A program made the position numbers and the translations under genes. Source: Cloeon dipterum (Eukaryota > Arthropoda > Insecta > Ephemeroptera > Baetidae). From it: a stretch of DNA of 64,000 nt. Location: positions 6,696,001-6,760,000 of the forward strand of contig NC_088788.1 in the NCBI RefSeq assembly GCF_949628265.1, read 5' to 3'. A model generated the notes under the pieces. The model was not told the origin of the DNA. It did no database searches and saw nothing but the letters and a program-made list of their open reading frames with translations. This document shows, in pieces, positions 1 through 64,000 of this stretch (its first letter is position 1; the number at the start of each line of letters is the position of its first letter).

Positions 1-136
1 TTATTAAATTCAATATTTCCAAGCATGATTATGCTGGTTAAATCGCAATATCTTTAATGGTAAATAGTTTTTCTGGATTCAAAAAGATACTTGGCTCACT
101 GCTTTTTATTAAAGATTTTTTATGGCGTGAACTTAC

Positions 137-1278
137 CACTCTGAGTTTTCTGCGATGAACTTTTGCGATTTTCACTGGTTAAAGATTCTGGTTTCCGACC
201 CGAGGAAAGTGTTTTACCTAGTACATCAGATCTTCTTGTTTGATTACTCATTTCTGGACGAGGGGAAGAAGCAAGCAAACTCTCTAGCGACAAATCAACA
301 GAATCTAAAAAAAATAATTCTGCATTCAAATTCCTGCTTTCCAGCCGACAAAATAACCACAAAAACACCAAAATAAAGTATATGCGTCACTCAAAAATAA
401 CATTTTTAATATAACAACTAGGGCATAGTATCTTATTTAAAACATATTGCCACGTTGCGATTTTTCGAATCAGCCAACCCATTACAAACTTAAATGCAAC
501 CCCCATTATTTATTGCGACGTCATCACTGCTCAGGGGTTAGAAAAGAGCATAGTGATCAAGGGATTTGAAAATTTTACAGTCAATTTGGCCAGGATTTAG
601 TTTAAATATTTTTTGACATCTGACTAAAAAGTATTATTGGTTTATCGCTAATAGAACCAAACACTACTGGCCGTCCTTATTGAAGATTATTAATGACGTA
701 AACTTACTACCCTGAGTGCTTTGCGTAAAAAGTTTGCGATTTTCACTGGTGGAAGATTCCGGTTTCCGACCCGCGGCAAGTGTTTTATCTAGTACATCAG
801 ATCTTCTTGTTTGATTACTCATATCTGGACGAGGGGAAGAAGCAAGCAAACTCGGTAGCGACAAATCATCAGAAGCTAAAAAAAATAATTCTGCATTCAA
901 ATTCCTGCTTTCCAGCCGACAAAATAGCTACGAAAACACCAAAATAATGTATATGCGTCTCTCAAAAATAACATTTTTAATATAACAACTAGGGCATAGT
1001 ATCTTATTTAAAACATATTGCCACGTTGCGATTTTTCGAATCAGCCAACCCATTACAGACTTAAATGCAACTCCCATTATTTATTGCGACGTCATCACTG
1101 CTCAGGGGTTAGAAAAGAGCATAGTGATCAAGGGATTTGAAAATTTTACAGTAAATTTGGCTAGGATTTATTCCAAATATTTTTTGACATCTGACTAACA
1201 AGTAATATTGGTTTATCGCTAAAAGAACCAAAAACTACTGGCCGTCCTTATTGAATATTTTTAATGACTTAAACCTAC
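137..1278 (-). repeat. Tandem duplication of a 571-bp intron-plus-exon unit in gene A
   Basis: Exon ends at 137, 708 and 1279 are each exactly 571 bases apart, and the acceptors at 304 and 875 share the same spacing. Intron sequence is also shared, for example the block around atataacaactagggcata at about 410 and again at about 980. The 168-bp exons differ by scattered substitutions but keep both splice sites and the reading frame. The minisatellite exon is the third member of the series, sharing the donor-side sequence. Confidence 0.9.
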
Positions 1279-3612
1279 CTCTCTGAGAGCTTTGACTCGA
1301 AATGTATGATGAGAGGGTGCGATTCTCACTCTCTGGAGACTCTGGTCCCAAGGGGTGTACTATTATTTCTGTCAAACTCACTGACACTTCATCAGAATTC
1401 GCTGACTCTGTTCCATCAGAATTGGCTGACTCTGTTCCATCAGAATTCGCTGACTCTGTTCCGTCAGAATTCGCTGACTCTGTTCCATCAGAATTCGCTG
1501 ACTCTATTCCATCAGAATTCGCTGACTCTGTTCCGTCAGAATTCGCTGACTCTGTTTCATCAGAATTCGCTGACTCTGTTCCGTCAGAATTCGCTGACTC
1601 TGTTCCGTCAGAATTCGCTGACTCTGTTCCATCAGAATTCGCTGACTCTGTTCCGTCAGAATTCGCTGACTCTGTTCCGTCAGAATTCGCTGACTCTGTT
1701 CCGTCAGAATTCGCTGACTCTGTTTCATCAGAATTCGCTGACTCTGTTCCGTCAGAATTCGCTGACTCTGTTCCGTCAGAATTCGCTGACTCTGTTCCGT
1801 CAGAATTCGCTGACTCTGTTTCATCAGAATTCGCTGACTCTGTTCCATCAGAATTCGCTGACTCTGTTCCGTCAGAATTCGCTGACTCTGTTCCGTCAGA
1901 ATTCGCTGACTCTGTTCCATCAGAATTCGCTGACTCTGTTCCGTCAGAATTCGCTGACTCTGTTTCATCAGAATTCGCTGACTCTGTTCCGTCAGAATTC
2001 GCTGACTCTGTTCCGTCAGAATTCGCTGACTCTGTTCCATCAGAATTCGCTGACTCTGTTCCATCAGAATTCGCTGACTCTGTTCCGTCAGAATTCGCTG
2101 ACTCTGTTCCATCAGAATTCGCTGACTCTGTTCCGTCAGAATTCGCTGACTCTGTTTCATCAGAATTCGCTGACTCTGTTCCGTCAGAATTCGCTGACTC
2201 TGTTCCGTCAGAATTCGCTGACTCTGTTCCATCAGAATTCGCTGACTCTGTTCCGTCAGAATTCGCTGACTCTGTTTCATCAGAATTCGCTGACTCTGTT
2301 CCGTCAGAATTCGCTGACTCTGTTCCGTCAGAATTCGCTGACTCTGTTCCGTCAGAATTCGCTGACTCTGTTCCATCAGAATTCGCTGACTCTGTTCCGT
2401 CAGAATTCGCTGACTCTGTTTCATCAGAATTCGCTGACTCTGTTCCGTCAGAATTCGCTGACTCTGTTCCGTCAGAATTCGCTGACTCTGTTCCGTCAGA
2501 ATTCGCTGACTCTGTTCCGTCAGAATTCGCTGACTCTATTCCATCAGAATTCGCTGACTCTGTTCCGTCAGAATTCGCTGACTCTGTTCCGTCAGAATTC
2601 GCTGACTCTGTTTCATCAGAATTCGCTGACTCTGTTCTGTCAGAATCGAAATCTATACTGTCATCTATATTTAGGGAAGCGACCGACATAACATTGGAAC
2701 CTGTAAAAAAATATTAAAGGTACTATTGAAATTAAAATTCTAGCTTTCCATCCAGCTATAAAATAACATTTGAGACATTCACAAATATATTACGTAAAAT
2801 AGATTGCCAATTGCTTATTTTTTTAATCAGCTAACACGCATTATACAGACCTGCCTCACTGAGTGAATCATCAGATTTCATTGATCTTGTGTCCACATTA
2901 TCGTTTTCCACATTGCTCCCAAAGTCAGGAGAAGGAGCAGGCGCATATGGAAGCGAGTTATTATTATCAGGAGCTGTAAAAAAGCATAATATGCACTGTT
3001 ACCACATTACATTCAAGCATTCTCCTTCCAGTTTTAAAATAGATTTTGCGTCATTTCACAAATATACAGATTGCCATTGCTTTTTATAATCGGCTTGCAC
3101 GCATTTTTCAGGCCCATATTTATATTGTGACATCGTCACTGCTTTGGGCATGGGTGGGGGGGGGGGGGTAGGAGCCATATCATTCATATACACGGATTTG
3201 ATCATTTTTAAGTTATTGGGATTGGGATGCCTCTCGAAACTTTATTTTTTTATTCAGACATCTGACAAATAAACAGTTATGATTAAAAATAATTTTGGTT
3301 TCACTAGAGAATTCTAATTTTTGTTATCAAATTTATTTTCTGGTTTCCAAATTAACTGGCTGTCTGTTCTGAAGATTTTCATGCTTTAAACTTACCGCCA
3401 TGTACACGATCCCTCGGTAAAGACAATGAACGGTAGGGATTCTCACTGGTGGACGATTCTGGTCTCTTGCCACAGGAATTTCTTCTTACCCCTTTGGTTT
3501 TATCAATTGGCGGCGATTTTGGTTTTTCAGCATCGTTTTTCGCTTTGCTCTCATCACTACATTGGCCATGTTCGGGGAATGCGTGCTCTTTCTTTCCAGA
3601 TTTATCAGCCAT
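137..3612 (-). CDS. Gene A: partial low-complexity protein with phase-1 exons and a minisatellite exon (5' end; continues beyond base 1)
   Basis: Not a family I recognise. Coding exons read on the minus strand are 3612-3396, 2973-2851, 2700-1279, 875-708 and 304-137. The ATG at 3612 lies four bases after an acceptor (tttgtttctcag ending at 3617), so a non-coding 5' exon lies upstream. Every internal exon begins after a T-rich AG and ends at a GT donor in phase 1, and each is a multiple of three long (123, 1422, 168, 168), so exons can be gained or skipped without frame change. The first exon encodes a hydrophilic, Lys/Glu/Ser-rich N-terminus (MADKSGKKEHAFPEHG). The third holds 52 copies of an eight-residue ESANSDGT unit. 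The last two are near-identical 56-codon Ser-rich modules containing RKPES and TSENRK. No catalytic motif or membrane segment is visible and the protein looks disordered. Because gene B shares exon 1 and ends in a zinc-binding region, gene A may do so beyond the window; that is inference. Confidence 0.72.
1393..2640 (-). repeat. 24-bp coding minisatellite, 52 units
   Basis: The EcoRI-type hexamer gaattc recurs every 24 bases from 1395 to 2619, giving 52 units in exact register with no insertion or deletion. One unit (at 1419) has attggc in place of attcgc. On the coding minus strand each unit reads ESANSDGT or ESANSDET. Substitutions cluster at a few positions (ccg, cca or tca before cagaattc), making three unit types. 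Because the unit is 24 bp and lacks stops in most frames, four reading frames stay open across it; only the minus frame joined to flanking exons is supported as coding. Confidence 0.95.
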
Positions 3613-3616
3613 TTTT

Positions 3617-4450
3617 CTGAGAAACAAAAACGATTTACACAACATTATTAGTAGATTTAATCCTGAGCCTCTCATATTGGCATTTACCAGCAAAACCTGT
3701 TATTGCAAGAATTTCATAATTCTCCAACAGGAAATGCAATTGGAAAAATTAGTTTATTTGACCCTTACGAGCAATAATAAAGAATAAATATATTAGAAAT
3801 GTGGACAATTTAAGGAATGTCAAGCTTCAATTTTATTTAATTCTAATAGGAAACACACCTGATTCTGAGTTAAAAGAAATACTATAGAAACTTCCCTCTT
3901 GATTGCAACTTTAAAAAAGAGAATTAAAATAAATACTTCCAATGTAACGGTATAAACCATGTTTGTAATTATAAAATCTAAAAAATTTTATAAAAAAAAA
4001 CGAGTCAAACATTAATTATTTGGTTGTATAAAAAAAGGAAGCACAAATAACACACACTACAAATTATCATTACCAAAAAATAAAGTTACCTTTAAGTCCT
4101 TAAACCGCCTTAAACAATTTGTCCCTCAAGTATGTTCAGCCGCAAAGGTCAGAGAAGCAGCGACGGGCTTCCAGGAGATCTCAGGATAAAGTGAATTCAC
4201 TCACAAAATGCTTCGAACATTGGCTCGCAATCCCCAGCCGCATTACTCGGATATCTTCACAGATCGTCTAGATTTGTATCTATACCATCTATGCATTGAG
4301 ATAAAGTGACACTACAGCGTTCAAATTCTGCACTTGATTTTCTCCATTTGCGGCGTGGAATCTGATAAATATTATTCATTGTTAGAATTTTTAAAAGGGC
4401 AAATTCCATGTAATATAAAAATGCAGGCAACTGAATTTACTCACGAAAAA
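3617..4450. repeat. Gene A upstream region, duplicated upstream of gene B
   Basis: From 3617 to about 4390 this matches about 6385 to 7150 upstream of gene B at high identity. It includes the putative 5'-UTR exon (minus strand, around ttgcaataacaggttttgct with a GTAAAT donor) and a block near 4150-4380 that also recurs elsewhere. The minus strand of 4210-4390 encodes a decayed protein fragment containing NLDDL followed by an in-frame TGA. Genes A and B therefore arose by tandem duplication including their promoters. No other gene is seen between 4450 and 5418. Confidence 0.75.
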
Positions 4451-4936
4451 ATTCAAGGACAATTTTTCGTTAAACAGGAAAATAAATGCATGAGAAGATA
4501 GTAGAAAAAAGCCTTTGATTTTCTACCTGTATTTCATACTGTGCTGAATTTTTACTCTCTCTATACTACTCTTTAGTAATGGTTTCTCATGGATTATTAG
4601 GATTCTTTTTTTCTTAGTTTGACTCGCTACTTCGCCCGGTTCTTCGTCAATTCTAATTTTCCAGAATTAAATCTTAATGAAGTCTGCAAGACTTAATTTT
4701 CATTAATTAAATGCTTAAAATCATTTCACGTTTAATTCCATCCGCTACACTAAAACCATGTTTGGGAAATATGATTTTTAAAATTCGCATAAATTAAAAG
4801 CTCTTTGTGTAGTTTCCTTTTTATTTAAACCGAGCTGTATTCATATGATATTACTGGAATATTTTGTGATCTACTTATAGGAAGGATTTCAATAGGATTT
4901 TACAGAATGAAACGTGTTTTTTAAGGGTGTATTTGA

Positions 4937-5330
4937 ATGATTTCTGTATTTTATTTCCATCTTTTTCTTAAACTGTACAATATCTATTCACTAAGATTAC
5001 GTAAAATCTTGATTCGCTAAAATATTCAGTTGTAAAGAACAAAAACTAAGTACAAGGTTTGGCTGAATCTTAAAAATCATGTGCATTAAAAAGTTCAAAG
5101 GTTATTAGTACACACAAGTGGGTAGCCACTTGGCGCTCCGCGCGCCGAGACAATTTCTGTATTTTTATTTCCATATTTGTCTTAAATTCTACAATATCTA
5201 TTCACTAGGATTACGTAAGATCTTGATTCGCTAAAATATTCAGTTGTAAAAAACAAAAACTAAGTACAAGGTTTGGCTGAATCATTAAAATCGTGTGCAT
5301 TAAAATGTTCAAAGTTTTTGTACACATACA
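4937..5330. repeat. Two direct copies of a ~177-bp sequence
   Basis: Positions about 4937-5113 and 5153-5330 align closely, starting at tttctgtatttt and ending with gttcaaagg/gttcaaagt before a tacaca stretch. About 40 bases of different, GC-richer sequence separate them. No coding frame is shared. They lie downstream of gene B. Confidence 0.85.
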
Positions 5331-5418
5331 TGGGTTTTGACGGATGAGTATTTGTTTGTGTTCCAAGCTGTTTTGTGTCTTTTTAGTAGATATGTTTTCT
5401 ACTTTCATGTTCCCAATT

Positions 5419-6381
5419 TTAATTCACTTGTCCACGACACGATATTTTTGGACGCATTTTGAAAGTGAAAAGGTCACAATTGTTGCAGCATTCCTGCAGA
5501 TCCGTTTTAGCAATGTTTATAGGGCACAGAGTAAAAACTCCTTTGAGACGAAGAAAGGTCATATATGAGCACCTCAAATGAAATTGTTCATAATGGTTAA
5601 ATATTCCATCTTCGCTTTCGAAAGACGTGAAATACATTTGACACATCAAACAATAAAAATTGCCTGTTCCCTTGTTAAATGACGGATGCTGGAGGCATTC
5701 GTGGGATTCTTTTCTGCCCTTGTAAACAAACTTCTCACAAACACCGCAGTTATATAGCTCCGAATCTAAATTTGTTCCTTTTAGGGCCACTATGACATTT
5801 TTTTTATCACTGGCTAAATTAATGTCAACTTTATAGCTGTGCAAATTTGATGTGTAATGCTCCAAGATGGCATCACTAAAAATCTCACACATCACACAAT
5901 AGCCTATTATGTCGCGTTTTATCTCACCGTTGTTGGCATCATCTATATGTTGAGATTGGGGTGCAAGTGGAGCAAGTGGGACTCTCTGACCTACGGGTTC
6001 CTGTACATTTCCGTTCATTGAGGCTGCACAGGCACCAGTTGTTTCAGGATTTAAATTGCCTACTGCGACTTGCATGTTTGGATGTGGATATCCAGTGGGT
6101 GTTGAGATAATTGTCCGATCTCCGCAATTCTGAGGTCGTGGAACCGTCGGGGATGAAGGAACTCCACCAATAGGAGAATCAGACTTCCTTGGGGTAGCAG
6201 GCCTAGATGCTATTGGATCTCCAACGGTTGGCTGGACTGTTCCCTCCTTTTGGTAATGCTGAGGTCGTCGACCCATTGGCGGTGATTTTGGTTTTTCAAC
6301 ATCGTTTTCCGCTTTGCTCTCATCACTACATTGGCCATGTTCGGGGGACGGTTGTTCTTTCTCTCCAGTATTATCAGGCAT
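5419..6381 (-). CDS. Gene B: 320-residue protein with C-terminal Cys/His zinc-binding region
   Basis: One uninterrupted coding exon; the ATG at 6381 follows an acceptor (tttgtttctcag), so only the 5' UTR is spliced. Residues 1-35 match gene A's first exon (EHGQCSDESKA, EKPKSPP). Residues 36-150 are Pro/Ser/Thr-rich and probably disordered. Residues 160-320 hold Cys/His clusters: C162-x2-C165 with H175/H181; C212-x2-C215 with H227 and C229; C244-x2-C247 with H263/H268; and a final cluster C298/C299, C302 and C315 with the pattern CC-x2-C-x4-F-x3-RPK. The order and spacing match gene C, so this is a paralogous domain. The second and fourth clusters do not fit the classical C2H2 pattern. Zinc binding is inferred; DNA, RNA or protein as partner cannot be decided. 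Gene A lies downstream on the same strand. Confidence 0.8.
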   Translation of the reverse strand: MPDNTGEKEQPSPEHGQCSDESKAENDVEKPKSPPMGRRPQHYQKEGTVQPTVGDPIASRPATPRKSDSPIGGVPSSPTVPRPQNCGDRTIISTPTGYPHPNMQVAVGNLNPETTGACAASMNGNVQEPVGQRVPLAPLAPQSQHIDDANNGEIKRDIIGYCVMCEIFSDAILEHYTSNLHSYKVDINLASDKKNVIVALKGTNLDSELYNCGVCEKFVYKGRKESHECLQHPSFNKGTGNFYCLMCQMYFTSFESEDGIFNHYEQFHLRCSYMTFLRLKGVFTLCPINIAKTDLQECCNNCDLFTFKMRPKISCRGQVN

Positions 6382-6974
6382 TTTTCTGAGAAACAAACAC
6401 GATTTACACAACATTATTAGTAGATTTAATCCTGAGCCTCTCATATTGGTATTTACCAGCAAAACCTGTTATTGCAAGAATTTCATAATTCTCCAACAGG
6501 AAATGCAATTGGAAAAATTAGTTTATTTGTCCCTTACGAGCAATAAGAATGAATAAATATGTAAGATATGTGGACAATTTAAGGAATGTCAAGCTTCAAT
6601 TTTAATAAATTCCAATGGGAAACACCATGAAAATTACACCTGATTCTGAGTTGAAAGAAATATTATAAAAACTTCCCTCTTGATTGCAACTTAAAAAAAA
6701 AGAATTAAAATAAACGCTTCCAATTCAACGGTATGAACCATGTTTGTACATATTAAATTCTAAAATCTATAAAATTTTATTAAAAAAACGAGTCAAACAT
6801 TATATATTTGGTTGTATAAAAAAGCACGCACACACACACACTAAAAATAAGCATTACCAAAAAATAAAGTTACCTTAAAGTCCTTAAACGGCCTTAAACA
6901 ATTTGCCCCTCAAGTATGTTAAGCTGCAAAGGTCAGAGAAGCAGCGACCGGCTTCCAGGAGATCTCAGGATAAA

Positions 6975-7253
6975 GTGAATTCACTCACAAAATGCTTCGA
7001 ACATTGGCTCGCAATCCCCAGCCGCATTACTCGGATATCTTCACAGATCGTCTAGATTTTTATCTATACCATCTATGCATTGAGATAAATAGACACTACA
7101 GCGTTCAAATTCTACACTTGAATTTCTCCATTTGCGGCGTGGAATTTGATAATTAAGATTTTTCAGTTTCGAGCACGTTGCCATTAAAACAGAGTTGACG
7201 CAGACTCGAACGGCTGAAGGCAAATAACCGCACACCGTCAAGATCGCCGCCAC
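6975..7253 (-). pseudogene. Decayed protein-coding fragment (NLDDL repeat family)
   Basis: The minus strand reads an open stretch ending FERCSVYLSQCIDGIDK then NLDDL and a TGA. Translation past the stop continues as RYPSNAAGDCEP. The copy at about 12460-12660 has TGG at the stop position and reads NLDDLWRYLSNSAEDC in one frame, and a third copy at about 4210-4390 has the stop. Three related copies with shared coding resemblance suggest fragments of a former gene or mobile-element protein. The parent family is not recognised. Confidence 0.5.
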
Positions 7254-7259
7254 TTGGAC

Positions 7260-8690
7260 TTTTTTAATAAGACCCGGGGATGGAGCTTTTGTTAATTATT
7301 TTATCCAATTTTTAAGAAATCTTGCGCTCCAGTGTGGCAAAAAAATTGCCTCGTTCACTCAAATAAGAATGCCCTTTTATGTGTTCTCTGCTGGCAGCAT
7401 TGCATTGTATGGGCGTTGTGTTCAACTCCTGCTCTTATTGAATTACTTAAATTGTTCTGCTCCATCGCTGCCACACTCATTTATATGAAATGCTTAAAAA
7501 TTTCAGGAAGAAATACGTTAAATTCATTGACCACAGGAATTTTTCTGAATAATTCCAGAAATATGATTTGGGTTCACCTTCATCGACAAGAATTTTAACA
7601 CATATTTTATTTTTTTAGGGTTTGAAACGAGGTAAATAGTAGACAATCTTTTTGGTGTACATATTTTTATTTTTTAAATGACGCTTTGCATGTGTATTTT
7701 ACAAATTCATTAAAATCTTAAAGATTGTTTCAAGCTTTTGACTCTAATCCTACCATGTGGATTTTTTATTATGCACGAAGCCATAGCCGTTGGTCCAAAA
7801 ATTGATTGAATTTTATCAATTTGATACATCTGTCATCTGTGCCTCCAACGACCACGACTTTCAAACATGTTTTCCAGACAAGTGGAATCTCAATATGTGT
7901 TGAGACTTTAAAGCATTTTTCAAAGGAAAGTTTTATCATCTAATTTTTTAAAGCCAAGGATAAATTATGTGTTTGCTGAGGAAAATTGAGTAAGATTTTC
8001 TTCAGTATTTTTACAAGAGATAATGGTCTGTAGATATTTCAATTTACCATCTTAGAGCGAAATTGTTGCGAATAAAAACCTTAAAAATCTATTAAGACGT
8101 TGAAGCACTTTCATACCAGAGAGATATTATTGCTGATTAAAAGTTTAGAGAAAAGTTTCATCTTAAAATTCTATCAATTAAGCTAAAGATTAGAATAATG
8201 TGTTATTCGCGCATGAATACACAATTTTTGTTTTGTTGTACCACATTTGCCGCGCGCCAAATCTGTCTCCTCATACAAATTCTGAGATAAATGAATAAAT
8301 TTATGTATCTGTTAAAAGACGCAAAATTACATTTTGCATAAACCTTCTATACTTTCTTTAATTTTTATCCTGAAGTTTTTAATTCAATTTTGAATATATT
8401 CAGAGTTAAAATCTATATGTAAGGCGAAATTAAAATAAAAAAAATAACAAAATTCGTATTATTTAAATTTAATATAATGAAAATTTGTAAGTCAATGACT
8501 ATTATTAATTATTCCTCCCTCTAAAAATTAAAACAATTTCAGTTCGTTGTGCAGAACCCGGGCAGGTCCACGGCTGTCATTTATTATAAAAGAATTAGTC
8601 ATTAATGATTGTAAAACAATTTCAAATCTTGTAATTGATTCGAATCCGATCGGATTACATTTGTAAACATTCAATCAACAAAATTCTTTT
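7260..8690. other. AT-rich stretch without recognised features
   Basis: No exon chain with consistent splice phases, RNA gene or strong repeat was found. The sequence is AT-rich with short scattered frames on both strands. Confidence 0.5.
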
Positions 8691-8695
8691 TTTTG

Positions 8696-8942
8696 CTCTT
8701 TTTATCCCTGTCCGAGAACCGGAGGACCGGGAAGGGCGCGCACTGCACTAGCACGAATGCTGAAACCCGGGTGCCAATAACACCGCGAACGGATAACATG
8801 GGCGCACAGGGCCGCACAGGGACCCAGCCCACTCAAGGGCCACTTGCCTCCGCACCGAGGACTGCATTGAAACGCTAGACATTCGTCCTGTGAAGCCAAC
8901 TCACGCATGCTGGAAAGGGTCAAAGCAGCAAGTAGCGAGTTA
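8696..8942 (-). repeat. Dispersed GC-rich element, truncated inverted copy
   Basis: This is the reverse complement of about 47580-47829 and of 48700-48957, with only scattered differences. The shared 3' end is agggataaaaagagcaaaa (next to 8696). The other end stops abruptly near 8942 where the other copies continue for about 150 more bases. A common 3' end with 5' truncation fits retrotransposition, but no target-site duplication or polymerase is seen. Confidence 0.8.
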
Positions 8943-9213
8943 TTTGACTTCTTAATAGAAGTTTTATTATTTCTACCTTTCTTTTCTCTCAAACCAGAAA
9001 TATCGAATTAATATTTGCTATAAAATATGTAAAATATTATTGTTTTTGCATCATATATTTTCCTCTTGTACGTGTTTTACAAAAATTATTCATTCAATTC
9101 GAGTGTAATTTCAAACCAAAAATATGTTTTGTACAAATTTTAATAATATATTTTGTGGGGGTTATCAAAATATTCACGGAAGTAATACGTAATCATGTGG
9201 CACGGGAAAAACG

Positions 9214-9220
9214 TATAAAA
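9214..9220 (+). promoter_or_regulatory. TATA box of the LRR-like gene
   Basis: TATAAAA in the context acgtataaaaag, 117 bases before the ATG at 9337. This leaves room for a start site near 9245 and a 5' UTR of about 90 bases. No competing TATA lies nearer. Confidence 0.6.
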
Positions 9221-9336
9221 AGAAATTGATTTACACATTTCTTGGCATTTGAACACACCAATTCTGTGGAATTTCCGCACAATTTTGAATTTTGAACTCG
9301 CTCTGTTATTGTTTGACATTTGAACATTTCTCTACG

Positions 9337-11340
9337 ATGGCTGAGGTGGACAAGTTGCACCTGACGAAGAAGCGGCTACAAAATCTGCGAAGGAGAAGCC
9401 TCGGTTTGCAGCAACTCGCAGTTCGAGTGATTTCGAAGCAACTGACATTTTATACAACACAACATGACGAGCTGGAGAAACTGAAGAGTTTGCGTGAGTT
9501 ATCATTTTCATTCGAATATTACGAAAACGGAACGATGTCGATGTAATTTACAGCTGGCGTTTTGCGTGACAAAATTTTGCAAGTTTTAATGAAAAAGAAG
9601 TGTTTGGACATGCAGGGTCGGGAAATGGAGTTTGAAAATTTGAAAGTGGTCTTCCCGTTGCTTCTGAGCCCAAGAACCCGCTACATAGAGTTGAACAGCA
9701 TTTTGTCCTTTTGTCCTGACTGGTTTAATGACAGTAACATTGATAAGGTAACCGTATTATCACAGTCATAAACGACAAGTGAAAATAAAAACATTAAATT
9801 TAGGTGACACCATGGTGCGTTGAACTTTTAAAACACATAGAGACACGTGCTCCGCAAGTGGAGACTCTCATCATAAAACGAAACAATTCATCTCTTTACG
9901 AAGTGGGAGGTCCGTGGTATTCAGAATTTGTCGAGTTCTCTCAGGACATGGTGAAATCACTGATGAAAATGGGAAAATTAAACAGGCTTACAGTCGGCTC
10001 TTATTACTTTGACTCCGCCGATTTGCTTAAAATATGCAAAAATCTTCCGAAACTACAGTACATCAATATCGAGTTGGTATATAACAGAGGCAATGTCAGG
10101 CCAGCCACTGAAGACGTAACAAGCAGCCTTTGCAACCTGAAAGAATTGATTTTCCTATGCCCTTCTCGTTTCACCAACGATTATTTGAGTTATTTGTACA
10201 CCAGAAATCTACCTAACATTGAAGTAGTTGGATGTGATCCGAACCAAACAGTGGATTTATTCGGCATCAGAAGAGATGCCAATAGATATTTGGATTTCCG
10301 TGGACCCTCAAATCTGCGAAATATTTTTCTCTTCACGGAAAGTGCAGAAGAAGCTGAATCGATGCCCAAATTATTTCCAAATGTGACCAGTCTCATGGTA
10401 AGCATTTGCTCATTTTGGAATTATCTGATTGATTTTCGATTTTTAATCCTAATTTAAACATGCATGCCTATAGCATATTATGCTTCACCGATTTAAGCAT
10501 TATTTTTTATTTAATTTTAAAGGTTAACAATATTTCGAATTGTGGAAGAGGATTAATAACTTTGGAAGAGCATGTGATGCCGAAATTCGACAATATTAGA
10601 CAATTTCATTTGTTGAATCCTTGCAGCGGAGTTTTTGAGAAGTATTTGAGCATCTACGGACAAAAGTTGCAATCACTTTATTTGGGACATCATTATGGTA
10701 GAGATGAAACAATAGATTTTAATTTGATTTTCAAGTACTGTCCGACTCTTGAAAAATTGTCAATGAGGAACATGTGTTTTAAAACACCATTATCAAAGTT
10801 AGATTTTTTTGCGCAGCTGAAGGAACTCGAATGGACAGATCTCAAGTAAGTATCAGACTTGCTCTGTAGGTACTAAACTGATTTTATAAATATATAGCTA
10901 TCATTGCAATCCTCATGGAATACCTGGTCCAGAAAGCAAGGATTTCCTGTCCAATATTTTATCAGCTCCAAAACTTGAAAAAGTCAAGTTGGAATCGAGT
11001 GTTTGTATGCAATATGATCTTCGGAAACTCAACTCTTTGATTGAAGAAAATCAAATTTTAAATAACCTTAACACTTTACATGTATATTACTTTGAATATC
11101 ACATCGATGACGCTTTGGCTAATGTTTTGAGGAGTGCGTGTGCATATCTTCCGAAATTAACTGATTTCAAGTAAGTGGTAAATTGATTTGATCGTACTTT
11201 GACGAAAACATTTTTCTCTTTGCAGATTCGGAAAAAGACATAAATTTGAAGACCCGCTCCTGCCAATCCAATCGACTCCACTCAGTGATATCGATGAAAG
11301 TGTTTGTGAGATGATTGGTGTTTTTGAACACGAAAATTAA
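9337..11340 (+). CDS. Leucine-rich-repeat-like protein, 551 residues, six exons
   Basis: Exons 9337-9493, 9554-9747, 9804-10397, 10523-10845, 10898-11170 and 11226-11340 join in consistent phase to 1656 bases ending in TAA. The N-terminus (residues 1-55) has LQQLAVRVISKQL and an acidic helix resembling the degenerate F-box-like N-termini of insect LRR proteins, but no clear F-box is present. From about residue 75 on, repeated patterns such as LPKLQYINIEL, LCNLKELIFLCP, LPNIEVVGC, CPTLEKLSMRN, LKELEWTDL and LPKLTDFKF mark irregular leucine-rich repeats of roughly 25-30 residues, several starting with the Cys-Pro or Leu-Pro seen in F-box/LRR proteins. There is no signal peptide or membrane segment, so it is probably intracellular. 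The likely role is protein binding, perhaps as a substrate adaptor; that is inference. AATAAA at 11344 is only four bases past the stop, with a second at 11401. Confidence 0.88.
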
Positions 11341-11749
11341 CCAAATAAACCTGGACTTCTCCTTACTTAACTTTTGTTTGAAAATACTTTAGTGGAGATG
11401 AATAAATATTTTAACTTTATAATAATCTCATTGAACTTTGTTCGTGCCATTTTAAAGCTTTTGAGCAGTCCATAGAGCTAAATAATTTTATGCATTTTAT
11501 TGTTAGTGTTTTTTTTTACCTAGTGGCATACGAAAGGAGTTGAGCCTTGCCGCCTTTTTTGCAATTTTTTTAGCCATCCGCCGGCAACTGTTTTTGCTGG
11601 ATAAATTATTTAGAGCTCTTAAGTATTAATTCATCATTTAGAAAGGTGTCATAATTAGCGTCCTCCTCCGTCATCATTGAGGCGGTTTCACGTTAAACAG
11701 CCGACAGAGAAATCAACCAACGAGGAACCCTTTTTAAGCTTTTTTAAAA

Positions 11750-12680
11750 AATTTTAGTGTCTATTTTTTTCGTTAATGACCGATTGTAATTGGAACGTTA
11801 GGAACTTTCAAAAATAATATAAAAATATCTTTAATCAGAGTGTAAAAAATAACAATTTCAATATTTTATTTTCCAACGTCTGCTATTAATTAGTTTCTAA
11901 ATTTCATACGACTGTAAACATTACAGTGAAGTCCATAACCATAGCAGTCGAGTATAGATTCTGTTGCGCCATAACCCGCGATATTTAACTGCCAGCAGAT
12001 CCATCTACATATATTAATGGACAGTAATTTTTATCTCATTGTCAGTAAAACCCCTTGATGATTAGTCTTCATTTTAAGCCAGTTAAGCAAAATAAGTACT
12101 AGAAAATTTATGGAACGTAATTTTTTCAAGAATCCGTATATTAATAGTTTAAGATAAGAAAAATCATCTTATGAAATGGACTGTGAAATTATCTCAGACA
12201 AGACACTATAAAAAATCTTCTCGGTTTGCGGCTTCTACATAGAACAGCACTGGCAACCAAAATGCTTGGAATTATCGCTTTGCGCTACCCAAATTTTTAG
12301 GATTTTCAAAGATCCCGCCGGCGTGAAATTTTACTTTTATTAACAAGCCCGCTTGCTATGCGATTTGTGCGTGGGAATAAATATGTGTGCGACAAAAATG
12401 AACATGCAGCGTTATTCTCATGTCTGTCAGACCTACCCAACAATTTTTGCAGGTGGATTCTAGCAGTGGCTTGCAATCTTCAGCTGAATTACTCAGATAT
12501 CTCCACAGATCGTCAAGATTTTTATCTGTGCATTGAAATAAAATAACACTACAGGGTTCAAATTCTGCTCTTGAATTTTTTTCACTAGAGGCGTGAAATT
12601 TGATAAATATTCGTTGCTAGAATTTTTAAACGGCGAATCCCATATAATATTAACGTTAAAAACGCAGGCGAGTGAATTTA
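11750..12680. repeat. Dispersed ~730-bp repeat (first copy) plus decayed NLDDL fragment
   Basis: About 11750-12480 aligns with about 13270-13980, sharing blocks such as gaccgattgtaattgg, tttaatcagagtgtaa, aaaaatcttctcggtt and ggcaaccaaaatgcttggaa. The flank at 12460-12680 is the third copy of the family at 4210 and 6990. On the minus strand it reads openly through NLDDLWRYLSNSAEDC without the stop found in the other copies. The stretch 11407-11750 holds nothing recognised. Confidence 0.75.
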
Positions 12681-13269
12681 TCGAAGAAAAAAATTCTAGG
12701 ACTCTCTTCTTTGATGCTTCAAATACCTAACTTTTCCCATTTTTTCGCGATACATAAATTTGAATGATTTGCATTTAGGTAATACTTATTTTCGGAATTG
12801 AGATGAAAGCAAAAATATGCTAAAGTTAAATAAGCCATATTTTTAGACTCGTTAAAAAATATTTATAAATATTAATAAATATTTACTTACAACTCGTCAA
12901 AAAAGCAGTTCTTTGTGCTGATCAGGCTTTATTGAATTGATTCTTGATCCTGGAAACGTGACGAATATTGCCTTTCTCTACTTTGCCGAATTTTCTGAGT
13001 TTTGGCGAGAATCTTGAAATCTCTAATTTGTGTTTTAAAGATTTTGATACTAATACTATTATTTTTGTTTTTTATGGTGCGCACAATTCACAAAAACACA
13101 TTTCATATAATTAATTATTGATTGAATTCGAGAATGAGAATTTAGTTGCAAGGAAATCCGTAGTGATGTTATAAATTTTTGTTCGTCCGTTGTTTCATTT
13201 TGCTACAGCCATGCTGTCACTTTATCCCGATTTAATCAATCGATTTTAAAGCTTATTTAAATAATTTCT

Positions 13270-13980
13270 GCTTTTAATTTTATTTCGTTAGTGACCGATT
13301 GTAATTGGGGCGCTAGGAAGTGTTAAAATTAATAAAAAAATCTTTAATCAGAGTGTAATAGACAGTTTTATTTTCCAATTCCTGCCATTATTTATTAGTA
13401 CCTAAATTGCATACGACTTTTAACATTACTGTAAAGTAATACCAGTCGATAACTTACTCTGCACAGCAGCCTGTTGCGCCATAACCCGCGCCTCAACTGC
13501 CAGCAGATGCAGCACCACAGCAGCATAATTAATTTTTATCTCAGTAAAACGTCCTGATTATTTTTCTGTATGTTCTGTATTAAAAGAAAAAATAGCCCGA
13601 TTTTCAGTTGCGAAAATTCTATGCAAGTACTTGAGATTTTTTAGTTAAGAAAAGGATAGTGAAATTATCTCAGACAAGGCTCCATAAAAAATCTTCTCGG
13701 TTATTTGTGGCTCTTAGCACAGCTTTGGCAACCAAAATGCTTGGAATTTGCCCTAACCAAATTTCTAGGATTTTACAAGATCCCAGATCTGCAGAAGATA
13801 TACCTTGTCGGCGTGATATTCCGGTTCTACAAACAAATCCGCCAGCAATGCGACATGTGTGAGGTAGGGAATAAAGATATGAATGCGACAAAAACGAACT
13901 TCTTATGCAACGCGCTTCGCACGTCTGTCCGGCACGTTGCCTACCTAACAAATTTTGCAGGCGGGTTCTAGCAGTGCCAT
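13270..13980. repeat. Dispersed ~730-bp repeat (second copy)
   Basis: Direct-orientation partner of 11750-12480, with small insertions and deletions. It ends near ttttgcaggcgggttctagcag, where the first copy has ttttgcaggtggattctagc and then runs into the NLDDL fragment. Short frames on both strands are not conserved between copies, so it is treated as non-coding. Confidence 0.75.
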
Positions 13981-13989
13981 TTGAGAATT

Positions 13990-15120
13990 TATAGATTTTA
14001 GAATGAAAATTATTATTATTATGAAAAATAAATTATTATTCGTCTGTGGGACTATCCTTATTTGTTCGGAACTCAACAATAAAATTATCTTGAATTGGGC
14101 TGATCCCAAGAAAGATGTTGATTGTTAAATTTTAAAACAAAATAAGAGAGAGGAAATTCTTCGATGAACTGGCGCACAAGAGCTGCCCACCTCTTTCAAT
14201 AAACACCAGTTATATGGAAGGTCTACCCTTTTAATCCTGACCTCCATATATAATTTTGGTGACCACCGACTTGAAGACACGAACACGACCTGCTGAAAAA
14301 TTCTTCGCTGTAATTCAAGATGTAGAAAATTTGAACCAAAACGCTTTTGGAGATGCAGGTGCATTTGTCAACTGCCATCTTTTTGGAAATAAAAAAACCC
14401 TGATTAACTGGTTCCGGAATGCTGTGAGCAATTTCCATATAAGACAGTTCTGTCCCGCAGCCAGCCGTCTCTTTTTACCACAAGAAGTCCCAAGGAAGAT
14501 CATTTTCATTCCTATATTTCGTCGTGGTAGGGGAGAAATTTCGCATAGCTCAATAGCCAAACGCGATTTTCTATATTTTGCAAGAAAAGGGCAAAAATCC
14601 ATCAATTTAAACTTGTTTGTTTGTTGAGCGAGCCGAAATTTTTCCGCTGCCACCATCGATAGACCCTAGATGAAGCCAAAATTAAGAATTTTTCAAACAA
14701 GATGCTGCAGTAAGTCAAGAACAAAATACACCAGTGAAGCGGATCTCAACAAACAACAAGAAAATTGATCTAGAAAACACGCAGAATTCTTTGATCGATT
14801 CCTGGACAAAGTAAAAGATGCAAAATTCTCCACTTGCATTAAATTATACTATATCTTATTATCTATTATTATTATACTATTATCTTAAGTAAAAAAATCT
14901 TATTATTTATTTTCGACACATCCTACATTGAGAAAAAAAGTTCTCAATATCTAGCAGAAAATGTATTTCATGTTTCTTGTTTTGTCAGCTCGTAAAATTT
15001 TTCACACATCAAAAAATGCCTGATGCACGTGTTTACTCATTGTCTTTAAGTTTAGAGACGGATCAACTTTTCTGGACGCTTGTGCTGGATCTGTTGTACG
15101 GGGAATATCTCTCTGGAAGG
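13990..15120. other. Intergenic stretch with an unassigned two-strand open region
   Basis: Between 14220 and 14660 both strands stay open for 70-120 codons and base composition is slightly less AT-rich than the flanks. No splice chain, conserved motif or start context supports either strand. It may be a decayed coding remnant. The rest is AT-rich, with TA-rich short repeats near 14850-14890. Confidence 0.3.
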
Positions 15121-15123
15121 TAT

Positions 15124-18051
15124 TTATTTTCTACGTGATTCACCCGGCGGGCCTCTTTCAGACTTCTGTTTTCTCGCTGAAGGTAGAGCTGAAGCCTCGC
15201 TTTTAGCTACATAACAAAAATATTAATAGAGTTTAGTTTAAAATCGTCTAAGGAGTGAATTATAATTCATACTAATTGATATTCGATGAAAATGTCCAAC
15301 AAAAAATATTAATAGCGTCATAGCCGGGTTTAAGAAGAATGATTTGATTGCTATCACGATCGTCTTAACGTCATGAACAAATAGAAACAACTAATTTATT
15401 TAAAAATTGTATATTTCTGCCAAACTTTTCTATTAGTTGGAAGAAATAACTGTTGACCGATAAATAATATATTTTTAAAAGTAACTAGCAGTGAAGCATT
15501 CACATTTAAGGCGGAAAAATGATCGCGGGAAGAAACTAAAATACAGTGTAAAAAATAATTAAATTACTTAATATACCTGTTAGACGAGGAATAGACAGGT
15601 CTATCGAAGAATTGGGAGAAGGAAAATGGCTGTCAAGCGAGTGACTACGAATCTGCCGACCTACGGGGTATTGAGGTCTACGGGGAGGAGTAGAGGAACC
15701 TTCTTCATCTGAGTTGCGAAAATTTTGTTGACCTTGTGGAGCTACAGGCGGTTCTTCTGCTGCGTCCTTTCCAGAAGAGCAGCTTTCCTCTGCTAAAATA
15801 TTGATATTTTGAAATAAAAACTATATCTTTGGTTTTTTGTCATCTGGTCAAAATAAACCACGCCAAACGGATAACATAGAGTGCCCGCAGAAGAGCATGG
15901 ACCCACTCATGGCCATATTTTCGCCGAGTTCTTTGATCGAAATTTGTCCCTAAAGCCAAGTAAAGCTACGAAAATCAGTAAAGGGTGACTCATCACCCAG
16001 CGCGCCTTCCAGCCCGTTAAATTACTTAAAAGCCATTTATATAATGTTATTTAACTATCCACCATCGTTGCCATTGGGCAGCCAGTGATCAATCCCTGAA
16101 ATGCTGAATTATTTCAATTTCCTTGGCACTGGTGGGAATGCCTTTTAAAATTATGCAATCCAACCGACTAACTTAAAAAGTGATAAGAATCATACTGTAT
16201 CAGACATACTTTTCATTTGTTCTTCATCTGCATTGGGAAATGACGAATCTTCTTGCTCCATCTCATTATTTTGATCGGATTGTTCAGGTACTTCAGGTTC
16301 CTGGTCTTGCATGTTCCACAATTCAATTCGCGATTCTGCAAGAGAATATTCAAATCCATTAAAAGCTGATTTTATAATAAATAAATAAATTAAATTACGC
16401 CAAGTATCTGCGTTTTCAACATCGCTCTCAATCCTGATGCCAATCGAGACAGCCTGTCCTTGAATGGGTCGCCCTCTTTTACGAGGAATAGACAGGTCTA
16501 ACGAAGAAAGGGGCGAAGGAATAGGGCTGTCGAGGGTGTTCCTGTGAATCGGCTGACCAACGAGGTATCGAGGTGTAAGGGGAGGACTAAATAAGTAACT
16601 TTCTAAAGAGTTGCGACGGCGAGTTTGCTGAGCGAGTGGAACTACTGGTTCTTCTGCTGCGTCATTTTCAGGACAGCAGCTGCCACCTGCTGAAATTTCG
16701 ATTGTATTAATTAAAAACTATGTCTTTGGTTTTTTCTCATCTGGTCAAAATAAACCACGCCAAACAGATAACATGAAGGGGCCGCAGAGGAGCTTTGGCC
16801 CAGCGGGGGCCAGATTTGCGGTAAAATTGGTTCCCACTGCGCAGATCCGAGATCCAAGATGGCGTCTGAATGTGGGAAACAAAAATCTCTCTTTGAATTC
16901 CCGTACGTGTGTCAGGAGATTGTTTTAACGATCCAAAAGACACAATTAGTACAAGTAATGCATAATATTGACCAAAACTTGCTTCTTTTCGCGCACTTTC
17001 AAGTAGTGACCGTTTTTTTCGCGCCATACTCCAACGGACACCATATCTGGGCGTCGCACTAATCTGGACCCCGCTGCTTGGGCCATATTTTCGCCTCCCC
17101 GCACCGAGTTCTCAGACTGAAATACCACATAAATTCATCCCTAAAGCCACTATAAACGCCCGGAGCGCGTTAAATTACTTAAAAGCCATTTATTTCAAAT
17201 TATCTAACTAACCACCATCGTTGCTATTGGGCAGCTAGTAATAGATCCCTGAAACGCTGAATTGTCTTCAATTGCCTTGACACTGCTTATCACACTTTTA
17301 ACATTATTCAATCCAACCAACAAGCCGAAATAAAAAAAAAATTAAATCATGTATACTCTACCTGACATTCTTTTCTTTTGTTCTTCTTCGCTGGGAAATA
17401 CCGAACCATCCTCTTCCATCTTATAATCTTGATCGGATTGTTCAGATACTTCAGATTCCTGGCCTAACGAAGAAAGGGGCGAAGGTAAAGGGCTGTCGAG
17501 GGTGTTTCGGCGAATCGGCTGACCTACGAGGTATCGTGGTGTACGGGGAGGGGTAAATGATCTCTCACTAGAGACGCGACGCGGTCGCTGGCCAGGTGGA
17601 GCCCCTTTTCCTGGCTGAGATGGTTCCATGGCTGCGTCATTTTCAGATGAGCCCAAAGAGGATATTTTGGCAGACTGGCCGTGACAACCACTGGAATTTT
17701 GAGAAGATTTTGCAGACTCCTGGTCTTCCATGGCTTGATTTTCTGTTCAGGATGTTTTCAAAAATTAAAACCGCAAGGAAAAATCCTAAAAATAATACCC
17801 TGTTCAGAATCAGCATCTCTGCTCTGGCTTCTCGAGCTAATAGCATCATCTGTATCTATTGTAGGCACCGAGCTGAAACGGTTAAATAAATTCAGAGAAT
17901 ATAACGAATGTGAAAATTCAAATATATCAATATTTTTACGATTTTTATTCGCATTGTTTTACCTGGACGAACTCTCATAAGAAATGCATTTTGGATTGTT
18001 GCAAGGCTCATTTTTGTCAAGGTCACGTCCACATTTTGAGCACTTTTCCAT
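15124..18051 (-). CDS. Gene D: 419-residue protein, N-terminal Cys4 knuckle and duplicated Ser/Pro/acidic modules
   Basis: Seven exons: 18051-17963, 17872-17799, 17742-17362, 16689-16399, 16335-16210, 15792-15577 and 15206-15124. All junctions are phase-consistent and total 1260 bases with a terminal TAA. Residues 4-22 have C-x2-C-x9-C-x4-C (CSKCGRDLDKNEPCNNPKC), a zinc-ribbon-like knuckle. The rest is repeated modules: a TPPRTPRYLVGQPIRRN-like segment followed by LDSPLPSPLSSLD occurs three times (exons 3, 4 and 6), and an acidic PEVPEQSDQ-like block twice (exons 3 and 5). Exon 4 also carries an AT-hook-like RKRGRP. The C-terminus is basic (SARKQK, SRRK), suggesting nuclear location. The stop codon lies inside AATAAA. 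The ATG is preceded in frame by TGA, so translation starts there in this frame. Function is unknown; DNA or chromatin contact is only suggested by the motifs. Confidence 0.78.
15840..17340. repeat. Duplicated intron segments within gene D
   Basis: The block beginning ctggtcaaaataaaccacgc occurs at about 15848 and 16741. The block running from the ttttcgccgagttc region through aaattacttaaaagccattt to ccaccatcgttg occurs at about 15920-16160 and again at about 17090-17300. Together with the matching exons 3-4 and 5-6 this shows that gene D grew by tandem duplication of exon-intron units. The piece at about 16790-17060 is extra sequence and weakly resembles 36480-36550. Confidence 0.75.
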
Positions 18052-18441
18052 TGTAAGATAGTATTGCGGTCAGTATCTGAAATGAAGGAAAAAATGCAAT
18101 AAAGTATTAGGCAAAAGTCGACAATCCAGGGAGCGGCAATAACCTGGCATTTCACAAATGTCTCAGAGGCCGACTATTAGTTCATTTTTTGATAAGCTTC
18201 AATCGATGGAATTAATGGAATTACAAATAAATATTGTTCAATATAATTAATTAATAGTTACGCCTTACATTACCTTTGCTTGGAATTTATTTGTTAAAAC
18301 GACTCGACCGAATATGTTATTCTTTAAGAAGATAAATTGCTAAAGAAAAAAATCGCTGACAATACAAGTACAAGAGACTAAAAAATCATTTGAATAAATA
18401 TAAAGAAAACATTATTTAGAAAAAATATAATAATGCTTTAC

Positions 18442-18592
18442 CTAAAACGAGATCAGGATAAAGGTGACTGGTAGCCAGCAGCGCTTGAATAAATGTGTAG
18501 AATGTATCCTCTTGTCTGAATAGCTCACATTTTTCACGCGGTAATTCCTTACGTGTCAAACTTATTCTATTTTTTTCCAGAATGTGAATCTA
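18442..18592 (-). other. Candidate exon upstream of gene D, open in a second frame
   Basis: An acceptor (ttatcgttatag) before 18592 and a donor (TTTTAG then GTAAAGC) after 18442 bound a 151-base segment. It reads openly as LTRKELPREKCELFRQEDTF and then FIQALLATSHLYPDLVL. Spliced to the acceptor at 18079 this frame continues through the whole of gene D's first coding exon in a different frame from the Cys4 protein (DTDRNTILQWKSAQNVDV and on), then meets a stop five codons into the next exon. It has no ATG of its own. It may be 5' UTR of gene D with an upstream overlapping frame, or the end of another transcript. Confidence 0.45.
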
Positions 18593-18599
18593 TAACGAT

Positions 18600-19410
18600 A
18601 AATTTTTGTTGTGAATGCTGCTTCTGAATATAGCAACTTGTTCTCTCCAAAAACTTTGAAAAATTATTTTAGCCAAAATGTTTATTTAATCATGGAATAA
18701 TTAACAACATTACATACAATTGATTTGTTTCTATACGTGACAAATATAAAACACATCTTAATTTTTACAATAATTAAAAAAAAAACTAAATGGTAGGGTT
18801 TCAAAAGGCTTAAATTGTGTGACATTATGTAAAATATAATAAGTAAATGAATTGTCCTATAAAATTAAGAAATCTGGTCACTTATACTCAAAAGATTTAT
18901 TTCCCAATCAAGATTTTGAGCTGCTCTTTGATGGCGGCTCATTTATAGGCATTATTTTTTAAACATTTTCATGTTACCATTTTTCAGCGGTACAAGTATC
19001 GGCTGTCCACTCCAGATCATGCTGCTTATTTTTACTTTTTTAGATCCTCTCTCTAGTTTGAAAACTACTTAATCAATTTCCTCTTATTTCTATATAAAAA
19101 TTTGCGGTTATCAGGGAAATACTTTGATTTTTAATAGAAGCAAAGCGCAAAAAAGTCAATTTAAATTCCTAGAACAAAACTGCATTTTACATACTTATTT
19201 TCCTGAATTAAGTTTGAATTGCTCTCATGTGTTGTATGTACTACTTCATTTGAAAATGTTGAAGTGAGTATAAAAGACTTCTGGATTGTTGCACGTACTA
19301 AAACTTTATTTTCATAAAAGCAAATCTCATCTTGTGTATACAGAAGCATTTAGCTCATTTGGATGAGTTGAAAATCTTGCTTCCAGATGAATTTGTCTGT
19401 ACATCAGGGT
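18600..19410. other. AT-rich spacer between genes C and D
   Basis: No supported exon is seen. It is downstream of gene C and upstream of the candidate exon at 18592, so a promoter for gene D may lie here, but no clear TATA element with matching spacing was identified. Confidence 0.4.
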
Positions 19411-20750
19411 TTAGATATGGTTTTTATGCAACGATGAGAGGAAATTTCTCGAGAAATAACCAAATCTTTTCCTCTTGGAAGACCCCTGCTTCCGTTCAGT
19501 TGCAAAATTGGCCCGGTTCTTGTTTTTGCACTTCAGAGCTGATTTTTGGATTTTATTGCACATCAGCTTGGGGCGATTCTTGAACGAGAACACCTGGCAG
19601 GAATGGCAGCAGTATTCAAGATCTTCAAATTCGTCGGCGAATATCGGCAGAAGGGTCTTCACCTTGCAAATCGTTTTGATCGTGTAGCACTCGGTGTTGT
19701 TCTTGTGCGCGCTTCTAAAGTGCGATTCGATATCGAGAAAGCGAGACTGGCACATGACGCAGCGTTCATCCCCCTTCGGTTTTGCCGGTCTATCCGGGTC
19801 CTTGGCAGGAAGGATGCATCCGTGGCTCACGCTGCCTTTGTAAAATACATTTTTGCAAGAATTGCAACGCTTCAGTTCTTCAAGGCTTGCTCCATCAGGC
19901 TTGATTATGCGCACCCCGTCCAACGAGTCCGGCACGTAAAATTTATCCTTGTGCACTTTTTCCTTCAAGTGCACCGTGACGTCATCACACTTCGTTTCAC
20001 ACATCACGCAAAAACCGGATAGATTTTTCTTTACGAATGGATAGACATTTGGCTTGGGCTGTCGAGTACCATTGCCTTTACCTGTGAAGATTGAAATTGT
20101 ATTTTAATGAATTTCTGTAATTTAAACGGCTATACCTTTGATTTTTTTAGTCTTTGATAGTGACAGAGAAGCGTCTGGCATCTTGGGCGGCGAGATGTTG
20201 ATGCTGGAATGCTTCTCTGGCAATAAGATCTCTGGAGAAGCCGTTGACGATCTTTTGGTTTTATTTTCTTCAATTTTTACTTCTGGCTCGGAGTCACTAT
20301 TGGCTGAAATAATAAAAAAATCGTTCTTAATTACTTGTTTTATTAAAAGTAAAATGTATTTTGCGACATTTTACATTCTGCATTTTTTATTTCGGGAAAA
20401 CACCAAAAATCTCTACTAAAATTTCCTGCACTTCTGAATTAAGATTGATTTAATAAAAATTCAAAATTATTACTAATTAAATGTTGTATCCTTGCAAACT
20501 TACCAGATGATTCCTGAGATTCAGCATTTTGAGATGGATTTTCACCATCTGAATCTTCTTGCGGTTGAACTTGAATAACAAGCTTCGCCTCGTCATTGTG
20601 TTGGTCCGACCTCACCTCATTCTCTGCAGCGTTTTGTTGCCTTTAAAAAATTAAAGAAAATTATGAAATTTCTAAATGCATAAAAAAATTTAAAATTTAC
20701 CTTTTGTCACGATGAGGGGAGGCATCCAGAGGGACAAGGTCCTGCGGCAT
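19411..20750 (-). CDS. Gene C: 341-residue paralogue of gene B with Cys/His zinc-binding region
   Basis: Exons 20750-20701, 20640-20504, 20303-20136 and 20081-19411 total 1026 bases in consistent phase. Residues 1-118 are acidic and Ser-rich (VQPQEDSDGENPSQN; KHSSINISPPK). Exon 3 is 168 bases, the same length and phase as the gene A modules. Residues about 142-300 carry the gene B domain: FCVMCE with later His; RCNSCKNVFYKGSVSHGC; RCVMCQSRFLDIESHFRSAH, close to a classical C2H2 finger; and CCHSCQVFSFKNRPKLMC. The C-terminal tail is Lys/Arg-rich (KQGSSKRKRFG), a likely nuclear signal. The ATG at 20750 is the first in the exon. The family seems to be a C-terminal zinc module joined to interchangeable disordered N-terminal exons. 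Molecular target unknown. Confidence 0.85.
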
Positions 20751-23700
20751 ATTTCCTTCTTTCTTTCCGGCAGCGTTGTAAATACGCAGGGAATTTCACG
20801 CTTCACTGTACTCCAATGTAATGTAGTGAATATCCGGAATTTCTAAAATTTCAGCGTGAGCAAAGAGAAGAAAAATATCATGAATTTCGTTTTAGTTGTC
20901 GTGATTTTACTATTAAAATAATCCTGAATAAATTTTATCTAGAAAATTTAAAGAGACGCAGTTTCTCAAATTTGGAGAAAAACAACAATTTAAAAAAAAA
21001 ATAAAAACGAGCAGGTCTAATTTAATGTAGAATATGCAAATTTTTAATAATGCAGGAAGGAAAAATTGAAATTTTATTCTAATTTACCTGCTGATGGATG
21101 CCACCCGGCACTGGTTCTGTCAACCCTCTTCGGAATAAGCCTGATTACTGCCTGCAGTGCTCAAAAGGAATCCACTCTGCTGGCCGAGAAAGAAGAGGAA
21201 ATCGCTCTCTACACCCTCCACATACATAATGCATTCGACAGATTTTCCTCACAAATTCCATTCTCAAAATTTCCGAGGTATTACACGGTTGCAAACCTGT
21301 TGCTTCGGCCTGCAGAGAGAAATGCGCGTGATTGCCTTGAATAAGCGAAATCGTTCGTGCAGTTGAAATGCTATTGGCACAAACATGAATCTCGCAACAT
21401 GTTTCACATAATTTTGTGCTATTTATTTATTATAATGTGAATTAATGAAAATAAGTATACCATAATTACCATAAATTTGCGTTTCAAACTGAATGGGGAA
21501 GTGAGAAATTCATCATTTTCTACAATCGCCATTCACTTTATGATTTCTAGAGATTTTAAAGTCACTTTTTGGCAAGTAAAATATAAAAAATCCTCTAATT
21601 TTTTCATACCATTTTTATCTGAAAATTAAAACTAAAATTATCGCAACATTGAGTATATAATAATAAAATGTTCACTACGTATTTTTTATATTCGATTTTA
21701 ATTTTAAACCCTAATGAACCATGTTAGAAAGATATTTTATAATACAAAAATTAAAAATTTTAAACAATACAAAGAAAGGCAAGCATCAGTTTCTGGTTTT
21801 CAAATATGTAATATTTTTATTTAACAAATGGTGACTTTTGCTAGCGCAGACTTGAAAACGTTTAAAAGAGTGACTTTTGGCTGAAAATTCACGCGAGGCA
21901 TCTGCTCAATCCATTAAACGACGGAGAACTTTGCAGGTCAAAAACCAGATTTTTGCAAGTGGTAAGAAGTGCAGCGTGCAGCACTGGCTTGACAGATTTT
22001 GATGCGCGCTTGATACAGGAAGAAGACGGGAGCCTCATGCTCTCGTCCCCGAGCTTATATCTTTAGGAAAGTCGAGCAGAGGAATAATTTACCTCAGTCC
22101 CATCAAGACTGCACCCATTTATGTTTTCCGTCGGCGCTAAAATAAACCAATTTAAACGTTTTGTGTGTTAGTTTAGGCCACGTATATACGAACATCTTCT
22201 GGCTTGCCGACGTTTAACCGTCTTGATCGTTGTACATTTTAACTTTTTCCATTTTCTTGAGTGTAATTAGTTAAGAGTTAGCTGCGCTGTGCCAGCCGGC
22301 AAATTTTGGGTCACGTGGGCAGTCAATCTGGCTAAGCTGCGCCTGCCACGCCAGCCGTCAGTGAAAATGGGTAAAAAATTAAAAAGTGCAGGAGAAAAAA
22401 TGTCTTGCGGCCCTTTTGGGCCATTTAAGATTTAAGCACTATCAAACTTCACGTTTAAAATAGTGTCAACCGCGTCAGCCGCCGGTAAAAATTGCCAACC
22501 ACTGCCGGCAAAAAAACGGCTAAGCCAGTCCCGACACTCACCACCTTAATTCTCGAGGCTGAGACCCATATAATTAGTATTTAATTAAAATAAATGAATT
22601 TATAAATATTTGGGATTAGAACGAAAATTTGAATTAAAATTGTTCCCTCTCTAAAGTCAGTTATATACTACTATCCAAATCGTTAAGTCTTGGCCCATTT
22701 CGGTTTTGTCCTCCTGGACAGCGACTTAGCTAACTGAAGTGTCACCCGTTTTCACATGTTTTTGATTTAAACATTGACTGTGACACATTAATGTATTTAT
22801 GACTGATTGTGAGGATAAACAAAGAGACGTATTTGAACTGGCTGAAATGTTAATTGGCAAGTGTTACTATAGATTGAGAACAACACGTTTTAACTTTCAA
22901 GAAAAACCGCTTTTAATTTGGAACTTTTGAGCTACGTTGATCTACAAAAAAGAAAACTATTATTACGCTGCGTGGAAATGCAAATTGCGCAGCTAAAATG
23001 TTTATTTATCTGTTTGCAAAAATATTGACTTTGATTGACAATATCAGCAATATTCCAAATTAAGCCGGACAAAAGATAAAAGTTTTTTTTCACTCAAGAT
23101 TGTCGATTGCATCTTGATAATTTTTGACCTGCAGTGTTGCAGTGGTCAATCATTATTGAAATGTTTGAAGTTAATAAGAAATTAGAGAAATTATTATAAG
23201 CTTCGCAAATATCGAAACAATGAAAAAAATGTGGCGACTCACTACAATTTGATGTGCTATATAAAAATTGAAAATTTCAACCATTCAACACATGAATTGA
23301 ACAAGAGAAATAAAATCAAAGAGAGTTAATGAAATATTTCTAATTTTTTCGATGTAGCAGAGAGAATTTTTGCTACCAAAAAGTAAACGTGATGCGCATC
23401 ACGGTGACATTGTTATCACAATCTGCACTGATTAACACCTGTTTTGATATGTAGAGTTAAAGATAAAGGAATCTTAATCTGTTGTTGATATAAGAGAAGT
23501 AGCATTGCTAGCTCATATCGCTGACAACGTCGAATATTAAAACCAGGAATGGCTTGACTCGAGATTGCGTGATTGGAATCGTTTAACTTTTAAAATCTCT
23601 GCGGTGATGTTACGGGCAGTATTTTCAGGATTTCTATCAGTGCAAATATCAACAGACCTCACATCCCGTTCTACAAATGAGACAATGTTCGCTTTCAAAT
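20751..23700. other. Intergenic region, one dispersed GC-rich patch
   Basis: No supported gene. About 22290-22360 (gccggcaaattttgggtcac) matches the reverse complement of about 35665-35745 inside another gene's intron, so it is a dispersed repeat. Frames near 21070-21370 lack an ATG and splice support. The rest is AT-rich. Confidence 0.45.
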
Positions 23701-23711
23701 AAAAATACTGC

Positions 23712-23960
23712 TGTGGGTTTGCATATGGACACAGCACTTACCTGATTTATGAAAATTCGGTAATTTAATTAATCCGAAAATGCAGAACTCAAAATACGCA
23801 GGTTGGAAGGGCGCGTGCCAAGAATTATTGAAGATCAATTGGAATTTGACTTGTGAGCATCGAACGTGTCAGGGAACATCATGCCGGGCAATCATTGAAA
23901 ACATTTGATCCAAATGGAATGATGTGAAGTGTTCCGAAGAAGAAAAAAGCCAATAAAAAA
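23712..23960 (+). pseudogene. Broken C-type lectin copy
   Basis: Three pieces match the plus-strand lectin genes in order. (1) 23712-23758 reads FAYGHSTYLIYENS before a GTAATT donor, matching FTYGNSTYEINENL of the gene at 25821. (2) From 23802, after acgcag, the DNA aligns along an entire 100-base exon (gtgccaagaatt, then acttgtgagcatcg), but the TGC of the conserved first cysteine is TGA. (3) From about 23910, caaatggaatgatgtgaagtgt matches the QWNDVTC segment. Most of the last exon and the intron before it are deleted. No signal-peptide exon was found. Confidence 0.8.
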
Positions 23961-24870
23961 CGCTACAACATGATGACTAACGTAGTTGGTCGATATGGTG
24001 AATGGGTACCAGTTCTTGCAAACACCATGTTGAAACTTTACTCGGCATGACAAAGCTGAAATGGACCCAATCATAACCACTTTTATTAAGCTAATAAACA
24101 CGAACGCCTTACAAGTTGAGGGAAACTGTGCCGGAGAGCAGTCTTTTAGCGCGGGTTGCATATTTCCAAGTTTTCACCAAATCAAAGACACCATTAGGCC
24201 GAGTTCATTGCGGACAAGATAACTAATGCCATAGTTTTATGATAATAAGAATCTGTCAAGTGCGTTGGTAAGTCCATAATTTGAGAATTCAAAATCATCC
24301 CTACAAGAGCTCAAATTAATTTTATACAACTTTTAAATTCTTCCTTGTGAATAAACTAATTAATAATTATCGACCAAAAGTTACATCCAAAATTGACCAA
24401 CATGACTTACAATTAGTCCCATTTCAGCAACTTGTGAGCATTGAGCGATCAATGCAAAAAAATCTGTTATTGATTGATAATGATATCTTTGATAGTTAAT
24501 AACAGGAACAGCAATTCAATTAGTGCGACATTGTTAACTGCATGCGGTGATAACGGCATTTTTTGGCACTTGACATTATATTGCTGTTGATTTTTCTGTA
24601 ATTAAAATTCTACTTAGAAAGATGAATGAATTAAAAATCAGACAACAAAATGGAATAGCACAATTCGATAAAAGATATTTTTGGTGATCAAATTTTTATT
24701 TCTAGCTAAATTAATTTCTTTAAAAAAATTCCAAAGCATTAAAAAATAATATAGAAATGCTGCGTAAAAATAGGTTCTAAATAAGAAAGCCGGACTTCAG
24801 TATATTTTACGACACGGTCAAATCTTTATTTATCATTGCGAACCTCACTCACATCTATGATTCAAACACT
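23961..24870. other. Spacer between lectin pseudogene and first lectin pair
   Basis: AT-rich, no supported exon. A minus-strand AATAAA at 24825-24830 is the likely polyadenylation signal of the adjacent lectin gene. Confidence 0.5.
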
Positions 24871-25589
24871 TTACACACAAGGATGCCACTCACAAATGAA
24901 CAACAATTCGTAAGAATGAGGAGCGGCATCCCATTGGTGGTCATATTCATGCCAAATTCTAACGTAGTCGTGAGAGTCGTCAGGCTGACCAGGTGCCCAG
25001 TTGGTGTACGAATCCACACTCAATCCAGTGGAGTCCCAATAGAAATAATTGACATCTTCTGAGTACAGTCTGGTTCCAGCCGACCAAAAAGACTCAGTTG
25101 AGAACGAGCCTTTATAAGTAGAAGAAGAAATTGTAAAAAAATAATGCAACAATGAGATAAATTACTTATTGCAGACAAGATGGCGATGTTTTCGGCAGAG
25201 GATTCAATGCTCACTAAATCCTTTCCTAAGCTCCTGCACAGATTTCTTGCTTTGAACCAAGGAAGCTGGAAATGTTGATTTTGTGTTTTGTTAAGATTAA
25301 AAAAACTAAATTGTTGTTCCTGTATGTTACACCCTGACAGAAGAAATCTCGTATTCGCCATCACCGTGGGTGAATCTCGTGGAAAAAAGCGAGGAAGCTA
25401 TACATTTTATGAGTAAAATTTATTAATTTAATAAAAATCATACACTTACAGTTATTATTCTCAGCTGCAGCCTACAATTAAAATAAAATAGTTATATTTT
25501 AAATTAACATTTGAATTTTTAACACTGACCGTAAGCTGGATCGGGCCCAAAAGGTAGAATCCCAAAATCGCGATCACGATACGCAGCAT
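24871..25589 (-). CDS. C-type lectin 1, secreted, 161 residues, five exons, QPD motif, inner disulfide lost
   Basis: Exons 25589-25530, 25471-25450, 25397-25333, 25265-25166 and 25109-24871 join in phase to 486 bases. Residues 1-20 form a signal peptide (MLRIVIAILGFYLLGPIQLT), so the protein is secreted. The single carbohydrate-recognition domain has C59 in ARNLCRSLGKDLVSIES, WDSTG at 107-111, NWAPGQPD at 119-126 and FICE with C155. QPD is the motif linked to galactose-type binding in this family. The inner disulfide pair present in the other three copies is missing: the positions hold Tyr131 and His147. The WND calcium motif is reduced to W142-D143. The tail WHPCV adds a free-looking Cys160. 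It is divergently paired with the gene at 25821 and shares exon layout and the WHPCV tail with the gene at 29253. Role is probably pathogen or sugar recognition; altered binding is inferred. Confidence 0.9.
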
Positions 25590-25820
25590 CTTGCCAAAGG
25601 ATTTCGTTTCACTGTTCAAGCCTCGCACATCTCTGGATTTTATATAGCAATCCACCAGCTCCTCAAACTGATAATAAAGGAGTTCGACGTAAGAGAAAAA
25701 AATGGTTTGTAGAAAACCAATGAGATTGGCGTGATTATTATTATCTTCGAGGCTCATGTATATAAATTTGCTCCTCGTGGCTATAAAATTTAAATTAATT
25801 TCCAAGCCTCTACTCTCAAG
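25590..25820. promoter_or_regulatory. Bidirectional promoter of lectin pair 1
   Basis: The two start codons face away from each other 231 bases apart. The minus gene has a TATA box at 25637-25646 (TATATAAAAT on its strand) and the plus gene has TATAAAA at 25782-25788. TGATAA at 25669 (GATA-type) and CCAAT at 25717 lie between. The block aatccacc...ctgataa is also found in the interval of lectin pair 2, in the same order. Confidence 0.75.
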
Positions 25821-26529
25821 ATGAATTTTCCCAGGGCATTCTTCTTCTTCTTCGCTTGTTGCTGTGTCGCTTTGATGGTAATTTTATTTCGTCTTCACAT
25901 TTTGTTTGTTTTTGGCATTGATGATATTTTAATTTGAAGGGCGCAACTACTGGTGCTGATTTACGTGGAGCAAGTAAGGGTGCTAGAATTTTAATCTTTT
26001 TTATATATAAATTCCTGTTTAGGCTTAAGGTTTACCTATGGCAACAGTACCTACGAGATTAACGAAAACCTGGTAAATTTTTATGATCTTAATTATTTAA
26101 TATTTTTGTTGTTATCTCTCTCTCAAACGCAGGCGGGATGGGTGCAGGCCAAGAATGATTGCAGATCAAGAGGTATGGGACTTGTGAGCATTGAAAGCGC
26201 CGAGGAACACTATGCGATCCTAGAATACATCAGTATGTGGCCCAAATATTTATAATTATTTCTGCTAATAAAATCTCGACACAGCTGACTATACTGGTGG
26301 GCGATTTTGGACGTCCGGCTCTGACATTGAGCAGGAAGGTGATTTCTATTGGGAAGCAACCGGCGCCTTGCTAAGTTACACCAACTGGGCAGCTGGCCAG
26401 CCAAACAACTACTTAGAAGGTCACTGCGTCGAGATAACTGACCAATATGCATACCAGTGGAATGACGTGACTTGCACCGATCCAATAATGTACATTTGTG
26501 AGAGCCAATCTTGTGTAGCTTTGCACTGA
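25821..26529 (+). CDS. C-type lectin 2, secreted, 161 residues, five exons, QPN/WND
   Basis: Exons 25821-25877, 25940-25973, 26023-26072, 26133-26232 and 26285-26529 total 486 bases. The signal peptide is residues 1-19 (MNFPRAFFFFFACCCVALM). The recognition domain has C57 (AKNDCRSRGMGLVSIES), YWEATG, NWAAGQPN at 114-121, C128 and C144 as the inner pair, the full calcium motif WND at 139-141, and YICE with C152; an extra Cys157 follows. QPN is intermediate between EPN (mannose type) and QPD (galactose type), so sugar preference is unclear. Residues TYEINENL before the domain resemble the same region in the other copies. AATAAA lies at 26599. This and the gene at 30153 form one subfamily; the minus-strand partners form the other. 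Confidence 0.92.
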
Positions 26530-29252
26530 ATTTCATTTCTGTGAAGTCACATTTTGTATGAAACATCCTATTTTAAAATTAATGTCAGTCTTGGAACCAA
26601 TAAAATATATTACAAACAAATTATAAACTTCTCTTTCTCATTTAGCACATACTCTGGTCGAAAATATAATTTTAGGAATGAATTAATTTTACCGTCACGA
26701 AATGTTCATCTCCTTTATAATAGTTTTTTTATTGAATATTTTGCAGTGTAGTGTGATTGATTGCAATTTAAGAACAAGAATAAACTAAAATACATTAATT
26801 TTGCTGCAGTTTTGTTAAAATTAAACACTTTGAAAGCAAAATTTCGGTATGTATTAAACATTAAATATTTCAAATGTTAAATGAAAAATAATTCCAAAAT
26901 TGTTAAGAAAATTTTAACTTTTTTGCTAAAATAAATAAATTACTAATATAAGTTATGCTAGTAGTTTTGTTGAATAATTTTTGCAGATTTGAAATAACTA
27001 GTCTCATATATTTACGTTTCAATTTAAGGAATGAGAGACCCTGAAAGGCTTCATTAAAGTAACACACAAAATCATTTAACCATGTTAAAAACACATATTA
27101 TTGCCCTTCCTCAAACCGTTCCCATGTAATCTCCATAACGCAAATTTTACTCGCATCGTTTGGAACAAAAAAGTGTAGTTTGGAGGATTTCATAACTCCT
27201 TTGGTCGTTATATTGTTCCAGATGTGTTTGATAGCTTTAATGAACAAAGAACAATCGAAGCTGTTAAAAAATTTGCTTTTGAAAAGTGTTTGGTTATATT
27301 TTTACACCAGTTGATCTAACTGTTTTAGATTTCAGCACGTCAAATGGAACATTTCACACCAATAACTTACTGCAGCAGGGCTCTATCTGAAAGCGCAGTG
27401 TAAGTGTGAAAAAAGTGCGGCTTCTCGTGCACTTGGAATAAGGACTTTCGATTCAGCAAATTAATTTTTAAAAAAAAATACGAAAATCATAAAATGTACT
27501 ATGAAAATTGTTACATAATTTGTCTGCTGAGGGCTGGTATAACTGTCCCTCTTCTATATACAAATCTTTAATTGCTTCTTTATTGGTTCTTCTTTGCTGC
27601 TTAATTTAATTCTCCTACGATACAAATTAAAATTTTGTAGGGTAATTCAAATCGGCTAAAATTGTGTAATTCTTGCAAGTGTTTATTCTCATTAAAAAGG
27701 AGTTGACAAGTACATATAATTGATTGTTCTCTACATCATCTATTCAAGGAATAAAGCTGTTTTCAATTTAGTCCACTTGCTTAATTGTTTCCAAGAACAA
27801 TATCAATCTTTGTGAGTACCGCAGGGTACATTTTTTTCTGATTCTCGCAATTCAAGTAACAAAGATTCAAATTTAATATCGGTCAAGTAGTTAGTACAAA
27901 AAAGAGTAATTATTGTTCTGATCATGCTCTGATCAGGTAGCATTATTAATCTCTTGCTGATACAGAGATAGCGATACAATTATTATAACATTCAATCTGC
28001 TAATTACATCGCTTTAAGTGCATTGACAATACTGTTGTGGCAAGAATCAATTACGATTAAAAAAAGATAGTTCCAGGAACAGTTTAACTCTAAGTCTGAC
28101 TGATGAGGGTCGATGATTGAAAAAAATCGCTTTTTAAAATGAAATCATAAGTACAGCTGCTTTCATTCTAAGTTTTTCTTTTTTATACTTAAGATTAAGG
28201 AATAAAGAGTGATTTCACTTCGGAGAATTAACCCTGGTCAACAAGATTGAAAATTTGTAATCTTCAAGCTCAAAGGACAAACGTAAGCTTGATCACCACC
28301 TGTTTTTCACAAAAAAAAAAAAACATCAAATAAGCGGACCGAGGATATTTTGTGAAATTTAATTTTGAAAATAGAGGTTTGTTGTGCGACACTCAATAAA
28401 TATCAAAATTACTTCCTAAAATAGACACGGATTTTACCAGTTACTAAATTTATTGCAAGAATAGAAAAATAAAGTAATAAATTCATCCATTAATGAGAGG
28501 GAAGCGAGTGACAAGATCATGTCAATTCGTTTCCTCTTTTCAGCTGGTATAATACGAGAGCATAAGACATTTTAAGATCTTTCCTGTCCAAATTTCGCAA
28601 GCTATCAATTCTGATTAAATCCGCAAATAGCTCTGGTCCCTTTTATTTCAATTCATGCAATATGAATTAATCATCAGCTATTAAATCTATATTGCTGCGC
28701 TTGTAGCTTACAACGAGGAAGAAACTTTTAATTTTAAAAACAGGTTCATCGCCACTGATTCATTAAAGCCAGAAAATTGCAACGCCATAGAAGTTAATTG
28801 ATAATTTATGTTTTTAATGACCAAAAATTATCATTTTCAAAGAATTTCGCTCGTGCTTATTTGATGCGTAAACTATCTCAGAAATAAAAACAGTAGATCT
28901 TCTTAAAAATCCAACCCAAACAATATTTTAAAAAGGCGGACGGAGAAAAATTCAGCAAAAATTTTGGAAATCATGATCAAATAATCAGCTTTCAAAATGT
29001 TTGAACAGACAGAGCCCAGAATCAAAACTCAAATGAAAAATTAATTTTTAAATAGCAATAATGACATTTGAATTTTAATAAAAACACAAAATAGCGAAAT
29101 TAATTTCAATGAAATAAATATTGCAAAACAATGTTCAAGAGGATTATATTCTATTTTCTTATTTAGCAGCTTAATTAGAAATAATACAAGTGCGTGTAAC
29201 TAGTCATGATATATATTTTATTCATGCTAACACAAATCAACACAATTGTGGC
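26530..29252. other. AT-rich spacer between the two lectin pairs
   Basis: No supported gene. A 45-codon open piece at about 27182-27320 (plus; FHNSFGRYIVPDVFDSF) looks protein-like but has a stop just upstream and no convincing splice sites. A short A-run lies at 28310-28322. A minus-strand AATAAA at 29217-29222 serves the next lectin. Confidence 0.45.
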
Positions 29253-29951
29253 TTAAACGCACGGGTGCCACTCGCAAATGAAGAGGAGTTCAAATTGGCA
29301 TGTTAAGTCATCTCTTTGGAAGTTGTGTTCATGCCAAGCTTGAATGCAGTGTCCGTTGCCATCAGGTTGGTCAGGTGCCCAGTTTTGGTAATCGCTAAAG
29401 TTCGCCCCGGTAGAGTCCCAGTAGTATGTGCCATCTTGGTAAATATCGGATCCGGATGTCCAAAATGACTCGGTGGTCAATTCACCTAAAATTCCAATAT
29501 GTAAACATTGAACACTTCAATTATCTTTACACTACTAATGGCGCTCAAGACAGCAATGTTTTCTTCAGAGGACTCAATACTAATCAAACCCTTTCCCTGG
29601 CTCCTGCACAGATTTCTTGCCTGGACCCAGTTAAGCTGAAAAGAAGATTTTGCCTTGCGAACATTTCATAAGGAAATGGGAATTATTACCCGCACTGCAG
29701 ATAAATCATAAACGCCATCCCCAATGGTAAATCTCGAAGAAAAAAGCGCGGGAGCTGCGATAAAATGTGTTTCGTGATTATTTTTTCCGGATGCAAAAAT
29801 ATTACTTACTTTTTGTTTCACCAGAAGCCTGCGTAAGACGAAAAATAATTATTATTCGAATTACCAATTGATATTTGAGTATTGTACTGACCGTTGGGTG
29901 GGCTGTGCTGAAAAGGAAAAGTCCCAAAATTGTGATCGCAATGCGCATCAT
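29253..29951 (-). CDS. C-type lectin 3, secreted, 158 residues, five exons, QPD motif
   Basis: Exons 29951-29892, 29828-29810, 29754-29690, 29635-29536 and 29485-29253 total 477 bases in phase. Residues 1-20 (MMRIAITILGLFLFSTAHPT) are the signal peptide, and the ATG pair at 29951/29948 leaves the first Met arbitrary. The domain has C58 (ARNLCRSQGKGLISIES), YWDSTG, NWAPDQPD ending at 123, inner pair C128 and C144, RDD in place of WND, and FICE with C152, then WHPCV. All canonical cysteines are present, unlike its closest relative at 24871. The weakened WND (Trp to Arg, Asn to Asp) suggests altered calcium binding. Exon lengths 60, 65 and 100 match the 24871 gene exactly. Confidence 0.92.
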
Positions 29952-30152
29952 GCTCTTGCTGGATTTCTTACAGTATGTGCAGCATGATACTCACCTACGA
30001 ATTTTATAGGAATCCATCTCCTGATTGCAACTGATAAAGAGATTGAGAGATATCAGCCTGCAGACCAATCAAATTGCACTTGTCGCTTTTATCTGGCTAA
30101 CAAGCCTATAAAATGCAACCTCTGGGCGGCATATTTTGCACAAAACACCACG
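29952..30152. promoter_or_regulatory. Bidirectional promoter of lectin pair 2
   Basis: Head-to-head start codons 201 bases apart. The minus-strand TATAAAA is at 30002-30008 and the plus-strand TATAAAA at 30107-30113. TGATAA at 30032 and CCAAT at 30065 sit in the same order and near-equal spacing as in pair 1, within a similar block starting aatccat. The conserved block is best explained by duplication of the whole two-gene unit. Confidence 0.75.
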
Positions 30153-30871
30153 ATGAACTCCAAGATGAACTCGTGCAGAGCTTTGATCTTTTTCGCTTAC
30201 TGCTGCGTAGCTGTGCTGGTAATACCAAACCTAATTAATATTCCTCAAGCTTAGATTATATTCCTATATTTTTATTCTAGAGCGTTCCTGCCACCAAGAG
30301 AGTCAGTACGTGCTTATATTTTATTTTAATTTCAATTGTTGTTAATTTAACCCTTTTCAGAGTTCTCTTACGTGAACAACACCTACGAGATTTCGGACAT
30401 TAGGGTAATTGTTTTATTAATTTAAGACGATTTAATAAATATCTAGTCAAACACAGGCTAGATGGGTAGAGGCCAAGAATGACTGTAGCTCAAGAGGATT
30501 GCGTCTGGTGAGCATTGAAAGCGCCGAGGAATACTACGCAATTCTGGATAACATCAGTATATATTATTTCAATTATTCCAACTTCTACATAAATAACGAT
30601 TTTTTTCCGTCCAGTTCCGGCGAGACCTAATGAACACATCTGGACCTCAGGCACTGATCTTGGTCAAGAGGGTGAATTTTACTGGGAAGGTACAGGCGCC
30701 TTGTTTGGAACCTTCACGAAATGGGCCGAGGGTGAGCCAAGCAATGATGCAGGTGATGAAGAGCACTGCGTTCAGCTGTGGCACACATATAACTATGAAT
30801 ATAACGATGAAAATTGTAAAAGTGCATTCTACTACATTTGCGAGGGACACCCTTGCGCAGCTGAGAAATAA
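30153..30871 (+). CDS. C-type lectin 4, secreted, 163 residues, five exons, EPS/YND
   Basis: Exons 30153-30218, 30281-30305, 30361-30404, 30457-30556 and 30615-30871 total 492 bases. Residues 1-22 (ending FFAYCCVAVL) form the signal peptide; a second in-frame ATG at residue 5 is an alternative start. The domain shows C55 (AKNDCSSRGLRLVSIES), YWEGTG, KWAEGEPS at 114-121, inner pair C130 and C146, YND at 141-143 in place of WND, YICE with C154, and GHPCAAEK. EPS departs from both EPN and QPD, so ligand preference is uncertain. The stop codon is embedded in AATAAA (30867-30872). The fourth exon is 100 bases, as in every copy. Confidence 0.92.
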
Positions 30872-33824
30872 AAGCATTTGACTTTGGAAAAATTATTCAC
30901 TGGAGTTTATTTTAAATTCTACAAATTGATACATAGAAAACTTCGTTGCATGTACGTATATTTATGCTATGCTATTTTGGAAAAAAGAAAAATTATATAG
31001 TAAACAGCGATTTATTTTGAGCACACCACTTGACATAAAAATATCTGAATGGCTCAGACCATGAGTCATTAATTTAGGCGAGTTTTTCAGATATTATGTT
31101 CTGTTATTATATGTGATATCGTTAAAGAACAGACTGAAATGTTTATCTAAAGCACGACAGATTAAATTGATTGCGACCTAATCTTATGGGTTTTAACATG
31201 TATGATCTTATCGCAAGAACGCGGACTCAAGATAAGCTAATTGCATTGAAAAATATCATCAAGCTATTACGGCATTATCTCAGTGCATATGCCTTAAGAA
31301 TTAAAATAATAATATTGCTGTTTAAGCGGATATGTATACTGACACTGACAAATCCTGAAAAATTAATCTTTTAATTTAGCATAAATTACTGAATAAAATT
31401 GGAACAAGTTAGAAATTTCCCTTGTTGCAATTTTAATCTCTGAGAAAATTGGAACAAAAGTTTGCACGCTAAAAAAAACAAATGGCAAATGTCTCCCCAT
31501 TTAAAATCTTGATTTCTTTAACAAATTTGTAAAATTTGGCTCATATGGGTTATAGGATAAAGCGAGACAAGGGGAATCGAAAACACAAAGTGAAAAAAAG
31601 GCCGTTAATATATTTATAAATTCAACGAATTCTGAATTTTAACAATTGTTAATTCTAATTTGTTTATTTAACATTCTATGGACTATAATCGGACTAGAAA
31701 AATTGTCTGGAGCTTAATTAATTTGCACATGAAATAATTATTATTAAAAATAACAAGGAATTGATTAATAGGGCACAATGGCCCAACGGTATACAAAGCT
31801 AAAAATTTAAGAGAGACACGTGGCTCTATTCTAAATTGGCCAATGGTTCTTGCCACAAAAAGCTTGATTTGCATCAAAAGTAAAGTAGCAGGTTAGTGAA
31901 TAGGCTTGAAATATTTTGCATGTTGGAAATTAATCAGACAGTTGCGATAAGGAATAATGAGTTCAATGACTTGTGCCAAAACACATATAAGAACTTTTTC
32001 TTGACACTTAAATTGTGTGATAAGAACTTCATTTAACTGGAACACTGCATAAGATTTAATTCAAAGAAATGATTGATCAGATGAATAAAAAAGATGAGAA
32101 CTGAAATATCTAGAAAAACTTTTCAGTTCACTTTGGAATCCATTGTTAAAGAGATGTAACGCAAGAGACAGCTTTAAGATTGCAATTAATGTAAGGCTGA
32201 TAGCAAAGTTTTTGCATAAAAAAAATTGAGAAAAATTACTTGCACGTGCAGTTAAAAGAAGTCAAGACATTTATGCTCTTGAACAAAATTTAACGTTACT
32301 AATTTTACAATGGCTACTGTCCCAAGCAAAAAATCAGGCATGGGAGGCAAACAAGTCGAAAATTTGTAAAATAAAATGACATAATTCGCTGTCGTAGCAT
32401 ACAACGGATGTTTCGGCCCCGCAGGCCTATCAGCAGCTTGTGGGAGTAGCCATTGCAAAATCAGTGGAATTAATGCTGATGAGAGTGATGAGGTCCGCAG
32501 GATCAAAAAAGCCGCTGTATCTTACGAGAGCGACTGATATTAATTTTATTTTACACCATTTTTGGCTTGTTTGCTTTCCCTGATTTTATGCTTGTGGAAT
32601 TAAGGTAGTCATTAAAAATAATTAAAATTAAAATCGCAAGATTTATTTCTCATTAATTTAAAATTATAACCCTGGATTTAAAATATAAATTGTGCGTCTC
32701 CGAGTCCTTCTAATCACTCCAGTTCTAAATCAACAAAATATATGGTTTGATTTAAAAGTGAACTACCAAAATAAGCATAAAACCTAGTTTGCAACGCGAT
32801 CGAGGAATCAAGCCAAAAACCTAATGAATGCATGGCATTTTAAAATAAATGTTTCCCATTAAATCTAGCTTAGAGCTTTAAATTTTAATCCGAATTATTC
32901 GTGCATGACTATAGAACTGCTGCTATCAAAACGAGAATAACCCTTCCAAGAACACTCTCCACGCTCGAGATGTAGAACTAATGCAGGACAAAAAGCGGTT
33001 CAAGTCATTGTTTCAGCGTGCGCAGGAAGTTGAAACGCAACAAGGGCGTGGGTATTTATACAATTGAGCTCTCGGGGTCAGAGAATAAATTATGTCAGCC
33101 ACTTGAGCGCCGACTCCTGCGCCGAGCTGGCGAGAAGGGGTGTATATGTGAGGAATTATTCTATATTTCGAATCGTTTCGTTGCCATGTCGCTTCGGTTC
33201 GAAAGAAAACTGCAAATCCGATGCCCCGACAGAACTATTTTCTTCAGTTTTATGTGATTTCCATTAATCTACGTTTGAATTGACAGCGGAAAGATTATAA
33301 AGACAAAACCCGTAAAAATTATGCTTTGAGAGAAAATCCGTTTTAGTCAGGTATGTGCGGTCTCGTGCTTTTTTTGCATAGCTCGTCGTTTGGAGAAGAA
33401 GGCTGCTTCTCTCCGAATTTACCTTGTCAGCGTGCGCCGCAAAGCCCTTTTCTGATCCGCTCCCTACTCCCTAGGCTCGACGCACATAACAGAATTTGTT
33501 GCTTATCGTGGCACGACAGCTCCACCCTCAGGCCACACCAGGGGTGGATTTTCTTGCTCCAACAAGACTTTCCTCAACCACCTGTTTAAAGTGAAAGAGC
33601 TCTTTTCTTCAGAGAAATAAAACTCGATCTGCATATTAAATGCGCTTTAATTTCCTCTTGAATATTATTTAAAAATTTATGTAAAGATTTAATGTGACTT
33701 TGTGATAAATGTTTTTCAGCATTTTCAATTTAATTTAATTTTTAACTTTTATAAATAATGATACATTTTATTATTGATTTGAAATTTCAAAATTTGAATG
33801 GATAAAACATAACAATGGCTTTAA
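30872..33824. other. Intergenic AT-rich region
   Basis: No supported gene or strong repeat was found. Slightly GC-richer patches at about 33000-33250 and 33350-33590 have open frames on one strand but no splice or start support. Confidence 0.45.
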
Positions 33825-34400
33825 TATATAGAATAGGCGATGGCGAGGGGGTGCGGGGTTAAGGGGCGGGGGAGGGCCGAGGATATTTCAAGCCCCCGAG
33901 GTTTTGCCCGGGGGCCCGCAGGGCCTACTCTTTTGTAAAACGCTTCCCTGTGCTTATGGGTAAAAAAATCACGACAATGGGGTGGTTTCGGCTGAAACCC
34001 GGGTGGGCGATGCAGACCGGTGCCACAAGGTGTGCAGACGTGTGCAAGAGCCAATCCGGCCCATAGGAGAATTAAAAAAAAATGAAGTTAAAGTGGGCCT
34101 TGTTGCGGCGTTTTTAAGGGGGCGGGGGTTACGGGTGTGCTGGGGAGATGAAAGGAAGCCAATAACCCGCAGAAATTTATGGCAAGTACGACGAACACCG
34201 GTTTTGGGCTGTAGCTGCAATACCAGCCGAGATATAAGAGTTTATAAGTCGAAAAACATGTATTTGGACATTAATTATTTTTTCCGGTGGGGCCGCACGC
34301 GGGCCTGGAAGGCTTGCCGGCCCGCCGCTTACTCTCATTCAAAAGAAAATGTAATATGCTACATTTTCATCTTTGGTTTCGTTCAGTGGCTCCAATAGCG
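33825..34400 (-). mobile_element. Inverted fragment of the GC-rich element found at 60.5-63.0 kb
   Basis: Read on the minus strand this matches about 62250-62800 in order: cacccgggtttca, then cgattttttta, then a G/C-rich run ending cccgccccttaac and a TA-rich flank. Further on it has a gatataa block and a cggcccgccgc/tcattc block in the same order as 62270-62390. It stands out against AT-rich flanks. Neither 212-bp terminal repeat is present, so it is a core fragment. Confidence 0.7.
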
Positions 34401-35430
34401 CCCGAGATATAAAAAAATTCGTGAAAATTTGTGCTCGATTGCTCACCGCGGCGCGCAGTGAAATTTATTCTCTCCAAGAAAAAAAGCCTGTCTATAGTAT
34501 ATATTTGATGTGTGCGATGTGCGACACGACTCGTTGTAGTTTTGATAAGGCGTGCGTTTCGCGGTTAAACTCTCACACTCACTCGCGGCGGCAGCCTAAA
34601 TTATTTGTCGATCAAAAACACCGCAGAAGCAGCAGCAATAGAGAAAAAATTGTTGAATATCACCTAATCATCTTCAATTATAATTATTTAATTCGTTATC
34701 AGCGCCTGAGATTATGAATCTATATTTCCCTACTCCTGAAAAACCAGCAATAATAAATTAAATTGTTGCGGAAATGAGCAAAAGCGAGTATCTGTCGCCA
34801 TTGCACTCGCTGACGCCGTTTTATCCACATCAAAAGCCTTCACGATCAGGATTATCCATCTTAATTTCAAGCAGTTCCCATAAACAAACTGGTAAATTTA
34901 ATGAAGTGAGGAAGAAGGACTAAAATTCATAATCTTTTGTGGAATAAACTTGATCTGCCACCACAGCGAGCGTAAAATTGTTCATATTCAAATTTAATGT
35001 TTATTTATCATTATTTGAACAAAAAACGAGTTTATCATGCATGTGGCGCGAGAATTGCGTTGGAGTTTTCCGCTTCTTAGAAAGTAATTGACGTCGAAGA
35101 ACAATTTGTGCTGCTATCTGACGCGAGTAAATTGCTTTTCGAAAATTTTCATAGAACTTTTCTTGGTGGCAGCGATAAAATAGTTGTTATCGTGAATGTG
35201 CCTCGACCTCCCCCACGATAAACTTCCTTTTCTTCTTATTTTCGCGGAAAAAGAGAATAATGACAGTATAATTGCCTGGTAAATTGGTGTCAACTGCAGG
35301 TGAAATATATTTAAAAAAAAATAACGAGTCCTCAGAGAAACGATAAAAAAATATATATATCAGTTGCTTCCTCTGCTACTTAAGCAAGTGAAAATTCGCT
35401 ACGGGCAGTGTCAGTTTCAAGACGCCTACG
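34401..35430. other. Upstream region of the protease-like gene
   Basis: No exon is supported before 35431. A TATATATAT run at 35350-35358 lies about 75 bases before the ATG and is the likely core promoter; tcagtttc at 35411 resembles an insect initiator. The rest is AT-rich. Confidence 0.45.
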
Positions 35431-37551
35431 ATGATTGTCCTTCTCGCCCTCGTCCTCTCTTTCAGTAAGTTTTTCCTTTTTTTTATCTGTTCCTTTGCTG
35501 TTGAATGTTTAGAACACACATAACTAGACGAGGGGTAAGCTGAATTTTTGCCTGGCAATATTTTAAACTTGAATTCTGATAGTGCTTAACATGTTGGGCC
35601 GCTATAAATATTCTCTTCTCCTGCACTCTTTAATTTTAGGCCCCCTTTCACCGGCGGCCGGCGCTGCATAACCAGATTCACGGCGGCTTGCGGCTGCCCA
35701 CGTGACCTCAAAATTTGCTGGCTGGCGAGGTGAAGCGTGGCTGGCAGTGACCTCTACAAACCTAATCTTTTCTAAAATATTTTTCTATCTATCACCGGGG
35801 TCCGAATTGCGCTCTGTGTTTGTTCTTGCCGGTCAAGTCAATATAGCGTCGAAAAAATGAAGGCCAATCAGGAGCTAGTCCAGCGGCCAATCGGAAGCGT
35901 AAAAAAAGTGGCGTGCTGACCTAATAATTTCATTTTTGCGAATTTTGTTACATTTGCATCAGCCTGATGTGCCATCTAACTAACGGACGATTCGCCAATT
36001 ATGCCGGGCTAATAACCTGTTAATAAAGAAATAACATTGGATTTTACAATGGGCCCATTTTGAAGCTGTGCAGTAAACTATTGTGCATCTTAAGCATGCG
36101 CAGTATGCTCAGATCGCTTCTTAAATCTCACAGGGAGGCTGAAATTCATCACTGCGCATGCGTGACCCACATTAAATTCTTCTGCGCAGTATCGTGATTC
36201 CCACCTGGGGGCCGGGTGGCGACCTGTGTTGATTCCCGCCAGTCAAAAGTCGATATGGCGTCGAAATAATGGCGGCCAATCAGGAGACAGTCCAGCGGCC
36301 TATCGGAAGCGTAAAAAAGAGGCGTGCTGACCTAATAATTTCATTTTCGCGAATTTTGTTACATTTCCATCGGCCTGATGTTCCAAATAACGGTCGATTC
36401 GCCAATTTCCGGGCTAATGAGCTGTTAGTAATGAATTAACAACAATGACGGTATTTTCATGGTAAATTTCTTTTTACCTTTGTAACTTTCCCGCCGTACT
36501 CGATACCAGACGCCATATCTGCGCGCTGCGTGAATCCAGACCCCGGTGCTATCTATCATATTGAGATTAATTAATTTGTTTTGTACATTTCAACGCGCAA
36601 GGAATAATCATTCAAAGGCTCAAGCAATAAAAACCTGTGCATATTAATTTCAGTCGCTGGAGGTGAAGTTGCTGTAACACCAGTGGATCCATCCGCTTAT
36701 CCTTATGTCGTGAGTGTCTCCTTCATAATTTTAATCTCTGTTCGTTTTCTAACCTTCAAAACTGGCAGGTGAAAGTGGATTTTCTTGGTATTCCTGAATA
36801 TATAACCGAACCTGCACTGATGGTTAGCGCTCGCTATATTCTGGCTTCAAAAACCGCAGACACCGAGTATAGACATAATCCCTTTTCCCTTTAAAAGGCT
36901 TTAGTCGAATGTTTATTATTTACAGACCAGCAGCTTTGAAAATCACCGACCAGGCGGGCAAGGTTCGGTCTGTGTTCAAAGTTACGCCGATTTTGGACGG
37001 GGTCTTCACCTACACATATCTGAAGGTTTGCGACAAATTCAACGGGAGGACGTATCCCATGACGGCATCCAGTTACAACGATTTGTCCTCAGACGTTCCA
37101 AACTCTGAAATGCTTTTCTACTACAATAACTCGGTATGAATGAGAATTTCCCTTGATTTTCGGAATTCATTCGAATTCGTTGCAGCACGTGCTTCAAAAA
37201 GTTCCCGCCACGGTGATGAGCACTGCCAACTGCACCATCTCATCTGGGGGGTCCATCAACGAAACAGGAATTTGCGTCTACCAGGACACCACTCCGGGTT
37301 TTTGCTCAGTGAGTTTAGCCATATCAAACAGGATTCATATTTAAATGTTATGATACAACTTGCAGTTCTTATCAAACTCATCCGACATTATGCGTTGGCC
37401 GTTGCTCTCAATCAATGGCCAACCTCAAGGATTTTTAGAATACTACGGTTGCGATGCTACCATGACCGTCACGGATGATTTTGATTTCAACAACATCGGC
37501 TACTACCGTTCGGATATCATCGATGTCATCCCCTTGGTGACCATCAAATAG
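35431..37551 (+). CDS. Secreted protein, probable inactive serine-protease homologue, 234 residues, six exons
   Basis: Exons 35431-35464, 36654-36709, 36769-36866, 36926-37133, 37186-37308 and 37366-37551 join in phase to 705 bases. A signal peptide (MIVLLALVLSF) is followed by IAGGEVAV and SAYPYVVKVDF, resembling the IVGG...FPW start of trypsin-type domains. PALMVSARYILAS matches the segment that normally ends in the catalytic TAAHC, but the histidine is absent. GICVYQDTTPGFCS sits where GDSGGP would be, and no GDSGG serine motif exists. Length after the signal (about 220) suits this fold. Sequons include NCT, NET and NSS. Known inactive homologues act as cofactors or binding proteins in arthropod immunity and reproduction; assignment here is inference from faint similarity. 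AATAAA is at 37573. Intron 1 is long (1.2 kb) and holds repeats. Confidence 0.72.
35815..36430. repeat. Two ~200-bp direct copies inside intron 1 of the protease-like gene
   Basis: About 35815-36020 and 36228-36430 share aaggccaatcagga/cggccaatcagga, gtccagcggcc, atcggaagcgtaaaaaa, gcgtgctgacctaataattt and gcgaattttgttacattt. Between them are two copies of gcgcatgcg/gcatgcgcag. Related GC-rich patches occur at 16820-17060 and 22290-22360, so this is a dispersed family. Confidence 0.8.
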
Positions 37552-37661
37552 ACTCCAATGGAAAATTCCCGCAATAAAGAATTAATTGTGAAACAGAATA
37601 TCTCTTTTGCTTTGATGCACACAATGAAATTCAACCATTTTTTTGCATGAAAAAAAAGTTA

Positions 37662-37745
37662 TATTTCGTCCTGGTCCCGATAAAATTGCGCAACGTTCAA
37701 CAAAAAAACACCCAAATTTTCATTGTCGAATTGATTATTGACCTT
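37662..37745 (+). repeat. Dispersed repeat, partner of 50212-50295
   Basis: The block tcgtcctggtcccgataaaa through cccaaattttcattgtcgaa is matched in reverse complement at 50212-50295 with few differences, and weaker similarity extends about 60 bases downstream. No conserved long frame. Confidence 0.75.
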
Positions 37746-37749
37746 TTTT

Positions 37750-39662
37750 CTGTGTTGCAAAAATCGAAAATCAACCTTTTTGTTGGGGATACTGGGAAAA
37801 GGCGCTGCCACAGCGATATAATATATCTATTTGAGTAAATCTTCTTATGGTTCGTCTTTCCGAATCCAAAGTCATCTAAAAATTTGTATCTAATATTTGA
37901 TTTCATTGATTATATACCCTGACAACATGCGGCTATCCTGACCAAACCTATTTTTCCTTGTAACATTTAATGTGTAAAATGTTTGCAATGTAACGGCAGT
38001 TCTCCCGTTTGAAAAATAATATTTGGTAGACAGCGAACTTGTAGAAAAAAAAACACAAAATTTACAATCCTTCCTTAATTTTTGAATGAAAAAATAGCGT
38101 TAAAACTTAAACAGGGCTAATATTTTCATATTTCAGCAATTCATTTCCTCTTGAAATTGTCATCATCTTCTGTGCCTTAAATTTATTTTCTCTGGCTAAT
38201 TTCTCAAAGCAATCTTGCCTTTCTTGTTGAAACGTTCGTATTATTTCAGCTTGATTATTCCATTGTGAATTTGCTTGTGGAAAACAAACAGCAGCAAGCC
38301 GCACGAGCAGCCTCGGCGTTGATTGGTTTTAATTAGCTGAGCTGGATGTGCAGCAAGCAGCTTTTAATGATATCGCGCGCTGTGCAAGTTTTAATGGCTC
38401 TGTTTCCACTGCTGCTGCCGCCCGCCGTCGAGAGAGTGAGAGAGTGCTTTCATTAATAAAGCCAAAAGTGACGCTCTCGTCGGCGTGATTAGCATGCCAG
38501 CAGCAGCAGCAGCCGCCCGCCCGCTCTCTAATTGATGAATAATCATTATATTTCGAAAAAGCTGCTGCTGCCGGCGACGCACACACACACACAAGACCTG
38601 ACATGCGGGTCTGCCTACACACGCGCTCCGCAGGCGCTGGCTGGCTGGCGAAACATTGCTGTTCTCCTTTTGTTTGCCTTTTCAGTTTGCGTTTGTTGCG
38701 TCAAATCTCTGAGTTCTGTTTTGCCGCTGGCGGATCATTCCATGCGGATGGAAAATTGTTCGAATGAGGTTAATCTTTTTATAGAAATATCGTCCGAGGG
38801 AAAAATGAAATTCTTTTTTTATAACAACAACAATATACATTTTTTACGCTCTATATAATTAACAAGGTGATTTTATTCAACACAAATATACTTTTACATG
38901 ATAAAGGTAGAAAATGTGACCAATTTAAGCTTAAATGGGAGTAGATTATTCCAAAACTTTGTATTGGGGAACTATTTGACTAATTTATCATGATTGAAAA
39001 CAATATTCACATTCAAGGGAGTGTAAAATTGTAAAATGAATTTAGGGTGATTTGAACTTGTTACGTTCTCATTGTCAGTAAAAAAATTAACAACAAATTG
39101 GCGCTCTTTATGAAAATAATAGTTTGAAAAAATTAAAAAATATTTTAAAAATAAATCAAATAAACTAAAGTTCTGCTTTCTGGGCTTATTTAAAACATAT
39201 TTAGAATTTTGTTTTGAATATCTTAAAAAAAAAACACTTTAACCAATAATTGCAATATCATAAAATTTGAACATAATCCCAAGCGAACAAAAACTGGACT
39301 TATAAAATTTTTGTATTTAATCTTTCTGGAGACGTCAAAGAAAATAACGGATTGAAAGGATTTCATTCAGATGAAACTTAATGTAGTAAAATCTCGCATA
39401 AACTTTACCTTACAAAAATTAACAAGCCTAAAATTCCATCCCAAATTTTAATTAAATAATGATAAACAACAGCAAAACTACTGTCTAAAATAAAGCACCA
39501 AATTCCCATAAATAAGAAATTTCAATGTGCTCCCCAGTTTTAATTAATTAATATTTTTAACAATCTACTCACCAATATAAAATCATTGACTCTGGCTTGA
39601 AAATAACCTGCTAATAATAAAATTTATCTCTTTCCCTTTTAGGGTGCTTTTATGGCAACTGA
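37750..39662. other. Intergenic region with simple repeats
   Basis: Contains a (CAG)n run near 38500, a (CA)n run at 38580-38593 and gagagtgagagag at 38432. Open frames at 38330-38860 follow these simple repeats and have no splice support. The remainder is AT-rich. Confidence 0.45.
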
Positions 39663-39986
39663 ATGTCGGACGTGCTGAAGTGTTGGTGCTGTCAGGTTTC
39701 TTTCTGCTTTTCGCCTGGTGGAGAGCTACTTTATTGGAACATGTCCGAGGGTCTGATCGAAAGTACTGATATTTCCTCGGCCGCGACCTCCACGTCCTCA
39801 CTCAGCAGCTCGAGTGGCTGCTTCAGCATCTCGACACAAATGAACACGGACAGCGGACGCAGAAGCAGCGCTTTCGGTCGATGCAGCTCAGAAAAAGCTT
39901 TTGCTGCACCTTTTAAATCAAATTCCTGGCAGACAAAATTGTATTTATTTAATTATTTGTGGTTTCCTTATGAGGCGGCGCCTTGA
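39663..39986 (+). CDS. Possible small Ser-rich protein or exon (107 codons)
   Basis: ATG at 39663 lies 20 bases after a good acceptor (tctctttcccttttag at 39642) and is preceded in frame by TGA. The frame reads MSDVLKCWCCQVSFCF, then a Ser-rich stretch (SSAATSTSSLSSSSGC) and ends at 39986. The GC content of 39690-39900 rises well above the AT-rich flanks, as at coding exons elsewhere here. No domain is recognised and no second exon was found, so this could be a chance frame or part of a gene whose other exons lie far off. Confidence 0.35.
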   Translation: MSDVLKCWCCQVSFCFSPGGELLYWNMSEGLIESTDISSAATSTSSLSSSSGCFSISTQMNTDSGRRSSAFGRCSSEKAFAAPFKSNSWQTKLYLFNYLWFPYEAAP

Positions 39987-39989
39987 TGT

Positions 39990-41719
39990 CTCGATTAAAA
40001 TATAACTTTTCTCAAAAACGGAATATTTTTCAGGACCCCCCATTTGAAACAAAATCCTTTTGCATCCTTTTCCTATGTTGAGATGTACGATAACTTTCCC
40101 CTTTTCTGTTATCAATAAGCTTATAATTATTAAGTCAAAGTCCATTTTTTAATTTAAAAACTAGAAAATTCAAAATAAATTATTACCTTTCATATTACCT
40201 GCATTGTTTTGGAAGAAAATAACTTGCTAGGATTTTTACTACCATTTTTTATTCAATATATAATTATTTTGGTGGAACCTTTAGGTTGAGCCTCGTTGAT
40301 TGGAAATATTTAAACACTTAAACTCCACCTGTCTTATTTATTATTCGAGTTAGATTTTTATCTATTCTGTTTTTCTCTCTCACAAATGATGACAATAAAG
40401 AAAAACAGGCTGACATCCCATTGAAAAGAATTGCACTCAATAAATAGTTATCTGTTTGAGACAAGAAGAATGAATTCTGGCCATTCCACCATAAAATTCA
40501 AGTAAACCCTGGAAAAATATTACTTTCTTTCAGTTTCAAAGAGGACCGAGTAAATTTTCTCCTAAAATCCAGCGTAAAATTGCTGTATTAGAGCAGAGCA
40601 GCCTAAGCAGATGAATTTCCATTCAGTGCACGCGGGGCAAAGGCTTTTTAATAATCCACACGATGAGAAACGAGCCGAAAAATCGCGCGTCAAGAACTAG
40701 CTACTCGCATTTCTGACACGCGCGCGTTCAATTTATGAGAGTGGAAACACCTGCCGAAGAAGGAGAATGATGAGAAGAAAAGTCTTGGCCGACCTGCTTT
40801 CCAGATCAAAAAACTGGCTGCAGCATAGCGCTTTGAAAACGCGGCCATTCATAGCTGAAAGAGAGCGAGAGAGCGAGCAAAGTTAAGGGGTTTGGATTTC
40901 CTTGATGCAGCCTATAATAGCCTGGCCGGCTTATTCGGACGAAATGGAAAGAAAAGCAGCTAGTAGTGCATGCGGATCGATTCGGCGGAGCGCGGTGCGA
41001 GATTGAAATCTGCGGCTATTTGAAGCTCGCACAATGCCACAGTTTATTACCCCCTTCAAATGATCCTTTTGTTAAAAAGGAAAGAGCCAAAGCCTTTATT
41101 GCTCGCCTACTTTTATTTTACGTCGGCACATTATTATTTTTTCTTCGGCCGCAATTTTCTAGCACTTTCGCAACACTCCTTAATCGAAATATTTCGCGTA
41201 AAATGATTTTTTCTGTATTTCTAATTAAAAATTTACATCAAACGTAATTTACTCATTCTCTCTGGGCAGTTTTTGAGCTGTCAAGCTTTAGTGTGGCAGA
41301 ATATTATTTCGAAATTAGACCTGCGCTCTGCTGGCGCGGTTTCGGGGCGTGGTGCCGGGAATGCCAGGATTTGAATTAATTAATATTTCAGCCGACGGAT
41401 TAGGCGCGCGATTGCTCCTCTCGTTTGCATTTAAATGCGAGACCCAGCATTTCCCCCCTTTTAATCAACTTGCAAAGGTAAAAATGCGCACTAGGTTGGT
41501 TACAAGAGAGAATAATTACAATTGCGTCACAGTGGAATGTAGTTTATTTGCTTCAGTTTGAGCTACGCTTACAAATAAAAATCAGCCTTTTTTAGTTTTG
41601 GAGTCAAACCTCGCCAACGAGGATTAAGCGTATCACACATTAGACATTTCGTCACTGAGCACAATTAAAACAGGCATAATTTTGCCAACACGGCTAATAC
41701 AATTAATTTGCAATTTTCT
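39990..41719. other. Intergenic region
   Basis: No supported exon. A gagagcgagagagcgagc tract and cctataatagcc near 40862-40920 look like a possible promoter, but no coding sequence follows that I can link to it. Confidence 0.4.
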
Positions 41720-42300
41720 TCATTTCATAACATTCTGCGACTCCATTTGGTCTTCAAGTCTCAAGCACTCGAGGTCAACGTCCTATGCACGGAACCACAA
41801 AATAATATCATGAAAACAGTAATTTTTATTATTTCTGATTTACCTCGAGTTTCCTTTTCAGGTCCCTAATTCTAACTGAGAGAGTGCTGTCGATATTTCT
41901 GGCCCTCGACAGCGCCTCGGCCAGGTCAGTGTAGTCCAGTTTGTCGTCAGGGTAGGTGACAGCCTCGTTGTACCTGACGCGGAAACGGTTGAAGTAGTAG
42001 TAGCGGTGGGTGAGCCGCTGCTTGCTTGCCTCCTCCAACATCCTCACCAACTCTGTCCGCTCCATCTGCGCGGTGAGCAATTTCCCAAACTGCGGAAAAG
42101 GTGAGATTAGTGCTTGAAACACCTGCCACTGGATGCAGTTACTGATTGTTTGAATATTTAGGGAGTTTGCTTAATACCACGCTCCGTTAAAATGCAATAA
42201 AAGGCTCGAAAACTTATAAAACTAAATACAAAATTCGTACCATTTCCTCTTCATGGTTGTCAAGGTCTTGTTGAAATGATATATCACCATTATTCGCCAT
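41720..42300 (-). CDS. Small coiled-coil protein, 122 residues, three exons
   Basis: Exons 42300-42241, 42089-41844 and 41782-41720 are all phase 0 and total 369 bases. The ATG at 42300 follows an acceptor (aattattatttcag), and a GTGAGT donor near 42760 suggests a non-coding first exon. Residues 20-100 are strongly charged and helical with heptad-like spacing (LLTAQMERTELVRMLEEASK; ALSRARNIDSTLSVRIRDLK), separated by an aromatic segment HRYYYFNRFRVRYNE. There is no signal peptide, membrane span or metal motif. It is probably a cytosolic or nuclear subunit that acts by coiled-coil contacts; the complex is unknown. The middle exon is clearly GC-richer than its surroundings, supporting it as a genuine conserved gene. 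Confidence 0.82.
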
Positions 42301-45181
42301 CGTGCAACTTCTGAAATAATAATTTCCAGTTTCAAAAAGAGATTTTTTTAGAAAAAAAATTATCTACGTCTAGAATATACTTGTTTGCAACATATTTATG
42401 TGACATATTGGCAATACAAATTATTTAACTAGTGAGAGCAACACATTTTAGGGTGTGTTTTGTAAACATAAAATAATTTAACTTAAAAAGGAATAGCTTT
42501 GTAAAAATAATCACTTTTTTAAGATGTTTTTAAGTGGCAAAAAATAATAATCAGAAATTGTTTCTAGACTTTACAATAATTGGTATTGAAAGAAAACAAT
42601 AATTTCATTCTTAAAGAGCTGAAAATAAGGTTTAAAACCAAATTGTTATAAATCGACCACTGGATTTTGAATTTATTGCAATATTCCAGGCCTCGATCAG
42701 CAACATTGGCAGTAAAATTCGCAATATTATACTCACATAGATCTAGTTGTCCACTCACCACGTGGGTGCCTTTGCCTGAGCGTCATCAAGTAAATGATTT
42801 CTTAAGGGATGGGGCGCGGTTCGCACCTAGGGATGTGCATAACACTGATTATCGACATTTTCTGGGAATTCTCAGACTGTCAAATGAGTCAGAAGTGTTG
42901 AAGCATTTTGATTTGGAACACTATCTCAAAACCATTTATAATATAATAAATTTTTTTAATATCTCATGGTAAAAAAGAAAATATCCGGATTTCCCGCAGG
43001 CTTTGGCACCTGCAACGCCCACCTTTCAAGATATTCTTTTACAAATTAAAATCACATGTACCCATTATACAGAAAAAATCAGATATTTTGATATTTGAAT
43101 TCATATGCATTGTTCCCCAGTATCAGAAATGTGGAAATATTTGAGGGCCAATAATAAAAAAAATGGTTCCAATGTCAACACAACAACAAAATTCATAACA
43201 AAACATTTGACACAGGATTTCAATTAAAAATTGGATTTGGCGATGATTTTTGAGCCCCAAAATCATTTGATTTGGCCACTAGGCATCAGTTATTGCAGAA
43301 AGTAATTGGATTACTTACGTATTTGGATGGAAATTCGAAGAATTTTGCAAAAAATTCTTGCAAACAGCACGCACGAAGAGGAAAATCTTGCCGCGCTTGG
43401 CGTAATCCCCGCTCCCCGCCAACACAGGCTGCAGGCTGTGTTGAAAATCTTGAGACAGTGACACCAACCTCACCAAATAAATACCCGGCACGAAAAATGT
43501 AAAAAATTTACGGAAGGACCGCAATCTTGTTTTAAATAAGTATAAAATTGTTTTAAATATGCCAAGAAAGAGAATTCAACCGAGAAATTTGTTTCTCTCC
43601 CTAAATAAAAATATCATTGGGACTGTTGTTTTTCCATGGTTTTGGTGGTAGCTCTTAGACAGAACTCAACACATGAAAAGGATGGGATCGATGGGATAGA
43701 ATTCAAAACAAACATTATCATGTATTTTTTTCGGGATTTCTGCGTATTTAAAATGCAGTTTTAAAAAGTGACAAGTGATCAAAACAATAATGAAGGACTC
43801 CTGGTGGAATTTTTCGGTGCAGACTGTGGAGTACGTATTATTTACTCGCTAAATTCCGCGTTTATTATACATTCAGAAACGATATCAATTAAGGCTAACA
43901 GCAGGCTATGTAATGTTATTTCCAGGGCTCACAATCAGAATGATGGCAGCAATTTTCGATGGAGTTAAAACCTTGGAATGCTGAGGGAATTGGTGAGCTT
44001 CCGGCAGTTTTTGGAACCATAAAAAAATGGACGAGCAGCTGATGTCTAAATCACAAAAGGTAAAGTCAAACTGCGAATCTTGTGATGTCGATAGATAAAT
44101 ATCTAAAAAATTATTAATAAAGCCTGTTCATTTTAGGCCGTCCCGTGCACTTTTGGATTTAATTCTGCGTGGCCAAGGACCGATAGAGCAGTGTTTGAAA
44201 ATTTCACCTCGACTTGGAACCACAGGATGAGCTGAAAATGGATTCCCCTCTGTATACCAGCTGCAATTGGGTACTAATTTTCCCAATCATTAACCTAGGA
44301 TGGCGCCCAAAGGTGCTTTAAACGTAAATTTATCTGAGGAAGCTGAAATATTTGCTAACAAGGAGAGAACAATAAATATAATATCTGTTTTTATTACAGA
44401 ATTGTTGCCGAATGAAGACGATAGTCCGAAACTGGAACTGATCAAGGCATAAGGCTTGGTAAAGTTGGAGAAGCAAAAGGACATATGAGCTAGCTTGATA
44501 GCTTCATCTCTCAGCTGAAGCCTAAATGATGCAGGATTTTGGTAATGTTTACTGTGCCCTTGTTGGCTTCATATAGTGAGACTGAAAACCAGGGCCAAGT
44601 TAAAAGTAATTTTTTGGGGAATGATTTGAGGCACTTAAGCATTTAAAGAATAGCTGATTATATTTTTGAATTAATATAAGAAGAAAATAATCATAATAAA
44701 TCTATTTTCCTTCGTGAAGCCCCGGAAAATTTTATTGTTAAGCAGTTCCAACTAAAACACGTTAAAAACATAATATCATAGGCGAAAAATTAATCTGTCG
44801 TGTTGTTGATGGTGTGCAAGTGCCCATATTTCACTTGAAAACTCATAACATTCTAAACCTTGCAATCAAGTTGTTAGTTTTAAAGTTTTAAACATCCATT
44901 CTTGAAACTGTTCATCTTTTGAGAATTTAAATTTGCACTTCTTCATTGACAAACCATCACATTGATAAATAATAATCCTATTAACTACAAAACATAACGC
45001 GTCTATAAATCATATGAATATTTTTAATAATAATTATGATATATTGATGGCCGAAGCGGCAAGCCACAAATTTGAAGATCGATAGCAGATTGTTTGTGAC
45101 AGCAATTTTAAGCAGATTCTTTTCCTCATTTTCCATGGCAACCAAGATAACATGAAGGGCATAGATCTTAGTGTTCGCCAA
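42301..45181. other. Intergenic region with possible decayed coding pieces
   Basis: A plus-strand stretch at 43768-43970 and several short pieces at 44130-44480 read like protein (for example EGLLVEFFGADCGV) but are broken by stops and lack joined splice phases. They may be remnants of one retrotransposed or pseudogene sequence. No intact gene. Confidence 0.35.
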
Positions 45182-45397
45182 GTGGTATTTACCAGCATGG
45201 TATTTAACGGTAAATACCACCAAGTTTTTACCAGGTATTTACCAGGAAAGTGGTATTTTTAGCATATAATAAATTAATAATTAATTAAATAGTTGAAAGT
45301 GTGCCCCGGAGCAAAAAAATGGCACTTGAAACTGGTAAATACCGCTGGTATTTACCACTGGTATGGTAAAAATTTAAAACTGGTATATTCCGAACCC
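45182..45397. repeat. Cluster of GGTAAATACC palindromes within a short inverted-repeat-like element
   Basis: Within 215 bases the motif tggtatttacca or its variants occurs at 45183, 45199, 45209, 45234, 45251, 45333, 45347 and 45359, on both strands, most densely at the two ends. The outer edges also mirror each other (gtgttcgcc at left, ggcgaaca-like ggttcggaa complement at right). Weaker copies continue to about 46200 (tttttacca). Confidence 0.75.
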
Positions 45398-45399
45398 TG

Positions 45400-47426
45400 A
45401 TAGATCTCCTCTCTGACAGGAAAGAGCTCAAATTGAATCTCCATTATGCACATCTATAAATTTAAGAAGAACTGAATGGCTCTACTACTGAAGGTACACC
45501 TGAGCGCACTCACTCCCAGCAACCAACCATCAGACGTTCCTTCTCAGCAAAACTCTCATCTCACACGTTGGATCTTTCTTTAGGATGAAGTGATGCTCAA
45601 AATTGTTTTCTGTCAAGGATTGATTAGATTAGAACATTTATTAGACACCTACGGCGTACAGTAAGAAATTTGCTATATTAAAAAATTTATAAAGTATGGA
45701 AACACTGACTTAATATTTAGCAGCATTGAACAATTTAGAATTATACTTCTATTTTTATAATTGAGCATTTTAATGTCATACATTATTCATTTTACAAAAT
45801 TGGCATTTACAACTGACAGAAATATCTAGATGGAAACGTTTCTCTTTACACATAAGGAAATGATAACCATAGGAGGAGTGTCTCGTAAAAACATTCCGAT
45901 CTTTACAATAAGAAAGCCACAAGTTCTTAATTATTATTGCTGGCAGGGTTGCTTCACCACTGGTTTTTACCACCTAATTTTTTACCAATTTCTTGCGCAA
46001 GAAATAAAATAAATAAATTTATTCCATTATTCACTTGTGAAAAAGATTTTTTTTTTAAATTGGCATCAATTTATAAAAAAAATCTGACAATTTTTAAAGT
46101 CGGGGTCGATAGCTAATAATTAGAAAATTATTGAGCACTGACTTGCAAACATTGCCTGCAGGAAACTGGTAAAATTGGGAGAAGCCGCTTTTTACCACTC
46201 CTTTGCATAATTTAAAAAAAAATCGGGTGTTCGCAACAGCAGTGATAGCTGGTGTGCTGTGCTATCAAGGATTGAAGTCATTTTTTTTAATTTTACACCT
46301 TTTCAATGTTTATCAATTAAGCATTTTAGTGTACTGTCGTTTTGCGGTATCAAGCAAGAGGATGCATCATTTACTTAGATAGAACTAAATTGTTTTCCGC
46401 TCCCCCGCAGCAAGGAGAGCAGAGATGAAAATTAAATAATGCGCCGCTTCCCCGAAATGCAATTGCTATGTTCGGCAAGAGTTTTTCCGACCGATCATTG
46501 GGTTTTAATCTCCTTACTCTGCACTTATAGCGTTCAGTGGCCGAGCTCAAAAAGCACTCAGAAAATGCTCCCATCTTTTACTATTTAGCGCTGAATCCGT
46601 GTCAAAAAAAGATAAATAATGCCTCATCCGGCTTGATTTGTTTTCTACCAAGTGAAGCTCAAATTTTAAGATTTGGTGGAAAAATATCAATTTAAATTAT
46701 GAACTGCCATTCAAATTCCAAGAAATAAAGCAGAAATATTTGATGTTAAATAGCTAAGAGAAGAAATATTCCTCCAGCAATATCTTTTAAGTGCGGCATT
46801 AGATTTGAGCCAGCCAGATGATCAGCATCAGGATGACGGGGCTTCCCCCTCCGCTGCAGCTGCATCTTGAGCTAAAGAGGGTGGATTCCAACTTTTTACC
46901 TGCTCGCCTCTTCACCGCAGCAAGGCCACCGAGCGATCAGTAAACGCTCAGCAGCCAAGCGCAAAGCTACACAGCAATTGTGCGGCTATCATCGTGTGAG
47001 TGTATTTTCCCTTAATTTTTTCGAATATTATTATAAATATATTGTTGATTTCAAATCTGATAAAAGTCAGACTAATACATATTCTTTGAAATTATACTTC
47101 ATTTTTTCTCTTAAGCATCAGAATTCATGCCTCACTCTTGTTGCTAAGCCCGCGCGGAGCTGCTTTTAAAATATCTCGAGAGAAGCGTCACCCCCACCGC
47201 AGGCGGCAGGCAACAGAAAAGAGAAGCCGCTCCTTTTATGGGCCGAAAAGCATCAGATTCACCGCGTCGCACGTTATTTCCAAACACATGAAAAATAATA
47301 TTTCCTCGGAATTTACTGAGTATGATAGAAATGATCATGAAAATTACAGACATAAAATATTTACTCCCCTTCATATGATAAGCTAAATAGCATCCCTTAA
47401 AATATATTTTAAATACTAATTGCTCG
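45400..47426. other. Intergenic region with a possible first exon near 46.9 kb
   Basis: At 46940-46995 a GC-richer stretch with atcagtaaacgctcagc ends at atcgt followed by GTGAGTG, a good donor, which may be an untranslated first exon of a plus-strand gene. No TATA or downstream exon was linked. The remainder is AT-rich. Confidence 0.35.
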
Positions 47427-47829
47427 CATTGTTAAGGCACTCTCAGGAGTGTCAAAGCAATGAGAGGTATTTGAGCAGTTCGGAGATCTAATACTGGCTA
47501 CCCAATGTCAGAGATGGCAAAAAGTGGTTAGTTTAGTGACTCGAATTGCTCAAATTGCTCAACGGGCTGGGAGGCGCACCGGCGCCGACTCGCTACTTGC
47601 TGCTTTGCACCTTTCCAGCATGCGTGATTTGGCTTCACGGGACGAATGTCTAGCGTTTCAATGCAGTCCTCGGTGCGGAGGCAAGTGGCCCTTGAGTGGG
47701 CTGGGTCCCTGTGCGGCCTGGTGCGCCCATCTTATCCGTTCGCGGTGTTATTGGGACCCGGGTTTCAGCATTCGTGCTAGTGCAGTGCGCGCCCTTCCCG
47801 GTCCTCCGGTCCTCGGACAGGGATAAAAA
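47427..47829 (+). repeat. Dispersed element, copy 2
   Basis: Aligns with 48550-48957 over its whole length, and its last ~250 bases with the complement of 8696-8942. Begins near gctcgcattg and ends gacagggataaaaagagcaa. It keeps a ~100-codon open frame (QIAQRAGRRTGADSLLA) that the third copy shares only up to DECLAF, where a base change shifts the frame. No known transposon protein is recognised. Confidence 0.85.
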
Positions 47830-48181
47830 GAGCAAAAAAATATGAATTTATTTGATTAAATAAAAAAGTCATGTACAACTGTATTTGCCTTATTAAGAGT
47901 ATAAAAACTAATCGCAATGAATGAACTGCGGAGTTGTTGCTCCTATTAAATGTGCTCCTGTCAATATTACTTAAAATTCAAGCGTTGATGTCTCCTCGCA
48001 GAGAGAAAAACGCTAGAGAAAACAAACATAATTGCCATAATTGCACTCACAAAGAAATAAGAAAAAAATCAATCGTTCAGATATCTAGAGGAAAAAATTA
48101 GCGCGAAAACACGGCAATTTTTGCTTACGCCATTTATTCTCAAATATCACACATATTCTTTCACTCCGCTAGCTTTGCACT

Positions 48182-48310
48182 GCAAGTCAGGGATGAGAAA
48201 ATCTCACCCCGCCAAATGTCACTATATATGTCTGGGGTATCAAAGGTCAGTTTTTCGCACCACACTGCAGTGATATGCGGCGGGGTGAGATTTTCTCATC
48301 CCTGACTTGC
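48182..48310. mobile_element. 129-bp terminal-inverted-repeat element (MITE-like)
   Basis: The 32 bases at 48182-48213 (gcaagtcagggatgagaaaa...) are the exact reverse complement of 48279-48310. The 65-base centre is unrelated and non-coding. Perfect 32-bp inverted ends on so short an element fit a non-autonomous DNA transposon or a stable hairpin RNA. A clear target duplication is not visible. Confidence 0.8.
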
Positions 48311-48549
48311 AAGTGTGCCAGTGATCTTTTGCAAACAAGACACTTCTCCCATTATTGCCGAACTAGGCGAACGAAGAACGTATTCACAAACACTCTACCT
48401 TCAATAAAATAGAACTAAAAGACGAGTCAAGTATAGGAACAACCCACATATATTAAAATCCCTTGCTCCTGCTTGATAATTCACAACGAAATTGTTTCAA
48501 TCAAATTTCCGTGGACATCACCAAAAGAATTAACAAAAATAACCAGCCC

Positions 48550-48957
48550 GTTGGCTCGCATTGCTAATGCATTCTCTGGAGTGTCAAAGCAATGGGAGGT
48601 ATTTGAGCAGTTCGGAGATCTAATACTGGCTACCCCATGTAAGAGATGGCAAAAAGTGGTTAGTTTAGTGACTCGAAATGCTCAAATTGCTCAACGGGCT
48701 GGGAGGCGCACCGGCGCCGACTCGCTACTTGCTGGTTTGCACCTTTCCAGCATGCGTGATTTGGCTTCACGGGACGAATGTCTAGCGTTTAAAGAAAAGT
48801 CCTCGGTGCGGAGGCAAGTGGCCCTTGAGTGGGCTGGGTCCCTGTGCGGCCTGGTGCGCCCATCTTATCCGTTCGCGGTGTTATTGGGACCCTGGTTTCA
48901 GCATTCGTGCTAGTGCAGTGCACGCCCTTCCCGGTCCAAGAGGACAGGGATAAAAAG
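48550..48957 (+). repeat. Dispersed element, copy 3
   Basis: Direct-orientation partner of 47427-47829, about 1.1 kb downstream, sharing gagatctaatactggctacc and the agggataaaaagagcaaaa end. The longest frame in this copy (KRWQKVVSLVTRNAQIAQRA and on) starts upstream and ends FQHSC. Differences from copy 2 include aaagaaaa in place of caatgcag at about 48790. Confidence 0.85.
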
Positions 48958-48959
48958 AG

Positions 48960-50512
48960 CAAAAATAAAACAATATTTCCGCTAATTCTGTGACGTTTGA
49001 GGCTCCCATCTCAAATTCAAACAAAGTCTCGCCTGAAGCCCAGTCTAAGCCAGTGCGTATGAGAGATTACAAAGTGTCTGAAACGTGGAAAAGCGTGTAA
49101 AACTGTTTTATAACGTCTTCTGTTTGGAGCACTACGCGCGCGTTTTCCTCGCAGCTGTTTTCTTGTTTTTTAGGAACGCGTCAACGAGCGGACTGGAAAA
49201 GTTTCGCAATTCTATGACGGAGCAGTTCGTGGGATTTAGAGCGCGTATTCTTGGCGGCGCCTCCGGTTGGAGCTCAATTTCTTCAGGGCTTTTGACTACA
49301 GGAATGAAGCCGAAACGTCAGAGCTTCATGAAACAAAAAATGGTTTCCAAATGAAACCAATTGGATTTCGTCGCATGTCTGAGGTGGAAAAATAAACCGA
49401 ACAATAAAAACGAATTGAAATTGAAACTTGCCTAATTATTCCATGCATCTCACCCGGAGGAGTCCAGAATACAGTCAGAATTGATTTACTTCCAAGTACG
49501 CCTTTTTGAAAAGCCAACAGTGCTGTAAATCGTTCTGATAGCAATGTGCCGTGAAATTAATCGGCCTGAACATGAGCCTGCGGACCTAATAAGTCGCGGC
49601 CGCCGGCTGCTTCCCAAGAACCACACCATTTATTAATAAAATCGGCCTTTTTTTCCTTAAACTACACAACGCCAATTTTATACACAAACGGTGTGGTTCT
49701 CGGTTAGGCGGTCGCGCCTGTCCTGTCCTGTTCCTGTTCCAAATTTGGATTTCCGGTCCTGTCCTGTTTCTTTTTTTATTTTAAATTTAATTCCATTTAA
49801 CAAATTGATCTTTTATTAATTTTTATATCTGTTTTTTGTTTGCTTTCAATTATTTGAAATTTCCCCATTTTAACAGATTTTCAAAGTTATTGAATTGTGT
49901 CTGTTGATATATAATTGCCTAATTCCTCTTTATGAACTAAACGGTAAAAATACTATGCACCCCGCACAAAATTTAATATCCGACAAAGTATTTCCAAAAA
50001 ATGCTTAAAATGAAAAAATTGCAGAAAACCCCGAATAAATGTTATTTTTATACAGTAAATTGATTCGGTAAAATTTTAGTTTGATCGAACACCACTGACT
50101 ATAATTAAACAGTTGTGCTTTTTAAAAAATATTTTATAGCCAAATTGTAAACGCCGTGAATAATTTTTAGGCTAAACAACCAAACGCGAATTTCCTTGTT
50201 GCAAGAAATGGTCAATATTCAATTCGACAATGAAAATTTGGGGGTTTGTTGCACGTTGCGCCATTTTACCGGGGCCAGGACGATATAAAAGATCAAGAAT
50301 GGAATTGTTTTGAAGCAAAATTCCTGTCTTGTCCTGTTCCTGAAAAATATTTTCCTGTCCTGCCGGAATTCCAGGAAAAAGCAGGAATTATTGTTTCCTG
50401 TTTCCATTTCCTGTCTTGAAATACGCTCTACGTTGGAGTCTCTTTCGTACTCTTCACATTCGTATTGCTGCACTTTGCACACACTGTGTTACACTTGTAC
50501 GCTTTGCGCGAT
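48960..50512. other. Intergenic region with CCTGT-rich tracts
   Basis: Imperfect runs of cctgtcctgttcctgttcc occur at 49715-49775 and again at 50325-50420 in mixed orientation. 50212-50295 is the inverted partner of 37662-37745. No supported gene. Confidence 0.45.
50212..50295 (-). repeat. Dispersed repeat, inverted partner of 37662-37745
   Basis: Reverse complement matches across cgacaatgaaaatttggg and cggggccaggacgat. Similarity fades on both sides within about 60 bases. It sits between the two CCTGT-rich tracts. Confidence 0.75.
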
Positions 50513-53500
50513 TTAAAGTGGAATGGTACAGGACAACAATTGAAAATTATTTGAGTATGTAGTTGGATGCCACAAACAATTGATCGATAAACAATTTGTT
50601 CAACAATTTGCGATAGTAAAATAGTACCTTCCTACAGTAGAAATTCAAATTTTGCCAATTTTCTCCCAAATTTACAGTTCTTGGCATATTCCGATTCCTC
50701 TCGTCGAGATCTGTTCAACGGTGTCTGCCACTTATTGGGGAAACTCTTGGTTTTGAAATTAAATCGGATTTCAAGTAAGGAGACAGCCATTACCATTTGA
50801 AAAGCACGCTAACTTTCAAGCCAATTTTCTCAAAAAATTACAGTGCTTCTTAGGTTAATTTAGGCTTTAACTGAATACTAAGGGATGATTTTAAGCATTG
50901 GCAACAAGCATTTTCCAGACTTTTGCAGAATCATTCCCCTTTAATAAAAAAAAGAAATAAGGACAAGGGATAAATGGGAATCACGATTATTAATCAATTT
51001 ACCACATATATATACTGTTATATAATTTTAAAAAGATATGTGTTTTCTGGTTGTGATGCATTTGTGGGGATTAGTCATTTTAGAAGGTCTCACGGTTACT
51101 ATAATGATGGTATGAGGGGGTTAGTGAATGATCATGATGATTTAAGGTTCAGTGGTAAGGTTAGGCGAGGGATAGATTGCAGGAAAGGTGTAGGAGCGTC
51201 CAGAAAAACATACGCTTTCGGGAGAATAGAACTCTTAACTCGCTGGGTTGGTAGCAGGTACACAACCAACGAGCTAAGCTTTTTCTCCTCAGGGGATGAT
51301 ATTTTTACCTTGTACTTATAGCTGAAAGACGCTTCACCCCGCCCCCCTTGCAACCGGCTTCATTGTCACAGTATCAGAGAAGTCAGGAGTCGCTCAAGAC
51401 ACCTTACTGAGATTAATTTATTGTTCCCGCTGCATCTGTCTATCACAATGACGTTAAGTTAATTTATCTTATTAAATTCTAATAAAAATAATCAAATTTG
51501 GATCGGTTGAAAGAGGTAAATGCCTGAATTTAATAGTTAGCAGGGAAACATACGGCGATGTTTTTGTCAGTATGTTGGATTTGGGATTTGGGATGATGTG
51601 CTTATTTAAAATTGTCAAAATTGTGGAATTGGACTTGAGGGCACTTTCCGCCACTATACAAGCTGAAGTATCAAATTTAATGTTCCGTACGTAAATGCGA
51701 AGCGCGCCTTTGCTACAGCTTCACCCCCACCGCTAAAAAAGACTTGCATCTAAATTTCATCTCTCAGAATCTGGATCGAGAATTTGGGCGACATAAATTC
51801 TAACTGGATTTTATATAAAATGACTAAACCCAAAACGGGGTAAGAAATAATAATTGTTGTTTATTTGTCCATTGGTTAATGTGAAAGTATAGTTTTCTAT
51901 TGTAATTTTGTCCGTTAATTATATACGATGATTGTCACGCCAAGTCCAAAAATAAAATAAGATGAACATTATGCACTAAAAACTGTCCATGTATAATTAT
52001 TTCTCCTCGATACCCACAATATGAATATGATAATTTGAGGTAGATTTTAAAAATCTCGAAATTCTGAGCAGTTTCAAAACTCACTATATAACGAAAAATG
52101 ATGGGCCAAAAGCACATAAAATTATCAAGGATTTGTACCTTGCTAGGTCAGCAGTTTGCCAATTAAACATAAACACCCTTTTAAATGTAAAAAGTATTTT
52201 TTTCAATAGAACATAGAGCAACATATCTTCTTTTCTCGCTTTTTATTGCTTTTCCATTTCAAATTTATAAGTGTACTGGTTAAAGTGATTTTAACGCACG
52301 CAATTCCAGAATACCATTTAAACATGCCGTGAACCACCACACTCCAAACCCTCATCTCACAACAGGGAGATGTATTTTGTCAGAAAATACGCAGAGCTCC
52401 TTTTCAGTGTGTAGCGAGATGTGTTTTTGTTTTCCCGTGTGTGGGGCGCGACCTCAAGCAGAATAAAATATGCGATTTCCTTAATATTAAGAAGGTTGTT
52501 TATTAAAGTGAATTATTTAGGAAATTAGGCAGAAATAGTTTACAACAATTATAACATCATGCAAATAGTGTGTCAATAATATAACAAGAATTATCACAGT
52601 AAATTTAGTCTTACCCCGGTAAAGTCTTCGGGTCTAATAATTACAAAAATCAAGTATTAGCTTCTCGCTTGATTGTTGAGTGGCTCCTGGTCTGTGAGCG
52701 TGATTGTGACCGGTAGTGATCGAAGGTGAGCGGTCAGTAAGGAGAAGTACACAGTGTAAATGAGAAGATCTTAATCATACAATAATAGCGACATCTATAC
52801 ACATGGACCGAAGAGGAAAAACACAAGCATAGATTATGTAAGAGCTGATACAATTTCCAGTTTTCTCACATACTATGTTAAATATTTTACAGAATACCCA
52901 CACCTATATTCTGGATAAATCAGCGTAAAGTTTGAAACACCTTTCCGGTATTTCACCCAATTTTAAATTAATTATTTTTTGCTTCTCCATGTTCAATCCC
53001 GCGACCAGTATAAAGTCAATACAGAGGCGAACGAAAGGAACGGGAGAAATATTATAAATCTTTCTTATAGATCTTTCCCTGAATCGCTCCGTTCTCGCTG
53101 TTTTTATCGTGCCCGAAATATCCGAGATAATTATGCATTGCCTTGGTATGTTTCAGACCCCGCAAATTTCAGATTTGTTATAATTCTTGTTTATTCTGCC
53201 TTGTCATAAATACATGAAATACTTGGATATAAAATAACAAATTTTGTATGAATAGTTTTGAAAAAAAATAGAATAACATGAAATATAATTTAGTATTTTC
53301 CCTGAGTTTTTATTTTAGTTGAAATACTTTTTAATTACAAGCTTTGCAAAAGGTGTCACACTTATAATGCTGTGAAATCGCCTAAATTTCTTTGTTCTGA
53401 CCATGCCTCACAATGAGAATACAGTCCAACTCGTCGCTTGTTGTTGCCTGTATACCTGCTTTTATTTAAAATCTCGAGGGAGGCCTCGTCGCTGCGGGAG

Positions 53501-54861
53501 GTGGCCAGGTGGGTGACCGAAAAATTTTCAATAGAAAATAGCAGCTTTATTTTTCTCCTTCATAAAGGACTTGAATAAAGCATTCATGTTGTCGTCCCAC
53601 ACGCTGATTCCAGAAAAAAGAAAGGTAATATTTCACCTTTGTTTGGAACAATGGAAAAAATACCGACTTATTCCTCTCCTTGATTAACACTAAATATTCT
53701 CTTTAATGATACTCACGTTAACGGGGACAGAATATCAAAAGTTTTGGTATTTTTACTCTTGCATTTTTGTTTGCGAACCTGTTCTCCAATTCACTCCAAT
53801 TCAAGCATGGGATTTATCCAACTAGCAACAAATCTTTAAAATTTTAAAATAATGAAAACATGCTATTACATAAATTAAATTCAAATTAATGTATTTTTAT
53901 TATGTTTATATTGATAATGATATTTTATATTAAATTTAAAGATAATCTAAAAATACAAGTCATTCTGCAGAGTACATGTCTTAATTTAAAGGCTTACAAG
54001 TTAATTGATCAAGAGAGAAGAGAAAGCAACGTGACACTAAATTGCTTATAAAAAGGATGATGTTAAAATATCCTTGCAATTAGAGCTAGTTATCATATAA
54101 TTGTTGGATATTTTTATAATGAGACCATGGAGGTTCACTTCAGAGAAAAGCTTAATTTTATGGACTCCAGAGGCTGAATAATTAATAGTAGAAAAGATTT
54201 TTACAATTAGATCCATTTTAAATTTCATAAAACGGTTGCAAAAAAAACGTTTTGACAAAGGGACATTCAGGTTGAGACTGAAAATAATAATTTAGTTTCT
54301 TAGTTTTGTCTGTGGCTGTTCTAAATTTTATAATCTGTTTATTCAAATTGTGATTTTTTTCGTCATTATATAACATGCAAGTATATGTGTTGTTTTATTT
54401 GATCCCTGAATATTTTAAGTTATGTCCCTTAATGTAGAAAAAAGAAATAAAATATCTTCAAAGATTCAAAGCTGCATTAAATTTTATTATCAGAAAAAAT
54501 ATTCTGCAACTTCCCTCCTAAACAACATCGTGCGTTTATGACTGAAATATGCTGCTGATTTTTCGAAAAGAAAAATTAGTTGAGGTGTTTAAACATGAAA
54601 AACATTCAGAGCAGGGAAGGGGAGTTTGTCCGAACAATACAAACATCACTTTATGATTGATAACAAAATAATAAATCCAACCCTCTCGACGGAGATTTCT
54701 GGAAATCGCCGCTGCTATACAGTTAGGTAGTTAGGTAGTTAGGTGAGGCCTCAAACGATTTAGCCTGTAGACTAATTACGGGGGAAGTCTACACACTCTA
54801 ATCTTAAGTGGTGACGGACAGAATGGAAAATACACATCGATTTGCAAATCTCTGTTCTCGG
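50513..54861. repeat. 4.2-kb tandem duplication, copy 1
   Basis: From 50641 onward this aligns with 54865 onward; the offset grows from 4224 to about 4300 bases through small insertions in copy 2. The lead-in 50513-50640 (aaagtggaatggtacagg...) is absent from copy 2 but present in the partial third copy at 63545. No gene is supported; one 69-codon frame (about 51115-51321, plus) survives intact in both copies. It also contains ggtgagcggtcagtaaggag and a TTAGGTAG triplicate at 54722. Confidence 0.88.
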
Positions 54862-57800
54862 TAAAAATTCAAATTTTGCCAATTTTCTCCCAAATTTACA
54901 GTTCTTGGCCTATTCCGATTCCTCTCGTCGAGATCTGACCAACGGCGGGTGTATGCCACTTATTGGGGAAACTCTTGGTTTTGAAATTAAATCGGATTTC
55001 AAGTAAGGAGACAGCCATTACCATTTGAAAAGCACGCTAACTTTCCAGCCAATTTTCTCAAAAAATTACACTGTTTCTTAGGTCATTTAAGGCTCCAACT
55101 GAATCCTAAGGGACGAGTTTATGCATTGGCAACAAGCATTTTCCAGGCTTTTGCAGCATTATTCCCCTTTAGTAAAAAAAAGAAATTAGGACGGGATAAA
55201 TGGGAACCACAATTATTATTCAATTTACCACATAATATATATACTGTTATATAATTTTAAAAAGATATGTATTTTCTGGTTGTTATGGATTTGGGGTGAT
55301 TATTCATTTTAGAAGGAATAATGGTTACTATGATGATGGTATGGGGGTTGGTGAATGATCATGATGATTTAAGGTTCAGTGGTAAGGTTAAGCGAGGGAT
55401 AGATTGCAGGAAAGGTGTAGGAGCGTCCAGAAAAACATACGCTTTCGGGAGAATAGAACTCTTAACTCGCTGGTCTAGTAGCAGGTACACAACCAACGAG
55501 CTAAGCTTTTTCTCCTCAGGGGATGATATTTTTACCTTGTACTTATAGCTGAAAGACGCTTCACCCCCCCATGCAACCGGCTTCATTGTCACAGTATCAG
55601 AGAAGTCAGGAGTCGCTCAAGACACCTGACTGAGATTAATTTATTGTTCCCGCTGCATCTGTCTATCACAATGACGTTAAGTTAATTTATCTTATTAAAT
55701 TCTAATAATAATAATCAAATTTGGGTTGGTTGAAAGAGGCAAAATGCCTGAATTTAATAGTTAGCTGGGAAACATACGGCGATGTTTTTGTCAGTATGTT
55801 GGATTTGGGATTTGGGATGATGTGCTTTATTTAAAATTGCCAAAATTGTGGAACTGGACTTGTGGGCACTTTCCGCCACTACAAGCTGAAGTATCAAAAT
55901 TAATGTTCCGTACGTAAATGCGAAGCGCGCCTTTGCTACAGCTTCACCCCCCACCGCTCAAAAAGACTTGCATCTAAATTTTATCTCTCAGAATCTGGAT
56001 CGAGAATTTGGGCGACATATATTCTAACTGGAATTTTATATTAAATGACTAAACCCAAAAGGGGTAAGAAGTAATAATTGTTGTTTATTTGTCCATTGGT
56101 TAATGTGAAAGTATAATTTACTCTTGTGATTTTCAATTGCAATTTTGTCTGTTAATTATATACGATGATTGCCACGCCAAGTCCAAAAATAAAATAAGAT
56201 GAACATTATGCACTAAAAAATGCCCGTTTATAATTATTGCTCCTCGATACCCACAAACGGAATATGATAATTTTGAGGTATGGATTTAAAAAATCTCAAA
56301 ATTCTGAGCAGTTTCAAAACTCACTATATAACGAAAAATGATGGGCCAAAAGCACATAAAATTATCAAGGATTTGTACCTTGCCAGGTCAGCAGTATGCC
56401 AATTAAACATATAAACACCCTTTTAAATGTAAAAAGTAGTTTTTTCAATAGAATATAGAGCAACATAACTTCTTCCCTCGCTTATTTATTGCTTTTCCAT
56501 TTCAAATTTACAAGTGTACTGGTTAAAGTGATTTTAACGCACGCAATTACAGAATACCATTTAAACATGCTGTGAACCACCACACTCCACAACTTCATCT
56601 CACAACAGGGAGGTTGTATTTTGTCAGAAAATATGCAGAGCTCCTTCAGTGTGTAGCGAGATGTTTTTGTTTTCCCGTGTGTGGGCGCGACCTCAAGCAG
56701 AATCAAATATGCGATTTCCTTAATATTTAGAAGGTTGTTTATTGTAGTTCATTATTTAGGAAATCAGACAGAAATAATTTCAAACAATTATTTTATCATG
56801 CAAATAGTGTGTCAATAATATAAGAACAATTATCACAGTAAATTTAGTCTTACCCCGGTAAAGTCTTCAGGTCTATAATAATTACAAATCAAGTATTAGC
56901 TTCTCGCTTGAGTGTTGAGTGGCTCCTGGTCTGCGTGAGCGTGATTGTGACCGGTAGCGATCGAAGGTGAGCGGTCAGTAAGGAGAAGTACACAGTGTAA
57001 ATGACAAGATCTTAATCATACAATGATAGTGACATCTATACACATGGACCGAAGAGGAAAAACACAAGCAAAGATTATATAAGAGCTGATACAATTTCCA
57101 GTTTTCTCATATACTATGTGTTAAATATTTTCCAGAATACCCACACCTATATTCTGGATAAAACAGCGTAAAGATTGAAACACCTTTCCGGTATATCACC
57201 CAATTTTAAATTAATTATTGTTGCTTCATGTTCAATCCAGCGACCAGTATAAGGTCAATACAGAGGCGAACGAAAGGAACGGGAGAAATAAATTATAAAT
57301 CTTTTTTATAGATCTTTCCCTGAATCGCTCCGTTCTCGCTGTTTTTATATATCGTGCCCGAAATATCCGAGATAATTATGTATTGCCTTGGTATGTTTTA
57401 GACCCCGCAAATTTCTTGTTTGTTTTTATTCTTGTTTATTCTGCCTTGTCATAAATACATAAAATACTTGGATATAAAATACAAATTTTGTATAAATAGT
57501 TTTGAAAAAAATTAGAATAACATGAAATATAATTTAGTATTTTCCCAGAGTTTTTATTTTAGTTGAAATATTTTTAATTACAAGCTTTGTGAAAGGTCCC
57601 ACATATAATGCTGTGAAATCGCCTCTATTTCTTTGTTCTGACGAGGCCTCACAATCAGAATACAGTCCAACTCATCGATTGTTGATGCTTGTATACCTGC
57701 TTTTATATAAAATCTCGAGGGAGGCCTCGTCGCTGCGGGAGGTGGCCAGGTGGGTGACCGAAAAATTTTCAATAGAAAAAAGCAGCTTTATTTTTCTCCT

Positions 57801-59160
57801 TCATAAAGGACTTGAATAAATCATTCATGTTGCCGTTCCACGCTGATTCCCGAAAAAAAGAAAAGTAATATTTCACCTTTTTTTGGAACAATGGAAAAAT
57901 ACCGACTTTTTCCTCTCCTTGATTAACACTAAATAATCTCTTTAATGATACTCACGTTACGGGGACATAATATCAAAAGTTTTGTTATCTTTACTCTTGC
58001 ATTTTTGTTTGCGAACCTGTTCTCCGATTCACTTCCAAGATTGTTTGCTTGCTTAATATTTATTTACATTAAACCTAAATCGTACTGAATAAATAAAGGT
58101 GATGATTAATCTAAGCATGTGATCTATCCGACTAGCAACAAATCTTTAAAATTTTAAAATAATGAAAACATGCTATTACATAAATTAAATTAAAATTAAT
58201 GTATTTGTGTTATATTTATATTGATATTTTGTATTTAATTTAAAGATAATCTAAAAATACAAGTTATTCTGCAGTGTACATGTCTTAATTTAAAGACTCA
58301 CAAGTTAATTGAGCATGAGAAAGCAACGTGTCATTAAATTGCTTATAAAAAAGATGATGTTAAAATATCCTTGCAATTAGAGCTAGTTATCATAATTGTT
58401 GGATGTTTTTATAATGAGGCCATGGAGGTTCACTTCAGAGAAAAGCTTAGTTTTATGGACACCAGAGGCTGAATAATTAATAGTAAAAAAGACTTTTACA
58501 AGTAGATCCATTTTAGATTTCATAAAACGGTTGCAAAAAACGTTTTAACAAAGGGATATCATCAGGTTGGGACAGAAAATAATAATTTAGTTCCTTGGTT
58601 TTGTCTGTGGTTGTTCTAAATTTTAGAATCTGTTTGTTCAAATTATGATTTTTTCGTCATTATATAATATGCAAATATATGTTATTTTATGTGATCACTG
58701 AATATTTTAAGTTATGTCATGTCCCTAAATATGTAGAAAAAAGAAATAAAATGTCTTCAAAGATTCAAAGCTGCATTAAATTTTATTATCAGAAAAAATA
58801 TTCTGCAACTTCCCTTCTAAACACTATCGTGTGTTTATGACTGAAATATGCTGCTGATTTTTCGAAAAGAAAAATAAGTTGATTTATCTCAACAAGAAAA
58901 ACATTCAGAGCAGGGAAGGGGGAGTTTGTCCGAAAATCACTCTACGATTGATACCAAAATAATAAATTCAACCCTCTCGACGGAGGTTTCTGGAAATCGC
59001 CGCTGCCTGGCCTTAGGTAGTTAGGTGAGGTCTCAAACGATTTAGCCTGTAGACTAATTACGGGGGGAGTCTACACACTCTCGTCTTAAGATGTGATAGT
59101 GACGGACAGAATGGAAAATGCACATCGATTTTCGTTTAATTTGTGAATCTCTGTTCCGCA
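54862..59160. repeat. 4.2-kb tandem duplication, copy 2
   Basis: Begins gtaaaaattcaaattttgcc directly after the end of copy 1 and runs to about 59160 (tgcacatcgatttt, then unique sequence). Identity is high, with many short insertions and deletions, including an added ~70-base piece at about 58035-58105. The conserved 69-codon frame is at 55342-55548. No splice-supported exons. Confidence 0.88.
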
Positions 59161-59985
59161 AACTAATAAAAAACTCATCTCAACATGGACGTGATCGATA
59201 TTGCATTGGAGACCCTTAGTGCGTGTGATAATTCAAATAAAAGCTTTATTTCAAGCAATAAAATGTTATGCATTAGCGCAAAATCAAATGTATTTTCTAT
59301 AATTATGTCCTTTCGCAGCTCCTGATTTAGAAAGTGTAGGTTTTATAGTTATTGATGACTTGTCAGACATGTCTCAACCAAGGGAATGAAATATTGCAAA
59401 AACTCACTTTAGCAAATTAGCAAGTACATTATTTTTACCTATATGAGACCTGGCTAAAAAGGACACACGGTATTTTTTGTGAATATTAATTTTTTTATAA
59501 AATTAGGGCTGATAGAGACTTGAGTATTTTTTATAATTTATCTGCATTTATTTAATTATAAAATTTGTACTTAAAAATACAGAAATAATAGCCTACAATG
59601 GCTACAATCCACTTTCACTTATTGTTAGAAATAATATCATATGATATAAAAAATTGATTCTCAATATCAGCCGAGACTGTTTTTATTTTTCCACGCCGTA
59701 AAATGAAAGGGCGAGATGTGGAATGATTTCTGTAAATAAACTGAAATCAAATTACTCTATCTCGTGAAGAGAAATATGCTTTAGGGAGTCAGCAAATCAT
59801 CCATAATATATCATATCTAAAAGCACGACGAGATCAAAGGTTCAATTTCAATTGAATTTTAGAAAGAAAAATTTGTTGCTTTGTCCGAACTGTTGGTTTA
59901 TTTCCCTATTTTGATTGCTCTCAATTACGCGCGGCGATGCCACCCCTGCGACCGCTCTCATCCGAGCCCATTACAAAGCAAGGGG
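59161..59985. other. AT-rich spacer
   Basis: Nothing recognised. It precedes the TATA-containing promoter at 59986. Confidence 0.5.
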
Positions 59986-60143
59986 GATAAAAGCCGAGTA
60001 AGCGCACACACACTTACTCCGCACCTACCCCTTTGCTAACAATCAAAGTCAAGCGTCAAACGCCCGGCGGCAGAGCAGGAGGCAACACACACACAGCACT
60101 CGCCTCCATCCGTGCCGGACTTCACTCTTGCGTTGATTTACAG
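59986..60143 (+). promoter_or_regulatory. TATA promoter and untranslated first exon of a gene running off the right edge
   Basis: GATAAAAG at 59986-59993 is followed by a GC-richer, CA-rich leader that ends gatttacag then GTAAGCAAAG, a near-consensus donor after 60143. The leader has no ATG-started frame of note, so it looks like a 5'-UTR exon whose coding exons lie downstream. If so, the GC-rich element at 60549-63018 sits in its first intron. Confidence 0.55.
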
Positions 60144-60548
60144 GTAAGCAAAGAGCTGGCGTTGAAGATTTTCTTATGTATTTTAATTATACTTATAGAT
60201 ATGAATTTAATTACCGTTTAATTTATGACGTTTTTACTATATTTGTCTGATTAACATGTAACTGCGCCGTGCCTAATTGTAAGGGGGTGTAAATTACCGC
60301 ATTTCGAGGAAAATTAATTTCTTTATTGGCCCCTTGGTAATTCCGAAGCGATATTTATTCGGGGTTCGGAAGAAAAAGCAATGCTGCTCATCTTCCAGCA
60401 GAAAACGATTTAAGCTTGTATCCTTTTTTATCAGGGAAAGGTGTTGAATTTCGTAATTAGTTAAAAAAGCTCTTTATATTAATAATTGGACCTATCTCAT
60501 ACCTTATTCGCTAATACCCCACTGGCGGCCGCGTACGTAGGGTGAAAA

Positions 60549-60760
60549 TCTCGGCATGAGAGCGAGCCCGCCACGCCGCGTACGCGATATCACGGGGGCA
60601 TGGAGTAATTCCAGCGCGGTAGAGCCGCGAGCGCGAGCGGTCGGCGCCCGCTATTACAGTGGATTTACATACTTATTGGTGACAATTGAAACTTATTTTA
60701 ATCTTGTGTATTACTGTAATTGTGTAATTGTGAAAAATCAATTTATCAAAATCTAGAATA
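60549..60760. repeat. Left 212-bp direct repeat
   Basis: Differs from the right copy at a handful of positions (for example cacgccgcg against cacggcgcg, and gtaattgtg against gtagttgtg). The first half is GC-rich and the second half AT-rich, ending aaatcaatttatcaaaatct. Confidence 0.9.
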
Positions 60761-60768
60761 TTCTAGAA
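60756..60768 (+). promoter_or_regulatory. Three-unit heat-shock-element-like motif
   Basis: GAAtaTTCtaGAA matches the alternating nGAAn array bound by heat-shock factor. It is formed across the end of the left repeat and the first bases of the core. The right repeat has only part of it (gaataaactag). Function is not shown. Confidence 0.35.
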
Positions 60769-62806
60769 TAACCAAGCGCTTCGCACTTGAGTTCCGAGTT
60801 GGCGGCGATTCGGGAGCGGGGGCCAACTCGGATTCGCCCTCGATGCCGGTCGCGGGCGGCCACCACCGGGCGGGGGAGCGCCGGCTCCTGCGGCGCCTGA
60901 AACGCCGAGAAGGCCAGCTCGGTGAGAGATTTCGGGGCAGCCACCCTGAGAAAGGTCGCCGGGACGGTTGGGGGGTGCGCGCGCCGGCGAGACACTTCCG
61001 GGGAGGAGTCATGCGAGAAAATCGCTCCGCCGGTCCAGTCGTCGCACGGGAAACACCGTGGCGCTCTGTTCGAGGGTTTCAGGTCGGGGGACCCTGAGAA
61101 AGGTCGGCCGGTCGCGGCAGGTTAAAGCGCTCGGCGGGCACTTTCGAATGAGGGGTCGCGGTCGACGCTGCGGCGAATACTCGAATTTCGGCAAAAAAAA
61201 AATGTTTATAATGTGTCTTTGCGCTGGGCGAAATGCGCCTGCAGTGCACGCTGCGCCGCTTTCGCGAATTCAAAACGCACTTTTATGCACTCTAAATGAG
61301 ACGAAAGAAGTGAAATGAACCGTTGCGGCCGGTTGAATCGCGCAGTAAAAGTGCTCAGGGTGGGCAACCTGAGGAGGGTTGGTGGTTTGAAATGCGGCTA
61401 GTTAACGCAACGCAGCGTCAAACATGCTAGAAAACGCTATAAAATGCCCGGCGGCTCCGCGGCAGCACCGCGCGTATTTTCAGCCTGGCCATTTGCGGGC
61501 ACGGCAAAAGGCGGATTTTCGATGCTCCACCGTAATTCGCCTATGGCCCGGATTTCCGCCAAAATCGGTTTGCAGGGACTGTTGTTCACCGGGCGGAAGT
61601 GTATGGTATTGTAGTCGCGGCCAAAAGAATTTTTTTCTGCCCGAAATCCGAATTCGAAACTCCCATGTTAAGCTTATGGAAGGCGAAAAACCCTTCCTCG
61701 CCGCGCGCAACAGATTACTCCTCCGGGGATCTTCATCCGATCAGGTCGAATTTGGTCTTAAAATGTTCGCAGATAAATTACGCATTGACATGGTTGCGTT
61801 TTGCAAGAAATCTTGCTCAGGTCCGAAGATATGCCTGCCGAAAGGTACAAAGTGGAAAATGGGCAAAATTTGCCCGTTTAATAAATTTTTTGCTATGGGG
61901 CGCAAACATCTTTTCCGCACACCGTTGGCTTTATCCACTTGTCGCCTGCTCGAATCTCGAGTTTGGGGGCGCTGGGGCCCATAGGGACCCCGCGGGGGGG
62001 CCGCGAGTACCGAAAAATACGTTTTTCAACTTTGAAGGGTCTCCGTTGACCCTGAGGAGGTCACCCGGATTTCATACTCGCTGTGCCTTAGTTTTTTGGG
62101 CAAACTTAATTGGAATTTTGATCCCAAACAAAGTGGGCTCCCATGTTAACCTTATGGGAGCTACGACTTTTGCCTGTTTTTAACCTTTTCGGCCCTTCCA
62201 CCTCCGGCGCCGTTTAAGCAGGCTGGCGAACCTGAACATCAAAATGAAGCTAATTGCAGCTTCTTTCGAATGAGTGGTCGCGGCGGGCCGTTGGACATCG
62301 TGGGCCTTCGCGGGGGCTCCTCAAAAAAAAATTATTGTCCAACCCACGTTTTTGCACCTTCCGAATTTTATATCTTGGTCGCTGTGGGACTTGCGGGCTA
62401 AAACTGGTGATGACTGAACTTGCCGTTAAATTCTGCGGGCGATGGCACCGGTTTCAACCCCCCATCCCCCACGAACCCCCCGCTGCCCCTGAAAGACCCT
62501 CAAAAATGCCCCTTTTAGTTTTATTTTTTTTTTAAATTCGCTTATAGGAGGAATCCGGGCTTGCACACCTGAAAACGCGTTTGTTGGCGACCCTGCGTCG
62601 ACCACCCGGGTTTCACCCCGATCCGCCCCATTTTGGCGATTTTTTTACACAGGAGCATAGGGAGGCCGCTTGCTTAGAAGGGGCTCCCCGGGCCCCTATG
62701 GGGCGGCGGCAAAAAACCTTTGGGGCCCCAACCCCCCTCGGCCCCCCGCCCCCGCCCCCGTCCCTTAACTGCGCCCGCCCCTTTCGATGGTTATTATATA
62801 GGAGTG

Positions 62807-63018
62807 TCTCGGCATGAGAGCGAGCCCGCCACGGCGCGTACGCGATATCACGGGGGCATGGAGTAATTCCAGCGCGGAAGAGCCGCTGGCGCGAGCGGTC
62901 GGCGCCCGCTATTACAGTGGATTTACATACTTATTGGTGACAATTGAAACTTATTTTAATCTTGTGTATTACTGTAATTGTGTAGTTGTGAAAAATCAAT
63001 TTATCAAAATCTAGAATA
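62807..63018. repeat. Right 212-bp direct repeat
   Basis: Same length and orientation as the left copy; preceded by a ttattatatagg run and followed by aactaggacaat. Confidence 0.9.
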
Positions 63019-63544
63019 AACTAGGACAATAATTTCTTGCAAAATCTACTCTGCTTGACTAAACTTTAACGGCTGATTTCTGTTCTTCTTGGTGAAAGCG
63101 ATTGACGTATGTCATTTTTTGGGTAACCTGTTTGATTATTTAATGTAAAAAAAAGAATTTACGCAGAGTGGCAGCTCTTCTTTGTGCTAATGACAAAAGT
63201 AACCTGCTATTTTGGCTTTACGACGATCCTCGATGATTCTTTTTGAATTGACAGCAAGTATTTTCTTGGCGTTTGCAGTAGAATATAAATCCTCTTTATT
63301 TGATACAAAGGGAAGTCAATTTTACTAGCCGCACGCAGTTTGGATAGATTGTAATAATAGAAATCGAAATAAAGTGAGAAAACATGGTGAAGCCACATTT
63401 TCCCAGGATTTTGGCAGATTCCGAATTTTTATTGTTGCTCATCATTGATCATTGTTGCGCAATATACGTGCAGAGAGTTACGTCGTTGGTAGATTCCTAT
63501 TTCTAAAATAATTGACTGAGTGGACAGCTTGCCAAACTTGTTAT
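63019..63544. other. AT-rich spacer
   Basis: No supported feature; short frames only. Confidence 0.5.
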
Positions 63545-63793
63545 TTTAAAGTGGAATGATACAGGCCAACAATTGAAAATTATTTGAATTGTTGGATGTC
63601 ATGAACAATTTATCGATAAACATTTTGTTCAACAATTTGCAATAGTAAAAAAGGACCTTCCTTTAGTAAAAATTCAAATTTTGCCAATTTCCTCCAAAAT
63701 TTACAGTGCTTGAACATATTTTCTTGACAAATTCCGATTCCTCTCGTCGAGATCTGTTTAACGGTGTATGCCACTTATTGGGCAAACTCTTGA
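63545..63793. repeat. Partial third copy of the 4.2-kb duplication unit
   Basis: Matches 50513-50745, including the aaagtggaat.atacagg lead-in and the attccgattcctctcgtcga block, then diverges at about 63793. A 28-base insertion is present near 63707. The last ~200 bases of the window (to 64000) contain a cagcagcagcagc run at 63960 and nothing else recognised. Confidence 0.85.
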
Positions 63794-64000
63794 TTGCAAT
63801 TGGTCTGGTCACGATCTATCTGAATAAATGCAAATTATTAGGTTAATTTCCCAACTAGCAAAATTCTTAAAACAATACGCGCAACGGATAGACCGATGGT
63901 CAGCGTTGCAGGTCAAACAGTTTCAAATTGTGGTGCAAGCAAACGCCATGCTTAGGGCGCAGCAGCAGCAGCATCCAGCAGCGCTGGCATAGCATCCGGA

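Follow-up and report, generated by a model that had tools for sequence, protein, structure and literature searches.

Probable recent growth of a frame-keeping, predicted coding minisatellite in one exon of a tandemly duplicated, predicted zinc-finger-like family gene of Cloeon dipterum

The DNA analysed here, hereafter the window, is a stretch of 64,000 nucleotides from Cloeon dipterum (assembly GCF_949628265.1, contig NC_088788.1, abbreviated C3; window = C3:6696001-6760000). The genome assembly of 190 Mb consists of five large and five small contigs. A search for COX1 gave one weak match with stops, on contig C2, and showed no mitochondrial copy; a six-frame search, exon by exon, for the odorant-binding family that is expanded in C. 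dipterum gave one match, which carries no weight. At the beginning of the window lies gene A, a predicted gene of six exons, five of them in the window, with five GT-AG introns, phase-1 junctions throughout and an open frame of 1191 codons (Table 1). Its third exon contains an array of 24-bp units. A sequence-only reading had placed this array in a phase-1/phase-1 exon at 1279-2700, and the splice sites and the continuous frame showed these limits and phases to be exact. The same reading had stated that the flanks of the array splice into a frame coding for ESANSDGT repeats; indeed, this frame runs on into the neighbouring exons on the minus strand. The exon 4 stretch is present twice in tandem: exon 5 and the intron next to it repeat it over 618 bp with 92% identity.

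Table 1. Positions of the predicted genes, their exons and the repeat array (window positions unless preceded by C3).
Feature	Position	Strand	Remarks
Gene A exon 1	3396..3612	minus	from ATG, ends in phase 1
Gene A exon 2	2851..2973	minus	123 bp, phase 1/1
Gene A exon 3	1279..2700	minus	1422 bp, phase 1/1, AG acceptor, GT donor, frame continuous with neighbours
Gene A exon 4	708..875	minus	168 bp, phase 1/1
Gene A exon 5	137..304	minus	168 bp, phase 1/1
Gene A exon 6	C3:6695789-6694312	minus	starts about 0.2 kb past the window edge
24-bp array	1385..2632	minus	52 units in codon register; codes for (ESANSDGT)n, acidic, about -2 per unit
Gene B	C3:6690951 to 6686982	minus	tandem sister of A, six exons as in A, 8.7 kb from A
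Paralogue C	5422..6381	minus	start of exon 1 fused to exon-6 tail; zinc-finger-like domain open

Several smaller features of gene A were also observed. By eye, an acceptor-like site lies directly upstream of the ATG of exon 1, and exons 1, 3, 4 and 5 have similar tails of the SESENR/TSENRK type. Exon 6 carries a second coding repeat of 129 bp (43 aa) in nine copies (C3:6694368-6695536). This repeat was found at four places in the 200-kb stretch examined: in A, in gene B (six copies in exon 6, C3:6687421-6688198), and at C3 positions 6643903 (4.4 copies) and 6650814 (2.1 copies), where it adjoins other matches to the gene family.

Tandem Repeats Finder (TRF) reported a period of 24, 52.3 copies, 95% matches and 0% indels at window positions 1392-2646, and a codon-by-codon count gave the 52 indel-free units that had been described before. 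Allowing up to three mismatches, the window contained 52 occurrences of the unit, compared with 0.00 in 100 shuffles, and a 28-bp pattern had 52 matches in the 190-Mb genome, every one in this array. At the same threshold, the genome held no further copy of the unit elsewhere and no match to the reversed 28-bp control pattern; the array was also absent from the viral contigs and prokaryote genomes searched. The tandem units thus fall within the 10-100 bp range of minisatellites and lie inside an exon predicted from the sequence and the sister gene, and their length keeps the frame through 52 units without an indel. Because 24 is divisible by three and the exon is in phase 1/1, the frame and splicing of gene A survive any change in array length.

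Six unit sequences occur in the array: unit type A (30 copies, GAC GGA), type B (10 copies, GAT GGA), type C (8 copies, GAT GAA, coding for Glu), type D (2 copies, with Ile), and types E and F (1 copy each), which are the last two units, F being the end unit and also a Glu unit. The initial description had recognized three types, with Gly encoded by two codons, and Glu. The Glu units are real, but the number of sequences is six and the synonymous pair is Asp GAC/GAT, while Gly is always GGA. The order of the units had been thought to form a higher-order pattern. General measures gave weak results (LZ, p = 0.053; lag autocorrelation, p = 0.11; longest repeated string, p = 0.31), and a strong higher-order repeat was therefore rejected. 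The suggestive part is the spacing of the eight type-C units, which lie 4 to 8 units apart, at distances more regular than those in shuffled arrays (p = 0.004 for the variance and 0.010 for the smallest gap; with the end unit as ninth Glu unit, p = 0.003 and 0.002, respectively), by statistics that were picked after inspecting the data. This even spacing hints that the array was amplified in blocks of about six units.

It had also been pointed out that four reading frames are open across the array. This is correct for the consensus unit, which leaves four of the six frames open, but the two type-D units shut one of them. Moreover, when units of the same composition were shuffled, exactly four open frames were the commonest outcome (40.5%), and four or more were found in 76% of cases. 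Since this is the chance expectation, the open frames are uninformative and were discarded as evidence. The two plus-strand frames that are also open through the array could indicate a plus-strand or non-coding satellite that is open by accident. We regard this as very improbable, since open frames arise by chance, and the splice sites, the phases and the frame common to A and B are all on the minus strand.

The most informative comparison is provided by the sister gene B. A and B have the same six exons, five GT-AG introns, phase-1 joints throughout and one open frame each, but exon 3 of B has 195 bp against 1422 bp in A and contains a single imperfect 24-bp unit. The unit number therefore differs between homologues (52 against 1), which are paralogues and not alleles. 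When exon 3 of B was used as a genome query, it recovered A and B and one chance-level match on contig C1 (E = 0.68).

The introns of A and B differ at 97 of 1701 sites (5.7%). At this neutral rate, 35.6 substitutions would be expected in the 52 units since the A/B split. In fact, there are 3 private bases, each confined to a single unit and all located in the last two units, and the first 50 units alone comprise four unit types with no private base (34 expected). This deficit indicates that the present array was amplified or homogenized well after the split and lends support to the proposal of a recent expansion or homogenization, which can now be placed after the A/B duplication. Judged from the nucleotide differences, the array in its present form is much younger than that duplication, or has been homogenized since. 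B may conceivably have contracted from an older array; the present units of A are in any case not that old. Both end units of A and the unit of B carry GAT GAA, and the Glu type thus looks ancestral; it was probably followed by the Gly/GAT type, with Gly/GAC last.

Outside exon 3, the exons of A and B differ by 2.8-3.5%, less than the introns. The contrast is strongest for the three most conserved exons (exons 1, 2 and 4 pooled, 8/499; p = 6e-5) and holds when exon 5 and the start of exon 6 are added (21/751; p = 0.0015), with 4/150 at the start of exon 6 and 9/102 in exon 5, which is not conserved by itself. It weakens with a longer stretch of exon 6 (30/861; p = 0.016), and all exons including the exon-3 flanks equal the introns (57/1050; p = 0.80). 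In the pooled exons without exon 3, pN is 0.036 and pS is 0.033, so that purifying selection is visible only relative to the introns. The synonymous sites are low too, not significantly, and gene conversion could therefore contribute.

The reading frame has been maintained. All differences in exon length between A and B are multiples of three: 9 bp in exon 4, 66 bp in exon 5 (a gap split into 64 + 2 by the DNA aligner) and 1227 bp in exon 3. Among 11 intron indels, 3 are multiples of three and 8 are not. At the rate given by these 11 indels, the 1050 bp of unique exon sequence should have accumulated about 4.9 frame-breaking indels, and there is no net one (P = 0.007).

These data bear on the possibility that gene A is a recent pseudogene, in which a stop in exon 6 relaxed selection and allowed neutral growth of the minisatellite. 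The stop lies ahead of the zinc-finger-like domain, at a place where B and C stay open, and gene A may thus be losing its function; the frame of B in turn ends inside the zinc-finger region, and its copy of the domain has several stops. The near equality of pN and pS across the exons, the fast change of exon 3 and the agreement between the introns and all exons together would fit such decay. The open frames of the two genes (A, 1191 codons; B, 755) speak against it, as do the conservation of exons 1, 2 and 4 relative to the introns and the lack of a net frame-breaking indel; furthermore, the zinc-finger part past the stop of gene A has kept an open frame and shares 95% identity with C across 216 codons. 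On balance, we consider a pseudogene possible, though not the favoured explanation.

Exon 3 behaves differently from the other exons. Its flanks differ at 26 of 180 sites (14%), more than the introns overall (p = 5e-5) and more than the adjoining introns 2 and 3 (p = 3e-4), and most of the differences are amino-acid changes (24 at 147.7 nonsynonymous sites and 3 at 41.3 synonymous sites). The nonsynonymous rate exceeds the intron rate (p = 1.3e-5), and the synonymous rate is close to it. This could mean that exon 3 is under diversifying selection, for instance in a conflict or recognition role, and that the array is part of this change and not the result of neutral growth. However, within exon 3 pN (0.163) and pS (0.073) do not differ significantly (p = 0.21), the divergence of the adjacent intron 2 is also high (15/145, 10.3%), so that a locally raised mutation rate could explain part of the effect, and the test was chosen post hoc. 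Diversifying selection of this kind appears rather unlikely. Should it apply, the locus would lend itself to testing whether a common force drives repeat growth and substitution. A more far-reaching proposal, which we put forward as a speculation with low odds, is that exon 3 is a selection-driven accordion exon, by which copies in a zinc-finger-like gene cluster that have lost the domain are becoming long, charged, disordered proteins; array growth and amino-acid change would then both be faster than neutral, with exons 1, 2 and 4 nearly fixed.

The predicted product of gene A has 1191 aa and a net charge of -92 (B, +6), and the charge of the array by itself is -113. The composition of both products places them on the disordered side in a charge-hydropathy comparison. 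Exon 3 matched no Pfam family at E<=1. Its ten PDB matches at E up to 0.1 (designed propellers, a pyrrolo-quinoline quinone protein and circumsporozoite repeats) were rejected as matches between short-period repeats. The start of the protein, MADKSGKKEHAF, is charged and has no hydrophobic run, and no signal peptide was evident in it by eye.

The gene family is large. With most of the C protein as query, at least 154 matches were found in the genome at E<=10 (125 of 152 candidates scored). By hand count, at least 101 matches reached E<=0.001; about 80 of these extend into the zinc-finger part, and the remaining ones are exon-1 or 43-aa-repeat matches. Most of the matches listed are located at C3 5.3-6.7 Mb and C5 29-32 Mb. 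In 14 chosen members, C13, H23, C60, C63, C77, C92, C95, H111, H116, C146, C150 and C163 are invariant and C10, H29 and C147 nearly so. The family has ligands in the C2H2 arrangement (C-x2-C...H...H), which are missing from the predicted product of A owing to its stop. The two members in the window stay below every Pfam cut-off, the best model, zf-C2H2_12, scoring 15.8 bits against a cut-off of 27.3; across all 14 members scanned, the best E to any Pfam family was 0.0012, and NCBIfam gave no match for the 14 members. A profile search of the PDB returned 46 matches up to E = 10, all of them weak and for the most part to C2H2 fingers; the best was to an RNA-editing protein (E = 0.009). Structure prediction of the zinc-finger part of two window proteins was useless (mean pLDDT 31.6) and was set aside. 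In viral contigs, 54 pattern matches to the zinc-finger part were found, and none was confirmed as a relative.

A further member was observed nearby: the minus strand at window positions 15536-17746 and 19411-20103 contains it together with three adjacent exon-like frames that have a ‘RYLVGQPI’-type module in common. At the fusion joint of paralogue C, there is a short shared CCAAT.

Taking the evidence together, we consider it probable, at roughly three in four, that the array is a translated coding minisatellite specifying an acidic, disordered segment, and that it lies in exon 3 of a tandemly duplicated gene which evolves fast and belongs to an expanded zinc-finger-like family. According to this scenario, exon 3 originally contained about one 24-bp unit, like its counterpart in the sister gene B, and this unit was duplicated. 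The seed was perhaps an imperfect 24-bp-spaced repeat at the 5' edge of the exon (ATTCTGAC..AACA / ATTCTGAT..AACA), which may just as well be a degraded partial unit. The number of units may then have risen to 52 by slippage or unequal exchange, perhaps in part by blocks of about six. The product would be a strongly acidic, disordered spacer, possibly variable in length, in a protein that ends ahead of the zinc-finger-like domain.

Coding arrays of this kind have known counterparts. In mucin-type coding VNTRs, a uniform unit with a length that is a multiple of 3 bp is repeated in a variable number of copies within a single exon. The array of gene A is similar in having a uniform multiple-of-three unit in one exon, with the copy number compared between paralogues, but its unit is the acidic ESANSDGT and not a Ser/Thr/Pro mucin unit. 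Among clustered C2H2 zinc-finger genes, PRDM9 offers a further comparison. The family of gene A resembles clustered C2H2 families (PMC2443715) in being expanded and clustered and in its C-x2-C..H..H motifs; unlike in those families, the array sits in a disordered exon and not in the zinc fingers. The salivary glue (Sgs) genes of Drosophila contain short internal repeats that evolve rapidly in number and sequence, both between close species and within populations (PMC6352337). They share with gene A the fast-changing internal repeats, gene duplication and phase-1 junctions. However, Sgs proteins are secreted and have the phase-1 intron in the signal peptide (PMC6352337), whereas gene A belongs to a zinc-finger-like family and shows no such peptide by eye; the likeness noted here is one of behaviour.

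Recent growth of a coding minisatellite is a known kind of process, of which gene A is a clear and well-dated example. According to a study on human proteins, most of their repeats are ancient and seldom undergo rapid change (PMC3995336), which makes a dated recent case of some use. Such arrays are often known only in their expanded form. Here, the sister gene 8.7 kb away has a single unit within the same arrangement of exons and introns, so that neutral sequence provides a clock for the growth and the seed can be guessed. Among the matches listed in our literature search on coding minisatellites, insect intragenic repeats and protein tandem repeats, which covered titles and the beginnings of abstracts and is no proof of absence, there was no paper on gene A.

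Other repeats were noticed in the surroundings. A repeated stretch at window positions 8702-9007, 47464-47826 and 48437-48913 has open frames with near-identical translations and is likely a dispersed element. Outside the window, satellite arrays of about 327 bp are located at C3:6662045-6665378 (10 copies) and 6683063-6684933 (5.6 copies), and a 172-bp array is located at C3:6669308-6670640.
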